DNA of 64,000 nt from Lactobacillus sp. W8174 (GTDB lineage: Bacteria; Bacillota; Bacilli; Lactobacillales; Lactobacillaceae): the NCBI RefSeq assembly GCF_016100975.1, contig NZ_JACFRN010000001.1, forward strand, positions 124,001-188,000, written 5' to 3'. Every line of letters begins with the position of its first letter. Within the stretch, counting starts at the first letter, position 1. A program made the position numbers and the translations under genes. Below the pieces are notes generated by a model, which worked only from the letters and a program-made list of their open reading frames with translations, did no database searches and had not been told where the DNA came from. This document shows positions 1 to 64,000 of this stretch, piece by piece.

Positions 1-482
1 GCTGACTTCAAAGCTGATAGTGCAATGGCGTATCCAGAACCTTCATCACCTAGAATAGCGCCATATCCACCAGTGGTGATAATTCTGCCATTTTGTAAAC
101 CATTAAAAACAGAACCAGTCCCTGCAATTACTAAACCACCATCTTCACCTTCAAGGCCATTATAAAGGGCTAAAAGGGAATCAGTAATTGCCCTAGTCGG
201 TAAGTTATTAACTTTTGCCGAAATTTCAGCTGCTACTTCAGGTGCATGACCAACTACAGATAAGCCAGCCATTCCACATAAGATACGTTGGCAATCTCCG
301 TCAATTTCATCAATTAACTTGTTTATAGTATTGGTAATATTGGTTATTGCACTTTCATAATTTGTGTTTACCTGACCTGGTCCTGCTTTAGCACGTGCCA
401 GTTCCTGACCTTTTAAGTCATATGCAATTGCCATAGTATGGGTTCCACCAGCGTCAACCCCAATTTGATATTTAAGTGTCAT
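1..482 (-). CDS. N-acetylglucosamine kinase-like protein, BadF/BadG/BcrA/BcrD ATPase family (3' end outside window)
   Basis: About 160 N-terminal residues are visible; the C-terminus runs off the left edge. Translation from the ATG at 482-480 gives the phosphate-binding motif GVDAGGTHT at residues 8-16, then IAGTGSVF and GGYGAILGDEGSGYAI, the glycine-rich and adenosine-loop motifs of the acetate/sugar kinase-actin fold as found in BadF-type GlcNAc kinases. The likely role is ATP-dependent phosphorylation of an amino sugar in the cytoplasm. An AGAAAG ribosome binding site lies 9-10 bases upstream. It is divergent from the penicillin-binding protein gene. Substrate specificity is inferred from family resemblance only. 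Confidence 0.8.
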   Translation of the reverse strand, partial: MTLKYQIGVDAGGTHTMAIAYDLKGQELARAKAGPGQVNTNYESAITNITNTINKLIDEIDGDCQRILCGMAGLSVVGHAPEVAAEISAKVNNLPTRAITDSLLALYNGLEGEDGGLVIAGTGSVFNGLQNGRIITTGGYGAILGDEGSGYAIALSALKS

Positions 483-693
483 AGTTTGATCTTCTTTCTA
501 AATTTTTTATCCCACCAATATTTTATTACAAATGGAAAATTTACAGAAGATTTTTTCATAAAGTGTTTATAACCAGTTTATTATTTGCCTTTTACACGTT
601 ATCTATTAAAGTTTTTTCAAAAAGTTAACATCTCAATAGATTTGTCATCTAGTTTTTGCTAAAATTACACTAGTTTAGTGAGGATGAGTCTAA

Positions 694-2793
694 TTGAATT
701 TTTTTAAGAAAAAACTGAAGACTAAAAATGATAATTCCAAAAAACAAGCTTCTACTCCAATTAGAATGAAGATAATTTTGGGAATTATTTTTGTCCTTTT
801 TGCTACATTAATTGGGCAACTGGCTTATTTGCAAATTGGCTATGGTTCACGCTTCAAGGCTGAAGTGCAAAAATCTAATTCTGCTGTTGTTTCCAGTCAG
901 GTTCCTCGCGGAGTTATGTATGACAGTAAAGGACGCGTATTGGTAGGAAATAAAGCTAAAAATGCTATTACTTATACCAAAAGTGTTTCTACTACGAGTG
1001 AAGACATTTATACAATTTCAAATTCTCTTAGTCAATATATTTCAATTAAAGACGAAAAACCGACACAGCAGCAAGTAATTGATTATTATTTGGCTAATAA
1101 AAAAAATAGTGCTAAAGAAGCTGCTAAAGTTCCTAAATCTGTCAGAGAAACTCAGGATGATAATTTAATTAATAAAAGAATACAAGAGCAAGTTAGTGCT
1201 GAACATGTTAAATTAAGTGCACGTGAGAAAACAGCAGCTCTAATTTACAATAAGATTTCTGGTGCTTATACTCTTTCTACTATTTATATTAAAAATAATC
1301 ATCTGACAGACAAAGAAATTGCAGAAGTAGGTGAGCATCTTTCAGATTTGCCTGGTGTAGGTATTGGTACTGACTGGCAAAGATCATATCCCAACGGTTC
1401 TTCTATTCGCAGTATTATTGGCTCTGTATCAACGGAGAAGGCTGGTTTACCTAGTGATAATTTACAATATTATCTAACCAATGGCTATTCTAGAAATGAC
1501 AGAGTAGGTACGTCATATTTGGAAGAAAAATATGAACCACTGCTAAAGGGAACGAAAGCTACGAGTAAAGTTTGGACTAAAAATTCAGGCGATATTGAAC
1601 AATCGAAATCGGTATATTCTGGTCAAGCCGGTGCAAGTTTGGTTTTGACTCTTGATGCTAAATATCAAAAAGAAGTCCAAAGTTCATTGGAAAAAATTTA
1701 TGCTGGAGCTGTTGGTTCCGGTGCTGCTCACTATTCAAATGGAGCCTATGCTGTTGCCATGAATCCTAAAACTGGCGCTATTTTAGCTATGGCAGGTATC
1801 AATCGTGACCCTAAAAAGAATAAAACTACTAATAATGCCTTAGGCGTAATTAATCAGTCTTTTGTAATGGGCTCAGCTGTTAAAGGTGCAATGGTCGGTG
1901 GTGGATTAATTAACAAAATAATTACTCCAACAAATAATGTAATGCCCGATACACCAATTTATTTGCCAAGTACCCCTGTTAAAAAATCAGTTTATCCAAT
2001 AGGTACATTTGGTGCACTTGATGCAGAAACTGCACTCGAAGTTTCCAGTAATATCTACATGATGCATTTAGCAATGAAATGGATTAAAGCTGATTATGTT
2101 CCCAAGAGTTTTATCCATATGCCCCAAACAGCGTTCGAACCTTTACGGCATAATTTTAATATGTTTGGATTGGGACAAAAGACTGGTATTGATTTGCCGG
2201 GCGAAATTTCAGGAATTCAAGGTAAATCATTTAATGATCAAGGATTAGTTCTTTCGGGGTCCGTGTTAGACTTGTCTTACGGCAACTATGATGCTTATAC
2301 CCTGATTCAAATGGCGCAGTATGTTTCTACTATTGCTAACGGCGGCTATAGAATGCAGCCATACGTTGTGCAATCAATTGGTCGAACTTCAAATAATGGC
2401 AAAAAAATTTATGTGGATTACAATAAAAAGCCAGAAGTTCAGTTACGGATACCCTGGACTTCAGATGAACTGAATATTGTCAGACAAGGCTTTTGGCGCG
2501 TTGTTCATGGCACAAATTCATGGGGTACCGCACATAAATTAAAAAACGTGAAACCTTCTATTTCCGGTAAATCAGGAACAGCACAGACATTTTATTACGA
2601 TCCAGATAATCCTAACCAAAAAAATCCGCCTGAGCTGGTTAATGCAACTTTTGTCGGCTATGCGCCATCAAATAATCCCGAAATAGCAACAGCGGTAATA
2701 TTTCCGGGACTTGATCCCGAACTGGAAGGTTCCTACACACTACAAATGACGAAAGCAATGGTACAAGACTACTTTAAATTACATAAAAAGTAG
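694..2793 (+). CDS. Class B penicillin-binding protein (D,D-transpeptidase, PBP2/PBP2b type)
   Basis: Cross-links peptidoglycan peptides on the outer face of the membrane. The order is a basic cytoplasmic tail (1-24), one transmembrane segment (about 25-47), a dimerisation/pedestal region and a C-terminal transpeptidase domain. The three active-site motifs are visible: SAVK with the nucleophile near Ser394, SSN near residue 450, and KSGT near residue 630. It has no glycosyltransferase domain, so it is class B. It starts at TTG 694, with GTGAGG at 678-683 as ribosome binding site; no nearby ATG fits. The linkage to rpmG and the folate/rhomboid genes suggests the elongation-type PBP of lactobacilli, but the subtype is inferred. 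Confidence 0.9.
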   Translation: MNFFKKKLKTKNDNSKKQASTPIRMKIILGIIFVLFATLIGQLAYLQIGYGSRFKAEVQKSNSAVVSSQVPRGVMYDSKGRVLVGNKAKNAITYTKSVSTTSEDIYTISNSLSQYISIKDEKPTQQQVIDYYLANKKNSAKEAAKVPKSVRETQDDNLINKRIQEQVSAEHVKLSAREKTAALIYNKISGAYTLSTIYIKNNHLTDKEIAEVGEHLSDLPGVGIGTDWQRSYPNGSSIRSIIGSVSTEKAGLPSDNLQYYLTNGYSRNDRVGTSYLEEKYEPLLKGTKATSKVWTKNSGDIEQSKSVYSGQAGASLVLTLDAKYQKEVQSSLEKIYAGAVGSGAAHYSNGAYAVAMNPKTGAILAMAGINRDPKKNKTTNNALGVINQSFVMGSAVKGAMVGGGLINKIITPTNNVMPDTPIYLPSTPVKKSVYPIGTFGALDAETALEVSSNIYMMHLAMKWIKADYVPKSFIHMPQTAFEPLRHNFNMFGLGQKTGIDLPGEISGIQGKSFNDQGLVLSGSVLDLSYGNYDAYTLIQMAQYVSTIANGGYRMQPYVVQSIGRTSNNGKKIYVDYNKKPEVQLRIPWTSDELNIVRQGFWRVVHGTNSWGTAHKLKNVKPSISGKSGTAQTFYYDPDNPNQKNPPELVNATFVGYAPSNNPEIATAVIFPGLDPELEGSYTLQMTKAMVQDYFKLHKK

Positions 2794-2875
2794 AATTTTG
2801 TGAATATTACTGGTAATAATAAAGGAAAAATGCTAAGATAATACAGTCAGAATAAAAGCGTAGGTGGTGAAAGAA

Positions 2876-3025
2876 ATGGCAGATAACATCATTTTGGAAT
2901 GCACCGAATGTGGCGATAGAAGTTACTTATCTAAGAAAAACAAGCGTAAGCATCCGGAACGTTTAAGTTTGAAGAAGTATTGCCCAGTTGAAAGACATAC
3001 TACTCTTCATCGTGAAACTAAGTAA
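2876..3025 (+). CDS. rpmG: 50S ribosomal protein L33
   Basis: A 49-residue basic protein of the large ribosomal subunit. It carries CxxC at residues 9-12 and [15 protein letters not shown] at 33-47. Zinc-binding L33 normally has two CxxC pairs; here the second pair keeps only Cys36, and Glu stands where the fourth cysteine would be, so zinc binding may be weak or absent. GGTGGTGAAAG just upstream provides the ribosome binding site. A strong terminator follows immediately. Firmicutes often carry several rpmG copies, and this is one of them. Confidence 0.95.
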
Positions 3026-3037
3026 TTAACCAATATG

Positions 3038-3066
3038 GCAGGAGCCTATGCTCCTGCTATTTTTTA
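3038..3066 (+). terminator. Rho-independent terminator after rpmG
   Basis: A 7-bp GC-rich stem (GCAGGAG / CTCCTGC) with a 6-base loop is followed by a T-rich run. It lies only about 12 bases before the start of the next gene, so that gene is read either from read-through or from a promoter nested here. Confidence 0.85.
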
Positions 3067-3078
3067 TATGGAAGAATC

Positions 3079-3657
3079 ATGACAAAATTAAAAAAAGAAA
3101 TTAGACAACAACAAGTTGAAAAATTAAGCAGCTTTGCGGAAACCGCTGAAAAGAATGCTGAAGATCAGGTTCTACTAAAGAATATTATGAATTCTGAACT
3201 CCTTGACAAATGCCAAAGCATTGGGATAACTTCTTCTCTTACTTATGAGGTAGATACCTCAGGTCTAATTGCTCAGCTTTGGGATCAAGGAAAAGATGTT
3301 TATTTAGCACGGGCTAATGATAACAGTGAACGTTCACAAGATTTTATTTATTATAGTTATATGACTAAGTTAACTAAGTCCAAATTTGGTGTTGCTGAAG
3401 TAAGTGAACCGGACGCTCAGATTAATAATGATCTTGACTTAATTATTGTGCCTGGATTAGCTTTTGCTTTGGATTCGCATCAACGTTTAGGCTTTGGTGG
3501 GGGCTATTATGATCGCTTTTTGGCAAAACATCCTAGTTCAAAGACAGTAGCTTTGGTCAATTCGAAGATGATTTTTGAAACTGCAGCTTGGAAAATAGAA
3601 GCAACTGATGTTCCAATTCAAACAATTATCACTCCTGAAGCAATTTTATCGAAATAA
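3079..3657 (+). CDS. yqgN: 5-formyltetrahydrofolate cyclo-ligase
   Basis: Converts 5-formyl-THF to 5,10-methenyl-THF with ATP, returning a storage folate to the one-carbon pool. The 192-residue length is typical. The diagnostic C-terminal motif RLGFGGGYYDRFL lies near residues 135-147, after the IIVPGLAF strand. It begins a cluster (cyclo-ligase, rhomboid, YqgQ) that matches the Bacillus yqgN-yqgP-yqgQ order and is spaced 11 bases from the rhomboid gene. The upstream ribosome binding site GGAAGAA is modest. Confidence 0.92.
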   Translation: MTKLKKEIRQQQVEKLSSFAETAEKNAEDQVLLKNIMNSELLDKCQSIGITSSLTYEVDTSGLIAQLWDQGKDVYLARANDNSERSQDFIYYSYMTKLTKSKFGVAEVSEPDAQINNDLDLIIVPGLAFALDSHQRLGFGGGYYDRFLAKHPSSKTVALVNSKMIFETAAWKIEATDVPIQTIITPEAILSK

Positions 3658-3668
3658 CTGAGGCTATT

Positions 3669-4349
3669 ATGAACCAGCGACAAAACCTGAAAAATTGTTA
3701 TATAACTGTCAGTATATTGGTTATTCTTTTTTTGGTCTTTTTAATTGAAACTGCAATAGGTGGCTCCGAAAATATTTATGTTTTAATGAAAATGGGGGCT
3801 ATGAAAAATGATGCTATCATTATAGGTAATCAGTGGTGGCGCCTGTTTACTGCACAATTTTTGCATATTGGAATTATGCATTTAATATCAAATGCAGTGA
3901 TGATTTATTACCTAGGTGTTTATATGGAAACCATAATAGGTCATTGGCGTTTTTTAGCCATCTATTTACTTTCAGGTATTGGTGGAAATCTTTTAAGCCT
4001 GGCTTGGGGAAATGATAACGCAATTAGTGCTGGAGCTTCAACGGCTTTATTCGGCCTTTTTGGAGCAATGACTGCTATTGCATTGCAAAATCGTACGAAT
4101 CCAATTCTTGTTTATCTCGGCAGACAGTCATTCTGGCTGGCATTGATTAATATAGGCCTTGATCTTTTTGCTCCTAATATCGATATCCCGGGACATATTG
4201 GCGGTTTTATAGCCGGATTTTTAATTGCTGTTATTTTGGGTGAAAAAAATTTAAGAAATTATTCAATAAAAATGCGCGTTGTTGCAGTTTGTGCTTTGAT
4301 AATTTATTGTGTGGCAGCTGTCAGAATGGGTATGGTAATCAACTTATAA
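3669..4349 (+). CDS. Rhomboid-family intramembrane serine protease
   Basis: A 226-residue polytopic membrane protein with six to seven hydrophobic segments. The rhomboid catalytic serine sits in GASTALFG near residue 123 and the partner histidine in GHIGG near residue 176; the conserved WR (QWWRLFTAQFLHIGIMHL) loop precedes them. It cleaves transmembrane substrates within the bilayer. It is shorter than Bacillus GluP (YqgP) because it lacks the large N-terminal domain and the TPR tail. Its stop overlaps the start of yqgQ (TAATG), so the two are translationally coupled. Substrates are unknown. Confidence 0.9.
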   Translation: MNQRQNLKNCYITVSILVILFLVFLIETAIGGSENIYVLMKMGAMKNDAIIIGNQWWRLFTAQFLHIGIMHLISNAVMIYYLGVYMETIIGHWRFLAIYLLSGIGGNLLSLAWGNDNAISAGASTALFGLFGAMTAIALQNRTNPILVYLGRQSFWLALINIGLDLFAPNIDIPGHIGGFIAGFLIAVILGEKNLRNYSIKMRVVAVCALIIYCVAAVRMGMVINL

Positions 4350-4567
4350 TGAAAACTCTGTATGATGTACAACAGCTTTTGGAAAAATACGGCATTTTTG
4401 TCCATGTAGGAAAGAGAATTTGGGATATTGAACTGATGGCTCTTGAACTAGATAACATCAATCGTTCGCATTTAATCGATAAGCATGATTATTTAGTTGC
4501 AAAAATAATACTGCGACGAGAATACGAATATGAAGAACGCAGAAAAGGCAATAAGCCTGACTCTTAA
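4349..4567 (+). CDS. yqgQ: YqgQ family protein (DUF910)
   Basis: A 72-residue protein from the ATG at 4349, starting MKTLYDVQQLLEKYG with the central IWDIELMALEL segment characteristic of the YqgQ/DUF910 family. A longer reading frame opens upstream inside the rhomboid gene, but the ATG that overlaps the rhomboid stop is the natural start. The function is unknown; the family is small, soluble and helical. In Bacillus a glucokinase gene follows yqgQ. None is present here, and a rhodanese-like gene comes next. Confidence 0.85.
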   Translation: MKTLYDVQQLLEKYGIFVHVGKRIWDIELMALELDNINRSHLIDKHDYLVAKIILRREYEYEERRKGNKPDS

Positions 4568-4621
4568 GCTTGATTAAGGGTATATTGTTTTTAGAAACTT
4601 TTAGTAGGAGAAATACAATTT

Positions 4622-5026
4622 ATGTCAACATTTTTATTTATTCTAGATGCAGTTTTAATTATTGTAATTTTAGCCTTCATTGCAGTTTGGTTATGGAATA
4701 AAATACAGACTAAGCGCCTGGGCGGTGGAGACTTGTCTAATGATGAATTTAATAAGGGAATGCGTAAAGCTCAGGTAGTGGATTTACGTGAAAAAGAGCC
4801 TTTCAAGAGAAAACACATTGATGGTGCCAGAAATTTGCCATACACGATGCTTAAGTATCAATATACTGAATTAAGGTCGGACCTTCCGGTTTATTTATAT
4901 TCCGATTCTTTATCAGTTACTTTACGTGCTGCCAGATTTCTACAGAAAAAGAACTTTTCGTCTATTAAATGGTTAAAAAATGGTTTTGATGAATGGGACG
5001 GTCGTACAAAAAAATCCAAATATTGA
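4622..5026 (+). CDS. Membrane-anchored rhodanese-like protein, catalytic Cys absent
   Basis: 134 residues: one N-terminal transmembrane helix (about 4-26) followed by a cytoplasmic rhodanese fold (VDLREKEPFKRKHIDGARNLP, then LPVYLYSDSLS, then the helix with RAARFLQKKNF). The position that normally holds the active-site cysteine after the VYLY strand reads SDSLS, so sulfur transfer by the usual persulfide is unlikely. It is probably a binding or scaffold protein. A GTAGGAG ribosome binding site precedes it, and a terminator hairpin follows. Confidence 0.8.
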   Translation: MSTFLFILDAVLIIVILAFIAVWLWNKIQTKRLGGGDLSNDEFNKGMRKAQVVDLREKEPFKRKHIDGARNLPYTMLKYQYTELRSDLPVYLYSDSLSVTLRAARFLQKKNFSSIKWLKNGFDEWDGRTKKSKY

Positions 5027-5030
5027 TTAG

Positions 5031-5066
5031 AAAACATGTTTGTTGATTTTTCAAACGTGTTTTTTC
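5031..5066 (+). terminator. Terminator between rhodanese-like gene and miaA
   Basis: A 12-bp stem (AAAACATGTTTG / CAAACGTGTTTT, one G-U pair) with a 9-base loop ends in a T run. It separates the yqgN cluster from miaA. Confidence 0.75.
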
Positions 5067-5093
5067 TATATTATTAATTAAATGAGGAAAAAG

Positions 5094-6014
5094 ATGCAAA
5101 AAGTTTTGGCAATCGTTGGGCCAACCGCAATTGGAAAGACCTCTTTGGCAATTCAGCTTGCTCAAAAAATAAATGCTGAAATAATTTCGGGTGATTCAAT
5201 GCAGGTTTATAAAGAGGTGGCTATTGGAACAGCTAAAGCAACTCCAACAGAACAAAAGACGATTCGACATTATCTTGTTGATACTCGATCAGTTTTTGAG
5301 CCGTATTCTGTGGTAGATTTCATTGAGCAGGCGGAAAAGGCTGTTGAGCAAATCAGTGCCCAAAATAAGCTACCACTTTTAGTAGGTGGTACCGGTTTTT
5401 ATGTCAATGCACTTTTAAACAAAATGCAATTAGGAGAACCATCTCACCAAGAAGCAGTGATTACAGATAAATGGGAAAAATTTTTGCAGGAACAGGGAAA
5501 AAATGAATTGTGGGCGGAATTAGATAAGCGAGATCCAGATGCCGCTCAAAAAATTCCTTTAAATAATACCCGACGCGTTTTACGGGCACTAACAGTAATA
5601 GAGCGTACAGGGAAAAAATTTTCTCAGCAGCAAAAAAACATAGAACCAAGATATGATTACCTTATCATTGGTCTCAATTCTAACCGCACTGTAATTTACC
5701 GTAGGATCAATGAGCGTGTTGATCAAATGATGAAACAAGGCTTGCTTGAAGAAGCAAATTTTATTTATCAAAATAGGGCTTATGAATATACGATCCTGCA
5801 GGCTATCGGTTATAAAGAATTTTTTCCTTATTTTAAAAAACAAGATAGCCTTGAAAATTGCGTTTCAAATTTAAAAACAGCTTCAAGAAGATATGCTAAG
5901 AGGCAGCTGACGTATTTTCGTCATCAATTACCTGTCACTTGGTTTGATCCACTTAAAGATCCGAATTGTTTAAATGAAATTAAACAGAAAGTTGAGGAAT
6001 GGTTAAATGAATAA
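5094..6014 (+). CDS. miaA: tRNA dimethylallyltransferase
   Basis: Adds a dimethylallyl group to A37 of tRNAs that read UNN codons. The P-loop GPTAIGKTS is at residues 9-17, with SGDSMQVYKEV next (catalytic/tRNA-binding Asp), GGTGFYVNALL in the middle and the QAIGYKEFF segment near residue 235. An ATG at 5082 is in frame but has no ribosome binding site; GAGGA at 5084-5088 points to the ATG at 5094, giving 306 residues, a usual length. The stop overlaps the next gene by 8 bases, forming an operon with it. Confidence 0.95.
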   Translation: MQKVLAIVGPTAIGKTSLAIQLAQKINAEIISGDSMQVYKEVAIGTAKATPTEQKTIRHYLVDTRSVFEPYSVVDFIEQAEKAVEQISAQNKLPLLVGGTGFYVNALLNKMQLGEPSHQEAVITDKWEKFLQEQGKNELWAELDKRDPDAAQKIPLNNTRRVLRALTVIERTGKKFSQQQKNIEPRYDYLIIGLNSNRTVIYRRINERVDQMMKQGLLEEANFIYQNRAYEYTILQAIGYKEFFPYFKKQDSLENCVSNLKTASRRYAKRQLTYFRHQLPVTWFDPLKDPNCLNEIKQKVEEWLNE

Positions 6015-7257
6015 CTGGCCAGAAAAATTAAATAAAATAGTAGCTGAGACGGACAAGCAGATAGCACCCCAATTAGCAAAAATTGATCAAAATATCTTAT
6101 TTAATCAAAATAAAGTTTTAGAAGCTTTTAAAGATAAGGCTGTTGCTGAATCTGATTTAATTGGCAGCACTGGTTATGGGTCTGATGACAGCGGTCGAGA
6201 TAAGCTAGATCGTATTTACGCACAAATTTTTAACACTGAAGATGCTTTAGTCCGTTCGCAATTTGTTTCTGGTACCCATACTTTAGCCACTGCAATGGCA
6301 GGCAATCTGCTCCCAGGTGATGAATTAACCTATTTAACTGGGATGCCTTATGATACATTGCAACAAGTTATTGGAATTGCCGGCAACGGTCGTGGCAGTT
6401 TGAAGCAATATGGCGTTAAGTTCTCTCATGTTGATTTATTACCTGACGGCAGTGTTGATTTTGCTTCTGCACGAAATTTGTTGACAAAACACCAACCTAA
6501 AATGGTTGTTATTCAGCGTTCACGAGGCTATAATACCAGACCGAGTTTTACAGTGGGAAAAATCAAGCCAATGATTAAAATGATCAGGGAAGTTTCACCT
6601 AAGAGCATCATTTTTGTAGATAATTGTTATGGAGAATTCTCTGAACAACATGAACCTACTGAATATGGTGCCGATTTAATGGCTGGTTCTTTAATTAAAA
6701 ATGCTGGCGGCGGATTGGCCAAAATAGGTGGCTATGTTGTTGGTAAGCATGAACTAATTGAGAATACTGCGGTAAGGCTCACAGCAGGTGGGATTGGTCG
6801 CGAAGAAGGAGCCAGTTTAAACAATAATCTTGATTATTTTGAGGGCCTTTTTGTATCACCAAGTGTGACTGGTAATGCAATTAAAGGTGCAATTTATGCG
6901 TCAGCTTTATTAGAAAAGATGGGCTTAGAAGTTTCTCCTAAGTGGAATGAAAACAGAACTGACTTAATTCAAACAGTAATTTTTCATGACAAGGACAAAA
7001 TGATCAGATTTGCCAAAACTTTACAGAAAAACTCGCCAATTAATTCATTCGTTGATCCTATTCCAAGTAATGATACTGGATATGAAGATCAAGTAATTAT
7101 GGCTGATGGTTCATTTATTGAAGGTGCAAGTATTGAATTTTCTGGGGATGGTCCAATTAGACCACCTTATGCCTTATATATGCAGGGCGGATTAACTTAT
7201 GCTCATGTAAAAATTGCGATTACCAATGCAGTTAATGAATTATTTTTCGAGAATTAA
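6007..7257 (+). CDS. ynbB: PLP-dependent methionine gamma-lyase family protein (YnbB / aluminium-resistance type)
   Basis: 416 residues with the fold-type I PLP enzyme layout: substrate-binding glycine loop GSTGYGSDDSGRDKLD near 51, the QRSRGYNTRPS segment near 173, Asp in FVDNCYGEF near 201, and the Schiff-base lysine in AGSLIKNAGGG near 231. The closest family is Bacillus YnbB, annotated as a methionine gamma-lyase or aluminium-resistance homologue; its true substrate is not established. It overlaps miaA and precedes glnA, the same order as miaA-ynbB-glnR-glnA in Bacillus relatives, but glnR is missing here. Confidence 0.85.
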   Translation: MNNWPEKLNKIVAETDKQIAPQLAKIDQNILFNQNKVLEAFKDKAVAESDLIGSTGYGSDDSGRDKLDRIYAQIFNTEDALVRSQFVSGTHTLATAMAGNLLPGDELTYLTGMPYDTLQQVIGIAGNGRGSLKQYGVKFSHVDLLPDGSVDFASARNLLTKHQPKMVVIQRSRGYNTRPSFTVGKIKPMIKMIREVSPKSIIFVDNCYGEFSEQHEPTEYGADLMAGSLIKNAGGGLAKIGGYVVGKHELIENTAVRLTAGGIGREEGASLNNNLDYFEGLFVSPSVTGNAIKGAIYASALLEKMGLEVSPKWNENRTDLIQTVIFHDKDKMIRFAKTLQKNSPINSFVDPIPSNDTGYEDQVIMADGSFIEGASIEFSGDGPIRPPYALYMQGGLTYAHVKIAITNAVNELFFEN

Positions 7258-7310
7258 TCAAAGATATTTATAAATGTAAAGTAAAAGTTTGGTAAAGTTT
7301 TGCTATTTTT

Positions 7311-7350
7311 TGTTAGACCACTTTACAAGGTTTTAATCATTTGCTAATCT
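7311..7350 (+). promoter_or_regulatory. GlnR/TnrA-type operator overlapping the glnA promoter
   Basis: Bases 7311-7327 read TGTTA-N7-TTACA, a perfect match to the TGTNA-N7-TNACA site bound by GlnR and TnrA. The right half-site supplies the -35 hexamer TTTACA (7322-7327), which is 17 bases from the -10 TAATCT (7345-7350). Repressor binding would block the -35 box, as known for glnRA promoters when glutamine is plentiful. The leader then runs about 75 bases to the glnA start. No regulator gene is nearby. Confidence 0.7.
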
Positions 7351-7428
7351 TAAGTCTAGTTTTAAACAAGAATAAAATTTCTAGTTTAGACTGTACCAAT
7401 TATTGTGTGATTTTTTAGGTGGAGAAAC

Positions 7429-8766
7429 ATGACAAAGAAAATTTCAGCAGATGACATAAGGAAAAGTGTCAAAGAAGATGATGTCAGATTTATTAGACTG
7501 GCTTTCACAGATATTAATGGAACATTAAAAGCAGTTGAAGTTCCAAATAGTCAGTTAGACAAGGTTTTAGAAAATGACGTGCGCTTTGATGGTTCTTCAA
7601 TTGACGGATTTGTTCGTTTGGAAGAAAGTGATATGATATTATATCCAGATTTTTCCACCTGGTCCGTTTTGCCTTGGGGTGACAGTACAGGTGGTAAAAT
7701 TGGTTGCTTAACTTGTTCTGTTCATACTACTGATGGTGAACCTTTTGCAGGTGATCCACGAAATAATCTTAAAAGAGTTATTGGTCAAATGAAAGAATTG
7801 GGCTTTACTGCTTTTGATATTGGTTTTGAAGCCGAATTTCATTTACTTAAACTTGATGAAAATGGTAATTGGACTACTCAGGTTCCAGACCATGCCTCGT
7901 ATTTTGATTTAACCTCAAACGATGAAAGTGCAAGTTGTCGCCGAGATATTGTTGAAACTTTGGAAAGTATCGGTTTTGAAGTGGAAGCTGCACACCACGA
8001 AGTAGGGGATGGTCAGCAGGAAATTGATTTCAGATTTGATGATGCGTTGACAACTGCTGATCGTGTGCAAACTTTTAAAATGATTGTGCGTGAAATAGCT
8101 AAGAAACATCGGCTGTTTGCCACATTTATGGCTAAGCCCTTGCAAGGTCAAGCTGGTAACGGGATGCATACCAACATGTCTTTATTCAAAGGCAATAAAA
8201 ATGCGTTTTATGATAAAAATAATAAATATCATTTATCCAAGACTGCTTTATACTTTTTAAATGGTATTTTGGAGCATGCACGCGCCATTACAGCAGTTGG
8301 CAACCCGACTGTTAACTCATACAAGCGTTTAATTCCGGGTTTTGAGGCTCCAGTATATATTTCTTGGGCTTCAAAGAATCGTTCTCCTATGGTTAGAGTA
8401 CCTTCTGCAGGGGAATTAAATACTCGTCTTGAAATGCGCTCTGCTGATCCTACAGCTAACCCATATTTGCTTTTAGCCGCATGTTTAAGTGCAGGAATGG
8501 CCGGAATTAAGGAAGAAAAGATGCCTATGGATCCTGTTACGTGCAACTTATTTGATTTAAGTGAGGAACAACTTAATGAGATGGGAATAAAGCCACTTCC
8601 TTCAACATTGCACAATGCCTTAAAAGCCTTTAAAAAGGATAAATTAATTCAAGCAGCTCTGGGTGAACATTTGACTCAAAGTTTCATTGATTCTAAAGAA
8701 TTAGAATGGTCCCAATACACTCAAACTGTTTCTGACTGGGAAAGAAATCGTTATATGGGCTACTAA
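7429..8766 (+). CDS. glnA: Glutamine synthetase, type I-alpha
   Basis: Makes glutamine from glutamate, ammonia and ATP; works as a cytoplasmic dodecamer. The 445-residue length and the FDGSSIDGF loop near residue 51, the GFEAEFHLL metal-site strand, [20 protein letters not shown] near 290 and the RxE-type C-terminal metal motif ([14 protein letters not shown]) fit GS-I-alpha, the feedback-inhibited form of Firmicutes without adenylylation. The start has a GGTGGAG ribosome binding site. Transcription is likely controlled through the GlnR-type box upstream, and a clean terminator follows, so it is probably monocistronic. Confidence 0.97.
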
Positions 8767-8894
8767 AAAATTTTGTTTTAGTTTTATAATAAGAGCGAAA
8801 TTTAAAAACTGGAAATTTATTAATTAGGGAAATAATGTAAAGTCTGATAAAGAACGGGCTAATTATTTTTCTTGCATGTGCCCAATATTATAAT

Positions 8895-8928
8895 GTCAAG
8901 CTACAATTTAGCTTGACGTTTTTTATTT
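8895..8928 (+). terminator. Rho-independent terminator downstream of glnA
   Basis: An 8-bp stem (GTCAAGCT / AGCTTGAC) with a 7-base loop and a run of T ends the glnA transcript about 130 bases after the stop. Confidence 0.85.
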
Positions 8929-9493
8929 TAGAAAAGTTTTTTAACTAGACCAATTAGCCATTAAGTAATTTTTCAACTAGTTGAAAATAATTAGAATAAC
9001 TAATATTCTCTTTAGCCGCATATAAATGGTATTTCTCTTCACTTTTTTAGCGGGAAGTTATTAAATTTAAAAAGTAACCGATATGTAATTGCTCAAGTAT
9101 TGCGATAAATTTAGAAATCGTTCAAAAATACTTAAAATTATAGATGCAAGCATTAATTTTATTTAATAACAAATTATAAATATTAATTAACTGCTATTAT
9201 GTAATTATTTTTTTATTTTATTATTAGAAATAATAGTAATAAAATAAGGATTAATTAGACATACAACTTTTTGTGTGCGTTTTCAAAATAATAATAAATA
9301 TTTAACTTATTTTTATTACATATAATATTATTAGCGTTATTTATAATAAAAATATATGCAATTAAACTCTATAAAATACTTATTATATTTTATATTTATT
9401 TGAAAAATATAATATTTTTTGTTATTTAAATTTTATGTAAATTTATTTATAATATTTTGTAATGAAAACATATTTTTAAAATTTAATAATTTA

Positions 9494-9522
9494 TTGACAT
9501 TTAAGACTTCATTTATTAGGAT
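9494..9522 (+). promoter_or_regulatory. Candidate promoter within the AT-rich region
   Basis: A perfect -35 TTGACA (9494-9499) lies 17 bases from TAGGAT (9517-9522). It would start a transcript near 9530 that runs to the terminator at 9986, about 450 bases without a recognisable ORF. In DNA this AT-rich, -10-like sequences arise by chance, so the call rests mainly on the -35 box. Confidence 0.4.
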
Positions 9523-9652
9523 TATATTATCTAATTAATTTAACATATATTAGACATAATATTAGAGAGGTAGTGTTATTTTAAATAATTTAGGATAGAT
9601 ATTTGAATTTAAAATTTTAATTAATAGTTTAAGAAAGGATATGTTATGTAGT

Positions 9653-9694
9653 AAAAAAAGCAACCTCAATGGAGTAATCAATTGAAGTTGCTTT
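9653..9694 (-). terminator. Minus-strand terminator in AT-rich region
   Basis: The plus-strand arms 9657-9670 and 9681-9694 pair over 14 bases with a 10-base loop. The single odd pair is C-A on the plus strand but G-U on the minus strand, and seven T follow on the minus strand only. It therefore reads as the end of a leftward RNA that begins somewhere between 9700 and 10150. Confidence 0.6.
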
Positions 9695-9952
9695 CCGAAA
9701 TACAATGTTAGGAATAAATTTATAAAGTGTTTAATCATGCTAAAGATTATATTTATCCTTAACGCAGAAATTAGTAGCGAGAGAAGTCAAATAAGGTAAA
9801 TTCAACTCACTACTATAATTACTAATATTAAAGAAAGAAGTTTAAATTTGTAAAATTTTTGCCTTAATTAAGTAAAAATATTACACACATGTAGATTTAA
9901 TTATAAAATTCTTCTATGAATAAACATCTTAAAATCACATATACACTAGTTT

Positions 9953-9986
9953 AAAGGTTGTATTGAACTCTCATACAACCTTTTTT
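9953..9986 (+). terminator. Plus-strand terminator upstream of the MFS gene
   Basis: A perfect 11-bp stem (AAAGGTTGTAT / ATACAACCTTT) with a 9-base loop, followed by a run of T. No coding region precedes it, so it must end a non-coding or relic transcript. Confidence 0.75.
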
Positions 9987-10154
9987 GGCCAAATCATATG
10001 ACTTTAAAAAGGATGTCAAATATTAAGCAAAATAACTCCTGGTCACATGTAATTGCATGTTTTAACTTAAGATCGTCTTTTTAGTTCATTTTGTTATATG
10101 CCAACCTTTAAGTGATAGAATAGATAAGTCAAGTTTAAAGTAAGTGAGGTAAAA

Positions 10155-11339
10155 ATGACAAAAGGAAAAACGGTTTATACTAAAGATGTATTATTAGTTA
10201 TGGCAGCTTCATTCTTTTTTATGTTTAGTACCATGTTTGTGAACCCTCTGATTAACGGCTATGCTAAAAGTTTGGGAGCTAGTAGTGGCTTTGCAGGCTT
10301 AATTGTGGGAATTATGAGTATAGCTGCAATGTTTTTACGACCGATTGCTGGCAATTTGACAGATAAATTTTCAAAATACCGTTTATCTTTTATCGGCGGA
10401 ATTCTCATAGTGGTCGGTGTAACCGGCTACGTAATAGCACCGGCAAGCAATTGGTTGCTCCTTTTTCGGTTAATTAACGGTTCAGGCTATGTTCTTTGCA
10501 CCGTTTGCATGACGACTTGGCTTGCCTTTTTGGTACCACGTGCTCACGTTGGTCAGGCAATGGGATTTTATGGTCTGATGAATGCACTTGCGATGGCTGT
10601 TGCTCCGGCACTGGCTATTAGTACTTATCAAAAAACAGGATACAGAACTGCTATTATTGCTTCTGCAGTTTCGGCCCTTTTAATGGTCATTATAATTCAA
10701 TTTGTTGGCAATAAGGCAAAACCTAAAAAAGTTAAACAATCAGAACAGAAAAAATCATTTTTGCATCTTAAAATTATTCAAAAAAACGTATTGCCTATAG
10801 CAATGCTCACTACTTTGTTTGCCTTCCCTTATTTTGCCACACAAGCTGATCTGGTTACTTACGTTGAAGAGCGTCATTTGAGTGTAAATGTAGGCTCCTA
10901 TTTTTTAATTTATGCTGTTGTACTATTGCTTATTCGAATAGTTTTAAAAAATCTCTTTGATACTGTTAAATTTGGCACTTGGTTTTGGTTTAGTGTTGCT
11001 GCCACCCTTATTTACCTGATTTTGCTGGCAACAATGAAAAATAACTGGATAATGGCTCTCGCAGCTGCTTTTATGGCTATTGGTTATGGTCTAATGTATT
11101 CAGTTTTACAGTCAACTGCAATGCTCTTAGCGCCAATTAGTGAGCAGGGCTTAGCAAGTAGCACATTTTACTTAGGTCTTGACTTTGGCATGGCTTTCGG
11201 TCCTATAATCATGGGATTTATAAATGACTTATTACCAGTTAAATACTTTTATTTAGTACAGTTAATTTTAATACCGTTTATGATATTGGTTTATTTCCAT
11301 TACCGCGTTCGTTTGAACGGTGCAATAAGGCACCATTAA
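10155..11339 (+). CDS. Major facilitator superfamily transporter
   Basis: 394 residues with twelve predicted transmembrane helices and a central basic loop (KAKPKKVKQSEQKKS, about residues 189-203) between the two six-helix halves. The cytoplasmic loop 2-3 motif appears as GNLTDKFSKYR near residue 74, a form of the MFS signature. The family includes drug and metabolite exporters; the substrate cannot be read from sequence. The start ATG follows GTGAGG by 6 bases. It is a single-gene unit ending in a bidirectional terminator shared with pyrE. Confidence 0.85.
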   Translation: MTKGKTVYTKDVLLVMAASFFFMFSTMFVNPLINGYAKSLGASSGFAGLIVGIMSIAAMFLRPIAGNLTDKFSKYRLSFIGGILIVVGVTGYVIAPASNWLLLFRLINGSGYVLCTVCMTTWLAFLVPRAHVGQAMGFYGLMNALAMAVAPALAISTYQKTGYRTAIIASAVSALLMVIIIQFVGNKAKPKKVKQSEQKKSFLHLKIIQKNVLPIAMLTTLFAFPYFATQADLVTYVEERHLSVNVGSYFLIYAVVLLLIRIVLKNLFDTVKFGTWFWFSVAATLIYLILLATMKNNWIMALAAAFMAIGYGLMYSVLQSTAMLLAPISEQGLASSTFYLGLDFGMAFGPIIMGFINDLLPVKYFYLVQLILIPFMILVYFHYRVRLNGAIRHH

Positions 11340-11355
11340 ACCTTTTTAAATAAAA

Positions 11356-11400
11356 GAAAAACTGACTAATCTTGTCTTAGTAAAAGATTGGTCAGTTTTT
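11356..11400. terminator. Bidirectional terminator between MFS gene and pyrE
   Basis: A long stem (AAAAACTGACTAATCT / AGATTGGTCAGTTTTT) with a 12-base loop has a T run on both strands. It serves the rightward MFS transcript and the leftward pyrFE transcript. Confidence 0.9.
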
Positions 11401-11430
11401 AATATCTCATAATATAATTGGCTTTGCTTT

Positions 11431-12075
11431 TTATTGGAACTTTTTACCCCATTCCCAAGGATCTTCGTGCCATGTCTTTAAAGCTTCATATTCTGTTGAA
11501 GTTATGTATTTCATCTCTTTTTCTTTTTGCAATAGTTCAGGATATGTTAACAAAGGACTATAGTCAACGTTAGCTTGAGCAAAGTTAGCTTTAGTATCTT
11601 TTAAATAATAGGTAAATATTGAGCTTACGCCGATTACATTGCCGCCTTCTTTTTCAGTTGCTTTTACTGCATTAATAACTGAGCCACCAGTTGTAATTAA
11701 ATCGTCGATTAGTACAATTTGATCGTTGCTATTAAAGCGACCTTCAATTTGTTTACCTTTACCATGATCTTTTGGCTTTGGGCGTACATAAATCATTGGC
11801 AAGTGCAATTTAGTGGCTACCCAGGCTGCATGGGGAATTCCGGCAGTAGCAACGCCACCGATTATACTTACATCTGGATATTTTTCTTTAATAAGAGCTG
11901 CTAAATCTGAAGCAATCCAGTTACGCAAGTCTGGATAGGAAACAGTTAATCTTAAATCAGTATAAATGGGAGATAACATACCACTTGCATAAGTGTAGGG
12001 TTTGTCAGGTGATATCGTAATAATTTTTTCTTCAACTAACTTATTAATAATTTGATCTTGATGCATTTTACTCAA
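11431..12075 (-). CDS. pyrE: Orotate phosphoribosyltransferase
   Basis: Transfers phosphoribose from PRPP to orotate, giving OMP, the fifth step of UMP synthesis. The 214-residue protein carries the PRPP-binding motif IVLIDDLITTGGS near residues 120-132 and the KPKDHGKGKQIEG catalytic loop near 101. Its ATG lies inside the last codons of pyrF (8-base overlap), so the pair forms a pyrF-pyrE operon separate from the main pyr operon. Confidence 0.97.
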   Translation of the reverse strand: MSKMHQDQIINKLVEEKIITISPDKPYTYASGMLSPIYTDLRLTVSYPDLRNWIASDLAALIKEKYPDVSIIGGVATAGIPHAAWVATKLHLPMIYVRPKPKDHGKGKQIEGRFNSNDQIVLIDDLITTGGSVINAVKATEKEGGNVIGVSSIFTYYLKDTKANFAQANVDYSPLLTYPELLQKEKEMKYITSTEYEALKTWHEDPWEWGKKFQ

Positions 12076-12775
12076 ACTCCTTTTTAATTTCTCGATAAAC
12101 TAAAGCGGGATCTTCAGCCTGCGTAATTGGTCGACCCACTACAAGAGCACTTGAACCAAATTCTTTTGCTTTTTGTGGTGTGGCTATACGCTTTTGATCA
12201 TCAGTGGTACTATTTGACAATCTGATTCCTGGTGTGACGTATAAAAAATCAGAACCAACCTGATTTTTAAGATTTTTCACTTCAAGTGGCGAACATATCA
12301 CACCATCTGCACCTGCTTTTTTTGCAGTTTGTGCCAGACTAACTACTTGCTCTGCCATTGATAATGAACAGTTTTGTTCATTTGCCAAAATTTTTTCTGA
12401 AATTGAGGTCAATTCTGTAACTGCTAGTAATTTGGGAGTTTCATTTCCAGTTGGTGTTCCATCTATCAAGCCCTTTTTTGCGGCTAAAATCATTTCACTT
12501 CCGCCCAAAGCATGTACTGTTGTGCATAAAATACCTAATTGAGCAATCTGTCTTGCAGCTTGATAAACTGTATTAGGAATATCATGTAATTTAAGATCTA
12601 AAAAAATCTGATATCCTTGTTTTACTAAACTCTTTACAAATTCTGATCCATAATGATAATAAAGTTCCATACCAATCTTTAAGTATGTTTCTTGGGGATG
12701 ACCTAGCTTTGTTAGCAATTCAAGAACATCATTTTGGTTGTCAAAGTCCAAAGCTACAAATACTGCTTTTTCCAT
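12068..12775 (-). CDS. pyrF: Orotidine-5'-phosphate decarboxylase
   Basis: Decarboxylates OMP to UMP. The 235-residue TIM barrel has the catalytic Lys/Asp array DLKLHDIPN at residues 60-68 and the phosphate-binding VGRPITQAEDP near the C-terminus. A GTG at 12787 would extend the frame, but GGAGG overlaps that extension and sits 5 bases before the ATG at 12775, which is taken as the start. It lies downstream of a PyrR-type attenuator, so its expression should fall when UMP is plentiful. Confidence 0.96.
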   Translation of the reverse strand: MEKAVFVALDFDNQNDVLELLTKLGHPQETYLKIGMELYYHYGSEFVKSLVKQGYQIFLDLKLHDIPNTVYQAARQIAQLGILCTTVHALGGSEMILAAKKGLIDGTPTGNETPKLLAVTELTSISEKILANEQNCSLSMAEQVVSLAQTAKKAGADGVICSPLEVKNLKNQVGSDFLYVTPGIRLSNSTTDDQKRIATPQKAKEFGSSALVVGRPITQAEDPALVYREIKKEFE

Positions 12776-12787
12776 TAAAACCTCCAC

Positions 12788-12888
12788 AAAAAAAGCCTAT
12801 TTTGGTACGAGAGTGCATCAAAATAGACCTTTTATTTAATTTAAGTCTTGTTTTTAACTTGCGGTCTCTCTGTACCGTTTAAAGTTTA
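12788..12888 (-). promoter_or_regulatory. PyrR-type attenuator in the pyrFE leader
   Basis: Read on the minus strand, the leader has TTTAA then ACGGTACAGAGAGACCG (hairpin with the CAGAGAG PyrR-contact loop, 12861-12888), and further on a terminator with stem CTATTTTG / CAAAATAG and seven T (12788-12829), ending just before the pyrF ribosome binding site. This is the arrangement of PyrR-regulated leaders: PyrR-UMP stabilises the first hairpin so the terminator can form. Confidence 0.8.
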
Positions 12889-12897
12889 TCATTAATG

Positions 12898-12926
12898 AGA
12901 TTACCATTTTTGTTTATAAAATACAA
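12898..12926 (-). promoter_or_regulatory. pyrFE promoter candidate
   Basis: On the minus strand TTGTAT (12926-12921) is 17 bases from TAATCT (12903-12898), placing the transcript start just ahead of the PyrR-binding hairpin. Confidence 0.5.
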
Positions 12927-12961
12927 TAAAAATTTTGTTTTTAAAAAGTAAAGAAATTGTG

Positions 12962-13013
12962 TAAAATATATCCAAAAATAATTGTATTGACAGTGAGCTT
13001 ACATTTTTGGAGG
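12962..13013 (+). promoter_or_regulatory. pyrD 5'-end hairpin covering the Shine-Dalgarno site
   Basis: The -10-like TAAAAT (12962-12967) puts the transcript start at about 12972-12975. The very first bases, CCAAAAAT (12972-12979), pair perfectly with ATTTTTGG (13003-13010), whose final GG begins the pyrD Shine-Dalgarno GGAGG (13009-13013). There is no PyrR element here. The layout resembles the CTP-sensing start-site switch of enteric pyrC and pyrD mRNAs. The -35 region is weak, and the mechanism is inferred. Confidence 0.5.
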
Positions 13014-13018
13014 GTAAA

Positions 13019-13942
13019 ATGACAAACATCAGTGTAAAATTGCCTGGACTTAATTTGAAAAACCCAGTGATGCCTGCTAGTGGTACTTTCGGTTTCGCAG
13101 ATGTGCCAGCGGCAAAAAAATTTGATTTGAACGAACTGGGAGCGCTAATTATTAAAACTGCTACTCCGAATCCGCGTTTAGGAAATCCTCAACCACAAAT
13201 TGCAGTTTTAGATAACGGTGTATTAAATTCAGTTGGTTTGACCAATCCCGGGATTGATAAAGTTATCAGCGAAAAGTTATCTAATTTAAAAAAGCAATAT
13301 CCAGCACTACCGATTATTGCCAGTGTAGGCGGTGAAAGTGAAGAAGGCTATATTGAAGTTGCTCAAAAGCTGTCAGATTCCAAACTGGTTAATGCTCTGG
13401 AAATTAATGTTTCTTGCCCCAATGTTGCTCAAGGTGGAATGGCATTTGGTGTTCATCCAAGAGTGGTGGAGAAACTGACTGCTGCAATAAAAAATACAGT
13501 TGATTTGCCCGTTTTTGTAAAGTTGACGCCTAATGTAACTGATATAGTTGCATTAGCGCAGGCTGCTGAAACAGGTGGTGCTGATGGCTTATCTTTAATA
13601 AATACTGTAACTGGTATGAGGATTAACATAAAGACTCGCAAACCTCTTCTTGGAAATAATTTTGGTGGTTACTCTGGTCCTGCAGTGAAGCCCATTGCCT
13701 TATATCAGATTAATCAGGTAAGACGGGTTACAAATTTGCCAATTATCGGTATGGGGGGAATTGCATCGGCTGAAGATGTGGTTGAATTTATGCTTGCTGG
13801 TGCTAACGCTGTTGCAGTAGGTAGTGCCCATTTTAAGGATCCCTTAGCTTGTCCGCATATTGTCCATGACTTACCGCAGGTTTTGAATAATTTAGGAGTC
13901 AATGATATTAAAGATTTAGTTGGTCAAGTTGAATATAACTAA
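13019..13942 (+). CDS. pyrD: Dihydroorotate dehydrogenase, class 1B catalytic subunit type
   Basis: Oxidises dihydroorotate to orotate with FMN. The 307-residue barrel has the class 1 active-site cysteine at Cys133 in [29 protein letters not shown] and [13 protein letters not shown] match the NAD-linked 1B subtype rather than the fumarate-linked 1A. Class 1B enzymes usually work with the iron-sulfur subunit PyrK, and no pyrK is present in the window. The ATG at 13019 follows GGAGG by 5 bases; a TTG at 13007 is in frame but lies within the ribosome binding region. Confidence 0.95.
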
Positions 13943-13974
13943 AAAGCTAACATTAGCAATATCCAACTTTACTA

Positions 13975-14003
13975 TTGACAATTTGAATTCGAAACAGTAT
14001 ATT
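13975..14003 (+). promoter_or_regulatory. Promoter of the pyrR operon
   Basis: TTGACA (13975-13980), a 17-base spacer and TATATT (13998-14003) form a near-consensus sigma-A promoter about 15 bases before the PyrR-binding leader. Confidence 0.8.
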
Positions 14004-14015
14004 TAAACAGATGTC

Positions 14016-14109
14016 CTTTAAAATTAGTCCCGTGAGGCTAGCAAGGAAAGCTCAATTAAGTATTGACTTTTACAAAGCATTTAGTCTCAAATAGATTAAG
14101 TGCTTTTTT
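14016..14109 (+). promoter_or_regulatory. PyrR attenuator upstream of pyrR
   Basis: TTTAAAATTAGTCCCGTGAGG followed by CTAGCAAGG (about 14016-14045) matches the PyrR-binding consensus ARUCC-N-GNGAGGYU with the trailing AAGG. The terminator stem 14074-14087 / 14093-14106 (14 bp with two G-U pairs, loop CAAAT, T run) lies just before the pyrR ribosome binding site. PyrR thus represses its own operon. Confidence 0.9.
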
Positions 14110-14137
14110 CATGGGCAATGTACTACAGGAGAAAAAA

Positions 14138-14680
14138 ATGACAAAAGAAATTTGGGATGCCTCAGCAATGAAAAGAGCGTTGACAAGAATTACTTATGAA
14201 ATCATTGAACGAAATAAAGGCACGGAGAATTTGGTTCTGGTAGGAATAAAAACTCGTGGTGTATATTTAGCTCAACGCATTCATGATCGGATTCAGAAGC
14301 TTGAAGGTGTTGATGTTCCACTTGGTCAGCTTGATATTACTTTATATCGTGATGATCGTCACGATGCATCATTAAAACTAGATCCCGTTGTTAATTCGAG
14401 TGAACTCGGTGTTGAAATTAACAATAAACACGTGATTTTAGTTGATGATGTTATTTTTACCGGTCGGACAATTAGAGCAGCAATGGATGCTTTAATGGAT
14501 AAAGGCAGACCTAGTTCAATTGCCGTTGCTGCTTTGGTTGACCGTGGTCATCGCGAACTTCCAATTCGAGCAGATTTTGTTGGTAAAAACATTCCAACTT
14601 CATCACATGAAGAGATAGCTGTTCATGTAGAAGAAATTGATAATAAAGACAATGTGGAATTAAAACCATTGCCACAATAA
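14138..14680 (+). CDS. pyrR: Bifunctional pyr operon attenuator / uracil phosphoribosyltransferase
   Basis: An RNA-binding regulator that senses UMP/UTP against PRPP and promotes termination in pyr leaders; it also has weak UPRTase activity. The 180-residue protein has the PRPP motif [13 protein letters not shown] near residues 99-111 and the [10 protein letters not shown] and VGIKTRGV segments typical of PyrR. A longer in-frame ORF runs into the terminator upstream; the ATG at 14138, 7-8 bases after AGGAG, is the right start. Its targets here include the leaders of pyrF, pyrR and pyrB. Confidence 0.97.
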
Positions 14681-14683
14681 AAA

Positions 14684-14811
14684 ATTAATTCAACCGTTTA
14701 ATTGGCTCCAGAGAGGGTCAGAAGGGTTTGAGTTCATTTTATTGAGTCTCTGACTATACTAAAAACCCTTTTGCTAAACCTGGAGCTGAAAAGCTTTAGG
14801 TTTATTTTTTT
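14684..14811 (+). promoter_or_regulatory. PyrR attenuator between pyrR and pyrB
   Basis: The leader contains TTGGCTCCAGAGAGGGTCAG followed by AAGG, the PyrR-binding hairpin. The terminator at 14776-14811 has a 12-bp stem with two G-U pairs, a GAAA tetraloop and seven T. It adjusts expression of pyrB and later genes separately from pyrR. Confidence 0.9.
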
Positions 14812-14825
14812 GGAAGAGAGTAAAA

Positions 14826-15782
14826 ATGAAAAATATTAATCTTGTTACCCTAAAATCATTTGTAAGTGTCGAAAACTTAACAGTTGAAGAAGTAATGGCA
14901 CTTATTGAAAGAGCTGAGTTCTTTAAAAAAGGTGGTGCTCGTCCACACCTAACACAACCAGTTTTTGTCACAAACATGTTTTTTGAAAATTCTAGCAGAA
15001 CTCACACGAGTTTTGAAATGGCAGAAAGAAAATTAGGATTAAGCGTAATACCATTTGACCCTGCTCACAGTTCAACCAAAAAAGGTGAAACGCTTTACGA
15101 TACTTCACTTATCATGGCAGCTCTCGGGATTGATCTTGAAGTTATCAGGCATACTGAAAATGAATACTATAACCAACTGATACACCCCAAGCAAAACCAA
15201 CACCTTGATATAGGCGTGATAAATGCCGGAGATGGAAGCGGTCAGCACCCATCACAATGTATGCTTGACATGATGACAATTCATGAGCATTTTGGCCATT
15301 TTAAGGGCCTTAAAGTAGCTATCGTAGGAGATATTACTAATTCTCGAGTTGCTAAAAGTAATATGGAACTTTTGACCAGGCTTGGAGCCAAAGTTTATTT
15401 CTCTGGTCCTGATTATTGGTATGACACACAATACGATAAGTATGGTGAATATAAACCAATTGATGACTTGATTAATAAAATGGATGTAATGATGCTGTTA
15501 AGAGTTCAGCACGAACGACACGCTGGTGATCCTAACGAAGCAAAATTTGATGCTCAAGAGTATCAAGCAAAATATGGAATTAACCAAAAGCGATATGAGC
15601 AAATGAAAGATGATGCCATTATTATGCACCCGGGTCCGATTAACCATGATGTTGAACTTAGCGGTGACTTAGTTGAAGCTCCAAAGTGTCGGTTTGTAAG
15701 GCAAATGGAAAATGGCGTTTTTATGAGAATGGCAATGATTGAAGCAGTTATGCGTGGACGCAAATTAGGGGGATTGTCTTGA
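14826..15782 (+). CDS. pyrB: Aspartate carbamoyltransferase catalytic subunit
   Basis: Condenses carbamoyl phosphate and aspartate. The 318-residue protein carries the carbamoyl-phosphate loop as [10 protein letters not shown] (Ser in place of the usual Thr of STRT) near residue 55, [12 protein letters not shown] near 140 and the HPGPINH segment near 270. No pyrI regulatory subunit is present, as usual in Firmicutes. Its stop overlaps the pyrC start (TGATG). Confidence 0.97.
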
Positions 15783-17059
15783 TGACAACTGTGATTAAAA
15801 ATGGCTATATTTATACTGATGGAGAAATAGTACATGGTGACCTTTTAATTAAAAATGGTGTAATTTCTGCAATTGGTATTGGTTTAAAAGCAGAAAATAT
15901 AATTGATGCCAAAAATCAATTAGTAAGCCCAGGACTTGTTGATGTACATGTTCATTACAGAGATCCTGGACAAACTGATAAAGAAAATGTCAGAACCGGT
16001 TCGCTGGCAGCAGCACATGGTGGTTTCACTACTGTTTGTGCAATGCCGAATGTAGTACCGGTACCCAATACATCAGAACTTATGAGTAAAATGGTACAAA
16101 ACAATTGTGAAAATGGTGTAGTCCATATTTTGCAATATGCACCTATTACAGTTAATGAAGATACTAATGAAATTCCTGATTATGCAGCTCTAAAAAAAGC
16201 TGGCTGTATTGCACTGAGCAATGATGGCAAAGGTGTTCAGAATGCTGGCACGATGTATTTGGCAATGCAAAGGGCGCAGGCTAATAATTTAATTATTGCC
16301 GAACATGCTCAAGATGATTCGTTGTTCAAACATGGCGTTATAAATGAAGGTCAAAAGGCTAGTGAATTTAATTTAGCTCCAATTACTGAATTAGCTGAAA
16401 CAACTCAAATTGCCAGAGATTTATTATTGGCGCAAAAGACTGGCGTTCATTACCATGTTTGCCATGTTTCTACTAAGAAAGGCGTTGAATTGATCAGAAT
16501 TGCTAAAAGTAAAGGTATTAATGTTACCTGCGAAGTTGCTCCTCATCATCTTCTATTAGGAGAAGAAGATATTATCAGTGATAATGCTAATTTTAAAATG
16601 AATCCGCCTTTGAGAACCAAAGGAGATCAAAAAGCACTTTTAGCTGGATTACTTGATGGCACAATTGACATGATAGCTACTGATCATGCTCCTCATACTG
16701 CAAGTGATAAGCAAAATGGTTTTGCCACGGCTGCATTTGGTATTGTTGGCAGCGAAACGGCTTTTAGTGAGCTCTACACTAAATTTGTTAAAACTGGTAT
16801 TTTTACTCTTGAGCAGTTATTAAATTGGCTCACTTTGGCTCCCGCTAAAACTTTTGGTTTGGAAAAAGCTGGAAAAATAGCTTTAGGTCAACCGGCAGAT
16901 ATTGCAATTTTCGATCTTCACAAAAAAGAAGCTATTAATGCAGCTAATTTTAAGTCTAAGGGAAGGAATACTCCTTTTAATAGTGATGCAGTTTATGGCC
17001 AAACTGTTTTAACAATGGTCGACGGCCAGATTGTTTTTCAAAGTGAGGAAAGTAAATGA
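15782..17059 (+). CDS. pyrC: Dihydroorotase
   Basis: Zinc amidohydrolase that cyclises carbamoyl aspartate to dihydroorotate. It shows the metal-binding DVHVHYRDPG near residue 57, EVAPHHLLL near 255 and ATDHAPH near residue 302, and has the 425-residue length of the type I Bacillus form. The ATG at 15782 overlaps the pyrB stop; a TTG three bases earlier is also possible, since the AGGGGG at 15767-15772 fits either. The last bases overlap pyrAA by 4. Confidence 0.97.
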   Translation: MTTVIKNGYIYTDGEIVHGDLLIKNGVISAIGIGLKAENIIDAKNQLVSPGLVDVHVHYRDPGQTDKENVRTGSLAAAHGGFTTVCAMPNVVPVPNTSELMSKMVQNNCENGVVHILQYAPITVNEDTNEIPDYAALKKAGCIALSNDGKGVQNAGTMYLAMQRAQANNLIIAEHAQDDSLFKHGVINEGQKASEFNLAPITELAETTQIARDLLLAQKTGVHYHVCHVSTKKGVELIRIAKSKGINVTCEVAPHHLLLGEEDIISDNANFKMNPPLRTKGDQKALLAGLLDGTIDMIATDHAPHTASDKQNGFATAAFGIVGSETAFSELYTKFVKTGIFTLEQLLNWLTLAPAKTFGLEKAGKIALGQPADIAIFDLHKKEAINAANFKSKGRNTPFNSDAVYGQTVLTMVDGQIVFQSEESK

Positions 17060-18141
17060 GATATTTAATTTTAGAAGATGGCAGTATATTTGCAGGCAAA
17101 GGCTTTGGTGGAAGTCAAGCGACTAAAGGTGAAGTCGTGTTTACAACCGGAATGACAGGTTATCAAGAGGCAATTACCGATCAATCGTATGCTGATCAAA
17201 TTTTAGTTTTTACTAATCCGTTAATTGGCAATTATGGGATCACGCTGGCAGATTATGAATCACTTGAGCCGGGCATAAAAGGAGTGATTTGCCATGAAGT
17301 GGCACGACACCCTGATAATTGGCGCATGCAAACTACTTTACCAGATTTTTTAAAGAGTCTAGATGTACCTGGTATTCAAGGAATAGATACCAGAAAACTG
17401 GTTAAAAAATTACGTGCCTACGGTACAATGAAGGGTCAAATTTGTGATTCTAAGGAGAATGCTGCTGCGATTGCAGAGCAATTAAAAGCAAGTCAACTTT
17501 CAAAGGACGTAGTTAAAAGAGTTGCGACTACAAAATCTTATCCTGTGCCGGGCTCAAAGCGCAATATTGTTGTAGTAGATTTTGGATTAAAAAATAGTAT
17601 TTTGCGTGAATTAAGCAAACGAGATTGCAACTGTATAGTTTTGCCTTATACTACTTCAGCTGAAAAAATATTATCTCTTCATCCGGATGGCGTTTTGCTG
17701 TCTAATGGACCTGGAGATCCTTTAGAAATGCAGGGTGCAGTCAAAATGGTCCGAGAAGTAGAAAAGCATGTTCCTTTAATGGGAATTTGCATGGGTCATC
17801 AAGTATTTGCTCTGGCTAATGGAGCGAATACTTATAAAATGAAATTTGGTCATCGGGGATTTAATCATCCTGTACGTGAAATAGCCACAGGAAATATTGG
17901 CTTTACCTCACAGAATCATGGCTATGCTGTTAGCCGAGATTCAATTGATCCTGATATTTTAATGGTTACTCATGTTGAAGTTAATGACGGTACTATCGAA
18001 GGTTTGCGGCACAAGAAATATCCTGCTTTTTCCGTCCAATTTCACCCTGATAGTACGCCTGGCCCTCACGATGAAGAAGGCATCTTTGATTACTTTATGC
18101 AAATGATTGACCAAAGAAAGGATGTTGAAAATCATGCCTAA
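17056..18141 (+). CDS. pyrAA: Carbamoyl-phosphate synthase, small (glutaminase) subunit
   Basis: Hydrolyses glutamine and passes ammonia to PyrAB. The 361-residue protein has an N-terminal CPSase domain and a class I glutamine amidotransferase domain with the nucleophile in [11 protein letters not shown] near residue 242. The His of the triad is in [11 protein letters not shown] near 327, where Asp replaces the glutamate that normally follows HP. The effect of this conservative swap on activity is uncertain. The ATG overlaps pyrC (ATGA). Confidence 0.96.
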
Positions 18142-21100
18142 AAGAACTGATATTGAAAAAATAATGGTAATTGGTTCAGGACCAATTATTATTGGTCAAG
18201 CTGCAGAATTTGATTATTCCGGTACACAAGCATGCCTTGCTTTGCGTGAAGAAGGTTATGAAGTGGTTCTGGTTAATTCTAATCCTGCCACAATTATGAC
18301 TGATACCACAATAGCCGATAAAGTTTATATTGAACCATTAACTGTAGAATCAGTATCACGTATTATCCGTAAAGAATTTCCTGATGCTATTTTACCGACT
18401 TTAGGTGGTCAAGTTGGTTTAAATATGGCTTTATCATTAGCTAAAAGTGGTATTTTAGATGAACTAAACATTGAATTATTGGGAACAAAGCTCAATTCAA
18501 TTGAACAAGCCGAAGACAGAGAAAAATTTAAAGAATTGTGCCAAAAATTAGGAGAGCCAGTGCCACCTTCAACTAGTGTAAAGACAGTGCAAGAGGCATT
18601 AGATTTTGGAGACAAAATTGGTTATCCCATCATTGTTCGCCCGGCATTCACTATGGGTGGAACTGGTGGCGGCATTTGCAATGACAGGGATGAACTCGCT
18701 AAAATCGCCAAAAATGGCTTGGAATTATCTCCTGTTACTGAATGTTTAATTGAACGGTCAATAGCAGGGTACAAGGAAGTTGAATTTGAAGTCATGAGAG
18801 ATCATGACGATAATGCCATGATTGTTTGCTGTATGGAAAACTTTGATCCTGTCGGTATCCATACGGGAGATTCAATTGTTTTTTCACCGTCTCAGACATT
18901 ATCTGATAAAGAATATCAGATGTTGCGTGACTGTTCTTTAAAACTTATTCGGGCGTTAAAAATTGAAGGTGGCTGCAACGTTCAGTTAGCCCTTGATCCA
19001 AATAGTTTTAATTATGATGTCATTGAGGTTAATCCGCGTGTTTCCCGTTCTTCTGCCTTGGCTTCAAAGGCCACGGGTTATCCCATTGCTAAGATGGCTG
19101 CTAAAATCGCGGTGGGTCTTACTTTAGATGAAATAAAGAATCCAGTAACGGGCACTACTTTTGCAGAATTTGAACCAGCCCTGGATTATGTTGTTTGCAA
19201 AATACCGCGCTGGCCCTTTGATAAATTTGCCAAAGCAAATCGTGAACTTGGCACACAAATGAAAGCGACTGGAGAAGTCATGGCTATAGGCAGAACAGCT
19301 GAAGAAGCCTTTCAAAAAGCTGTTCGCTCTTTGGAAATTGACCAAAAAGACTTTTATTCAGCTGAAGCACACGATGCAAGTGATGAAGAACTGGAAAATA
19401 AACTGGTTAAAGCTCAGGATGACCGTCTCTTTTATTTAGCGGAGGCTTTTCGCAGAGACTATGCAATGTCAGACTTACATGAATTAACCAAAATTAATTT
19501 CTATTTTCTAGATATTGTCAAGCATATTGTTGATCTAGAAAAGACTATTGAGGCTAATCCAGATGATCTGGCTGTGCTCAAAAATGCTAAGAAATACGGC
19601 TTTAGTGACCATACTATCGCAAATTTGTGGCATGAGGATGAAGACCAAGTGCGAGATTTGCGCAAGCAGAACCATTTAGTGCCAGTTTATAAAATGGTAG
19701 ATACTTGTGCTGGAGAATTTATCTCACAAACTCCTTATTTCTATTCTACTTACGATACCGAAAATGAGAGTCGGAAGAATAGTAAAAAATCAGTTTTAGT
19801 TGTTGGTTCAGGTCCAATTCGTATTGGTCAGGGTGTGGAATTTGACTACGCCACTGTTCATTGTGTCAAAGCATTACAAAAAATGGGTTATGAAGCTATT
19901 GTAATTAATTCAAATCCAGAAACCGTTTCAACCGACTTTTCTGTTTCTGATAAATTATATTTTGAGCCACTTACTTTAGAAGATGTCTTAAATGTCTGTG
20001 ATCTTGAGCAACCTGAAGGTGTAATTATCCAGTTTGGTGGTCAAACTTCAATTAATTTGGCAGCTGGGCTAGAAAAGCATGGTGTTAAAATCTTGGGTAC
20101 CAGTGTGGAAGACCTGAACAGAGCTGAAGATCGCGAATTGTTTGATCAAGTAGTAAAAGAATTGGGCTTGAAGCAACCGCAAGGAATTACGACTACCACA
20201 CATGATGGTGTTATCAAAGCAGCAGACAAGTTGGGGTATCCGGTTTTAGTCAGACCAAGTTATGTTTTGGGTGGAAAAGCAATGGAAATTGTTTATAATC
20301 AGCCAGAACTTGAAGACTATTTGCAAAATCATGTGGATATTGCAAGCAGTCATCCAATCTTAGTTGATGATTATCTTGATGGGCGCGAGTGTGATGTCGA
20401 TGCGATTTGCGATGGCGAAAGGGTACTTATTCCCGGAATAATGGAACATATTGAACATGCTGGAGTTCACTCCGGAGATTCCATGGCTGTTTATCCTGCT
20501 CAAACATTTTCTCCCACAATTAAACAAAAAATAGCCGACATTACTAAGAAGTTAGCGTTAAAGCTTAATTGTCGCGGAATAATGAATTTGCAGTTAATTG
20601 AGCGCGATGGTGAAATTTATATTATTGAGGTCAATCCTCGTGCTAGTCGTACTGTACCTTTTTTAAGCAAGATTACTTCTATTGAAATGGCGCAGGTGGC
20701 AACCAGAGTAATTATGGGTGAAAGTTTACAGGAACAGGGTTATGATGATGGCCTGGCACCAGAAACTAAAATGATTAGTGTTAAAGCCCCAGTGTTCTCA
20801 TTTAGCAAACTTTCTGATGTTGACAGTTATTTAGGACCAGAAATGAAGTCAACTGGTGAGGTCATGGGTAGTGATTTTAGTTTTCCTAAGGCACTTTACA
20901 AAGCTTTCTCAGGTGCAAACATGCAGATCCCTGACAGCGGCAATATTTTATTAACAATCGAAGACCGTGATAAACAAGAAATTTTGCCTATTGCCAAAAG
21001 ATTTGCCCAAATCGGTTACCGTATTTTTGCTACCAGTGGCACAGCAACATTTTTAAAACAAAATCATTTACATGTTGCTTTGGTAGATAAAATTCATGAA

Positions 21101-21316
21101 GACACTGACACAAATATCTTAAATGAATTGAAAACTGGCAAAATCGATTTGGTAATTAATACTATGGGACATGATCTGGCTAAAACATCTGATGGCTTTG
21201 TTATTCGTCAGACTGCTATTCAGCAAAATATTCCGCTAATTACCAGTCTAGATACTGCACGTGCATTATTGACTGCACTAGAAAACAGGTCGTTTGCTAC
21301 AATAAACATCAAATAA
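18134..21316 (+). CDS. pyrAB: Carbamoyl-phosphate synthase, large subunit
   Basis: 1060 residues with the duplicated architecture of CarB: two biotin-carboxylase-like/ATP-grasp halves ([17 protein letters not shown] near residue 14 and [17 protein letters not shown] near 560), an oligomerisation region near 400-550, and a C-terminal MGS-like allosteric domain (about 930-1060). It makes carbamoyl phosphate from bicarbonate, ATP and ammonia. An upstream in-frame start exists, but the ATG at 18134, 9 bases after AAGGATG and overlapping the pyrAA stop, gives the standard N-terminus. It is the last gene of the pyr operon. Confidence 0.97.
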
Positions 21317-21329
21317 AATTTGGTAATTT

Positions 21330-21366
21330 AAAAAGCAACTGTGTTTTTAACACGGCTGCTTTTTAT
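21330..21366. terminator. Bidirectional terminator between pyrAB and pepX
   Basis: AAAAAGCA-ACTGTG pairs with CACGGC-TGCTTTTT around a TTTTTAA loop, with T runs on both strands, ending the convergent pyr and pepX transcripts. Confidence 0.85.
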
Positions 21367-21405
21367 GTTTAACTTTTAAAAGTTCTGGCATAAATAAAAT
21401 TAGAT

Positions 21406-23805
21406 TTATTTAGTACTAAATTTAATGGCAGTTTCAGACAGATCAATTGTGTAATCTGTATTTTCAAGAGGTCTTTTGGTCATTCCTTGATCAGTAGAAT
21501 AAATAATTAAACAAAGTTTGCTGCCAGCAGGCATTGTGTAATAAGTTGGCTGTAATTTAAACTGCAAGTCATAAAACTCACCGGCTTTAATACTACGTGG
21601 CTTTTTCATATCTGCGTAATTCTGCAGATTCATGTGGGCTTTAGTAATTAATTTAGCATGAGTTAATTTGTCAGGCATAAATTCTTGCAAAGAGTCAAGT
21701 TGAAAATGAAAACCCAGTTCTTGTCCGCCAGACATTAAAATTTTGGGAGTAGGAGTTAAGCGCTTGCGATCAGCAATTTCTACCAGGGCGACGGAAATCT
21801 GTCCTTTGTTAAGACTTGATGAAACACGCAGACGTATTTCTGGTCGACCAACGATTGTTACTGGATGAATAAATTCATCCGTAGTAAAACGCAAACTAGC
21901 TTTTGACCATTTTTCTTCACCACAAATAAATTGGTATTGCCAGTCATTTTCAGAAATTTTTGCCTTTTTAAATTCAGTTCCACCAACATCGGTAAAGGAA
22001 AGTTTTTGTTTGCTGCTAGCATCTTTGGTTAACTCATTATCGTAATTAGGGAAATAAACAGTTTCGCTGCCAATGTCATTACACCAATCCTTTTCTTTGT
22101 GCCACTTATCTGCTTTTAGGTTATCCTGAATAAGCACAGTTGGCCACTGCTTGTATGCGTTATTTTCAATGCCCAGGAGTTCATGAACCAGCCATAAGTT
22201 CATTAGATCAGTAAAATCAATTGAAACCAAATTATTCATATTATAATGAGGTCCCTGATGCAAGAAAAGGTGATGTGCAACAGGAAGGTTTTTGACCTTT
22301 TGCCAAATTTTATAGACGTTCTTAGGCTTGACGTTCCAGTCATTTAGACCATGAACGCTAATCCAGGAGCACTTAATATTATCAGTATGATGGCGGTAGT
22401 TGCGTTTTTCCCAGAAATCTGAATACTGACCAGTTTTGCGATCAGCCTTTTTTAGTAAAATTTTCTGCATTTCGTCAAACTTAGGCTTAATTTTTAAATA
22501 ATCTCCAGCATCCCACAAATTAGACTGACAAGTTTCTGCAAGCATATCCAAATCTTCACCTTGGCAATCTTCTGGTGCAATCACCAAGCCATGCTCGCGG
22601 TAATAATCATACCAGGAAGAAATGGCAGCTTCAGAAATGACTGTTTTTAAGCCAGCTACACCTGTAGTAGCAATGGCTATTTGCAGAGTCCCTAAATAGG
22701 AACGACCAGTCATCCCAATTTTTTTGTTACACCAAGTTGCTTTAGTTTCGTGTTGACGTGTTCTATCAGTGTAAGCAATGCGGTCTCCGTGCAACCATTC
22801 AATTATTTCCTTGGCACTTTCGGTTTCTTCCGGAGCACCAGTAATTCTGAGACCGTCGCTGCCCCGTGTTCCGATAGCGCCAGCAAATACGCTGGCAAAT
22901 CCACGAGCCAACATATATTCATTCAGACCGTAAGAAGATTTGCCGACGGCTTGTTCTACCGGCCTAGATGAGCTTTCACTATCCAGCGGCTTTTTTGCTT
23001 TAACAATTGCAGAGGCCCGATATTGTGGATTAGTCCACTCAGTGGCATCAGTCAAATTTTCATCTACGTTGTGGTTGCGCTTTTCGTTATCAATGATACC
23101 GCCAAAATAGGGACTAGCAGTGTAAAGAGCAGGAACCGGTAAAGTTTCACTTTCAATTGGACGAAAAATTGTTGTTTGTAAAAGATCACTCTTCCCATCA
23201 CCGTCTGTATCCAAATCACTTTCAACATAAACGACTTCTCGGATCACCTTGCTGGTATCAAAAACAGGCATACTTTTACCATTAAAAAAGAGAAACTCAT
23301 TAGGTGCAAATTCCGTTTTTCTATTGTAAAAATAGCCTTGACCCGCCATGACATCTATTAGCAGTTGTCCATTTTTGGCACGAGTATTAAGCAAACGATA
23401 AAAAGCTTGAATAAGAGATTTCTTGTCGTTAATTTTCTCAATGTAAGGTAATGCCTGCTTTCCCATAAAAGCCAAAGGGTCATTTAGTTGATAATCATAG
23501 CCAACATGGTAGCCAAGAAGTTGCAATGCAACATTATAAAATTGGCTAGAAGTGATTTCCTCGGGATTGGTATCTAAAAAAGCATTAAGAGTCTGGACAT
23601 CAGAAACTGCAAACTCAGCTAATTTTGCTTTACGGGCACTTTCGTCTCGTGGGTCAATCACTGCCACTGCATTTGCAGTAAGTTCACCTAAAAGATTTGA
23701 AAAAGAGCGTTTTTCATAATTCATTGGTAAAAATTTAATTTGCAGTAATTCTTTAACTTGTGTTTTGTAATCAGTTTTCACATAAGCATATTGATTATAT
23801 TTCAT
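21406..23805 (-). CDS. pepX: Xaa-Pro dipeptidyl-peptidase
   Basis: Cytoplasmic serine peptidase (family S15) that removes X-Pro dipeptides from proline-rich (casein-derived) peptides. The 799-residue length is that of lactobacilli. The nucleophile is the Ser in [13 protein letters not shown] near residue 367, and the lactic-acid-bacterial N-terminal domain, catalytic alpha/beta hydrolase core and C-terminal jelly-roll are all present. AAGGAG precedes the ATG. It appears to be a single gene and works downstream of peptide import systems such as the Opp transporter. Confidence 0.97.
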
Positions 23806-23910
23806 AAAATTCTCCTTTTTGTATTATTTTACCTGTTATGCCAAATATTAGAAAGTCAGTGGTGAGAATAAAAAAAGAGGGTTACTAAATAATTAGAACC
23901 TTCTTCTTTC

Positions 23911-24288
23911 TTAGTTATCATTTTTCTCGGATTTAAGCCACACCTCTTGGTAATTTTTTTCATTAAAACCACAAGTGAGCTGATCATTTTCAACCACTAA
24001 TGGACGTTTAATTAACTTACCATTTTTGGACATCATGTCAGCGGCATCTTCAATAGACATATCTGCTATCTGATCTTTGAGATGTAATTGACGATAATCT
24101 TGCCCGTGAGTATTAAAAAAGTACTTTAACCCACGGTCCTGATGTTGACTCATCCATTTTACTAGATCTTCTTTTTTTGGTGGCTTTTCAACCAAATCTT
24201 GAAATTCAAATTTAACATTGTGATCGGTCAGCCATTTTTGAGCAGCTCTTGAAGTTGAGCAGCGTTTATAACCATAGAATTTGATCAT
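23911..24288 (-). CDS. ArsC/Spx-family thioredoxin-fold protein
   Basis: About 125 residues with the ArsC-like fold: FYGYKRCSTSRAAQKWL near the N-terminus (CxxS, not the CxxC redox switch of Spx) and the RPLVVENDQLTCGFNEKNY C-terminal segment that includes the cis-proline region. Members with CxxS are usually annotated as arsenate-reductase-like or YusI-like; genuine arsenate reduction is unproven. An ATG at 24294 is only 2 bases from GGAGGG, so the ATG at 24288 (spacing 8) is chosen. Confidence 0.8.
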   Translation of the reverse strand: MIKFYGYKRCSTSRAAQKWLTDHNVKFEFQDLVEKPPKKEDLVKWMSQHQDRGLKYFFNTHGQDYRQLHLKDQIADMSIEDAADMMSKNGKLIKRPLVVENDQLTCGFNEKNYQEVWLKSEKNDN

Positions 24289-24353
24289 TTTCATACCCTC
24301 CCTATTTAATTATAGCAACAAGTTATTAAAACAAGAAGGATAGAGATTTTAAA

Positions 24354-25391
24354 CTAACTGAAATCTAGTTCAAAGTCTTTGCTGGTAAAAAGATGAACTT
24401 TGTTATTAAAGAGGTAATTCATTGCGATACCTAATGCAATAGGTAACACAAAGAAAAGAACAGCAATCAGTAAAATATTAACCAAATTCGCTGGGCGATT
24501 TGCCATGGCGGCAATAGGGCCAATTAATCCCGAAAAGCCAAATCCCGCACTCATCGGTGTACCTTGAATTTGAAATACTGCACCTAGAGCACCCATTATA
24601 CCGGCATTAATTAAAAGCGGGATAAGTAATTTGGGATTAGTCATTAAATTAGCCATTTGCATTTTAGGAGAACCCAAGAAGTGGGCTATTGAGGTACCAA
24701 AACTATTTGCTTTCCAACCGAAAACAGCTAAAGAAAAAGCAACAGCTGTAATACCTAAATTGGCAGAACCGGAAGCTATACCAGAAATGCTTATCGCGGT
24801 GGCGATACCGACTGAAGAAATGGGGGAAACTATAAGCAACCCAAATACTATTCCCATCAACATTCCCATAATAATTGGTTGCAATGCCGTCAATTTTTCA
24901 ACACCGACTCCAATCAAACTGGTTAATTGACCAACAGGGATGCGCGTAAGACAGCCAATTCCTCCGGCAATTAGCAGAACAAGCAGTGGAACTAATAGAA
25001 TTGTGTATGCTTTTAATTTCTTACCAAAAAACAAAACTAGGCCGTAAGCTATCATAATAGTGATGGCCGTGTTAATAACGTCACCACTGCCCATTACTGC
25101 AACTTTACCTTTGTTCATCACAAAGTTACCAGCTCCAGCTGTTGCCGCTAAAGCAATAGATGAGGTTTGGATTGGTGTTAATTTACCAGTCATACCGACA
25201 CAGACAGCACTGATTGCTGGCAACAATGCCGAAGCAAAGGTGGTCAAAGCTAAAATAAAGCTTAATTGAGGCATGCTTGGCAGCAATGCTTTTACCAATT
25301 GATTAATTAGGGCTCCAGGAATTAAAGCAACAACTATACCCGTTGATAAGCCATTTAGTGTATCTAACGTAATTTTTTTCAAAGTATTCAT
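24354..25391 (-). CDS. PF13303-type membrane transporter (annotated family: PTS EIIC-like), candidate aromatic amino acid carrier
   Basis: 345 residues with about ten hydrophobic segments and glycine-rich signatures (GLSTGIVVALIPGALINQL, AATAGAGNFVMNKGK, SPISSVGIATAISISGIA, GFGFSGLIGPIAAM). It looks like the EIIC-like membrane family PF13303, yet no EIIA, EIIB or sugar-metabolic gene lies nearby. The gene sits directly behind a leader peptide packed with Tyr, Phe and Trp codons and an attenuator, which suggests its real job is transport linked to aromatic amino acids. That functional link is an inference from regulation. GGGAGAG provides the ribosome binding site. Confidence 0.75.
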   Translation of the reverse strand: MNTLKKITLDTLNGLSTGIVVALIPGALINQLVKALLPSMPQLSFILALTTFASALLPAISAVCVGMTGKLTPIQTSSIALAATAGAGNFVMNKGKVAVMGSGDVINTAITIMIAYGLVLFFGKKLKAYTILLVPLLVLLIAGGIGCLTRIPVGQLTSLIGVGVEKLTALQPIIMGMLMGIVFGLLIVSPISSVGIATAISISGIASGSANLGITAVAFSLAVFGWKANSFGTSIAHFLGSPKMQMANLMTNPKLLIPLLINAGIMGALGAVFQIQGTPMSAGFGFSGLIGPIAAMANRPANLVNILLIAVLFFVLPIALGIAMNYLFNNKVHLFTSKDFELDFS

Positions 25392-25405
25392 TTTACTCTC
25401 CCAAT

Positions 25406-25519
25406 AAAAAACTCACACAGATGACGACAACTGTGTGAGTTTTTAGAGAAGAAAGTACTTAAGTCTTTAAAACACACAATTGTCATGAAGATTGAACTGT
25501 GTGTCTAAGACAATGACAA
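25406..25519 (-). promoter_or_regulatory. Transcription attenuator with mutually exclusive hairpins (aromatic leader)
   Basis: On the minus strand: element X TTGTCAT (25519-25513); region 1 ACACACAGTT (25504-25495); ATGACAA (25486-25480), complementary to X; region 2 AATTGTGTGT (25481-25472); region 3 CACACAGTT (25437-25429), an exact repeat of region 1; and the terminator 25444-25431 / 25420-25407, a perfect 14-bp stem with six T. Region 2 can pair with region 1 (terminator free to form) or region 3 (antiterminator). X paired with ATGACAA would trap region 1 in a loop and favour read-through. Confidence 0.75.
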
Positions 25520-25528
25520 ACTAGGCAC

Positions 25529-25600
25529 TCAGATCAAATAGCTGAAGTACCAGAAATAATATTTTACTTGCGGTTGATTAATTTTTTGAATTGCCGTCAT
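25529..25600 (-). CDS. 23-residue aromatic-rich leader peptide
   Basis: A short ORF from ATG 25600-25598 to TGA 25531-25529 with a good ribosome binding site (GAGAGG, 8 bases upstream). Residues 14-21 read YYFWYFSY, so seven of eight residues are Tyr, Phe or Trp. This is the hallmark of a regulatory leader whose translation senses charged aromatic tRNAs. A small hairpin (25551-25542 / 25532-25524) spans its Trp-to-stop codons and could act as a pause site. It lies within the 5' leader of the PF13303 transporter gene. Confidence 0.8.
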   Translation of the reverse strand: MTAIQKINQPQVKYYFWYFSYLI

Positions 25601-25631
25601 AATCTTTACCTCTCATAAATATTTAAGAAAT

Positions 25632-25660
25632 ATCATAACTTAACAACATAAAAAAAGCAA
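25632..25660 (-). promoter_or_regulatory. Promoter of the leader peptide-transporter unit
   Basis: On the minus strand TTGCTT (25660-25655), 17 bases, then TATGAT (25637-25632). The transcript would start near 25625, about 25 bases before the leader peptide start. Confidence 0.65.
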
Positions 25661-25886
25661 GACTATTTTTAAAGAAAATTTTTCATTGGTATATCAAGCT
25701 TTAAACACTTAGTAATTATCTCGTTTAAAGAAATAAGGTTAGTTAATTATTAAAAAATTGGATATTCCTTTTGTTAAAACAGCTAGCGCAAAGTTGATAA
25801 TATTTTTGAATAACTTTTTAATAACTACTAGAATAATGTCGAGTAAAATATTGAATAGGTTTTACAACAAATGATTATAGAAAGAA

Positions 25887-26372
25887 GTGTTTATTATCTC
25901 ACTGTTTATTAATTGCATCAGTTTTTTAGGAGATTGGTTGTTGTTTGCCTTTCCTCTTTATCAGGGATTAATGGAACTTTATGATTATGAATGGTTTTTG
26001 AAAGAATTTAACCAATCGAGTAAAGCACAACCAAAAATTTCTCCTTTGTACTGGATTATACCTATCGTCAAAATTTATCTTGAAAAACGGCGTGCAGTCA
26101 AAATTCTAGGTAGTATTATCAAAAATGAATCTGATTTGCGTACAGCTATGAGTTTTATTGATAAAGCTACAGCTTGGTATTTTGTTTCTCTTGGTGGTTG
26201 GTTGAAGATGGTATCTTCTCTATATGAATTTATCGGAGAACTTCATGAAGACAGCATTTTATTGCTGGTTATCGGAACAGTTGTTTTAACTTTTTTGGGA
26301 ATTTTCTCAGGTTATTACCGGTTAAATCCTAAACGGCAAAGGGTGCTGATATCAAAAATCAAGAAAAATTAG
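25887..26372 (+). CDS. Predicted membrane protein of unknown function
   Basis: 161 residues with three likely membrane segments (about 3-24, 113-133 and 134-153 by hydrophobicity, the middle pair separated by a short acidic loop) and a basic C-terminus (NPKRQRVLISKIKKN). It has a GTG start; TAG lies just upstream in frame, so no earlier start exists, and the ribosome binding site is poor. I do not recognise the family. It is divergent from the aromatic-leader transporter and marks the left side of the accessory segment before tRNA-Arg. Confidence 0.6.
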   Translation: MFIISLFINCISFLGDWLLFAFPLYQGLMELYDYEWFLKEFNQSSKAQPKISPLYWIIPIVKIYLEKRRAVKILGSIIKNESDLRTAMSFIDKATAWYFVSLGGWLKMVSSLYEFIGELHEDSILLLVIGTVVLTFLGIFSGYYRLNPKRQRVLISKIKKN

Positions 26373-26437
26373 TGGCAAGCTGGTTAAATAGTAGAAAAGA
26401 TTCTGTTTTTGATTAAAATGACTTATTATTTAAAAGA

Positions 26438-26499
26438 GTCTGGGAAAAAACTAGTTCTCAGACCACGAAAAAAGAACGATGATTTCATCGTTCTTTTTT
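26438..26499. terminator. Tandem hairpins after the 161-residue gene
   Basis: First hairpin GTCTGGGAA / TTCTCAGAC (26438-26463, one G-U). Second, a perfect 14-bp stem AAAAAAGAACGATG / CATCGTTCTTTTTT with loop ATTT (26468-26499), a terminator in both directions. The GAGTCTGGGA sequence resembles hairpins often found beside insertion sequences in lactobacilli, but that is only a resemblance. Confidence 0.7.
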
Positions 26500-27019
26500 A
26501 TACTTTTAGCTTCTGCCTTGATATTATTAAATCGCCACAAAATAAAAACAAAAAGAAGATGTAAAAACGCACAACTGGGTAACACATAATTTGGGGAATA
26601 CAGACTACAGCGATCCTTACGACTATTTGTCAAGTTTTGCTAGCTACGGCAGCTTGGACAGCTGTCTCCTCATAGGTCTCTACAATAAAAATATCTAACA
26701 GTTTGAATGGTATTTTTTGCTTCTTTTGAAACTTATTACCACATTTGCAACTCTATATTTTCCAATAGTTGACATGTATCAATATGTTATTGATAAAATA
26801 AAAAAAGAGCAAAAAATTGAAAAAGAAAAAATGAAATTTGATCATTATAATTATTTTTAATTTTTTAAATAAAAAAACTCCCAAATGGGAGCTATAAAGT
26901 AAAAGAAGTTTGAAAGTAACTTCTAAATTAATATTAACTTTTTTTAGAAAAAATTGCAAAACATTATTTGCGATGTACTCTAAAGAATGTATTACATAAT
27001 ATGTAAGGAGGTGAGAGAC
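26500..27019. other. Non-coding accessory sequence, possibly decayed
   Basis: No convincing gene on either strand. A minus-strand frame near 26760-26640 has a CKCGNKF cysteine motif followed by KIPFKLLDIFIVETYEE but lacks a start codon and stops soon. The neighbouring minus frame (26633-26451) has no ribosome binding site. A small minus-strand hairpin with T7 lies at 26871-26891. The base composition turns very AT-rich after 26760. It could be a gene or insertion-sequence remnant; the family cannot be named. Confidence 0.45.
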
Positions 27020-27176
27020 ATGAAGAAAAAAAGAAAACAAAAAAAGTTCTAAAGCTTCAACTTTAGAACTTATAGGAACAGGTGCTTCAATCATATCAGC
27101 AATAATAGCACTGCTCGAGTACTTACATTTAAACCCTAGTAGCAAGGGGAAGCCAGACACTCCCTTATTGCTATAA
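27020..27176 (+). pseudogene. Small hydrophobic toxin-like ORF, split by a one-base shift in an A run
   Basis: A strong ribosome binding site (AAGGAGGTGAG) precedes ATG 27020, whose frame reads MKKKRKQKKF and stops at 27052. From the same A-rich region the +1 frame is open to TAA 27176 and reads a hydrophobic peptide with ASTLELIGTGASIISAIIA and LLEYLHLNP. Dropping one A from either A7 run would join them into a peptide of about 50 residues: basic N-terminus plus membrane helix, like holin-like or Fst-type type I toxins. It is either a frameshifted relic or phase-variable. An antisense RNA appears to cover it. Confidence 0.5.
27036..27168 (-). ncRNA. Candidate antisense RNA opposing the hydrophobic ORF
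   Basis: It would start near 27168 from the minus-strand promoter at 27203-27175 and end at a strong intrinsic terminator: perfect 11-bp stem AAGTTCTAAAG / CTTTAGAACTT (27071-27044, loop TTGAAG) followed on the minus strand by a long U-rich tract. The predicted length is about 130 nt, fully overlapping the toxin-like frame. The U tract is what encodes the MKKKR residues on the opposite strand. This fits a type I antitoxin; expression is unproven. Confidence 0.5.
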
Positions 27177-27203
27177 TATAAAACACTATAGAGGAAATAG
27201 CAA
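27175..27203 (-). promoter_or_regulatory. Promoter for the antisense RNA
   Basis: On the minus strand TTGCTA (27203-27198), exactly 17 bases, TATATT (27180-27175). It overlaps the start codon of the downstream 28-residue peptide. Confidence 0.55.
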
Positions 27204-27289
27204 TGAGTAAACGTACCTCGTGGACAATAATTTTAGTATGTGCAATTATTATAATTGTTTTAAGAGTATTAATGATGTTGAGAGGATAA
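27203..27289 (+). CDS. 28-residue hydrophobic micropeptide
   Basis: ATG 27203 follows GAGGAAA by a normal spacing. After MSKRTSW comes a single hydrophobic helix (TIILVCAIIIIVLRVLMML) and a basic end (RG). It is directly followed by the 60-residue basic protein, whose ribosome binding site (AGAGGA) is formed by the last codons of this peptide. The equivalent gene in the second module (27683) keeps the TILV...VIVLIL helix. No family assigned. Confidence 0.6.
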   Translation: MSKRTSWTIILVCAIIIIVLRVLMMLRG

Positions 27290-27294
27290 AATTT

Positions 27295-27477
27295 ATGGCA
27301 ACTGATGCTAGAAAACGGGCTAACAATAAGTGGGATAAAAATAATAAAGAGCGTTTGTTGTACTTAAATAAGAGGTCGACTGCTAAAAATTTTATTTTAA
27401 AATTAGCCACTGAAGAAGACCTAAATAGTAATGAAAAATATGTGATTGAACGTAAAAAATTATTAAAAAGTTGTTGA
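27295..27477 (+). CDS. 60-residue basic conserved protein, module 1
   Basis: MATDARKRANNKWDKNNKER, then LNKRSTAKNFILKLATEEDL and a charged helix ending KKLLKSC. It is a clear paralogue of the 63-residue protein at 27820: both have the K/R-A-N-K-KW-(N/D) start, the (K/R)RS-K-NFILK-A-EEDL core and a C-terminal (I/V)xxR(K/R)xxLK. The pattern resembles small Lactobacillales proteins often found on plasmids and phages and is possibly DNA-binding, but no motif proves this. The 5'-adjacent micropeptide is translationally coupled. Confidence 0.7.
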   Translation: MATDARKRANNKWDKNNKERLLYLNKRSTAKNFILKLATEEDLNSNEKYVIERKKLLKSC

Positions 27478-27502
27478 CAATATACATCCATAGGTATATT
27501 TA
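27474..27502 (+). promoter_or_regulatory. Promoter of the second small-gene module
   Basis: TTGACA (27474-27479) overlaps the stop codon of the 60-residue gene; 17 bases later TATTTA (27497-27502). It is followed by AAGGAGG and the MKKKR ORF. Confidence 0.6.
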
Positions 27503-27517
27503 TAAGGAGGTAAGGAG

Positions 27518-27571
27518 ATGAAGAAAAAAAGAGAAAATAAAAAGCTACTATCGAGCTCCACTTCAAAATAA
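27518..27571 (+). CDS. 17-residue MKKKR ORF of module 2 (likely truncated relic)
   Basis: Strong ribosome binding sites (AAGGAGG and AAGGAG) precede ATG 27518; the peptide MKKKRENKKLLSSSTSK then stops. It matches the position and N-terminus of the module 1 mini-ORF, but no hydrophobic continuation is open. A hairpin (27541-27551 / 27580-27590) lies at the same place as the antisense terminator of module 1, with the odd pair C-A on this strand and G-U on the other. It is best read as a decayed copy of the toxin-like gene. Confidence 0.4.
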   Translation: MKKKRENKKLLSSSTSK

Positions 27572-27590
27572 ATCTCAGAATAATAGCTTT
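27541..27590 (-). terminator. Minus-strand hairpin in module 2, counterpart of the antisense terminator
   Basis: AAAGCTACTAT and ATAATAGCTTT pair fully on the minus strand (one G-U) and are followed there by TTATTTTCTCTTTTTTT. The loop is long (28 bases), so folding is less certain than in module 1. Confidence 0.4.
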
Positions 27591-27682
27591 TAAAATCATC
27601 TATAAAAGATGAAAAACAGGGAAAAGGTTTCTCTTCTTTGCTTTTTATAAAAACATTATATTATAGAAAAGTATCTGTTACA

Positions 27683-27832
27683 ATGAATAAAATTTATAAC
27701 TTTGAAACTAAAAAAGGAAATTTGACAATTAAAACAAAGATTGACTTAAGACGCAAAACATTCTGTAAAACAATATTAGTTACAGTTATGGTAATTGTTT
27801 TAATTTTAGGAGTGATCAAATGGCTAAACTAA
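27683..27832 (+). CDS. 49-residue membrane micropeptide, module 2
   Basis: ATG 27683 opens a 49-residue frame: a polar N-terminus (MNKIYNFETKKGN) and a C-terminal helix (TILVTVMVIVLILGVIKWLN). It corresponds to the 28-residue peptide of module 1 but with a longer N-terminal part. No clear ribosome binding site is seen. Its end overlaps the start of the 63-residue gene, whose AGGAG site lies inside it, so the coupling of the two genes is conserved between modules. Confidence 0.5.
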   Translation: MNKIYNFETKKGNLTIKTKIDLRRKTFCKTILVTVMVIVLILGVIKWLN

Positions 27833-28011
27833 CTGAGGCTCAAAAGCGAGCAAATAAAAAGTGGAATGATGCGCATAAAAAAAGAATGAATTATATTAGG
27901 AGAAGGTCAGATTCTAAAAATTTCATTCTTAAATATGCAGATGAAGAAGATTTAGACAAAACATTAGAATACATCAAGATAAGAAGAGAAGAGCTAAAAC
28001 AGGATAATTGA
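27820..28011 (+). CDS. 63-residue basic conserved protein, module 2
   Basis: MAKLTEAQKRANKKWNDAHK, then YIRRRSDSKNFILKYADEED and a charged helix with YIKIRREELKQDN. Paralogue of the 60-residue protein at 27295, with about half of the aligned positions identical by eye. A good AGGAG site lies 7 bases upstream. Both copies being intact while the MKKKR ORFs are broken suggests selection on this gene. The function is unknown; an antitoxin-like or small nucleic-acid-binding role is possible but unproven. Confidence 0.7.
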   Translation: MAKLTEAQKRANKKWNDAHKKRMNYIRRRSDSKNFILKYADEEDLDKTLEYIKIRREELKQDN

Positions 28012-28074
28012 TCACTTTTTTAACATTTGGAGATCTTAAAAATCCCATAATGTATATTTATAAAGGAAATAGAA

Positions 28075-28112
28075 AAATAGCTCTAGCTTAAATGCTAGGG
28101 CTATTTCTATGT
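28075..28112 (+). terminator. Hairpin ending the small-gene island
   Basis: A 13-bp stem AAATAGCTCTAGC / GCTAGGGCTATTT (one G-U) with a 6-base loop, followed by TCTATGTT. The weak T tract makes termination only probable. Confidence 0.55.
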
Positions 28113-28132
28113 TAGCCAAAATGTTAGCCAAC
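28109..28132. repeat. Two tandem 12-base repeats near the tRNA 3' end
   Basis: ATGTTAGCCAAA is followed at once by ATGTTAGCCAAC. A looser pair, CAATAAAAAC, occurs near 28150 and 28200. Short direct repeats like these flank phage or plasmid attachment sites at tRNA genes, but no copy of the tRNA 3' end was found at the other side of the island. Confidence 0.5.
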
Positions 28133-28218
28133 TTTAAATTTAATAATAATCAATAAAAACAAAATTATTGATATAACGGGATTTATAATTAGTAAAAACC
28201 AATAAAAACTATTTAGAA

Positions 28219-28292
28219 TGATCCGGGTGAGATTCGAACCCACGACCCACGGTTTAGAAGACCGTTGCTCTATCCAGCTGAGCTACCAGACC
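28219..28292 (-). tRNA. tRNA-Arg (anticodon UCU)
   Basis: On the minus strand: 7-bp acceptor stem GGTCTGG / CCGGATC (with G-U pairs), D arm GCTC-AGCTGGATA-GAGC, anticodon arm ACGGT-CTTCTAA-ACCGT with anticodon TCT, and T arm GTGGG-TTCGAAT-CTCAC, discriminator A. CCA is not encoded. It reads AGA codons. Its 3' end faces the small-gene island, the usual side for integrated elements. Confidence 0.95.
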
Positions 28293-28328
28293 GACAGTTT
28301 TGCGTATTCTCGCGCAAGAACATTAACT

Positions 28329-28357
28329 ATTATAGAGAAAAGTTTTTGTAATTGCAA
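28329..28357 (-). promoter_or_regulatory. tRNA-Arg promoter
   Basis: Minus strand TTGCAA (28357-28352), 17 bases, perfect TATAAT (28334-28329), about 37 bases upstream of the mature tRNA. Confidence 0.8.
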
Positions 28358-28493
28358 CCGAAAATTTCTTTTTTGTCCAACTTATTTTTAAAGCAAAATA
28401 GGTGGCAAAGTTAAGGGAGTGAAAATTGATTTGTTAATTGTATTTCATAATCTGTATAATAAAGAAAAGTGAAGAACGAAAGATAGGAAAAAT

Positions 28494-30257
28494 ATGAAAC
28501 ATAAAATTCTAAAACTTGTATCTCTTTTGGGAATTCTATTATTTTGTTTTGTTTCTGGACAAGAAGTAAAAGCCGATGTTGATTATGATATTGCTAAAAA
28601 CATTACTACAGCTAAAGTTAATTCAGACGGCTCGTTGACGATGAAAAGGGCAATTACGTATAAATTCAACAGTTCTGCACATGGAGTTTTTTATCGCCAA
28701 AATCTGCAATCGAATCAGAAAATCGCTGATGCGTCAGTAAAAGTGGCAGATGGCAACGACAAGGGCCGCAAAACTGATGATTATGATCTTAAAAGAAATA
28801 AAAAGGGCTACCGTTTTAAAGTATTTCACAATATAAAGAGTAATAGTCGCTTTACTGTTACTTATTTTTACCGTATCACTAATGCCATTACCAATTACCG
28901 TGATGTAGCCGAACTTAATTTTAAAATTATTGGCGACGGTTGGGACACCGACTTAGACTATGTTAAAGCAAGCGTGATTTTTCCAGGACCGGTGAAAGGT
29001 TTAAAAGCATGGGCCCACGGACCACTTGATGGTCATCTGCAAGTTAATCCTCAAAAAGGAAAAATTGTCATGACAGCTGAAAATCTTGCTGGTGATACCG
29101 GGATTGAAGTGCATACTATTTTTCCTCCTAAAATCACTGCCAATAATCAAAACGTCAAAAATAAGAATCACCGCCAAGCAGTGATAAAACAAGAGAAAAA
29201 ATTAGCACAGTATACTTTATTAAATCAACAAAAAAGGGCAAAAAGGAGTCTTTTGCTAATTGCTTTGAGCTTAATTGCAGGACTTTTAGGCATCATTAAG
29301 GGTTTTAGAGCCAAAAAAATTGGTTTTATGCCCCGCAAGAGTCATGAATTAGCTCATAACTATGAAATACCTGACGTGGACCCAATATTAGCTCAAATTT
29401 TGGATACTGCAAAGCAACCGGATAATCGCGCGTTTACTGCCTATTTGATGGAACTGGCAGCACGGAAAAAAATTGAGATTGAAGATTATAAAACCCATCT
29501 TAAAACTTATTATCGGATAACTGCGATAGACGAAAGCATAGTTGACGAGAGCCGTTTAATGAAAACTCTTTTTAACAAAATTGGGGACGGAACTAGTTTT
29601 ACCACCCAGGCCCTAAAAAAATATCATGGTAAAAAACTAGGAAGCGACTTTGATTTTTGGGCAGGAGATTATTTTGACAGCAAGGAAAAGCAAGTATATT
29701 TGCCCGATTCGTTAATAAACCGTAAAAATAGAAATTCTGCCATTATAATTTTAATGATGGTCATCAGTTTTGCTGCTTCTGTAATAGCTCTAATGAGCTC
29801 ACTTAAGTTTATTTTAGTGATAGTTTTTGGCGAAGCTTTTATCCTAATTTTGAATTTACTGGCGCTGATTTTTAATGTCAAACGTACCGGTATTTATTCT
29901 GAAAAAGGAAAGATTGAAACCGAAAAGATACGTGGTTTCAAGAAAATGCTAAAAGATATCGGTAAGTTTAAGATGAAGGATGTTGGCGACCTCATTTTGT
30001 GGGAAGATATCATGCCTTATGCCGTAGCTTTTGGTTTAGCCAATAAAGTAATGAAAGAACTGAAAATAGAATTCAGTCAAGAAGAACTGGCTCGTAGTGA
30101 TTACTTTTACTATGGTTTTGTTTCTAATACCGGCAAAGATAGCTTTTCTGCTAACTTTGATTCTTGTTTTAACGACAGTATATCTACCGGCTCAAGCAGC
30201 TTTTCCAGCGGCTCATCCGGTGGCTTCGGTGGGGGTTCCGGTGGTGGAGCTTTCTAA
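28494..30257 (+). CDS. DUF2207 domain membrane protein
   Basis: 587 residues: signal peptide (1-27, ending at KADVDYD), a large extracytoplasmic beta-rich DUF2207 domain (about 30-220), a transmembrane helix near 253-270, a cytoplasmic region, a hydrophobic pair near 410-460, and a Ser/Gly tail ending SGGFGGGSGGGAF. This domain order is typical of the conserved DUF2207 proteins of Lactobacillales; the function is unknown. The ATG follows AGATAGGAAA. It stands alone, ending in a clear terminator. Confidence 0.85.
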   Translation: MKHKILKLVSLLGILLFCFVSGQEVKADVDYDIAKNITTAKVNSDGSLTMKRAITYKFNSSAHGVFYRQNLQSNQKIADASVKVADGNDKGRKTDDYDLKRNKKGYRFKVFHNIKSNSRFTVTYFYRITNAITNYRDVAELNFKIIGDGWDTDLDYVKASVIFPGPVKGLKAWAHGPLDGHLQVNPQKGKIVMTAENLAGDTGIEVHTIFPPKITANNQNVKNKNHRQAVIKQEKKLAQYTLLNQQKRAKRSLLLIALSLIAGLLGIIKGFRAKKIGFMPRKSHELAHNYEIPDVDPILAQILDTAKQPDNRAFTAYLMELAARKKIEIEDYKTHLKTYYRITAIDESIVDESRLMKTLFNKIGDGTSFTTQALKKYHGKKLGSDFDFWAGDYFDSKEKQVYLPDSLINRKNRNSAIIILMMVISFAASVIALMSSLKFILVIVFGEAFILILNLLALIFNVKRTGIYSEKGKIETEKIRGFKKMLKDIGKFKMKDVGDLILWEDIMPYAVAFGLANKVMKELKIEFSQEELARSDYFYYGFVSNTGKDSFSANFDSCFNDSISTGSSSFSSGSSGGFGGGSGGGAF

Positions 30258-30268
30258 TTTCTGACTTC

Positions 30269-30295
30269 AAGCCTGGCATTGAGCTAGGCTTTTTT
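30269..30295 (+). terminator. Terminator after the DUF2207 gene
   Basis: Stem AAGCCTGGC / GCTAGGCTT with loop ATTGA and a T run. Confidence 0.9.
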
Positions 30296-30339
30296 GCATT
30301 TGCTATACTTAAGTAAATAACAAAAAGACAGGTAAAAAT

Positions 30340-31671
30340 ATGTTCGATTATCGCAATAATTTAAAAAGGATTCTTAATCAGACTGGTGGAGATGAGAAGA
30401 GCCTCAAGAATGGTTTGGCCGCAATAAAACTAATCCTGGGCATGACTGATAATGCAGATCAAAAAAATTCAACTGGCAAAGTTAAAAATACCATTGAAGT
30501 TGATTTACAGCAGCTTAATTTATTACTAACAAGTCTAACGCAGCTAATTACTAATCCCGCAAACATTTCAGCTAAAAATACAGCACTTTCGGCTGTACAA
30601 AAATTAACGCTTGCCCAAGGTATCAATAAAGAATACCGTCAAAATTTAGTTGCTTTAAAAGAAGCAATTAAGTCAATTGAGGTTTCTAAAGATTTAATCA
30701 ATAAAAAAGTATTTGAGCAAGCTGTCGCCACACCTAAAAGACCTACTAGAGATTACCGCAAAGGAAAGCGATATACAGTGGTTCGCTTATTGTCAGGCTG
30801 TGATTTGATTAATGATAGTAATAGGACCGTTTATACGTTAAAAGAATCGCAGATCCATTCCTTGAATTTGAAAAGTGGAGATATTGTTGAAGCTGTGCCA
30901 GAAGGAAAAAATTCTCACTATGAAGCGACCATTTTAAGGATTGTTGGCTTTCGTGAACTTCCTAGTATGGAAGTTGATTCCATTTCAACATTCAAATATG
31001 CGGTAGTTCAAGGACGACCTGGACACTTGGCCATTTCACATAATGCTCAGGGCAAGAAATTGCGAGTTCATGGTAAAGCAGTTCTTTTATCAGTAGATTC
31101 AAGTAAATACTGGGATGAAAATATTAAGCTAGTTGATGGTTCAATTGTAGATTTAGCTTGGTACGATGGGGATGTGCGCTTGAGAAAGAACCCCGCTGAA
31201 GCTATTCAAATTCGCTGGGTTTATCAACTTAACCAGCCCCAGCAAACTATTGGCACCAAAAAGAAAAAAAGTACTGCTGAATCAAAGAAAGATGATTTAC
31301 CTAAACTTGCGATGGACCTACATTATCAAAGAGTCGGAATTGCGATTGGTAATAACCAAAATGAGGCCATGCTAGAAGGAATAGTTAACAGGTATAATGG
31401 AATTCCAATTCCTGTTGATGCTTTTCAGGGCAGAAAAAAAGTTATTGAAAACCAAATTAAAGATTTAGACATCGTGATCTTGGTTACGGCTTTTGCAGCT
31501 CATGACAGTACCTGGAATATCAGTGAGTTTGCCAGCAAATACCACATCAAATTTGCTGTTAGTTCTAGTAAAGGCTATCAAGCGTTTGAGCGGGCATTAT
31601 ACCGCGCTGAAAAAGGTTTACCAGCATATGAAGGCAATCAGACGATTAGATACCAACTTGCTGATCAATAA
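30340..31671 (+). CDS. DUF2325 domain protein
   Basis: 443 residues, soluble. The N-terminal third is helical. The middle (about 140-295) is beta-rich with SGCDLINDSNRTVYTLKESQ, and the C-terminal 110 residues form the DUF2325 domain (VGIAIGNNQNEAMLEGIVNRY near 350, then DIVILVTAFAAHDSTWNI). DUF2325 is a Rossmann-like domain of unknown role found across Firmicutes, sometimes near nucleic-acid genes. A GACAGG site precedes the ATG. A short spurious ORF overlaps its end in another frame and is ignored. Confidence 0.75.
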   Translation: MFDYRNNLKRILNQTGGDEKSLKNGLAAIKLILGMTDNADQKNSTGKVKNTIEVDLQQLNLLLTSLTQLITNPANISAKNTALSAVQKLTLAQGINKEYRQNLVALKEAIKSIEVSKDLINKKVFEQAVATPKRPTRDYRKGKRYTVVRLLSGCDLINDSNRTVYTLKESQIHSLNLKSGDIVEAVPEGKNSHYEATILRIVGFRELPSMEVDSISTFKYAVVQGRPGHLAISHNAQGKKLRVHGKAVLLSVDSSKYWDENIKLVDGSIVDLAWYDGDVRLRKNPAEAIQIRWVYQLNQPQQTIGTKKKKSTAESKKDDLPKLAMDLHYQRVGIAIGNNQNEAMLEGIVNRYNGIPIPVDAFQGRKKVIENQIKDLDIVILVTAFAAHDSTWNISEFASKYHIKFAVSSSKGYQAFERALYRAEKGLPAYEGNQTIRYQLADQ

Positions 31672-31765
31672 AATTTATAATTTCTTAATAATTTAAGATA
31701 ATATCCTTTTATTTTCTTATCCGTGCTCTTTTGGAAATAATTAAGCTTAACAAACCCCGTATTTC

Positions 31766-31795
31766 TTGCATAATCTAGCTATTTTCCTGTAAAAT
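31766..31795 (+). promoter_or_regulatory. Promoter of the yitT-family gene
   Basis: TTGCAT (31766-31771), 18 bases, TAAAAT (31790-31795), about 32 bases before the start codon. Confidence 0.6.
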
Positions 31796-31827
31796 ATAAA
31801 ATAACAATTTTATGGAAGGAAGATGAG

Positions 31828-32667
31828 ATGGACACACAAAAGCAAACTCACACGTGGCAATACTGGCTCTTTTTCTTAGCTGGTTTGGAAATAATTACAA
31901 TTTCTGTTAACTTTTTTTATGCTCCGATAAATGTTGCTGCTGGTGGCTCCACAGGGATCTCAATATTGATTGAAGCCGTTTGGGGAATTAACCGATCAGT
32001 TTCGGTATTTGTAGTAAACGGCTTAATGTTAATTTTAGCTGCCATATTTTTAGGCAGGCAAACTTTGAAAAAAGTTGCTCTGGGCAGCCTTTTAGTACCT
32101 GTTTTAATGGCAATAACCCCCAGCTTTAAATTAACCTCAAATAACATGCTGGCGGTAATTTATGGCGGGGTTTTAATGGGTATTGGTGTTACAATGCTCT
32201 ACCGAATTAACGCTTCATCTGGAGGAACTACAATTCCCCCACTAATTATAAAAAAATATTTTTATGTTGATCCTGCTATATCGCTAATGGTCATTGATAT
32301 GTCGGTCATTGTGCTAAATATTTTTGTTGATGGCACTGAAGCTTTTTTACTGGCAGCTTTTTCTCAGGTCATTACTACAATTACTATGCGTTATACTGAG
32401 ACTGGTTTTGACAAAAAATACCAAGTCCGCATAATGAGTAACGATAAATTAGATAAAATTAGGCAGATGCTTCAGCAGGATTACGATGGCTTGACTGTTT
32501 ATAACGTTGTAGGTGGATACAGTGACCAGGACAAGCAACAGTTAGTAATAATTGTTGATACTAATGAATATGGTCAATTAGTTGCCAAAGCCCGCGAAAT
32601 TGACAGTGAAGCATTTATTGTTACAGAAAATATTGCTAAAGTACACGGTGGCAAGTGGCAAATTTAA
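31828..32667 (+). CDS. YitT family membrane protein (DUF161/DUF2179)
   Basis: 279 residues: five to six transmembrane helices (about 14-175, with FFYAPINVAAGGSTGISIL and INASSGGTTIPPLI glycine/serine motifs duplicated as usual for this family) followed by a cytoplasmic DUF2179 domain (VRIMSNDKLDKIRQMLQQDYDG onward to the end). The transport or regulatory function of YitT proteins is unsettled. GGAAGGAAGATGAG precedes the ATG. It sits in its own unit before the ribosomal L21 leader. Confidence 0.88.
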   Translation: MDTQKQTHTWQYWLFFLAGLEIITISVNFFYAPINVAAGGSTGISILIEAVWGINRSVSVFVVNGLMLILAAIFLGRQTLKKVALGSLLVPVLMAITPSFKLTSNNMLAVIYGGVLMGIGVTMLYRINASSGGTTIPPLIIKKYFYVDPAISLMVIDMSVIVLNIFVDGTEAFLLAAFSQVITTITMRYTETGFDKKYQVRIMSNDKLDKIRQMLQQDYDGLTVYNVVGGYSDQDKQQLVIIVDTNEYGQLVAKAREIDSEAFIVTENIAKVHGGKWQI

Positions 32668-32700
32668 TACTAAACGGTCTAGTAAAAAGGGCATTTTTTA

Positions 32701-32729
32701 TTGCCAACTAGACTTAAGAGTAGTATTAT
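32701..32729 (+). promoter_or_regulatory. Promoter of rplU-rpmA
   Basis: TTGCCA (32701-32706), 17 bases, TATTAT (32724-32729), placed just before the structured L21 leader. Confidence 0.65.
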
Positions 32730-32736
32730 GTAGTAG

Positions 32737-32838
32737 TTGTATTTGTGGATTCCTCCACATCTGCAACCGCACATTTCGGGGTAATAAGTCTTTTACGGAG
32801 CACCTCGATTGGCGAGTCTAAGTAAATTTTGGAGGGTA
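32737..32838 (+). promoter_or_regulatory. Ribosomal protein L21 leader RNA
   Basis: The leader upstream of rplU folds into a first hairpin GTTG...TGTGGA-TTCC-TCCACA...CAAC (32737-32766) and further pairing around GGAGCACCTCGATTGGCGAGTC. Position, length and gene context match the known L21 leader class of Firmicutes, where L21 is thought to bind its own mRNA. The consensus was compared only from memory. Confidence 0.65.
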
Positions 32839-32842
32839 GTAA

Positions 32843-33157
32843 ATGTACGCAATTATTAAAACCGGTGGCAAGCAATATAAAGTTGCTGAAGGCGATAGTG
32901 TTTTTGTTGAAAAGCTTGATGCTGCAGAAGGAAAAGAAGTTACTTTTGATGAAGTAGTTCTGACTTCGGATGGCAAAGATGTTAAAGTTGGTACACCGTT
33001 AGTTAAAGGTGCTAAAGTTGTTGCTAAAGTTGAAAAGCAAGGTAAGGAAAAGAAAGTAGTTACTTTCAAGTACAAACCTAAGAAGCACTCACATTCAAAA
33101 TATGGTCACCGTCAACCTTATACTAAGGTTACAGTTGAAAAAATTGAATTAAACTAG
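32843..33157 (+). CDS. rplU: 50S ribosomal protein L21
   Basis: 104 residues, starting [14 protein letters not shown], the diagnostic L21 N-terminus, and ending in the basic RNA-binding region [18 protein letters not shown]. It binds 23S rRNA. GGAGGG precedes the ATG. The gap to rpmA is only 10 bases, so the prp protease gene that sits here in most Firmicutes is absent. Confidence 0.98.
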
Positions 33158-33167
33158 AGGTGAAATA

Positions 33168-33464
33168 ATGATGAATATTTTAAATCTTAAATTATTAGCC
33201 CACCACAAGGGTGGAGGTTCTACTGCTAACGGCCGTAATTCAGCTGGTCGTCGTTTAGGCGCTAAAGCTGCAGATGGTCAAACCATTCATGCTGGTTCAA
33301 TTATTTATCGTCAACGTGGTACAAAGATTCACCCTGGTAAAAACGTAGGTCAAGGTGGAGACGATACTTTATTTGCCTTAGTAAATGGAGTAGTTAAGTT
33401 TGAGCGGAAAGATAAATACAGAAAGCAAGTTTCTGTTATTCCGGTTGAAGAAGAAGCTAAGTAA
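33168..33464 (+). CDS. rpmA: 50S ribosomal protein L27
   Basis: 98 residues. The conserved body runs from [20 protein letters not shown] to VVKFERK. A Firmicute-type N-terminal extension is present, but it reads [12 protein letters not shown] instead of the usual LNLQFFA-type Prp cleavage site. In Staphylococcus the protease Prp must remove this extension so that the L27 tail can reach the peptidyl-transferase centre. The substitution together with the missing adjacent prp is notable. ATGs at 33168 and 33171 are both possible. Confidence 0.96.
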
Positions 33465-33481
33465 TTTAGTTCTTAAACAAG

Positions 33482-33514
33482 AAGACGAAAAGCATATGCT
33501 TCTCGTCTTTTTTC
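33482..33514 (+). terminator. Terminator after rpmA
   Basis: Stem AAGACGA-AAGCAT / ATGCTT-TCGTCTT with one mismatch and a strong T run. Confidence 0.9.
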
Positions 33515-33603
33515 TGTTTTAATTTGATAAAGAATAAGTTAGTAATATCTCTCTTTTTAGGGTTAAAATTAAGGTAAAGATTGATATACAGGAGATTATG
33601 GGT

Positions 33604-34713
33604 ATGACTGAAAAGGATGAACTATTAACGCTGCTTAACCGGCGAATAAATAAGGTTACTGAACTAATTAAAGAGCGCAATGCCGATGGACTGTTAATTT
33701 TTAATCAAGCTAATTATCGTTACCTGACCAATTTTACTGGTGAAGAAGCTCAATTGATTTTAACTTCAAAAGGAGATCGAATTTTACTTTCCGACTCACG
33801 TTTTGATGACCAGATCAAAGCAGAGGCTCCGGGGGAAATTAAAGTGGTCATGAAAAAAGAGGGTCAAGACCTTGAAATTACTAAACAATTACAACAGGCA
33901 AATTTAAAAAAAGTTTTAGTCGAAGGCGAATTTGTTTCTGCAGTTGAGTTTGCAAACTTGCAAAGATTAAATTCCGGCATCGATTTCGAAATATGCGAAG
34001 AATTTGTTGAACAAGTTCGTAATGTCAAAGACGCACTTGAATTAGAAACTTTGCGTACGGCAATTAACATCTCAATGGATAGCTTTAATGAAATATTGCC
34101 TCTGATAAAGCCAGGTGCTGTTGAACGAAAAATCGGAGCAAAATTAGATTACTATTTTAAAATTAATGGCGGCGATGGCCCTAGCTTTGATACCATTATT
34201 GCCTCTGGGATGCGTTCTGCATGGGCTCACGGTGTTGCCAGCGACAAAATGATTGAAGATGGTGATATGGTTGTGATTGATTTTGGCGCGTTTTACCATG
34301 GTTATGCTGCTGATATTACCAGAACTGTTGCTGTCGGCAAAGTTGACCAGGAAATGCACAAAATTTATGAAATTGTTCATGAAGCACAGAGACGCGGTAT
34401 TGCAGCAGCAGTTGCAGGTAATCATGGTAGCGATGTTGATCGGGCAGCCAGAAGTTACATTACAGAGCAAGGGTACGGAGAGTATTTTGGTCATGGTATT
34501 GGTCATGGCATCGGCTTAGAAATTCATGAATTATGTCAACCTGCTTTGCCTTTCGGCAAACAAGAACTAGTAAATGACATGGTTCATACAGTTGAACCCG
34601 GAATTTATTTACCGAATAAAGGCGGTGTCAGAATTGAAGATGACATTTTAATTCATAATCAAACCCCTGAGACACTATCTACTTTACCTAAAGACAACTT
34701 AATTTCTTTATAA
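33604..34713 (+). CDS. pepP: Xaa-Pro aminopeptidase (M24B family)
   Basis: About 369 residues: an N-terminal creatinase-like domain (about 1-130) and a pita-bread metallopeptidase domain with metal ligands in VVIDFGAFYHGYAADITRT near 222-240, GHGIGHGIGLEIHE near 298-311, the glutamate in VEPGIYLP near 335 and GGVRIEDD near 345. It removes N-terminal residues before proline. An ATG at 33598 is only 3 bases from AGGAG; the ATG at 33604 (spacing 9) is preferred. As in many Firmicutes it lies directly upstream of efp. Confidence 0.92.
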   Translation: MTEKDELLTLLNRRINKVTELIKERNADGLLIFNQANYRYLTNFTGEEAQLILTSKGDRILLSDSRFDDQIKAEAPGEIKVVMKKEGQDLEITKQLQQANLKKVLVEGEFVSAVEFANLQRLNSGIDFEICEEFVEQVRNVKDALELETLRTAINISMDSFNEILPLIKPGAVERKIGAKLDYYFKINGGDGPSFDTIIASGMRSAWAHGVASDKMIEDGDMVVIDFGAFYHGYAADITRTVAVGKVDQEMHKIYEIVHEAQRRGIAAAVAGNHGSDVDRAARSYITEQGYGEYFGHGIGHGIGLEIHELCQPALPFGKQELVNDMVHTVEPGIYLPNKGGVRIEDDILIHNQTPETLSTLPKDNLISL

Positions 34714-34785
34714 AAGATAAATAATAATTATAGTAAAATCGCTTACTAATTGGTAAGATAATATTATGGAGATGAGGTACTCAAT

Positions 34786-35355
34786 ATGACAATGATTTCA
34801 GTTAATGAATTTAAAAATGGCTTAACTATCAAGTATAATAATGACTTATGGCGTATAGTTGAATTTCAACATGTTAAGCCTGGCAAGGGTAGTGCATTTG
34901 TTCGATCAAAGTTAAAAAGTTTAAATACCGGAGCAGTTCAAGAATATACTTTCCGTTCTACTGCCAAGGTAGAAACTGCCGAAATTGAAACCAAAGCTAT
35001 GCAATACTTATATAATGATGGTTCCAGCTACGTTTTCATGGATACAACAACCTATGATCAATTGGCAATTCCTAATGAACAAGTAAAAGATGAAGCCAAG
35101 TTCTTGAAGGAAAATATGAACGTAAGTGTCATTATGCATGATGGTAAAACATTGGGAATTCAATTACCGAATACTGTTGAATTGACGGTTGCCAAAACGG
35201 AGCCTAATATTAAGGGTGATACTTCATCAGGTGGTGGAAAGCCTGCAACTATGGAAACAGGCCTGGTAGTAAACGTACCTTTCTTTATTAATGAGGGAGA
35301 CGTTTTAGTAATTAATACGGTCGATGGTACATACGTATCTCGCGCAAATAAATAA
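34786..35355 (+). CDS. efp: Elongation factor P
   Basis: 189 residues in three beta-barrel domains. It rescues ribosomes stalled on polyproline. The tip lysine lies in KPGKGSAF at Lys34, and no EpmA/YmfI-type modification gene is nearby. The signature [21 protein letters not shown] in the C-terminal part is typical. The ATG follows GATGAGG by 8 bases; an internal Met3 start is possible. Confidence 0.97.
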
Positions 35356-35372
35356 TTTTTCGAGGTAAAAAA

Positions 35373-35831
35373 ATGGCAGATAGTTCAAAAATTGTCTTAG
35401 ATGATCAAAATAACGGCGAAGAAATTGAAATCGATCCTAGTGTTCTTGAAGTTATTATGGGCATTGCTGCCGAAAAAGTAGATGGAGTTGCCGAAATGCA
35501 CGGTGACGTCAAGTCCGGAATTAACCGCGTTTTAGGAAGAGAAGATCGTGGCAGAGGTGTGTCTGTTAATATTGATGATGAGCATAACTTGATTGCTGAT
35601 GTTTATGTCAGTATTGAAGCCGGAAAAAATGTGCCTGAAATAGCAATGGATTTGCAAAAGACTTTAAAGCAACAGGTTTTGCAGATGACCGATTTAACTC
35701 TTAGTGAAATTAACGTGCATGTTACTGGGCTTGAATTTCCAGATGATGATAATGAAGATGGCAGCGGAACCTCTCAGCTATTTTCCGACATAGATGAAAA
35801 GGGTAAAAATGAATCAACACGAGAGTCGTAG
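35373..35831 (+). CDS. yqhY: Asp23/Gls24 family protein (YqhY-like)
   Basis: 152 residues with the Asp23 domain (ILEVIMGIAAEKVDGVAEMHG-like start near residue 27 and VYVSIEAGKNVPEIAMDLQ near 90) and an acidic C-terminal tail. The family forms envelope-stress or lipid-homeostasis proteins; in Bacillus, YqhY sits between accBC and nusB. Here it lies between efp and nusB and its end overlaps nusB by 23 bases. Confidence 0.9.
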   Translation: MADSSKIVLDDQNNGEEIEIDPSVLEVIMGIAAEKVDGVAEMHGDVKSGINRVLGREDRGRGVSVNIDDEHNLIADVYVSIEAGKNVPEIAMDLQKTLKQQVLQMTDLTLSEINVHVTGLEFPDDDNEDGSGTSQLFSDIDEKGKNESTRES

Positions 35832-36201
35832 AGTCGCAATGCAAGCTGTTTATCTGTCTAATCAGGACTTAAAATATACAGCTAATGAAGTTGAAGCTAA
35901 AACTGTCGCAATGCTTGATTTAAAGGTACTTTCCGCCTATTCAAAAGAATTAATTGAAGGTGTAATTGAAAAACGGGATGAATTAAAGGGTGAACTCGCC
36001 AGCTATTTGAAAAAGAACTGGCGTATTAACCGTATTAATCAAATTTCGTTGGCCATTTTGGAAGTTGCTTTGTATGAAATTAAATATAGTAAGGAAATTG
36101 AGCCAAAAGCTGCGGTAAATGAAGCTTTGAACTTATGTGATGAGTTTGCTGATCCTAAAGATAAGCCATTTATTAATGGCATGTTAGCAAACTTTATCTA
36201 A
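35809..36201 (+). CDS. nusB: Transcription antitermination factor NusB
   Basis: 130-residue all-helical RNA-binding protein that, with S10, drives rRNA antitermination. Starts MNQHESRRVAMQAVY; the conserved ILEVALYEI and NEALNLCDEFADPKDKPFINGML segments are present. The ATG at 35809 has AAAAGGG upstream; the frame extends a little further but without benefit. It is the last gene before a terminator. Confidence 0.95.
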   Translation: MNQHESRRVAMQAVYLSNQDLKYTANEVEAKTVAMLDLKVLSAYSKELIEGVIEKRDELKGELASYLKKNWRINRINQISLAILEVALYEIKYSKEIEPKAAVNEALNLCDEFADPKDKPFINGMLANFI

Positions 36202-36210
36202 AATATCTTA

Positions 36211-36238
36211 TAGTCGGCTTTAGGCCGACTATTTTTTT
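36211..36238 (+). terminator. Terminator after nusB
   Basis: Stem TAGTCGGC / GCCGACTA, 5-base loop, seven T. Confidence 0.92.
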
Positions 36239-36255
36239 AGAAGAGGAAAAAGAAA

Positions 36256-37107
36256 ATGGGTCAACTTTTAGATGGCAAAAAGTTAGCTAATATTCGTGCA
36301 GACATTCTTCAAAAACAAGTATTAAATTTGAAAAAGTCGAAAATACAACCACTATTTTGCGTAATTAATATTGGTCAAGACCCTAGTAGCAAAATCTACT
36401 TAAAAACCAAAAAAAGAAGAGCAGATCAAATTGGTATTAAGCAAAAATTATTTCAATTACCGTCTACTGTTTCACAGAAAGAATTATTAGAACTTATTGA
36501 CAAACTTAATCATGACAAAAATGTTAACGGCATTATGATTCAACTACCGGTGCCGAAACAAATTATTTTAAATGAAGCCTTGGCAGCTATTGACCCTGAA
36601 AAAGATGTTGATTGTCTGACGCCAACTAATATAGGACGCTTGTGGCAAGGAGATCATTTTGTAGAACCAGCGACAGCACATGGTATTTTAGCTTTACTAG
36701 ATCACTATCATATTAGTTTAAAGGGTAAGAATGCTGTAATTATAGGTAGAAGCAGCATTGTGGGCAAACCGTTAGCTGCATTGATGCTTGAAAGAGATGC
36801 AACTGTTTCTATTCTACATTTGAAGACTAAAAATTTGGCTGAATATACTAAGAGAGCTGATATATTAGTTTCGGCAACAGGCCACCCTAAATTAATAAAG
36901 GCGAATATGATTAAAAAAAATGCAGTCATTGTTGATGTAGGAATATGTCGAGTTAATGGCAACATAGTCGGCGATGTGGATTTTGCTAAAGTTGTAGCGA
37001 TTGCCAGTTTCATTACACCTGTTCCAGGTGGAGTTGGTCCCCTTACAGTTGAATCCCTGATGGAACAAGTTGTTCAGTTAACAAGGAGAAATAATGGAAA
37101 ACAGTAA
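36256..37107 (+). CDS. folD: Methylenetetrahydrofolate dehydrogenase / cyclohydrolase
   Basis: Bifunctional folate enzyme interconverting methylene-, methenyl- and formyl-THF. 283 residues with the YLKTKKRRADQIGI catalytic-lysine helix near 50, IQLPVPKQ near 95, DVDCLTPTNIGRL near 117, the dinucleotide site IGRSSIVGKPLA near 164, and the C-terminal TPVPGGVGPLTVESLMEQ. It overlaps xseA by 14 bases. It begins the folD-xseA-xseB-ispA-tlyA-recN operon. Confidence 0.97.
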   Translation: MGQLLDGKKLANIRADILQKQVLNLKKSKIQPLFCVINIGQDPSSKIYLKTKKRRADQIGIKQKLFQLPSTVSQKELLELIDKLNHDKNVNGIMIQLPVPKQIILNEALAAIDPEKDVDCLTPTNIGRLWQGDHFVEPATAHGILALLDHYHISLKGKNAVIIGRSSIVGKPLAALMLERDATVSILHLKTKNLAEYTKRADILVSATGHPKLIKANMIKKNAVIVDVGICRVNGNIVGDVDFAKVVAIASFITPVPGGVGPLTVESLMEQVVQLTRRNNGKQ

Positions 37108-38461
37108 GTACCTTACAGTTTCTGATTTAAATTATTATATAACTCAAAAATTTAAAAACGATCCTTATTTACATAAAGTTTTTCTTCAAGGTGAATTGTC
37201 TAATTTTCGTTATCGGCGCAATTCTCACCAATATTTTTCACTAAAAGATGAAAAATCAAAAATAAATGTGGTCATGTTTCGATCGTATTTTGATAAAGTG
37301 AAATTTAAGCCTGAAGAAGGCATGAAAGTATATGTAACTGGCTATGTGAGTGTTTATGGCCCACAGGGCTCCTACCAGTTTTATGCGGAATCGATGGAGC
37401 CTGCTGGATTAGGAGCATTATATGAACAATTAAAACAGCTGCAAAAAAAGTTGGCTGGTGAGGGACTTTTTGATCAAAGATATAAAAAGTCGCTTCCTCA
37501 TTATCCAGATTATATTGCTGTTGTGACAAGTGCTTCAGGTGCAGTAATTCATGACATCTTAGTAACCGTGAACAGGAGATTTCCTCATGCTGAAGTTGAT
37601 TTATTTCCAGCTCAGGTTCAGGGAGATTCTGCAGCTGATTCATTAATAGCATCAATGAGGCAAATAGCTCAATTTAAAGATAAGTATGATGTTATGATCA
37701 TCGGTCGAGGTGGGGGCTCGCTTGAAGATTTATGGCCTTTTAATGAGGAAAGCGTAGTACGACAGGTTTTTGATATGAAAATGCCGGTCATTTCTTCGGT
37801 GGGTCACGAAACTGATACTACACTATGTGATTTAGTTGCTGATGTGAGAGCAGCGACTCCAACTGCAGCAGCTGAATATGCTACTCCGAATTTACCAGAT
37901 GAATTGGTAAATATTCGCCAAATACAAAACAGTCTGGTTTCCAGCATGCAAAATATTATTAGAGCCCGCCGTGATGTTTTAAACCGTATCGATAATTCAG
38001 TTATCATGAGAGAGCCAGCAAGACTTTATGATGAGCAAGCACAAACTTTAGACCTTTTGCGAGACAGACTTCATAATGATATGGTGCGGCAGCTGGAACG
38101 CAAAAGGCAAAATTACCAGTTGGCTAAACAAAGTCTTGTTACAGTCAGCCCTAATAAAAAAATCAAGTATTTTTTGCAACAAACAGATTTTTATGATCAA
38201 AGATTAGTTGCTAATACAGAACATTTTTTACAGGCAAAACGTAACGCTTTAGGTCAAGCGGAACAACAACTTAACGATTATGATCCCGACAGAATTTTAC
38301 GTAGAGGATATGCATATGTTAAAGACCAGAAGAATAAAACGGTCAATTCTGTAAGTCAAATTGCGGTTAAAGATGAAATCAGTATCAAATTTAAAGATGG
38401 TATAGCAACAGCAGTTATCAGTTCAATAAGGAGAGAAAAAAATGGCGATAAAGAAAAATAA
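37094..38461 (+). CDS. xseA: Exodeoxyribonuclease VII, large subunit
   Basis: 455 residues: N-terminal OB fold that binds ssDNA (LQGELSNFRYRRNSHQYFSLKD, about 25-46), the catalytic domain with VVTSASGAVIHDI near 140 and IIGRGGGSLEDLWPFN near 198, then a long coiled coil and C-terminal beta region. Works with XseB to degrade single-stranded DNA to oligonucleotides. Overlaps both folD and xseB. Confidence 0.97.
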   Translation: MENSKYLTVSDLNYYITQKFKNDPYLHKVFLQGELSNFRYRRNSHQYFSLKDEKSKINVVMFRSYFDKVKFKPEEGMKVYVTGYVSVYGPQGSYQFYAESMEPAGLGALYEQLKQLQKKLAGEGLFDQRYKKSLPHYPDYIAVVTSASGAVIHDILVTVNRRFPHAEVDLFPAQVQGDSAADSLIASMRQIAQFKDKYDVMIIGRGGGSLEDLWPFNEESVVRQVFDMKMPVISSVGHETDTTLCDLVADVRAATPTAAAEYATPNLPDELVNIRQIQNSLVSSMQNIIRARRDVLNRIDNSVIMREPARLYDEQAQTLDLLRDRLHNDMVRQLERKRQNYQLAKQSLVTVSPNKKIKYFLQQTDFYDQRLVANTEHFLQAKRNALGQAEQQLNDYDPDRILRRGYAYVKDQKNKTVNSVSQIAVKDEISIKFKDGIATAVISSIRREKNGDKEK

Positions 38462-38684
38462 TTTTGAAGAGGAATTGACTGAATTACAAACAATTGTTAA
38501 TAACTTGGAAAAAGGCGATATTCCTTTAGAGGATGCACTTGAGCAGTTTAAAACTGGAAAAAAATTAAGTAACGATTTAAATAAAAAATTAACTGAAGCA
38601 GAAGAAACAGTTGCTAAATTGATTGATAGTGATGGAACTGAACATACACTTGATCCTAATGACGCTGCAGCACCTGAAAAATAG
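38442..38684 (+). CDS. xseB: Exodeoxyribonuclease VII, small subunit
   Basis: 80 residues, two helices: FEEELTELQTIVNNLEKGDIPLEDALEQFKTG is the XseB hairpin that binds the XseA coiled coil (only the start FEEELTELQTIVNNLEKGD is diagnostic). It overlaps xseA by 20 bases, indicating translational coupling, and has AGGAGAG upstream. The acidic C-terminal tail is unstructured. Confidence 0.95.
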   Translation: MAIKKNNFEEELTELQTIVNNLEKGDIPLEDALEQFKTGKKLSNDLNKKLTEAEETVAKLIDSDGTEHTLDPNDAAAPEK

Positions 38685-38696
38685 AGAAGATTTGAA

Positions 38697-39563
38697 ATGA
38701 CTTTTAAAGAATTCAAAGAAAAATGGACTCCGATAGTAGATAACTATTTGAAAGAGCATTTAAAAAGTGAAGTTTCTGACAGTAAAATTAGTCAGATTAT
38801 GTCTTATTCAGTAATGGCTGGAGGTAAAAGGTTGCGTCCCCTGCTTTTTCTAGCAACGCTTGATGCACTTGAAGTTAAGATAAATGACGAAGAAATCAGG
38901 ATTGCAAGTGGAATTGAGCTGATTCACACTTATTCATTAATTCACGATGACTTGCCGGCTATGGATAATGATAATTATCGGAGAGGAAAATTAACGAGTC
39001 ACAAAAAATGGGGTGAGGCTGAAGCTATCCTTGCTGGAGATGCTTTGTTACCAATGGGCATTGAATGGATTTCTGAGGGTAGTAATTCAGCTAAATTAGT
39101 TAAAATAATTACTCGAGCTGTTGGTCCTAACGGCATGGTTGGTGGACAATATTTAGACATTGATTCTACCAATAATGATAGCGTCGCAAACGATTCTGCA
39201 TTTATTAATAAAATGGAATGGTTAAAAACAGGTTGTTTAATCAAAGCCTGTGTTGAAATGGCAATTGAATATGCTAACGCTGATTCTTCTCAAAAAAAGA
39301 TGCTAATTCAGTTTGCTGAAGATTTTGGACGTTCATATCAAATTTATGATGATTTAGTAGATGTGGTCGAAACTTCTGCAGAAGCTGGTAAAAAAACGCA
39401 TAAGGATTTAGAGAGCGGCAAGAATAATACTTTGACTTTGCTCGGTGTTTCAAGAAGTCGTAAAGAGCTGACTGACTTAATGAATGATGCTCAAAATTGC
39501 TTAAAATCTATTGATGCAACTGTTTTGGCTGGATTTCTTGATTTATATAAAAAGGTATTATAA
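38697..39563 (+). CDS. ispA: Geranyl/farnesyl diphosphate synthase (polyprenyl synthetase)
   Basis: 288 residues with the two aspartate-rich Mg-PPi sites: DDLPAMDNDNYRRG near 83 (FARM) and DDLVDVVE near 217 (SARM), plus GGKRLRP near 42. Makes short-chain prenyl diphosphates for undecaprenyl-phosphate and menaquinone-type lipids. The stop overlaps the tlyA ATG (TAATG). No dxs gene follows; lactobacilli generally use the mevalonate route. Confidence 0.94.
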   Translation: MTFKEFKEKWTPIVDNYLKEHLKSEVSDSKISQIMSYSVMAGGKRLRPLLFLATLDALEVKINDEEIRIASGIELIHTYSLIHDDLPAMDNDNYRRGKLTSHKKWGEAEAILAGDALLPMGIEWISEGSNSAKLVKIITRAVGPNGMVGGQYLDIDSTNNDSVANDSAFINKMEWLKTGCLIKACVEMAIEYANADSSQKKMLIQFAEDFGRSYQIYDDLVDVVETSAEAGKKTHKDLESGKNNTLTLLGVSRSRKELTDLMNDAQNCLKSIDATVLAGFLDLYKKVL

Positions 39564-40375
39564 TGGTCAAAGAAAGAGCAGATGTATTATTAGTCAAACA
39601 AGGAATGTTTAATTCCCGGACCCAAGCTCAACGGGCAATAATGGCAGGTCTGGTTTCGGATCATAACCATCAGAGAATCGATAAAAGTGGCACTAATTTA
39701 CCGGTTGATGAAAAGTTTTTTGTAAAAAAATCGGATAAAAAGTATGTATCACGGGGTGGCTTTAAACTGGCTAAGGCCTTAAAATCTTTTCAAATTGACT
39801 TGACCAATAAAATTTGTCTGGACATCGGTGCCTCTACTGGAGGTTTTACTGATGTCGCTTTACAAAGTAAGGCTAAGATGGTGTATGCCCTCGATGTGGG
39901 CTACAATCAGCTTGCATGGCAACTGCGTGATGATCCTCGCGTTGTAGTAATGGAAAAACAGAATTTTCGTTACAGCAAACCTGAAGATTTTACTCATGGT
40001 CTACCTGATTTTGCAATGACTGACGTTTCTTTTATTTCCTTAGATTTGATTTTGCCACCAATGTTTCAGATTTTAAAAGATAAATGTGAGGCTGTTTGTC
40101 TGATAAAGCCTCAATTTGAAGCTGGTCCGGAACATGTTGGTAAACATGGGATAGTACATGATCATGAAGTCCACTGTGCCGTTATTAGGCATACCATTGA
40201 TCAGGCAAAAGCTGTTGGCTTCAACGTTCTCGGCCTTGATTATTCACCAATAAAAGGTGGTAAAGGCAATATTGAGTTTTTGATACATTTAAAAAAAGAT
40301 GAAAAAGCTGGTGGTAAAGTAATGTGGTCTGGGAATCCAGAAGAATTAGTTGCCCAAGCTGTTGCCAATCTTTAG
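39563..40375 (+). CDS. tlyA: TlyA-family RNA methyltransferase / haemolysin-like protein (YqxC)
   Basis: 270 residues: an S4 RNA-binding domain (about 1-65, ADVLLVKQGMFNSRTQAQRAI) joined to an FtsJ/RrmJ-type Rossmann methyltransferase (DIGASTGGFTDVAL near 89-102, TDVSFISLDLILP near 153). TlyA in mycobacteria 2'-O-methylates rRNA; the target here is inferred. The usual downstream argR/ahrC gene between yqxC and recN is missing. Confidence 0.9.
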   Translation: MVKERADVLLVKQGMFNSRTQAQRAIMAGLVSDHNHQRIDKSGTNLPVDEKFFVKKSDKKYVSRGGFKLAKALKSFQIDLTNKICLDIGASTGGFTDVALQSKAKMVYALDVGYNQLAWQLRDDPRVVVMEKQNFRYSKPEDFTHGLPDFAMTDVSFISLDLILPPMFQILKDKCEAVCLIKPQFEAGPEHVGKHGIVHDHEVHCAVIRHTIDQAKAVGFNVLGLDYSPIKGGKGNIEFLIHLKKDEKAGGKVMWSGNPEELVAQAVANL

Positions 40376-40383
40376 GAGAAAAA

Positions 40384-42072
40384 ATGTTAGTTGAACTGGA
40401 TATTAAAAATTTTGCAATTATTAAAGCATTGAAGGTTCGCTTTCAAGAAAATATGACTGTACTAATAGGTGAAACTGGTGCGGGTAAATCAATTATTATT
40501 GATGCAGTTTCATTATTAATGGGTGGTCGCAGTCAAAAAGAAATGATCCGCAGTGGTGAAAAAAAAGCTGTTATTACCGGCTTGTTTGATATTGACCACG
40601 AATCTAAAAAAATTGCTGCAATCTGTGATAAGTACGGTATACCTGATGCAGATAAGCAGTTAATCATTAGCCGTGAATTAGCTGCTAAGGGAAGAAATAT
40701 TGTTCGCATAAATGGGCAATTGACCACCATCAATGTATTAAGGGAACTAGGTAATTTTCTAGTTGATATTCATGGTCAAAATGATCAGCAAATATTGATG
40801 GATCAAGATCGACAAATTGATCTGGTTGATAATTATGCGCCAGACGATTTTAAAGATGAACTTAATCTTTACCAGGAAAATTTTCAAAAATGGCAAAAAT
40901 TAACTTCTCAAATTAATCATTTGCATAAAGATGCCCAGGAACTGGCTCAAAAACAAGATATATTATCTTTTCAGAATGATGAATTGTCCAAAGCTGATCT
41001 GCAAGATCCTCATGAAGACGATCAGCTAGAAGAAGAATATAACGAACTAAATAATTATCAAAAAATTGTCGATACAGCTAACTATTTAATGCAATTATAT
41101 GACGATGAAGACCATGGCATTGAAACTTTATTGGGTAATGCCCAAAGTGCAGCAACTGAGTTAACAGAATATGGTGCTAAATTTAAAGATATTGCTAAAA
41201 CTATAGATGATGGAGTTTTTGCATTAAGTGACGCCCGCAGCGAATTATCAAATGTACTTGATGAAATGGACTTTGATGAGGAAAGATTTCAGTACGTTTC
41301 AAACAGGTTAGATTTGCTTAATTCATTGAAGAAAAAATATGGTCCTTCTTTAGAAGATGTCTTCACATTTTATGCCAAAATTCAAAAAGAACTGAGTCAG
41401 TATGAGACAGGTGGACTCGATGAAGAGAAGTTGCAAAAGCAGCTTAAAGCTCTGGAAGAAAAGCTCCAGACTGAAGCAAAACACCTCCATGAGATGAGAA
41501 AAAAAGTAGCCGCAACACTTGAAAACAGAATCAAGCAGGAATTAGCAGATTTATATATGGCTAAAGCTCGTTTTAGTATTGATTTTTCGACAACAAAAAC
41601 TTTCACTAACAAAGGTACAGATGATATTGTCTTCTTAATAGCACCAAATCCGGGTGAAGAATTAATGCCATTAGTCAAAATTGTATCAGGTGGTGAACAG
41701 TCACGGCTGATACTGGCATTAAAAGCAATCTTTAGCAAAGTTGAGCCTGTGGGTACAATGATTTTTGATGAAATTGATACTGGTGTTTCCGGTCGCGTTT
41801 CTGCAGCAATAGGTCAAAAATTACATTCAATCGGAGAGAATAAGCAAGTAATCGCCATAACACACTCACCACAGGTTGCTGCAGCCAGTGATCAAAAATA
41901 TTTAGTAGCCAAAAAAGTTGAAGATGGTGCTACATACACCCAAATAGGCCCATTAACTCAAGAAGAAACTGTTACTGCAATTGCCGAAATGATGGCAGGT
42001 AGTGATGTAACACAAGCAGCTAAACAAAATGCCAAGGACCTAATGAAAAGTTTTAAAAGGAAGAAGAAATGA
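40384..42072 (+). CDS. recN: DNA repair protein RecN
   Basis: SMC-like ATPase acting early in double-strand break repair. 562 residues: Walker A GETGAGKS at 29-36, long coiled-coil arms (about 150-350), ABC signature VSGGEQSRL near 436 and Walker B MIFDEIDTGVSG near 459. The true start is the ATG at 40384 just after AGGAG; the frame extends back into tlyA. The stop overlaps the next gene (ATGA). Confidence 0.97.
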   Translation: MLVELDIKNFAIIKALKVRFQENMTVLIGETGAGKSIIIDAVSLLMGGRSQKEMIRSGEKKAVITGLFDIDHESKKIAAICDKYGIPDADKQLIISRELAAKGRNIVRINGQLTTINVLRELGNFLVDIHGQNDQQILMDQDRQIDLVDNYAPDDFKDELNLYQENFQKWQKLTSQINHLHKDAQELAQKQDILSFQNDELSKADLQDPHEDDQLEEEYNELNNYQKIVDTANYLMQLYDDEDHGIETLLGNAQSAATELTEYGAKFKDIAKTIDDGVFALSDARSELSNVLDEMDFDEERFQYVSNRLDLLNSLKKKYGPSLEDVFTFYAKIQKELSQYETGGLDEEKLQKQLKALEEKLQTEAKHLHEMRKKVAATLENRIKQELADLYMAKARFSIDFSTTKTFTNKGTDDIVFLIAPNPGEELMPLVKIVSGGEQSRLILALKAIFSKVEPVGTMIFDEIDTGVSGRVSAAIGQKLHSIGENKQVIAITHSPQVAAASDQKYLVAKKVEDGATYTQIGPLTQEETVTAIAEMMAGSDVTQAAKQNAKDLMKSFKRKKK

Positions 42073-42953
42073 TAATCGTTGAAAAAGTAAACTTAAATGA
42101 AAGAGAACAAAGGCAGGCGAATGAATTAACAGAAAGAGTCCAAAAAGCTGATAAAACATATTCAGATTTTTATTTGAGCAATCAATTTAATTATTTTCAA
42201 GATATGCCAACTTTTATTTTGGCTTATGATGGAAATAAGTTAGTTGGATTAACTATGCTATATGCAGATGAGGGACCTGAAGAAGAGGTGGAAGTCAACT
42301 TAGAAGTTGATCCTGAATTTCGCAAACAAGGAATTGCTACAAGAATGTTTGAGCATGCGAAAAAAATCATGGTGCAGTATGGTTATTACAAATGGGAGTT
42401 TGTGTCAGAAAAAGTTTTTTTAGAAAAAAATCCAGGCTTTTTGAAAAAAGTGGGTTTAAAGATTGTTCCAGAAGATTCTGATTATTACATGCGAACTGCA
42501 GAACCAGCACTAATTGAAAAGACTGACAAATTAAACCAAGTTTTAGTGGTTAAGCCTTTAACAATGAACTATGTTGATCAAGTTGCTGCAGCACACAGTA
42601 ATGCTTTTGGAGATGCCATTGCCACATCTACTAAATACATTAAAAATTCCCTGTTGGATAAAAATACAGAAAGCTTTATTTTATTAAAAGGGATTGAAGT
42701 TGCCGGTTATTGTGCTGTTGATCAGGATGAAAATGAGGACTATTTCTTCGGATTGTTTATTGATAAGCCATTTCGTGGAAAAGGCTTTGGTACTTTTTTC
42801 ATCAAAAAGATGATGATAATTTTGCAAAAAGAAGGTAGCAAAGTTTTTGCTTTAAATGTTGAAGTTAGTAATAAAGCAGCTATTCATGTTTATGAAAGAG
42901 CTGGCTTCAAAATATTAAGTGAAACACTGTATTTAAAAAGCCAGGAATCATGA
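42069..42953 (+). CDS. Tandem GNAT-domain acetyltransferase
   Basis: 294 residues made of two GNAT domains: acetyl-CoA loop VDPEFRKQGIATRMFEHA (about 83-100) in the first, and IDKPFRGKGFGTFFIKKMM near 235 in the second, with the beta-bulge regions before each. The second half ends VYERAGFKILSETLYLK, a classic GNAT C-terminus. The substrate is unknown. It is translationally coupled to recN but is not part of the usual recN neighbourhood. Confidence 0.85.
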   Translation: MIIVEKVNLNEREQRQANELTERVQKADKTYSDFYLSNQFNYFQDMPTFILAYDGNKLVGLTMLYADEGPEEEVEVNLEVDPEFRKQGIATRMFEHAKKIMVQYGYYKWEFVSEKVFLEKNPGFLKKVGLKIVPEDSDYYMRTAEPALIEKTDKLNQVLVVKPLTMNYVDQVAAAHSNAFGDAIATSTKYIKNSLLDKNTESFILLKGIEVAGYCAVDQDENEDYFFGLFIDKPFRGKGFGTFFIKKMMIILQKEGSKVFALNVEVSNKAAIHVYERAGFKILSETLYLKSQES

Positions 42954-42976
42954 AGATTCCCGGCAATGCTTTTTTA
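42940..42976 (+). terminator. Terminator after the GNAT gene
   Basis: Stem GCCAGGAATC / GATTCCCGGC with one A-C mismatch, overlapping the stop codon; after AATGC comes a run of T. Confidence 0.7.
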
Positions 42977-42988
42977 TAATGCAATTGA

Positions 42989-43267
42989 TTATGCAAAATC
43001 AATCCTAAATATAGTATCAATATCAACTATCTTAATTAGTTTTTTATTTGCTAAACGTAAGATAAAACGACCTGTAGAAATACGTTTTATGACTTGTCCG
43101 ATTTCACTCGTTCCATCTTGATAACTTACCAATACATAGGAGCGATGAAGCAGGGCGCTATTAAGATCAGCTAATATTTCATAGTAGTATTGACTGTAAA
43201 TACTTAATTTATCTTCATCATAATCGAAAAAATAGTGATAAATTTTTTTAAGTGAGTTTTTCATCAA
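42989..43267 (-). CDS. Small SOS-regulated protein, possibly YolD-like
   Basis: 92 residues; the second half is beta-strand rich (YVLVSYQDGTSEIGQVIKRI, then KIVDIDTIFRIDFA), which resembles the YolD-like family linked to Y-family DNA polymerases in Firmicutes. The resemblance is weak, so the name is tentative. AGGGGTGG provides the ribosome binding site. The promoter carries two LexA/DinR-type boxes, a strong sign of SOS control. No polymerase or other SOS gene is next to it. Confidence 0.6.
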   Translation of the reverse strand: MMKNSLKKIYHYFFDYDEDKLSIYSQYYYEILADLNSALLHRSYVLVSYQDGTSEIGQVIKRISTGRFILRLANKKLIKIVDIDTIFRIDFA

Positions 43268-43286
43268 GCCACCCCTTAGAGTTAAC

Positions 43287-43338
43287 CGAACATTTGTTTG
43301 ACAAGTTATATTATAAGAACATTTGTTCCAAAAAACAA
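43287..43338 (-). promoter_or_regulatory. SOS promoter with two LexA/DinR boxes
   Basis: The minus-strand promoter is TTGTTT (43338-43333), 17 bases, TATAAT (43315-43310). A perfect DinR box GAACATTTGTTC (43317-43328) fills the spacer, and a second near-perfect box CGAACATTTGTTTG (43287-43300) covers the transcript start region. The box centres are 29 bp apart. Confidence 0.75.
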
Positions 43339-43452
43339 GTATTTAAGCAAAATTTTTAAAGAGAATTTTGCTTTATTAAAAATGTCATAACTTGAAAATA
43401 TTTTCATTTTAGTGCAAACTAGATACAATAGCTTTTTTTAAGGGAGTATGGC

Positions 43453-44067
43453 ATGGCAGAAAAAGGTTTGTTACTTGTTCTTTCTGGCCCTTCAGGAGTT
43501 GGTAAGGGTACTGTTAAAAGCGCAATTGTGAAAAATAAAGTTTTTCCGTTTGAATATTCAGTATCAATGACCACTAGAAAACCCAGGCCTGGAGAAATAA
43601 ACGGCAAGGACTATTATTTTGTTACTCAAGAGCGGTTTAAGCAGGCTATCAGCCAAGATGAACTTTTGGAGTATAATCAATATGTAAATAATTTTTATGG
43701 CACTCCTAAGGCACCAGTGGAAAAAATGCTGGATGAAGGTAAGGACGTGCTTTTAGAAATTGATGTCAATGGTGCCAAGAAGGTTAGAAAACAGATGCCT
43801 GATGGCGTCTTCATCTTTTTAACACCGCCTGATTTACATACTTTACATACTAGGTTAGAAAACCGGGGTACTGAATCCGAGGATGTAATTATGGGTCGAA
43901 TAAAACAGGCTCGTCAAGAAATTCTGGTGATGCAGGATTATGATTATGCGGTAGTTAATGATACAGTAGCCAATGCAGTCGATCATATAAAAGCGATTGT
44001 TGAAGCTGAGCATGTGAGTGTTAAACGTGTCATTGATACATATCGGAAAATGGTTAAGGAGGATTAA
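43453..44067 (+). CDS. gmk: Guanylate kinase
   Basis: Phosphorylates GMP to GDP with ATP. 204 residues with the P-loop GPSGVGKGT at 10-18, the GMP-binding [13 protein letters not shown] (about 37-49) and [13 protein letters not shown] near 77-89, and the R-rich lid. GGGAG lies before the ATG. It is followed one base later by rpoZ. Confidence 0.97.
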
Positions 44068-44068
44068 A

Positions 44069-44287
44069 TTGAGAGTTACATATCCATCTATAGATAAATT
44101 GCTGGCCCAGGTTGATTCGAGATATTCTTTATCGGTTCTTGCTGCGAAAAGAGCACACGAACTTGAAGACGGTGAACCTGAAGCCTTGAAAAATTACAAA
44201 TCACAAAAGCCAGTTGGCAAAGCTTTAGAAGAAATTGAAGCTGGTAAAGTTACCGTTGATCCCAAGCATCGTGAGGTTAATCAGTAA
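44069..44287 (+). CDS. rpoZ: RNA polymerase omega subunit
   Basis: 72 residues beginning at TTG 44069, 6 bases after [36 protein letters not shown] is the omega core (the stretch [16 protein letters not shown] is diagnostic). It stabilises beta-prime and aids core assembly. The longer in-frame extension into gmk has no support. Ends before a strong terminator. Confidence 0.95.
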
Positions 44288-44299
44288 TTAATAAAGTTT

Positions 44300-44337
44300 T
44301 ATGACCTCCATCCTAAGAAAGATGGAGGTCATTTTTT
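44300..44337 (+). terminator. Terminator after rpoZ
   Basis: Perfect 12-bp stem ATGACCTCCATC / GATGGAGGTCAT, 8-base loop, T run. Confidence 0.95.
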
Positions 44338-44349
44338 AAGGGTGATTAA

Positions 44350-46749
44350 ATGATTGCACAGGTTATTGTTGATGTTGCAGCTAAGCAAACGGATCGCATT
44401 TTTGAATATCATATTCCTGATGAGTTAGGTGAAGTAGAAATTGGTTCCAGGGTTTTTGTGCCTTTTGGTCCGCGCAAATTACAAGGTTTCGTTGTTGGCT
44501 TGAGTAACAAAAGTCAATATCAGGGTAAATTAAAAGACTTGCTTTTGGTGGTAGATGAAATGCCACCTCTAACCTCCGAATTAATTAAATTATCAAAAGA
44601 TTTAGCTGATCATGTCTATTCTTATCGAATTACTATTCTTAAAACAATGCTTCCTAGAGTAATGCGTGCTAATTATCGTAAAATTTTAGTACCAAAATCT
44701 TCTGAAGCAAAAAAAATGTCTATTTTTCAAGGAGAGCCGTTAGATTTAAATAAGATTAATGATAATAAACAAATAGCTGAAATTCGCACGTTGTTAAGGA
44801 CAAATGCGGCCAAAATTGAATATGTTGTTGAAAACCGGGCTCAGGTCAAAACTGAAAATGAATATTCACTAACAAATGACAAAAACGAATATAAAAATAT
44901 ATATGAATCTTTGAGAAAAAATGCTGTTAAACAAAAGCAGCTCATAATGTATATAATTGAAAATTACGATAAATTTCCCCAAATGCAGAGAGAAATCGAA
45001 AATAATGCAAGTCTCAACACTGTTTCATTAACGAATGCTGTCAAAAGGGGCTGGCTCAGAAAAAAACCGTCTGAAATTTATCGTGATCCACTAACAATAT
45101 ATGATAAAGAGAAAAAAGCAGATAAAAAAATTAAACTTAACCCTGAACAAAGGAATGCATTAGCTAAAATAGAACCAGCAATCATCAAAAAAAAATCACG
45201 TACTTTTTTATTAGAAGGTGTTACTGGCAGTGGTAAGACAGAAGTATACTTAAATGCTATAAGTACTACTTTAGAGGCTGGAAAAAATGCATTAATGATG
45301 GTTCCTGAAATATCCTTAACTCCGCAAATGGTAAGCCAAGTGAAAAATCGCTTTGGTCAGCAAGTAGCAGTTCTACACAGTGGATTATCAGAAGGAGAAA
45401 TGTATGATGAATGGCGTCGCATACGCCGAGGCGAAGCACGCGTTGTTGTTGGTGCAAGAAGCGCAGTCTTCGCACCTTTAAAAAATATTGGTTTAATAGT
45501 AATCGATGAAGAGCATGAATCTTCTTATAAACAAGAAGATAATCCACGTTATCATGCCAGAGATGTCGCAATTTGGCGCAGCAACTATAATTCATGTCCC
45601 CTTGTGTTAGGCAGCGCAACACCATCACTAGGGAGCAGAGCTCGAGCACAAAAAGGTGTATACCAGTTGTTACAACTGCCACATCGTGCTAACCAGCAAA
45701 GTTTGCCAGATGTTAAGTTAATTGATTTGAAAAAAGCACATTTTAGTGGTGGACAATTTGACCTTTCTATTCAACTTGTTGAGGCAATAAAGAAAAGGAT
45801 TGCCAAAAAAGAACAAGTCATTTTAATGTTAAATAGAAGAGGCTTTGCCAACTTTATGTTATGTCGTGAATGTGGCTATGTTATGAAATGTCCAAATTGT
45901 GATCTATCTTTAACAATGCATAAAGATACAAACAAAATGCAGTGTCACTATTGTGGCTTTTCTACTGCGATTCCTGAAAAATGTCCAAATTGTCAAAGTA
46001 AAAAAATCCGCTTTTTGGGTACCGGCACCCAAAAAGTTATGACAGAGCTTGAAAAAATAATACCAGGCTGCCGTATTCTGCGAATGGATGTTGATACTAC
46101 ACGAAGAAAAGGATCATTTAAAAGGATTTTAGATGCCTTTGGCAATCGTGAAGCAGATATTTTGTTAGGTACGCAAATGATTGCAAAAGGGCTGGATTTT
46201 CCCAATGTAACCTTAGTAGGCGTTGTTAATGCTGACACGGGGTTATGGTTACCAGATTACAACGCCTCTGAAAGGACGTTTGAGTTGTTAACACAAGTAG
46301 CAGGACGGGCTGGTCGAGCTAAAAAGAAAGGTGAGGTAATTATTCAAACTTTTAATCCTGATCATTATGCTATTAAACTAGCTGAAACTCAGGACTATGA
46401 GCAATTTTATCAGTATGAAATGCGTGTTCGTCATGCTGGCAATTATCCGCCTTATTTTTACACTGTGCTAGTTTCTGTTGCGGCCAGAAATGAGCAAAAT
46501 GCTGCTAGAGAAGCTTTTAGAATTAAAAAATGGTTACAACCAAAACTACACCAGTCAACAATAGTTTTAGGTCCAACCCCTAGTGCAATTTCTCGCTTAA
46601 AAAATCAATATTATTATCAAATACTGGTAAAATATAAAAAAGAAGATAATTTAAACAAGTTATTACACCAAATTCAAGACTCAGCGCAAAAGGTTAAAAA
46701 ATATGGTTTATCTGTTTATATTGATAATGAACCAGAGCGCATAATGTAA
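44350..46749 (+). CDS. priA: Primosomal protein N' (replication restart helicase)
   Basis: 799-residue 3'-5' helicase that reloads the replisome at stalled forks. N-terminal 3'BD/winged-helix part (1-250), Walker A GVTGSGKTE near 289, DEEH box near 385, and a zinc module with four CxxC-type pairs (CRECGYVMKCPNC, CHYCGF, CPNC) near 500-545, then the QMIAKGLDFP and RAGRAKKKG helicase motifs. It is the first gene of the long priA-to-thiN operon. Confidence 0.97.
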   Translation: MIAQVIVDVAAKQTDRIFEYHIPDELGEVEIGSRVFVPFGPRKLQGFVVGLSNKSQYQGKLKDLLLVVDEMPPLTSELIKLSKDLADHVYSYRITILKTMLPRVMRANYRKILVPKSSEAKKMSIFQGEPLDLNKINDNKQIAEIRTLLRTNAAKIEYVVENRAQVKTENEYSLTNDKNEYKNIYESLRKNAVKQKQLIMYIIENYDKFPQMQREIENNASLNTVSLTNAVKRGWLRKKPSEIYRDPLTIYDKEKKADKKIKLNPEQRNALAKIEPAIIKKKSRTFLLEGVTGSGKTEVYLNAISTTLEAGKNALMMVPEISLTPQMVSQVKNRFGQQVAVLHSGLSEGEMYDEWRRIRRGEARVVVGARSAVFAPLKNIGLIVIDEEHESSYKQEDNPRYHARDVAIWRSNYNSCPLVLGSATPSLGSRARAQKGVYQLLQLPHRANQQSLPDVKLIDLKKAHFSGGQFDLSIQLVEAIKKRIAKKEQVILMLNRRGFANFMLCRECGYVMKCPNCDLSLTMHKDTNKMQCHYCGFSTAIPEKCPNCQSKKIRFLGTGTQKVMTELEKIIPGCRILRMDVDTTRRKGSFKRILDAFGNREADILLGTQMIAKGLDFPNVTLVGVVNADTGLWLPDYNASERTFELLTQVAGRAGRAKKKGEVIIQTFNPDHYAIKLAETQDYEQFYQYEMRVRHAGNYPPYFYTVLVSVAARNEQNAAREAFRIKKWLQPKLHQSTIVLGPTPSAISRLKNQYYYQILVKYKKEDNLNKLLHQIQDSAQKVKKYGLSVYIDNEPERIM

Positions 46750-46763
46750 AGGGGAAATGTTTA

Positions 46764-47708
46764 ATGACATCAATTATTTTTTTAGGAACGCCTAAATTTG
46801 CTGTACCAATTTTAAAGGCTCTTTCAGAGAATGATTATGAAATAAAAGCTGTGGTTACTCAACCTGATAAAAAAGTTGGTCGAAAACAAAAAGTTACTGA
46901 AACTCCGGTCAAGCTTTTAGCTAAGAAACTGAATTTACCAGTTTTTCAGCCTGAGCACTTGGGAAAGTCTGCTGATTTGGCTACTTTGATAAAAATGCAC
47001 GCCGATTTAATCATCACTGCCGCTTATGGTCAGTTTTTGCCTAGTAAATTTCTGCAATCGGCAAGAATTGCTGCTGTTAACGTTCATGGCTCTTTATTAC
47101 CAAAATATCGTGGTGGTGCGCCAATTCAATATGCTCTTATTAATGGTGATAAACAAACCGGAGTTACCATTATGGAAATGGTTAAGCAAATGGATGCAGG
47201 TGACATATATTCCCAGCAAGCAATAGATATTCAAAAAGAAGATAATGCAGGAACTTTATTTGAGAAATTATCTCTTTTAGGACGTGACTTGTTACTCCAA
47301 ACTTTACCGCAAATTATTGCTGATCCGCAGAAAAAGACAGCGCAAGATCAAAATAAAGTGGTTTTTTCACCAAATATCAGCAAAGGACAGGAACAAATAA
47401 AATTAAATATGACTGCAACCGAAGCCAATAATTTAATTCGCGGTCTTAATCCTGATCCAGGAGCTTATTTGCTCATTGATGGTAAAAGATTTAAAATATG
47501 GCAAGCTGAAGTTGCTGCCGACACGACTACATTTCCTGCTGGAGTTGTCGTTGATAATAAAAAACGATTTGCAATTAGTTTTGCCAATCATACCGTTTTG
47601 AATTTACTTGAAGTTCAGCCTTCTGGAAAGAAGAAAATGCCAGTTAAGAGTTTTTTGAACGGTCAGGGTAAAAACTTCAGTAAAGGTGATAAGATTGTCA
47701 GTTCATAA
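46764..47708 (+). CDS. fmt: Methionyl-tRNA formyltransferase
   Basis: Formylates initiator Met-tRNA using 10-formyl-THF. 314 residues: IFLGTPKFAVPIL at the start, HGSLLPKYRGGAPIQ with catalytic Asn/His near 108-122, and a C-terminal OB-like tRNA-binding domain (about 205-314). GGGGAAA precedes the ATG, and its end overlaps rsmB. Confidence 0.97.
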   Translation: MTSIIFLGTPKFAVPILKALSENDYEIKAVVTQPDKKVGRKQKVTETPVKLLAKKLNLPVFQPEHLGKSADLATLIKMHADLIITAAYGQFLPSKFLQSARIAAVNVHGSLLPKYRGGAPIQYALINGDKQTGVTIMEMVKQMDAGDIYSQQAIDIQKEDNAGTLFEKLSLLGRDLLLQTLPQIIADPQKKTAQDQNKVVFSPNISKGQEQIKLNMTATEANNLIRGLNPDPGAYLLIDGKRFKIWQAEVAADTTTFPAGVVVDNKKRFAISFANHTVLNLLEVQPSGKKKMPVKSFLNGQGKNFSKGDKIVSS

Positions 47709-49020
47709 AAGTGCGCGTTCGGTAGCACTTGCAACCTTGATTCGAGTATTTCGTGATGGCTCTTATTCAAATATTAGTTTTAGCAATAGTTTGCAGAAAA
47801 CGAAGCTGTCTCAGGCTGACCAAAATTTGGCAACAAGAATCGTGTATGGCACTATTCAGGAAAAGATATATTTGGAGTATCAGTTTCACGATTTATTAAA
47901 GACTGAACTTAAAGAAGATTACCTGTTGCCATTGTTGTTGATGTCTGCCTATCAGATATTGTTTATGAACAGCATACCAGATCGAGCCGTCCTAAATGAA
48001 GCTAATATTTTGGCTAAGGAATTTGGTAGAAAGCATTCTGCTGGATTTAAGATTGTTAATGGTATTTTGCGGTCTTTCTTGAGAAGAGGCAAGATTTTGC
48101 CCGATGCTAAAGACAAGGTATATTTTTTAAGTGTTAAAGAAAGTACACCCCAGTGGCTTGTTCAGTATCTTATTAATAGTTGGGGTGAAAATAGAACGGC
48201 CTCAATTTTGTCCAGCATTAATAAACCGGCTAAAAATACTGTTAGAATTTCCGGCCTGGCTGATTCCAATTTGGTTATTGAGGAATTAACTAAATTAGGA
48301 TTTTCTCCTGTCAAATCTCAAATTGCTGAAGATGAATTGGTTTTAACACATGGTGGAGTTTTTAAAACTTCTTTATTTAAAGAAGGGAAATTGACAATTC
48401 AGGACGAAGCTGCTAGTTTGGCAGTAAGTGCTTTCACTTTCTCTGGCAATGAAGAAGTTCTTGATGCCTGTAGTGCACCAGGTGGAAAAACTATTCAAAT
48501 TGCTGAAAAGCTAAAACAAGGTCATGTGACTGCTCTAGATATTCACAAAAACAAATTGCGTTTGGTTATGCAAAATGGTAAAAGAATGAATGTGGAGTCA
48601 AGAATAAACGTTAAAACGATGGATGCCAGAAAAGCTGATCAAACATTTAAAAAAGAGCAGTTTGACAAAATCTTGGTGGATGCTCCATGTTCTGGTTTAG
48701 GTCTTATTAGGAGAAAGCCAGAAATTCGTTATACTAAAACATTAGTCGATCTAACCAAATTACAAAAAGTACAATTGGATATTTTAGATCATGTGAGTAC
48801 ATTGTTAAATCGGGATGGCGAATTTGTTTATTCTACTTGTACTATTACTCAAGAAGAAGATGAAGACGTTGTTAAGGCTTTTTTAAAAAGTCATACTCAG
48901 TTTGAATTACAACCTTTCACTGCGGGTAAGCTTAAAGCAACAAAAGGGATGCTGAAAATTTTACCTGATAGTTATGGCAGTGACGGTTTTTTTATTGCTA
49001 AGTTTAAAATGCGAGGTTAA
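47695..49020 (+). CDS. rsmB: 16S rRNA (cytosine-967-C5) methyltransferase
   Basis: 441 residues: N-terminal NusB-like domain (1-140) and a SAM-dependent methyltransferase with DACSAPGGKT near 257, VDAPCSGLG near 327 and the catalytic-cysteine motif YSTCTI near 379. TTG 47695 lies 8 bases after AAAGG and is the likely start; the GTG at 47686 overlaps that site. It is coupled to fmt and to the phosphatase gene. Confidence 0.94.
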   Translation: MSVHKSARSVALATLIRVFRDGSYSNISFSNSLQKTKLSQADQNLATRIVYGTIQEKIYLEYQFHDLLKTELKEDYLLPLLLMSAYQILFMNSIPDRAVLNEANILAKEFGRKHSAGFKIVNGILRSFLRRGKILPDAKDKVYFLSVKESTPQWLVQYLINSWGENRTASILSSINKPAKNTVRISGLADSNLVIEELTKLGFSPVKSQIAEDELVLTHGGVFKTSLFKEGKLTIQDEAASLAVSAFTFSGNEEVLDACSAPGGKTIQIAEKLKQGHVTALDIHKNKLRLVMQNGKRMNVESRINVKTMDARKADQTFKKEQFDKILVDAPCSGLGLIRRKPEIRYTKTLVDLTKLQKVQLDILDHVSTLLNRDGEFVYSTCTITQEEDEDVVKAFLKSHTQFELQPFTAGKLKATKGMLKILPDSYGSDGFFIAKFKMRG

Positions 49021-49024
49021 AGTT

Positions 49025-49774
49025 TTGATTAGAACAGCATTTGCATCTAGTATTGGACGAATACGCAAAAGCAATCAGGATTCTGTCCAGGTTTTCAAAA
49101 ATAAAAAGAACGCTTTGTTGGCCATTGTTTGCGATGGTATGGGTGGACACCAAGGTGGCGATGTAGCGTCAACTATGGCTGTGAGTCATTTAGGTCATAA
49201 TTTTGGCAGTACGGATTTTTATGATTCTGACAGTGCACGCCAGTGGTTAAACGTCCAGCTCAGTAATGAAAATGAAACTATACTCAGAACCGCAGATCGT
49301 TTTCCTGACCTAAATGGTATGGGAACAACTATTGTTTTAGCTGCCATTTTTAACAACGAAGCTTTAATTGCCCATCTGGGGGATTCAAGGGCGTATGGTT
49401 ATTCTGAAGGAAAATTTATTCAGTTAGTTGAAGATCATTCTCTTGTTAATGAATTAGTAAAACTAGGACAAATTACGAAGCAACAGGCCAGAAATCATCC
49501 TCAAAAAAATATTATTACGCAGTCACTTGGAGTTTCCAGTACAATTGATCCAGAGTTTAAGCAGGTCACTTTAAATGATAACGATATTATTTTGCTTTGT
49601 ACCGATGGATTAACAAATTCATTAAGTGACCCACAGATTCAGCAAATTCTTGCCACGAAAGATTTATCTTTGAAAAGTCGCTGTCAAAAGTTAATTGATG
49701 AAGCTAATCGCTTAGGTGGTGAGGATAATATTACCGCTTGCCTAATTCTAAACGAAGGCGGTGACAATAAATGA
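49025..49774 (+). CDS. prpC: PP2C-family protein serine/threonine phosphatase
   Basis: 249 residues from TTG 49025 (GAGG at 49013-49016, spacing 8). The metal-binding PP2C motifs are present: RKSNQDSV near 14, CDGMGGHQGGDVAS near 37, GDSRAYGY near 121, LCTDGLTNS near 197 and GGEDNITA near 238. It dephosphorylates targets of the partner PASTA kinase that follows with a 4-base overlap. Confidence 0.95.
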   Translation: MIRTAFASSIGRIRKSNQDSVQVFKNKKNALLAIVCDGMGGHQGGDVASTMAVSHLGHNFGSTDFYDSDSARQWLNVQLSNENETILRTADRFPDLNGMGTTIVLAAIFNNEALIAHLGDSRAYGYSEGKFIQLVEDHSLVNELVKLGQITKQQARNHPQKNIITQSLGVSSTIDPEFKQVTLNDNDIILLCTDGLTNSLSDPQIQQILATKDLSLKSRCQKLIDEANRLGGEDNITACLILNEGGDNK

Positions 49775-51756
49775 TAAATAAGGGCTATTTGCTAGGTGAT
49801 CGTTACCGCATAATCGACACATTGGGTGAAGGCGGCATGGCCAATGTTTATCTCGCTGAAGATATAATTCTCCAGCGAAAAGTTGCGGTTAAAATTTTAC
49901 GCCTTGATTTGCAAAAAGAACCGCAAACTTTAGCTCGTTTTCAAAGAGAAGCACTAGCAACAAGCGAATTGAGTCACCCTAATATAGTAATGGTTTTAGA
50001 TGTTGGCACTGATCATGGCTTACCATACATGGTTATGGAATATGTCGATGGGCCGGATTTAAAAGACTATATTAGAGCAAATTCTCCATTGCACTTAGGA
50101 GATATTATCCGCATTATGGACCAAATACTGAGTGCAATGTCTTTGGCTCATAAACATAACGTTATTCACAGAGATCTAAAGCCGCAAAATATTTTAATGG
50201 ATAAACATGGAAATATAAAAATTGCCGACTTCGGTATTGCTGTGGCTTTAAATCAAAATTCAATTACCCAAACGAATTCAGCGATTGGTTCCGTTCACTA
50301 TATGTCCCCAGAACAAACGAGGGGTGGACTCGTTACCAAACAGTCTGATATTTATTCTTTAGGGATAATTCTGTATGAATTGATTACTGGTCATGTGCCA
50401 TTTAATGGAGACTCAGCTGTTTCAATTGCTTTAAAGCATGCACAAGAGCCTATACCTTCAATCAGAAAACAAGATCCCAATATTCCACAAGCACTTGAAA
50501 ATGTTGTTTTAAGAGCAACTGCTAAAGATCCACGAGATCGGTATGATTCAGCTAAAGAAATGAAGGATGATCTTGATAGCAGTTTAGAGCCAGGTAGAGC
50601 AAATGAACCGGTTTTTAAGCCCACACACGGGAATAATGATGATGAAACAATTATTTTACCTAGTTTCAAGTCTAGCCCAAATAGCAGTAAGGTAACTGAA
50701 GAAGGCAAAACTCAAAGTAACGGACCGCTGAATGAATCTAAAGCAAATCGTTCTAGTTTTGCACAGGCTTTGCGTAAACATAAATGGTGGTGGCTTTTTG
50801 TAGGAATTGCTGCGGTTTTAATTGTTGGTTTAATGTTTTTTGTTCTTAACAGTAATAATCATAAAGATGTTCGTATTCCAGATGTTACCAATATGAGTGA
50901 AAAAAAAGCAAGAAACAAACTGGAAAACGTAGGATTGAAAGTAGGTAAAATAAGACACAGAAGTTCTGACAGTATAGATCGTGGTAAAGTAATTGAAACC
51001 TCGCCCACTGCAGGAGCAGAAATAAAACGAGGCAGATTTATTGATCTTTATATTTCGGATGGAGCTGGCATGGTAAGAGTTCCTGATGTAACTGGTGATG
51101 AATATGACATTGCAGTACAAAAACTCGAAAAACTAGGCTTTGAAATAATTCGTGAAAATCAGTTTTCTTCTAGCGTTCCACCAAATCATGTGATTTCTCA
51201 AAGCGTTGCAGCTGATGTTGAAGTAAAGCCGGAGCAAACAACAATTACTTTAACCGTATCTAAAGGAAAAAGTCATCGTGCAAAAGCTCATATGATTAAA
51301 TTACCGGATTTATCTGATTATTCTTTAAAAGCAGCGCAAGAATTTGCGCATAAACATGGATTGACTTTACAAGTCAGTTCCGCATACTCAAATAAAGTTA
51401 AAAAGGGTAAAATTATTTCCATGAGTCCGGCAGCAGGTACAGAAGTACCGAATGGAAGCACTATATCAGTTAATGTTTCTGAGGGTCCCAAAAAACAACG
51501 TAATCTGACGGCAATCAAAAACTTCACAGTTAGTTACGAAGATACTGATGACGATGATTCCGATGATAAACGGGGCAATCATGTTCAAATTTATATTTCA
51601 GACGATAATCATTCAATTGACAATATTTATCGGGATTTATATATTAAAAAGGATATGAATTTTTCAATTCCATTTGAACTTAAAGACGGTCCAGGTCAAC
51701 TAAAAGTAGTGCGCGACGGGCAGACTATTTTGAACGAGAAGGTCAAAAATGATTAA
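49771..51756 (+). CDS. prkC: PASTA-domain serine/threonine protein kinase
   Basis: 661 residues: Hanks-type kinase (about 10-270; [13 protein letters not shown], catalytic HRDLKPQN near 134, DFGIA near 152), a linker, one transmembrane helix near 338-358, and three extracellular PASTA repeats (about 366-575) that sense muropeptides or lipid II, plus a short C-terminal extension with an acidic DDDDSDDK stretch. Controls cell-wall growth and division with PrpC. Confidence 0.97.
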
Positions 51757-52642
51757 AGAAGATCAAGGAATTGTCATTGGTCTGATTGCGGGCTTTTATG
51801 ATGTTCAGACAAGCACTGATATTGTAAGAACACGTGCTAGAGGAGTTTTCCGTAAGAATAATTTAAAGCCTGTTGTTGGTGATCACGTTAAAATACAAAT
51901 TGATGATCAGGGCACAAGTTACTTGGTTGCAGTTTTGCCTCGTAAAAACCTGATTGGTCGTCCTGCCCTAGCTAATGTTACTCAGATTTTACTCGTAATG
52001 TCTGCTGTCCAACCGGACTTTTCGCTACAATTATTAGATCGCTTTTTGACTTTCTTTTCTTGGAAAAACGTTCCTGTAAGTATTTTTTTATCAAAAAGAG
52101 ATTTAACAAACAGACTGGAATTAGCTAAAATTGAAGCAAATTTGAAGTATTATCAGGAAATTGGCTATAAGGTCTATTATAGTCAAAAAGAAGTTGCCAG
52201 TAATTTACCTAATGATATTGGTTCCGAACAAATATGGACATTAGCCGGTCAATCTGGGGCAGGCAAATCAACGTTAATTAATTCACTTAAAAAAGGCTTG
52301 AATCAAGAAACTGGAGTTATCTCAAATTCTTTAAATCGGGGCAAGCACACCACTAGAACTGTGAACCTTTTTCATTTAGGTAAAGGTTATCTTGCGGATA
52401 CGCCTGGGTTTTCTGCAATTGATTTAACTCCAATAAAAATCAATGAATTACGTAATTATTTCATTGAATTTAAAAAAGCAAGTAAATATTGCAAGTTCCG
52501 CGGTTGTCAACATCTTAATGAGCCTAAATGTGAGGTAAAAGCACTAATTAAAAAAGGTAAAATAACAAAAAGCCGCTATGATAATTATTTATTATTGCGT
52601 AAAGAAATAGAAAATGGCAAATTACCAGAATATTTAAAGTGA
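51749..52642 (+). CDS. rsgA: Small ribosomal subunit biogenesis GTPase RsgA
   Basis: 297-residue circularly permuted GTPase that checks the 30S decoding centre. N-terminal OB fold (1-70), G4 FLSKRDL near 111, G1 GQSGAGKST near 166, G3 DTPGFS near 214 and a zinc-binding C-terminus with Cys-rich [16 protein letters not shown]. The ATG lies within the last codons of prkC (8-base overlap). Confidence 0.97.
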
Positions 52643-52652
52643 GGAGATAACA

Positions 52653-53300
52653 TTGATAGCACCATCAATATTAAATATTAATAATTTAAATTTAGAAAAA
52701 GATATTCAGACAGCTGTGAATGCAGGCATAAAAAGGTTCCACATTGATATCATGGATGGGCATTTTGTAGCTAATTTATCTTTTGGTCCACAACTTGTTT
52801 CAGATTTCAAAAAAACTTTTCCTGCTAGTGAGGCTGAGATTCATTTGATGAGCAATAATCCTGATGATTTGGTACCAGCTTTCACTAAAGCGGGGGCTCA
52901 AATTATCTTGCTTCATTATGAGGCAATGACTGAAGAAAAACTAAACTACTGGTTGGAGTATTTAAGAGAAAATCAGGTTAAAGCCGGGGTGGTTCTTAAT
53001 CCTGATACTCCCATTTCTGTACTTTCCAAATTTATATCTAAAATAGATCAAATTTTGCTGATGACTGTTTTTCCCGGTTTTGGTGGACAAAAATTTATTC
53101 CAGAATCTCTTTCTAGAATCAAGGAAGCTTCAAGATTAGTTAAAGGTAAAGTTCCAATTGAAGTTGATGGAGGGATCAATGATCAAACTGCTAAAAAAGC
53201 TAAGGATGCAGGAGCAGAAATTTTTGTTGCTGGATCATATCTCTTTTGTCAAAATAGTGTTGAACAACAGATTGCTGAACTAAAAGGAATATTACAATGA
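52653..53300 (+). CDS. rpe: Ribulose-phosphate 3-epimerase
   Basis: Interconverts ribulose-5-P and xylulose-5-P. 215-residue TIM barrel starting at TTG 52653 after GAGGAG: IAPSILN, HIDIMDGHFVANLSFGP near 28-44, MTVFPGFGGQKF near 135 and EVDGGIN near 168 are the usual motifs and metal ligands. Overlaps thiN by 4 bases. Confidence 0.97.
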   Translation: MIAPSILNINNLNLEKDIQTAVNAGIKRFHIDIMDGHFVANLSFGPQLVSDFKKTFPASEAEIHLMSNNPDDLVPAFTKAGAQIILLHYEAMTEEKLNYWLEYLRENQVKAGVVLNPDTPISVLSKFISKIDQILLMTVFPGFGGQKFIPESLSRIKEASRLVKGKVPIEVDGGINDQTAKKAKDAGAEIFVAGSYLFCQNSVEQQIAELKGILQ

Positions 53301-53986
53301 AGGCCTGGGCGTTGTTAGGTGCTCCTAAACAATTATGGCCGAAGGATCTTAACCAGCAACTTTTAACAGCTAAAAAAAACGGTGATTTAATAATCGGCGT
53401 TGATCGTGGAGCTTTACTTTTAAAAGAAATGGGCATGAAAATTGATGTCGCTGAAGGAGATTTTGATTCATTACAAAAAAATGAATTAAGATTAATTGAA
53501 CAAAATGTCAGAGATATCAGGTATTCGCTTCCAGAAAAAGATTTGACGGATACCGAAATGGCTGTTATATGTGCGCTTATAGATTATCATGTTTCTTATT
53601 TAACCCTTTTCGGAGCAACTGGAGGACGCTTAGATCACTTTTTATCTAATTTATTTATGGTTCTCAAACCTGAATTTAACCGGTTTGCTGAAAAAATTGA
53701 ACTTATAGACCAACAAAATTCAATTAGATTTTACAACTGCGGACACCATGTGATTAAAAAATTATCGACTTATAAATATTTTGGAGTAATACCGTTAACA
53801 GCAGTTAAAAATTTAAAAATAGCTGGAGCTAGATATAATTTAAATGAATTTAACGGAATCAATCCTATTTCATTTAGTTCGAATGAATTTTTACTTAATG
53901 AAAATCAGTTTAGTTTATCTTTTGAAAAAGGTGTAGTAGCCGTTATTCAATCTAGGGATATTAATCGTTTTCAAAATATAAGATAA
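53297..53986 (+). CDS. thiN: Thiamine pyrophosphokinase
   Basis: Transfers pyrophosphate from ATP to thiamine, making the cofactor TPP. 229 residues with GVDRGALLL near 34, EGDFDSL near 52, LPEKDLTDTEMA near 76 and GATGGRLDHFLSNL near 108. It is the last gene of the priA operon, as in other Firmicutes. No terminator is obvious before the insertion-sequence remnant. Confidence 0.93.
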   Translation: MKAWALLGAPKQLWPKDLNQQLLTAKKNGDLIIGVDRGALLLKEMGMKIDVAEGDFDSLQKNELRLIEQNVRDIRYSLPEKDLTDTEMAVICALIDYHVSYLTLFGATGGRLDHFLSNLFMVLKPEFNRFAEKIELIDQQNSIRFYNCGHHVIKKLSTYKYFGVIPLTAVKNLKIAGARYNLNEFNGINPISFSSNEFLLNENQFSLSFEKGVVAVIQSRDINRFQNIR

Positions 53987-54032
53987 TAAAAAACAGCAGA
54001 AATCTAATAAGAGCTCTAAAATTAGGACACTA

Positions 54033-54128
54033 TTAAGCGAGGACTAACTGCCGATATTCTCTCGGACTTGGTCCTTTTTGTTTGATTTTGGCTATTTTCT
54101 GATTGTAGTAATGAAGTTTAGTTTCTAA
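54033..54128 (-). pseudogene. C-terminal remnant of an IS3-family (IS150-like) transposase
   Basis: On the minus strand a 31-codon stretch ending at TAA 54035-54033 reads LETKLHYYNQKIAKIKQKG then PSPREYRQLVLA, matching the conserved end of IS3-family OrfB (yYN-x2-RI-x-KLKG-x-SPxxYR). No upstream transposase remains. The sequence after the stop (TAGTGTCCTAATTTTAGAGC) looks like a terminal inverted repeat of that group. It is a dead fragment between thiN and rpmB. Confidence 0.7.
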
Positions 54129-54167
54129 TTAAATATAAGGTCCAAAAATTAACAGATTTTGGGAAAT

Positions 54168-54197
54168 AAAAAAACAGAAGAAAACTTCTGTTTTTTA
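54168..54197. terminator. Bidirectional terminator beside rpmB
   Basis: Stem AAAAAACAGAAG / CTTCTGTTTTTT around AAAA with T runs on both strands; it ends rpmB on the minus strand. Confidence 0.85.
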
Positions 54198-54214
54198 AAA
54201 CTTTATTATTTACG

Positions 54215-54400
54215 TTAGGCACGGGTAACTTTACCAGATTTTAATGTCTTAGTTGAAACCCATACACGCTTTGGCTTGCCATCAACAAGAATACGAACTT
54301 TTTGAAGGTTTGGCTTCCACGCACGACGTGATGAATTCAGTGAGTGTGAACGTGTGTTACCAAAAGTGGTCTTTTTGCCTGTGATATAATCTTTTGCCAT
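54215..54400 (-). CDS. rpmB: 50S ribosomal protein L28
   Basis: 61-residue basic protein: [20 protein letters not shown], then [12 protein letters not shown] and [16 protein letters not shown], the complete L28 pattern. No zinc CxxC is present. GGAGG lies 7-8 bases upstream. It is divergent from the yloU-fakA operon, the standard arrangement in Firmicutes. Confidence 0.97.
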
Positions 54401-54563
54401 TTGCTAAACCTCCTTTATTGTGTTTTCATACTAAGTTAAGATAGCATAAGTTTAAGATCATTGCAACTGCAAAAGTATTTTTTAAAAAGGGATTTTTGTA
54501 TTTAAACTTGATTACTATGATAAAATAGATTCATAATATGAGAACAATGATACGGAGGTAAAC

Positions 54564-54926
54564 ATGGCTGTAAAAATCAAAACAAAAAACGGTTTGATTG
54601 ATATTTCAAATGGAGTGATTGCAACTGTTGTTGGTAGCGCAGCTACATCTAATTATGGTGTTGTCGGCATGGCTTCAAAAAATGCTATCCGTGATGGTTT
54701 CGATGGAATATTAAATCGAGCAAATTATAAACGCGGTGTTGTTGTCAAGTCTGAGGATAATAAAATTACGGTTGATGTTTATATAATAGTCGGCTATGGT
54801 TTAAAAATATCTGAAGTAAGTCGCAACGTACAAGATAGTGTTAAATTCAATTTGAAAAATCAACTTGGAATTGAAACTAAAGCTGTTAATGTCATCGTTC
54901 AAAGTGTTAAAGTGCTTGATGAATAA
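54564..54926 (+). CDS. yloU: Asp23/Gls24 family protein (YloU)
   Basis: 120 residues with the alkaline-shock Asp23 domain: GLIDISNGVIATVVGSAA at the start, NYGVVGMASKN near 31 and VDVYIIVGYGLKISEVSRN near 71. It always accompanies fakA (yloV) in Firmicutes and may link fatty-acid kinase to envelope stress. GGAGG precedes the ATG. Confidence 0.92.
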   Translation: MAVKIKTKNGLIDISNGVIATVVGSAATSNYGVVGMASKNAIRDGFDGILNRANYKRGVVVKSEDNKITVDVYIIVGYGLKISEVSRNVQDSVKFNLKNQLGIETKAVNVIVQSVKVLDE

Positions 54927-54947
54927 CTCAAGCGGAGGTTAGAAATA

Positions 54948-56606
54948 TTGGTTTTAAAGGAAATAGACAGTAAAAAATTTAGAGATATGGTTCGCGTTGC
55001 TACACATAGACTTGGTCGCAATGCAGAGTTTATCAACTCTTTGAACGTTTTCCCAGTTCCTGATGGAGACACTGGAACAAATATGAATTTAACTATTGAA
55101 AGTGGTGCTAAAGCTGTTGCCCAAAATACTAGCAATAGTGTCGGTGATTTAACAGAAAGCCTTGCTAAAGGGATGTTAATGGGTGCTCGCGGTAATAGTG
55201 GGGTAATTTCTTCTCAGCTCTTTAGAGGAGTTTATAAGGCCACTCAAGGCATGAAAACTCTTAATGCACAAGAATTGGCAAATGCTTTTTCTAATGGAGT
55301 TGCAACAGCTTACAAAGCCGTAATGAAGCCAGTTGAAGGAACTATTTTGACTGTTGCTCGGATTGGCGCGCAAGAAGGTGCCAATAAGGCCAATGAAACC
55401 GATGATGTTGAAGAAGTTATGAAAGCCATTGTTGAAGGTGCAAAAAAGGCGCTGAAGACTACACCAGACTTACTGCCTGTTTTAAAACAAGTAGGTGTAG
55501 TTGATTCAGGTGGACAAGGATTACTCTTTATATATGAGGGCTTTTTAGAAGGACTTTTAGGTGAAGAGTTTGCCGATCGCTATCAGCCTGATGAAGGTGA
55601 AATGGATGAAATGATAAATGCAATGCACCACCAGTCAGTACAATCACAACTTTCAACACAGGATATTGCTAATGGCTACTGTACTGAAATTATGGTTGAC
55701 TTAACTGCTGATGTTCCTAATAAGAAAACTTTCAATTTAGATGAATTTAGAGAACATTTGTCTCAATTGGGTGACTCACTTTTAGCTGTTTCAGATGAAG
55801 AAGTGGCCAAAGTTCATATTCATACTGAACATCCAGGAGCGATTTTTGCATATGGCAGTCAATTTGGTCAATTAGGAAAAATTAAAATTGACAATATGCG
55901 GATTCAACATGAAACAATAGTAAATAATAGTGAGGAAAACCAAGAAAACGTTGATTTTGCTGTTATTGCTGTCGCTTCAGGTAACGGTATTCGTAAATTA
56001 TTTGAAAGTGAGGGTGTTAACCGCATTATTTCTGGCGGTCAAACAATGAACCCTTCTACACAAGATATTATTGACTCAATCAAAAAATCAGGTGCTAAAA
56101 AAGCAATTGTGATGCCGAATAATGGCAACATTATTATGGCAGCAAAACAAGCAGCTGAAGTAAGTGATATTCCAGTTGGCATTGTTCCTACTAAAACAAT
56201 TTCGCAAGGTTTAACAGCCATGCTTTCATTTGATGCCGATGATTCTCTAGAAGACAATGTTGCCAACATGACTGACGCTCTTGATACTGTTGTTTCTGGG
56301 GAAGTTACTAAAGCTAACCGTGATACAACAATTAATGAAGTTGAAATTCATCAGGATGATTATTTGGGAATAATTGATGGTGATATTAAAGTGGCTGAAA
56401 CTGATATCATTACTGCGGCTTCATCAATGGTTGAAAAAATGCTGGATGAAGATTCCGAAATCGTTACTGTGATGTATGGACGAGATTCTAATAAGAAAGA
56501 AGCTCAAGAACTGGTTGAAGCTGTTAAAGAAAAGCATGATGACCTTGAATTTGAGATTCATGACGGTGGCCAACCCGTATACAATTTCTTGATTTCTGTT
56601 GAGTAG
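54948..56606 (+). CDS. fakA: Fatty acid kinase ATP-binding subunit
   Basis: 552 residues: N-terminal DhaL-like kinase domain (NVFPVPDGDTGTNM near 28-41, GARGNSGVISSQLFRG near 77-92, DSGGQGL near 186), a middle domain and a C-terminal DegV-like region. It phosphorylates exogenous fatty acids bound to FakB partners, feeding PlsX/PlsY phospholipid synthesis; plsX lies two genes downstream. TTG start 10 bases after GGAGG. Confidence 0.93.
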   Translation: MVLKEIDSKKFRDMVRVATHRLGRNAEFINSLNVFPVPDGDTGTNMNLTIESGAKAVAQNTSNSVGDLTESLAKGMLMGARGNSGVISSQLFRGVYKATQGMKTLNAQELANAFSNGVATAYKAVMKPVEGTILTVARIGAQEGANKANETDDVEEVMKAIVEGAKKALKTTPDLLPVLKQVGVVDSGGQGLLFIYEGFLEGLLGEEFADRYQPDEGEMDEMINAMHHQSVQSQLSTQDIANGYCTEIMVDLTADVPNKKTFNLDEFREHLSQLGDSLLAVSDEEVAKVHIHTEHPGAIFAYGSQFGQLGKIKIDNMRIQHETIVNNSEENQENVDFAVIAVASGNGIRKLFESEGVNRIISGGQTMNPSTQDIIDSIKKSGAKKAIVMPNNGNIIMAAKQAAEVSDIPVGIVPTKTISQGLTAMLSFDADDSLEDNVANMTDALDTVVSGEVTKANRDTTINEVEIHQDDYLGIIDGDIKVAETDIITAASSMVEKMLDEDSEIVTVMYGRDSNKKEAQELVEAVKEKHDDLEFEIHDGGQPVYNFLISVE

Positions 56607-56608
56607 TT

Positions 56609-58645
56609 ATGATTGCCAAAAAACTATTTGCTCCTGTTAGTGACTTAAAAGGGGTTGGAGTTAAAACAGCTGCTGCACTGGGCAGCCTGGGAATTTATAG
56701 CATTTATGATTTGTTATATTATTTTCCGTTTCGTTATGATGAGCTGCAAACGATTCCTCTTGACCAGATCATGGATGGTCAAAAGGTAATGTTAAAAGGA
56801 ATTGTAGCGACTCCTGCTTTTGTAACCAGGTTCGGCTATAAAAAAAGCAGACTTAGTTTCAAAATAAGAATTGACCATGATGTAGTCATGGTCAATTTTT
56901 TTAATCAGCCGTGGCTGAAAGAAAAAATTGAGGTTGGCAAAGAAGTTGCGATTTACGGCAAATATAATATTTCTAGGCAAAGTTTAGCTGCTTTTAAGTT
57001 CATTGCTGCTAAAGAAAATGATAGTGGTATGGCTCCCATTTATTCTGTGAACCGTCACTTAAAGCAGAAAAAACTGGTTGATTTAATTAAATTGGCTTTA
57101 GCTGATTACTTAACTGGTGTTGATGATGTTGTTCCAGTTTCAATTAGGAAAAAATATCATTTGCTTAATGAATCTGATGTTATCCAAAAAATGCATCATC
57201 CCCAAAATGCTACTGAATCACAAGTTGCCAAAAGAAGTGCTATCTTTAGGGAATTTTTTATTTTTCAAGCTGAGCTTGCCCAACTAACCGAAGTTAATCC
57301 TCGAAATAAGGGCTTTGCTAAAAAGTATGATTTAAGTGCAGTAGCTAAATTAACCAAGTCTTTGCCTTTTGACTTATCAACCGACCAAAAAAATGTTATT
57401 AATGAAATTTTTGCTGATATGTTTTCTCCAATCCAAATGCACCGTTTATTACAGGGTGATGTTGGTTCTGGAAAAACGATTGTAGCTGTCTATGCACTTT
57501 TTGCAGCAGTAACTGCTGGTTTCCAAGCTGCTCTCATGGTTCCTACTGAAATATTGGCTAGTCAACATTTTAAAAAGATTGATGAATTACTCAGGCCTCT
57601 GGGCGTTCGTTGTGCCCTATTGACTGGTTCGACTAAAAGCATGGAGCGCAGAGAAATTAACATGGAGCTTGCTGATGGCACTATTAATGTCGTGATTGGT
57701 ACACATGCTCTGATCCAAAATACTGTTATTTTTAAAAACTTGGGATTGGTGATTATCGATGAACAACACAGATTTGGTGTCAATCAGCGGCAATCTTTGA
57801 TCAATAAGGGAAATTTGCCCGATATTTTAGCTATGACCGCAACGCCTATTCCCCGAACTTTGGCTTTGACAGTTTATGGCAATATGGCCATTTCTGAGAT
57901 ACGACATCTTCCAGCTGGAAGGAAAAAGGTAGTTTCTTCCTGGAAAACTAGTACGCAAATGGAGCAAGTCTACCAATTGATGCGAGAGCAGCTTGCGCAA
58001 GGATATCAAATTTACGCTGTTACTCCTTTAATTACGGAGTCAGAAGCATTAGATTTAAAAAATGCAGAACAGCTTTATGCAAAATTAAGTCAAGATTTTC
58101 CTGAAGAAAAAGTGGTATTACTTCACGGTCAAATGCCTGGTAATAAAAAAGATAAGATAATGGCTGAATTTGCTGCTGGAAACATCAATATCTTGGTAAC
58201 GACTAGCGTTATTGAGGTTGGAGTTGACGTGGCAAACGCTAATATGATGGTGATTTATAATGCTGATCGTTTTGGAATTAGTCAGCTTCATCAGTTAAGA
58301 GGGCGAATAGGCAGAGGAAAAACTCAGAGTTATTGCATATTTTTGGCTGATCCTAACACACAGGCAGGTAAAGCCCGTATGAAAATCGTGGCATCAACAA
58401 CAGACGGTTTTAAATTGGCTGAAGAAGACCTAAAGATGAGGGGAGAAGGAGATCTTTTTGGTAAGGCACAATCTGGTTTACCCGAATTTCAGGTTGGTGA
58501 CGTAGTTAACAACTACGATACTATGGTAGTAGCACAAAAAGAGGCCAGAAAATTAATCAAAAATGATCCATTCTTGCAAAATTCAGAAAATAAAACTTTA
58601 AAAGAAGTGTTAGAATATAAACAATTACAGCAAAAGAGAACATAG
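56609..58645 (+). CDS. recG: ATP-dependent DNA helicase RecG
   Basis: 678 residues: N-terminal wedge/OB domain that binds branched DNA (about 1-170), Walker A GDVGSGKT near 283, DEQH near 384, TATPIPRTLALT near 409 and the TRG-type C-terminal motifs (QLRGRIGRG near 564). It remodels stalled forks and Holliday junctions. It starts two bases after fakA, consistent with coupled translation. Confidence 0.97.
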   Translation: MIAKKLFAPVSDLKGVGVKTAAALGSLGIYSIYDLLYYFPFRYDELQTIPLDQIMDGQKVMLKGIVATPAFVTRFGYKKSRLSFKIRIDHDVVMVNFFNQPWLKEKIEVGKEVAIYGKYNISRQSLAAFKFIAAKENDSGMAPIYSVNRHLKQKKLVDLIKLALADYLTGVDDVVPVSIRKKYHLLNESDVIQKMHHPQNATESQVAKRSAIFREFFIFQAELAQLTEVNPRNKGFAKKYDLSAVAKLTKSLPFDLSTDQKNVINEIFADMFSPIQMHRLLQGDVGSGKTIVAVYALFAAVTAGFQAALMVPTEILASQHFKKIDELLRPLGVRCALLTGSTKSMERREINMELADGTINVVIGTHALIQNTVIFKNLGLVIIDEQHRFGVNQRQSLINKGNLPDILAMTATPIPRTLALTVYGNMAISEIRHLPAGRKKVVSSWKTSTQMEQVYQLMREQLAQGYQIYAVTPLITESEALDLKNAEQLYAKLSQDFPEEKVVLLHGQMPGNKKDKIMAEFAAGNINILVTTSVIEVGVDVANANMMVIYNADRFGISQLHQLRGRIGRGKTQSYCIFLADPNTQAGKARMKIVASTTDGFKLAEEDLKMRGEGDLFGKAQSGLPEFQVGDVVNNYDTMVVAQKEARKLIKNDPFLQNSENKTLKEVLEYKQLQQKRT

Positions 58646-58662
58646 TAAAGGTTGAGGATACA

Positions 58663-59667
58663 ATGAGAACTATTGCTATTGATGCTATGGGTGGAGAAAA
58701 TGCGCCTGAGGCAATTATTCAAGCAGTCTTAAGGGCCAAAAAAGAGTTACCGGAAACAAAATTCGTACTTTTTGGTGACCAAAAAAGAATAAAAAAATTA
58801 TTGGGTAGTGATAGCAGTCATATAGAAGTAGTTAATACTTCTGAAATTATTTTGGATGAAGATGAGCCAGTCAAGGCCATTAGATCTAAAAAAGATTCGT
58901 CACTTGTCGTGGCCGCACAATATGTGAAGCAGGGCAAGGCAGATGCACTTTTTTCATTAGGTAACACAGGCGCCATCTTAGCTTGTGGTATATTTATTAT
59001 AGGACGCATTAAAGGAGTAGCCCGCCCTGGGTTCATGCCAACTCTCCCAGTAAAAAATTCAGATGATGGATTTAATATGATTGATGTTGGTGCTAATGCC
59101 AAAAGTAAACCGGAATATCTGCTTGCTTGGGCTAAAATGGCTTCGTATTATGCAGAAAAAGTGCGGGGAATTAAAAATCCGCGAGTTGGTCTTCTTAATA
59201 ATGGGTCCGAAAGCGATAAAGGTGATGATGTTCATCAAAAAGCCTACCAGCTGTTATTAGAAAGCAAAGTTAATTTTATAGGTAATATTGAAGGAAATGA
59301 ATTATTAGATGGTAAAGCTGATGTGATTGCAACAGATGGTTTTACTGGTAATGCAGTTTTAAAAAACATTGAAGGAACCTCAGGTGTTTTGATTCATCTA
59401 TTGAAGGAAAACTTGCTTAATAACGGCCTTTTTGTTAAATTAGGCGCATTAATGATCAAAAAAGCTTTAAAAGGTTTAGTTTCAAAATTTGATGTTGATA
59501 AATATGGTGGTGCAGTTTTACTCGGAGTCAATGCTCCCGTAGTCAAAACACATGGTCGCTCAGGTCAACGTGCTGTTTATTTTACGATTAAACAAATTGA
59601 TAAAATTTTACAGGAAAAAATAATTGATAATTTTAAGGTAGAGTTTGCTGTTGAAAATAAGAGGTAA
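58663..59667 (+). CDS. plsX: Acyl-ACP:phosphate acyltransferase
   Basis: 334 residues, starting MRTIAIDAMGGENAPEAI. It makes acyl phosphate from acyl-ACP for PlsY, the first step of phospholipid synthesis in Firmicutes. Other motifs are LGNTGAILACG near 105 and VGANAKSKPEYL near 142. GTTGAGGA precedes the ATG. It is separated from acpP by only 4 bases. Confidence 0.96.
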   Translation: MRTIAIDAMGGENAPEAIIQAVLRAKKELPETKFVLFGDQKRIKKLLGSDSSHIEVVNTSEIILDEDEPVKAIRSKKDSSLVVAAQYVKQGKADALFSLGNTGAILACGIFIIGRIKGVARPGFMPTLPVKNSDDGFNMIDVGANAKSKPEYLLAWAKMASYYAEKVRGIKNPRVGLLNNGSESDKGDDVHQKAYQLLLESKVNFIGNIEGNELLDGKADVIATDGFTGNAVLKNIEGTSGVLIHLLKENLLNNGLFVKLGALMIKKALKGLVSKFDVDKYGGAVLLGVNAPVVKTHGRSGQRAVYFTIKQIDKILQEKIIDNFKVEFAVENKR

Positions 59668-59671
59668 AACT

Positions 59672-59914
59672 ATGAGTAAAGAAGAAATTTTTACTAAAAT
59701 TCGAGATATACTAGCAGATAATTTTGAAGTTGAAAAAGAAAAGATAACCGATGAAACTAATTTCAAAAGTGATTTGGACGCTGATTCCATTGACTTAGTG
59801 GAATTCATTTTACAACTAGAAGATGAATTCGGCGCCGAGATTTCTGATGAAGATGCGGAAAAAATTAAGACAGTTGGTGATGCAGTTATTTATGTAGCGG
59901 ATCACCAAAAATAA
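59672..59914 (+). CDS. acpP: Acyl carrier protein
   Basis: 80 acidic residues. The 4'-phosphopantetheine serine lies in DADSIDLVEF (Ser39); the usual DSLD reads DSID. ATG 59672 follows AAGAGGT; the frame runs further back into plsX without a ribosome binding site. It serves as substrate carrier for PlsX and fatty-acid synthesis. It is the last gene of the yloU-acpP operon. Confidence 0.95.
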   Translation: MSKEEIFTKIRDILADNFEVEKEKITDETNFKSDLDADSIDLVEFILQLEDEFGAEISDEDAEKIKTVGDAVIYVADHQK

Positions 59915-59936
59915 CTAAAAAATATTCATTATTAAT

Positions 59937-59965
59937 TTGCATACAAAATGTTTCACGGTTATAAT
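59937..59965 (+). promoter_or_regulatory. Promoter of the opp operon
   Basis: TTGCAT (59937-59942), 17 bases, perfect TATAAT (59960-59965), about 68 bases before oppD. Confidence 0.8.
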
Positions 59966-60033
59966 TAGAAATTAAATAAATTTATTAAATATCTTTAATA
60001 AATTCATTGAAGATTTGAGAGGGGAAATGACCT

Positions 60034-61044
60034 TTGGAAAAACAAAGTGATCTCTTGCTAGATATCCAGCATTTGCATACTGCATATCGTTTACATGGAA
60101 AGTTTTATGATGCTGCAGATGATATTAATTTAACGTTGAAGCGAAATGAAATTTTATCCATCGTAGGTGAATCTGGTTGTGGTAAGAGTACAATTGCATC
60201 GAGTATTATCGGCTTGTACGACCATAAAAATACAAAAGTAACTGGTGATATTCTATATAATGAGTTAAATTTAGTCGGATTGAATGAAAACTTGTTTAAC
60301 AAAATACGTGGAAATAAAATTGGTATGATCTTTCAGGATCCTTTAGCCAGCTTAAACCCGCTGATGCGTGTTGGCGATCAGGTAGCTGAAACGCTTTATT
60401 ATCATACGGATATGAATGAAAAAGAGCGTCATAATCGTGTGATTGAATTATTCAATCAAGTAGGAATGCCAAAGCCAGAAGAAACTTTTGAAATGTATCC
60501 TTTTGAATTGTCAGGAGGATTAAGGCAGAGGGTCGTAATTGCTATGGCAATTGCATGTAAACCCGAAATTATCATTGCAGATGAGCCAACTACTGCTTTG
60601 GACGTTACTATTCAAGCTCAAATTTTGGACTTGCTTGAAGATATTCAAAGACAATCACAATCTGGTATTATTTTAATTACCCACGATTTAGGTGTAGTTG
60701 CTGAAACTGCTGATCAAGTTGCAGTTATGTATGGTGGACAAATAGTAGAAAAAGCCGATGTAAAAACTATTTTTGAGCATCCACTGCATCCATACACTCG
60801 CTCCTTGTTAAATTCAATGCCTCAATCAGAAGACGAAGAAGAAGATTTACATGTTATTCAAGGAACAGTCCCTTCATTGCAAAATATGCCTAGAAAAGGC
60901 GACAGATTTGCTGCTAGAATTCCATGGATTCCTGCTAGTGCGCACGAAGAGGATCCGGTAATGCATGAAGTTGAGCCTGGTCACTGGGTAAGATGTACTT
61001 GCTGGAAGACGTTCCACTTTCAAGACGAAGTAGGTGGGGAGTAG
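60034..61044 (+). CDS. oppD: Oligopeptide ABC transporter, ATP-binding protein OppD
   Basis: 336 residues: Walker A GESGCGKS at 45-52, Q-loop FQDPLASLNPLM near 106, signature LSGGLRQRV near 158, Walker B IIIADEPTTALDVT near 181, and the C-terminal oligopeptide-transporter extension (MPRKGDRFAARIPW, with the cysteine in RCTCWKTFHF). TTG 60034 follows GAGGGG. Powers peptide import with OppF; part of the proteolytic nutrition that also uses PepX and PepP. Confidence 0.95.
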   Translation: MEKQSDLLLDIQHLHTAYRLHGKFYDAADDINLTLKRNEILSIVGESGCGKSTIASSIIGLYDHKNTKVTGDILYNELNLVGLNENLFNKIRGNKIGMIFQDPLASLNPLMRVGDQVAETLYYHTDMNEKERHNRVIELFNQVGMPKPEETFEMYPFELSGGLRQRVVIAMAIACKPEIIIADEPTTALDVTIQAQILDLLEDIQRQSQSGIILITHDLGVVAETADQVAVMYGGQIVEKADVKTIFEHPLHPYTRSLLNSMPQSEDEEEDLHVIQGTVPSLQNMPRKGDRFAARIPWIPASAHEEDPVMHEVEPGHWVRCTCWKTFHFQDEVGGE

Positions 61045-61047
61045 TTT

Positions 61048-62025
61048 ATGGCTAAAGAAATTATCCAAGTAAAAAACTTAAAAGTTCATTATCCCATTAG
61101 ATCAGGTTTCTGGAACAGGATTACTGATTATGTAAGAGCGGTTGATGACATTAGTATTACCATTAATGAAGGTGAAACCTATGGTCTGATTGGTGAATCC
61201 GGTTCAGGCAAGTCAACTACTGGTAAAGCCATTGTGGGTGTTGAGCCTGTGACTAGTGGTAGTATCCTTTACAAGGGTGTTGATATTACCAAATCTAGAA
61301 ATCGACGCAAACTAAACTACAATAAAGATGTCCAAATGATTTTTCAAGATTCAATGTCGAGTTTAAACCCGAGAAAACGAATCGAAGACATTATTGCTGA
61401 ACCTATTCGAAATTTCGAAAATTTAACCACAGACCAAGAACGTGATCGTGTTCAAGAATTACTGGATATCGTAGGTATGCCTAGTGATTCAATTTACAAA
61501 TACCCTCATGAATTTTCTGGGGGACAGAGACAAAGAATTGGCGTAGCTCGTGCGGTTGCAACTAATCCTCGTTTAATTGTTGCTGATGAACCTACTAGTG
61601 CTTTGGATTTGTCTGTGCAAGCTCAGGTTTTAAACTTTATGAAGCATATACAACAGAAATATAATATTGCTTATTTGTTTATTTCTCATGACTTAGGTGT
61701 AGTAAAGCATATGTCTGAAAACTTAGCTATTATGCACCGAGGACGTTTAGTCGAAATAGGCTCAAGAGAAGATATTTATGAGCATCCAATACATATTTAT
61801 ACTAAGAGATTGCTCTCTGCTATACCGCAAGTTGATGTTGAACATCGTGATGAGCATAAAAAACACCGACAAGAAGTTGAGAAAGAATTTCAAAATGATC
61901 AAAGCAAATGGTATGACAAGGATGGTCGTGTATTTCCTTTGCAACAAGTTTCTGGCAAACATTTAGTAGCTTTACCGAAAAAAGAATTGAACGAAGAGAA
62001 GATAAATGAAAAGGAGGGGGCATAA
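61048..62025 (+). CDS. oppF: Oligopeptide ABC transporter, ATP-binding protein OppF
   Basis: 325 residues: Walker A GESGSGKST near 49, FQDSMSSLNPRKR, signature FSGGQRQRIGVARAV near 155, Walker B LIVADEPTSALDLS near 175, and the OppF C-terminal region. Pairs with OppD as a heterodimer. GTAGGTGGGGAG before the ATG is the binding site. Four bases separate it from oppD. Confidence 0.95.
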   Translation: MAKEIIQVKNLKVHYPIRSGFWNRITDYVRAVDDISITINEGETYGLIGESGSGKSTTGKAIVGVEPVTSGSILYKGVDITKSRNRRKLNYNKDVQMIFQDSMSSLNPRKRIEDIIAEPIRNFENLTTDQERDRVQELLDIVGMPSDSIYKYPHEFSGGQRQRIGVARAVATNPRLIVADEPTSALDLSVQAQVLNFMKHIQQKYNIAYLFISHDLGVVKHMSENLAIMHRGRLVEIGSREDIYEHPIHIYTKRLLSAIPQVDVEHRDEHKKHRQEVEKEFQNDQSKWYDKDGRVFPLQQVSGKHLVALPKKELNEEKINEKEGA

Positions 62026-62027
62026 TC

Positions 62028-62987
62028 ATGTGGAAAACAGTTCTCAGACGAATTTTAATTATGATCCCGCAAATTATTATCTTGAGTATTTTGGTATTTT
62101 TCTTGGCTAAGATGATGCCAGGTGATCCTTTCACTGGACAAATTAATCCAAATACTGATCCTAAGCAACTTGAAGCTTTAAAAAGAGCGGCTGGTTTATA
62201 TGATCCTGCACCAGTTCAATATGCACGCTGGGTAGGAAACCTGTTTAAAGGAGACCTGGGTACAAGTTATATCCAGCATGTGCCTGTTACTTCTTTAATT
62301 GCCGATCGTGCTGTTAATACTTTCTGGTTATCATTATTATCTACGGCTATCTGCTATGCTATTTCTATTCCTATGGGAGTAACAGCAGGTCGTCACCAAG
62401 ATGAATGGCAAGATCAAGCAGTTCAGATTTTTAATTATGTTACTTTCGCTATTCCGCCATTTGTATTTTATATACTAGGAATCTGGTTATTTGGCTTTAC
62501 TTTGGGCTGGTTCCCTATTTCTGGCTCTGTTTCACCAGGTGCCTCTGGTTTTTGGGGAACTTTAGGAAGCCAACTTTATCACATTATTCTACCTGCTATC
62601 CTAGTGGGATTAATTACCACTACATCAATTGTGCAATATTTAAGAACGGGAATAGTTGATAATAAGGTTGAGGATTATGTTCGTACAGCACATAGTAAGG
62701 GTGTGCCGGAAAAAGTTGTATTCAATAAACACATTTTACGTAATTCCCTTTTACCAATTGCCTCTTCTTTCGGTACAGTCATTACTGGACTTTTAAGTGG
62801 CTCGATGATTGTTGAATCAGTTTTTAGTTATCCTGGAATGGGTAAGTTATTTTTAGATTCTATTGGTCAGCGTGATTACACAACTTTGACTGCCTTAATA
62901 TTAATTTTTGGTATTTTAACACTATTAGGTAATCTACTTTCTGATATTATCATGAGTATAATTGATCCAAGGATCAGAATTAAATAA
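62028..62987 (+). CDS. oppB: Oligopeptide ABC transporter, permease OppB
   Basis: 319 residues, six transmembrane helices. The N-terminal signature RRILIMIPQIIILSILVFFL and the MMPGDPF motif, and the EAA-type cytoplasmic loop VRTAHSKGVPEKVVFNKHI near 220, identify a DppB/OppB permease. The ATG follows GGAGGGGG by a normal spacing. Forms the channel with OppC. Confidence 0.96.
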   Translation: MWKTVLRRILIMIPQIIILSILVFFLAKMMPGDPFTGQINPNTDPKQLEALKRAAGLYDPAPVQYARWVGNLFKGDLGTSYIQHVPVTSLIADRAVNTFWLSLLSTAICYAISIPMGVTAGRHQDEWQDQAVQIFNYVTFAIPPFVFYILGIWLFGFTLGWFPISGSVSPGASGFWGTLGSQLYHIILPAILVGLITTTSIVQYLRTGIVDNKVEDYVRTAHSKGVPEKVVFNKHILRNSLLPIASSFGTVITGLLSGSMIVESVFSYPGMGKLFLDSIGQRDYTTLTALILIFGILTLLGNLLSDIIMSIIDPRIRIK

Positions 62988-63001
62988 AGGGAGGAGAAAA
63001 T

Positions 63002-63922
63002 ATGTCCGACAAGAAAGAAATTAAGACTAATTTGAAAGATAAAAAGAAAAATGTTTCTTCTCCTGAATCAAGTTTTAAAGTAATTATTAGAGAAATTGTA
63101 AAAGATAAGGTGGCATTAACTGCTTTTGTTGTAATAGTTCTAATATTGCTGTTTACCATGGTAGGCTCCTTATTTTTAAATTCTGCTCAGGTAACTGAAA
63201 CAAATATAGTAGAAGCCTACAATCCATGGGGAACTGCTGGCCATATCTTAGGAACTGACGATGGTGGACGTGATATCGTCAAGTTACTAATAATGGGTGG
63301 ACGAAATTCCATTTTGATTGGTTTAGGGGTAACCGTAGTTTGTGAAACTGTTGGTTTACTTGTGGGTCTAGTATCTGGATATTACGGTGGTAACATTGAC
63401 GCCATAATAATGAGAATAGTAGATTTTGTTCAGGTATTGCCAACTTTCCCAATTGAAATTGTTTTAGTTTCTGTTATTCCGAACTACAATCCTATTAGTT
63501 TAATTTGGATTATTTCACTATTTGGGTGGCCCAAAACTGCAAGGTACTTTAGGGCCTTCATACTATCTCAAAGAGAAAGAGATTATGTTTTGGCTTCCAA
63601 AACTTCAGGTTCTTCAGACCTGAAAATTATGTTTCGTGAAGTTTTACCAAATATTACCTCAATGATTATTATTGATGTTGTATTAACTATTGCTGGTAAT
63701 ATTGGTATTGAAACTACGTTATCTTACATTGGCTATGGTTTACCAGCAACAGTTCCATCATTAGGTACTTTAATTGGTTTTGCCAATGATCCTGTAAACG
63801 TAGTAAGTCGTCCCTGGCTATGGCTTCCGGCTACAATTTTACTGTTAGCAATTTCGCTAAGTATAAATTACGTTGGTCGTGCCCTACAGCGTGCTGGTGA
63901 TGCCAGACAACGTGAGAATTAA
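63002..63922 (+). CDS. oppC: Oligopeptide ABC transporter, permease OppC
   Basis: 306 residues: a basic cytoplasmic N-terminus, the first transmembrane helix near 36-58, then GTDDGGRDIVKLLIMGGRNS near 83 (the hallmark DppC/OppC motif) and five more helices, with the EAA loop VLASKTSGSSDLKIMFREVLP near 196. It is the last gene before a terminator. The substrate-binding protein gene oppA is not found in this window. Confidence 0.96.
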   Translation: MSDKKEIKTNLKDKKKNVSSPESSFKVIIREIVKDKVALTAFVVIVLILLFTMVGSLFLNSAQVTETNIVEAYNPWGTAGHILGTDDGGRDIVKLLIMGGRNSILIGLGVTVVCETVGLLVGLVSGYYGGNIDAIIMRIVDFVQVLPTFPIEIVLVSVIPNYNPISLIWIISLFGWPKTARYFRAFILSQRERDYVLASKTSGSSDLKIMFREVLPNITSMIIIDVVLTIAGNIGIETTLSYIGYGLPATVPSLGTLIGFANDPVNVVSRPWLWLPATILLLAISLSINYVGRALQRAGDARQREN

Positions 63923-63938
63923 TTCAATATTAGAATAC

Positions 63939-63971
63939 AAAGAGCTTTGTCTAAAGAGACAAAGCTCTTTT
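63939..63971 (+). terminator. Terminator after oppC
   Basis: Perfect 14-bp stem AAAGAGCTTTGTCT / AGACAAAGCTCTTT with loop AAAG, followed by T. It closes the oppDFBC transcript before any oppA gene. Confidence 0.9.
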
Positions 63972-64000
63972 AAATTAAAAATTATTATTATAAGCTTATT

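Follow-up and report, generated by a model that had tools for sequence, protein, structure and literature searches.

An aromatic-rich leader ORF and a terminator precede the PF13303 gene

On the minus strand of the window, a 64,000-nucleotide stretch of DNA from a honeybee-gut Lactobacillus whose closest named protein records (99% identical) belong to L. kimbladii, L. kullabergensis, L. laiwuensis and L. huangpiensis, the gene of a PF13303 membrane protein is preceded by a putative promoter, a short leader ORF and a series of segments able to pair in alternative ways (Table 1). The 23-codon ORF, its ribosome binding site, the run of residues YYFWYFSY, the competing segments and the terminator before the PF13303 gene, all described in an initial annotation of this DNA, can be read directly in the sequence. 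The promoter fared less well: both hexamers and the 17-nt spacing are present, but its quality is below that claimed, as the -35 hexamer matches the consensus at only three of six positions and a consensus scan did not list it. The -10 region is discernible in most relatives.

The terminator consists of a 12-bp stem (-18.1 kcal/mol) followed by a T run that ends ∼12 nt 5′ of the PF13303 start codon. Its loop of ∼10 nt exceeds the limit of 8 set in our consensus terminator scan, which therefore did not list it. Folding of positions 25392–25530 gave -48.9 kcal/mol, compared with -27.7 (SD 3.4) in 200 shuffles (z = -6.2), and CACACAGTT is present twice.

The leader has no Rfam family match at gathering score, and at E ≤ 10 there were weak matches to unrelated families. 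Likewise, no T-box (RF00230) was detected in the window at gathering score, nor at E ≤ 10 over positions 25300–25720; the source genome as a whole has 15 T-box matches, five of them above gathering score. Elsewhere in the window, Rfam models matched an L21 leader (32755–32829), a PyrR binding site (14011–14112) and a tRNA (28219–28292). Searches of open-access literature returned no account of this leader.

Table 1. Positions of the leader, its RNA segments and the downstream gene in the window
Feature	Position	Strand	Remarks
Putative promoter TTGCTT-17-TATGAT	25632..25660	minus	Read from sequence; TTGCTT at 25660-25655, TATGAT at 25637-25632
Leader ribosome binding site GAGAGG	25609..25614	minus	Read from sequence
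Leader ORF, 23 codons, MTAIQKINQPQVKYYFWYFSYLI-stop	25529..25600	minus	Residues 14-21 YYFWYFSY; aromatic codons 14-19 and 21
Segment A, GGUACUU	25545..25551	minus	In leader codons 17-19; pairs with B
Segment B, CUGAGUGCCUAG	25521..25532	minus	Across the stop codon and just 3′ of it; A:B, alternatively B:C
Segment C (region 1 of the initial annotation), UUAGACACACAGUU	25495..25508	minus	C:D pairing
Segment D (region 2 and its 5′ extension), AUGACAAUUGUGUGUU	25471..25486	minus	D:E, 14 bp
Segment E (region 3 and terminator loop), AAACUCACACAGUUGUCGUCAU	25421..25442	minus	From alignment
Segment F (region 4), CUGUGUGAGUUU	25409..25420	minus	E:F; then U-rich tail to ~25403
PF13303 membrane protein gene, 345 aa	24354..25391	minus	Predicted PTS-IIC-like fold

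The leader is conserved in close orthologues

A PF13303 homologue was found in 40 of 75 genomes of the genus. Conservation of the leader peptide, which had been set as a check on the initial reading, was borne out in every one of the 22 orthologues with at least 75% protein identity (L004–L025); nine of these are 94–100% identical to the window protein, so the 22 are not independent cases. Most of them also keep AAATATTTATGAGAGGT at the leader ribosome binding site. The aromatic core reads YY(F/Y/L)(W/R/G)YF (IYFWYF in L015), and the Tyr and Phe codons are kept while other leader residues vary. The Trp position is occupied by W in 14 leaders, R in seven and G in one; Trp is therefore not essential, and on this point the initial reading needs correction.

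At eight loci of more distant homologues in the genus (44–50% identity, L026–L033), we accepted no leader immediately before the transporter gene; in L027 and L033, a leader precedes an aminotransferase gene located 5′ of it. When the 75 genomes were searched for a YYFWYF-type DNA pattern, it occurred at 31 places in 23 genomes; 12 of the 30 loci read were this leader and none of the others was accepted as one. One of these others, locus L071 of genome G032 (outside the window), has a 27-codon stretch, MLVRKPVKSTYFFWFFAIAEKKFNSYT, with YFFWFF inside a 69-codon frame 167 nt 5′ of a glycosidase-like gene, and no terminator was visible there by eye. Upstream of the aminotransferase genes of the source genome (five matches, four upstream regions), short frames with aromatic runs at L209 and L210 were rejected; they seem to lack a ribosome binding site and to overlap other genes.

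The source genome also encodes a 35%-identical PF13303 paralogue outside the window (L001, G000:C6:608299-609327). It is preceded by a Shine–Dalgarno (SD)-led, Ile/Leu-rich ORF of 22 codons, MRRISNQHISILSQIILLTMYT, with no terminator apparent. This ORF, possibly a branched-chain leader, is kept with changes in six of 20 loci compared (L001, L212, L213, L215, L216 and L218). L001-like loci in other genera come after PanE-like genes.

Alternative helices are supported by compensatory changes

Helix statistics were derived from the 22-sequence genus alignment and 500 shuffles; related sequences can beat such shuffles without any structure, so the following counts are support rather than proof. 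For A:B, C:D and E:F together, 96.3% of cells were paired and 11 of 30 pairs showed double-sided change, compared with 2.6 in the shuffles, none of which scored as high. Nine of these changes fall in the terminator and one each in A:B and C:D. Taken singly, the A:B hairpin (GGUACUU:GAGUGCC) was paired in 98.7% of cells, with one C-G pair replaced by U-A in two sequences, C:D in 91.5%, and E:F in 99.2%, with compensatory change in nine of 12 pairs.

The opposing set, D:E with B:C, was paired in 92.4% of cells and had double-sided change in seven of 24 pairs (2.9 in the shuffles, 2/500 as high); for further pair types there was no excess, shuffles scoring as high in 79 of 500. The D:E antiterminator was paired in 93.5% of cells with double-sided change in five of 14 pairs, and its use of the terminator loop accounts for the conservation of that loop. 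B:C was paired in 90.9%, with double-sided change in two of ten pairs, and here the alignment reflects mostly plain conservation. Collectively, the alignment backs four of the five helices of a his-type A–F chain, B:C being the weak one. The 1:2, 2:3 and 3:4 helices of the initial annotation are thus all retained with compensatory changes, most of them in 3:4. At the level of sequence comparison, we regard the leader, the aromatic codons within it and four helices (A:B, C:D, D:E and E:F) as demonstrated.

Segment C starts ∼20–24 nt past the leader stop, and a stalled ribosome therefore cannot mask it directly. The initial annotation had invoked a pairing of an element X, TTGTCAT, with ATGACAA. 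Both are present in the window, but the pairing is not kept in relatives (double-sided change in none of seven pairs; 414 of 500 shuffles reach its score), and we rejected it on covariation. The A:B hairpin, lying over codons 17–19 and the stop, is the better candidate; it gives a his-type A–F chain and may, as its counterpart does in the his attenuator, supply the missing link.

Two further features of the region were noted. The leader start, AUGACGGCAA (25600–25591), is complementary over 10 nt to the terminator loop, UUGUCGUCAU (25430–25421), also in many relatives (92.5% of cells paired; 72/500 shuffles equal). The linker between D and E (CUUAAGUACUUUCUUCUC, 25463–25446) holds a palindrome, AAGUACUU, whose sequence would allow pairing with the GGUACUU in the leader; it is kept in much of the genus and altered in L017, L020, L021, L022, L024 and L025.

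A model of attenuation by ribosome position

We consider it very probable that the element is a ribosome-mediated transcription attenuator that senses the charging of Tyr and Phe tRNAs, and in many species of Trp tRNA too. The segments follow each other in the order A (in leader codons 17–19), B (over the stop), C, D, E and F. When aromatic amino acids suffice, a ribosome at the stop codon would mask B, C:D and the E:F terminator would form, and the gene would be off. If the leader were not translated, A:B would form, again leaving C:D and E:F and the gene off. Stalling at the Tyr/Phe codons would instead place the ribosome over A, so that B could hold C, the 14-bp D:E antiterminator could form, and the gene would be read. 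Starvation would accordingly turn expression on, with B:C presumably serving as the switch step.

To model the effect of ribosome position, the leader was masked as far as 12 nt from the A-site codon (counted from its first base), and what remained of the transcript was folded as it stands prior to synthesis of segment F. Altogether 47 attenuators were folded (L148 was dropped as no terminator was found), a total that includes L100 and L147, which have no usable D segment for the C:D measure. Many of these attenuators are related, and the figures given here therefore overstate the evidence. With the ribosome on the aromatic cluster, antiterminator pairing was higher by > 0.1 than at the stop in 17 of the 47 attenuators, and higher than in the ribosome-free leader in 26 of them. 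Among variable profiles, antiterminator pairing was highest at the aromatic cluster in 17/22 (footprint of 10 nt), 17/21 (12 nt) and 18/23 (15 nt), where 5.6, 5.4 and 5.9 were expected. For C:D pairing before E is made, 12 of the 47 attenuators gave lower values on the aromatic cluster than with the ribosome at the stop and two gave higher ones, the remainder showing no clear difference or being not computable; the minimum of C:D pairing lay in the aromatic cluster in 10/18, 11/18 and 14/17 for the same footprints (expected ∼4).

In these models a position-dependent shift towards antitermination was seen in several other genera and in some members of the genus, with L082, L084, L101 and L103 as clear cases in one measure or the other. 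In the clade of the window the profile was flat, E pairing upstream equally at every ribosome position in equilibrium folding. In the window itself, D:E with inner helices (-19.4 kcal/mol) is more stable than C:D (-11.8), which in turn is more stable than B:C (-4.7). The flat profile and the advantage of C:D over B:C imply that switching in this clade would be kinetic or draw on a feature beyond these helices.

Aromatic leaders recur in other genera of the Lactobacillaceae

PF13303 homologues were found in 249 of 397 sampled Lactobacillaceae genomes. Besides the 22 close orthologues we compared 93 loci, i.e. the eight of the genus, 26 new ones and 59 usable of 60; fetched loci are a part of all matches. 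The 93 include a partial gene (L161); L043, L045 and L046 duplicate L083, L087 and L079, each such pair entering the count a single time, and L002 (the same gene again), L003 (a weak match below the cut-off), L157 and L231 were left out.

An aromatic leader was present in 26 of the 93 loci, directly before the transporter gene in 17 and before an operon-heading aminotransferase gene in nine, and these loci span ten genus labels (g1, g5, g6, g9, g14, g19, g21, g23, g27 and g30). These loci support the aromatic link that had been proposed for this family, named after sugar PTS IIC proteins. Outside the aromatic core the leaders are unlike one another (RYYFWFF, NFWFWFF, SFYFYF, SYYNFTWF, YYYFYFF, KYYFWFF, VFFWFW, YYWFTR), and a further core was YYFGYF. 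Over the richest seven codons, F occurs in all 48 leaders, whereas 46 have Y and 35 have W, which suggests that between genera it is mainly the aromatic composition that is conserved. In all but one of the 48 attenuators (47), an intrinsic terminator separates the leader from the gene.

This variation bears on a different mode of action, TnaC-type stalling of the nascent peptide when an aromatic amino acid in free form, or some derivative of it, is plentiful, by which excess would induce an exporter or a catabolic operon. Such induction would be sensible for the aminotransferase and D-2-hydroxyacid dehydrogenase partners seen in relatives, which also serve aromatic breakdown. Arrest peptides, however, require fixed residues at fixed places, and here the aromatic residues vary between genera in order, in spacing and in what flanks them (YYFWYF, NFWFWFF, SFYFYFAWY, YYNFTWF, YYYFYFF, YYWFTR), while within the genus W gives way to R or G with the rest of the device unaltered; we regard stalling of this type as unlikely. 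An erm-like leader that senses a general slowing of translation or a ribosome-targeting drug, its aromatic bias being incidental, appears more improbable still, to the point of being scarcely credible: leaders of this kind are mentioned for Firmicutes (PMC2965389), but the aromatic enrichment is specific and recurrent and the partners seen are metabolic enzymes.

The enrichment was also evident when L077–L162 (741,704 strand-bases) were scanned for short ORFs that follow an SD sequence and have five or more aromatic residues in seven; the scan returned 21 ORFs with leader motifs found before and seven others; a mononucleotide shuffle gave one match. T-boxes near family members were absent from 60 loci at gathering score, and from seven loci (two of them among the 60) at E ≤ 0.01.

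Not every PF13303 gene shows this link, as 67 of the 93 loci had no leader found. The gene before these leaderless loci was D-2-hydroxyacid dehydrogenase-like in 34, PanE-like in seven, a dihydrolipoyl dehydrogenase in two, an aminotransferase in four, and another gene or none near in 20. No leader was detected before operons that start with a 2-hydroxyacid dehydrogenase or dihydrolipoyl dehydrogenase (E3) gene (0/43, where L030 and L031 offered only 56 nt upstream). Two aminotransferase loci, L085 and L090, likewise had short upstream sequence (∼250 nt), and L028 had none. Three loci with a leader (L095, L104 and L106) have an apparent 2-hydroxyacid dehydrogenase gene 290–333 nt upstream, 5′ of the leader.

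Beyond the Lactobacillaceae, we read 21 of 24 loci (L168, L169 and L191 were left out) and found no leader in them. The PF13303 gene followed a dihydrolipoyl dehydrogenase-like gene in 17, an aminotransferase-like gene in one and no near gene in three. This adjacency in the closest PF13303 genes outside the family (L170–L190) hints at a link to pyruvate or another 2-oxo acid.

In one genus the aspC motif overlies an aromatic leader

The aspC motif (RF04313, SRC-45-1), with > 1000 representatives, was published among strong riboswitch candidates, with reservations, and its authors describe very few highly conserved nucleotides (PMC11109978). RF04313 matched five of seven genomes of genus g30, two of them above the cut-off, and did not match the window. 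All five matches overlie an aromatic leader (NYYWFTR or YYYWFTR). Downstream of the matches at L136 (132.6 bits) and L137 (63.3 bits, below the cut-off) lie an aminotransferase gene and then a PF13303 gene; in the other three, a PF13303 gene occurs at equal distance on the same strand. Moreover, the Rfam consensus of the motif translates to NKNCYWFTRIPA-stop. The aspC copies examined were these five, the > 1000 representatives entering solely through the consensus, and on this basis we read the motif as an aromatic leader-peptide attenuator.

The converse, that the element of the window is itself a ligand-binding riboswitch as proposed for this related motif, would fit its strong conserved structure with a terminator and the listing of aspC as a strong candidate (PMC11109978). 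Against this, the conserved 5′ part is coding, as it is in the aspC consensus and in all five matches, no shared sequence element beyond the aromatic codons was seen across genera, and the aspC authors themselves note very few highly conserved nucleotides; a riboswitch is very unlikely. A leader attenuator would be a simple explanation for this orphan riboswitch candidate.

Protein family, partner enzymes and likely substrate

The window protein matches PF13303 with 300.1 bits (cut-off 28.9) as the sole domain found, and its AlphaFold2 model, a confident one (pLDDT 87.1, pTM 0.82), has the fold of glucose-superfamily PTS IIC proteins. A sequence search for solved relatives returned a best E of 0.038, which is unconvincing, and searches of open-access literature yielded no tested function for PF13303.

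Partner genes in relatives were scanned with one example per type. The PLP aminotransferase had NCBIfam NF005588 as its best match, slightly below the cut-off, and the D-lactate/2-hydroxyacid dehydrogenase-like protein was also below; the PanE family member and the dihydrolipoyl dehydrogenase were both above. Such enzymes act on 2-oxo or 2-hydroxy acids, E3 being part of 2-oxo acid complexes. The operon partners together with the aromatic control suggest that PF13303 here transports an aromatic amino, 2-oxo or 2-hydroxy acid, in a direction that we infer as follows. No prephenate dehydratase was found in the source genome, and the organism is therefore, judging from its gene content, probably auxotrophic for Phe; for the same reason, control by starvation fits import for salvage better than export, and the substrate is probably imported. 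A prephenate dehydratase was found in 40 of 397 genomes of the family, so a test of the link to auxotrophy has low power.

A wider scheme, which we offer as a tentative possibility, is that PF13303 proteins are PTS-fold, phosphorylation-independent importers of 2-oxo and 2-hydroxy acids, of which one branch in the Lactobacillaceae took aromatic ones (phenylpyruvate, phenyllactate and hydroxyphenyl kin) for Phe/Tyr salvage in auxotrophs via the aminotransferase. That branch would have acquired multi-aromatic attenuators, or kept them as nearly all else in the leader changed, and the widespread aspC candidate would be such an attenuator and not a riboswitch. Aromatic 2-hydroxy acids of lactobacilli are relevant to food preservation and host signalling.

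Relation to known systems

Judged by its conservation in sequence, the element is a real and conserved attenuator that places a known mechanism in a new family and setting. A membrane family named after sugar PTS components is tied by it to aromatic amino acid status, which makes the substrate class testable. The fold is that of the glucose-superfamily IIC proteins (PtsG, MalT, ChbC). Unlike these sugar IICs, which carry a GITE-type Glu, PF13303 shows no invariant Glu in an alignment of 30 sequences, and it is a single domain with amino-acid and 2-oxo-acid enzymes as partners in relatives.

T-boxes perform amino acid sensing in most Firmicutes. In the present case, one transporter gene of a bacterium that has many T-boxes appears to be governed by a leader peptide, and this arrangement returns in ten genera with differing leader sequences. 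A related case is the aspC motif, which in one Lactobacillaceae genus covers the same kind of attenuator before an aminotransferase–PF13303 operon; it differs in having been published as a riboswitch candidate (PMC11109978), and in that the window itself has no match to its model. As of 2010, leaders with codon runs were called unknown outside Proteobacteria and Actinobacteria until the Bacillus histidine leader was described (PMC2965389). The hisS*/hisZ leader of Bacillus, as presented there, resembles ours in that a codon-run leader replaces a T-box in Firmicutes, and differs in amino acid, gene and genus.

With the trp, pheA and pheST leaders of Proteobacteria the element shares aromatic control codons and the logic of terminator and antiterminator; the window has no Rfam match to them, and here region 1 lies ∼20–24 nt past the stop, beyond direct masking by the ribosome. 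In the his operon attenuator of enteric bacteria, segments A to F pair as A:B, C:D and E:F or, alternatively, as B:C and D:E. The present leader has the same predicted hairpin alternatives and likewise a run of putative control codons, but these are mixed Tyr, Phe and Trp codons before a transporter gene in a T-box-rich Firmicute, and B:C is weak in the clade of the window.
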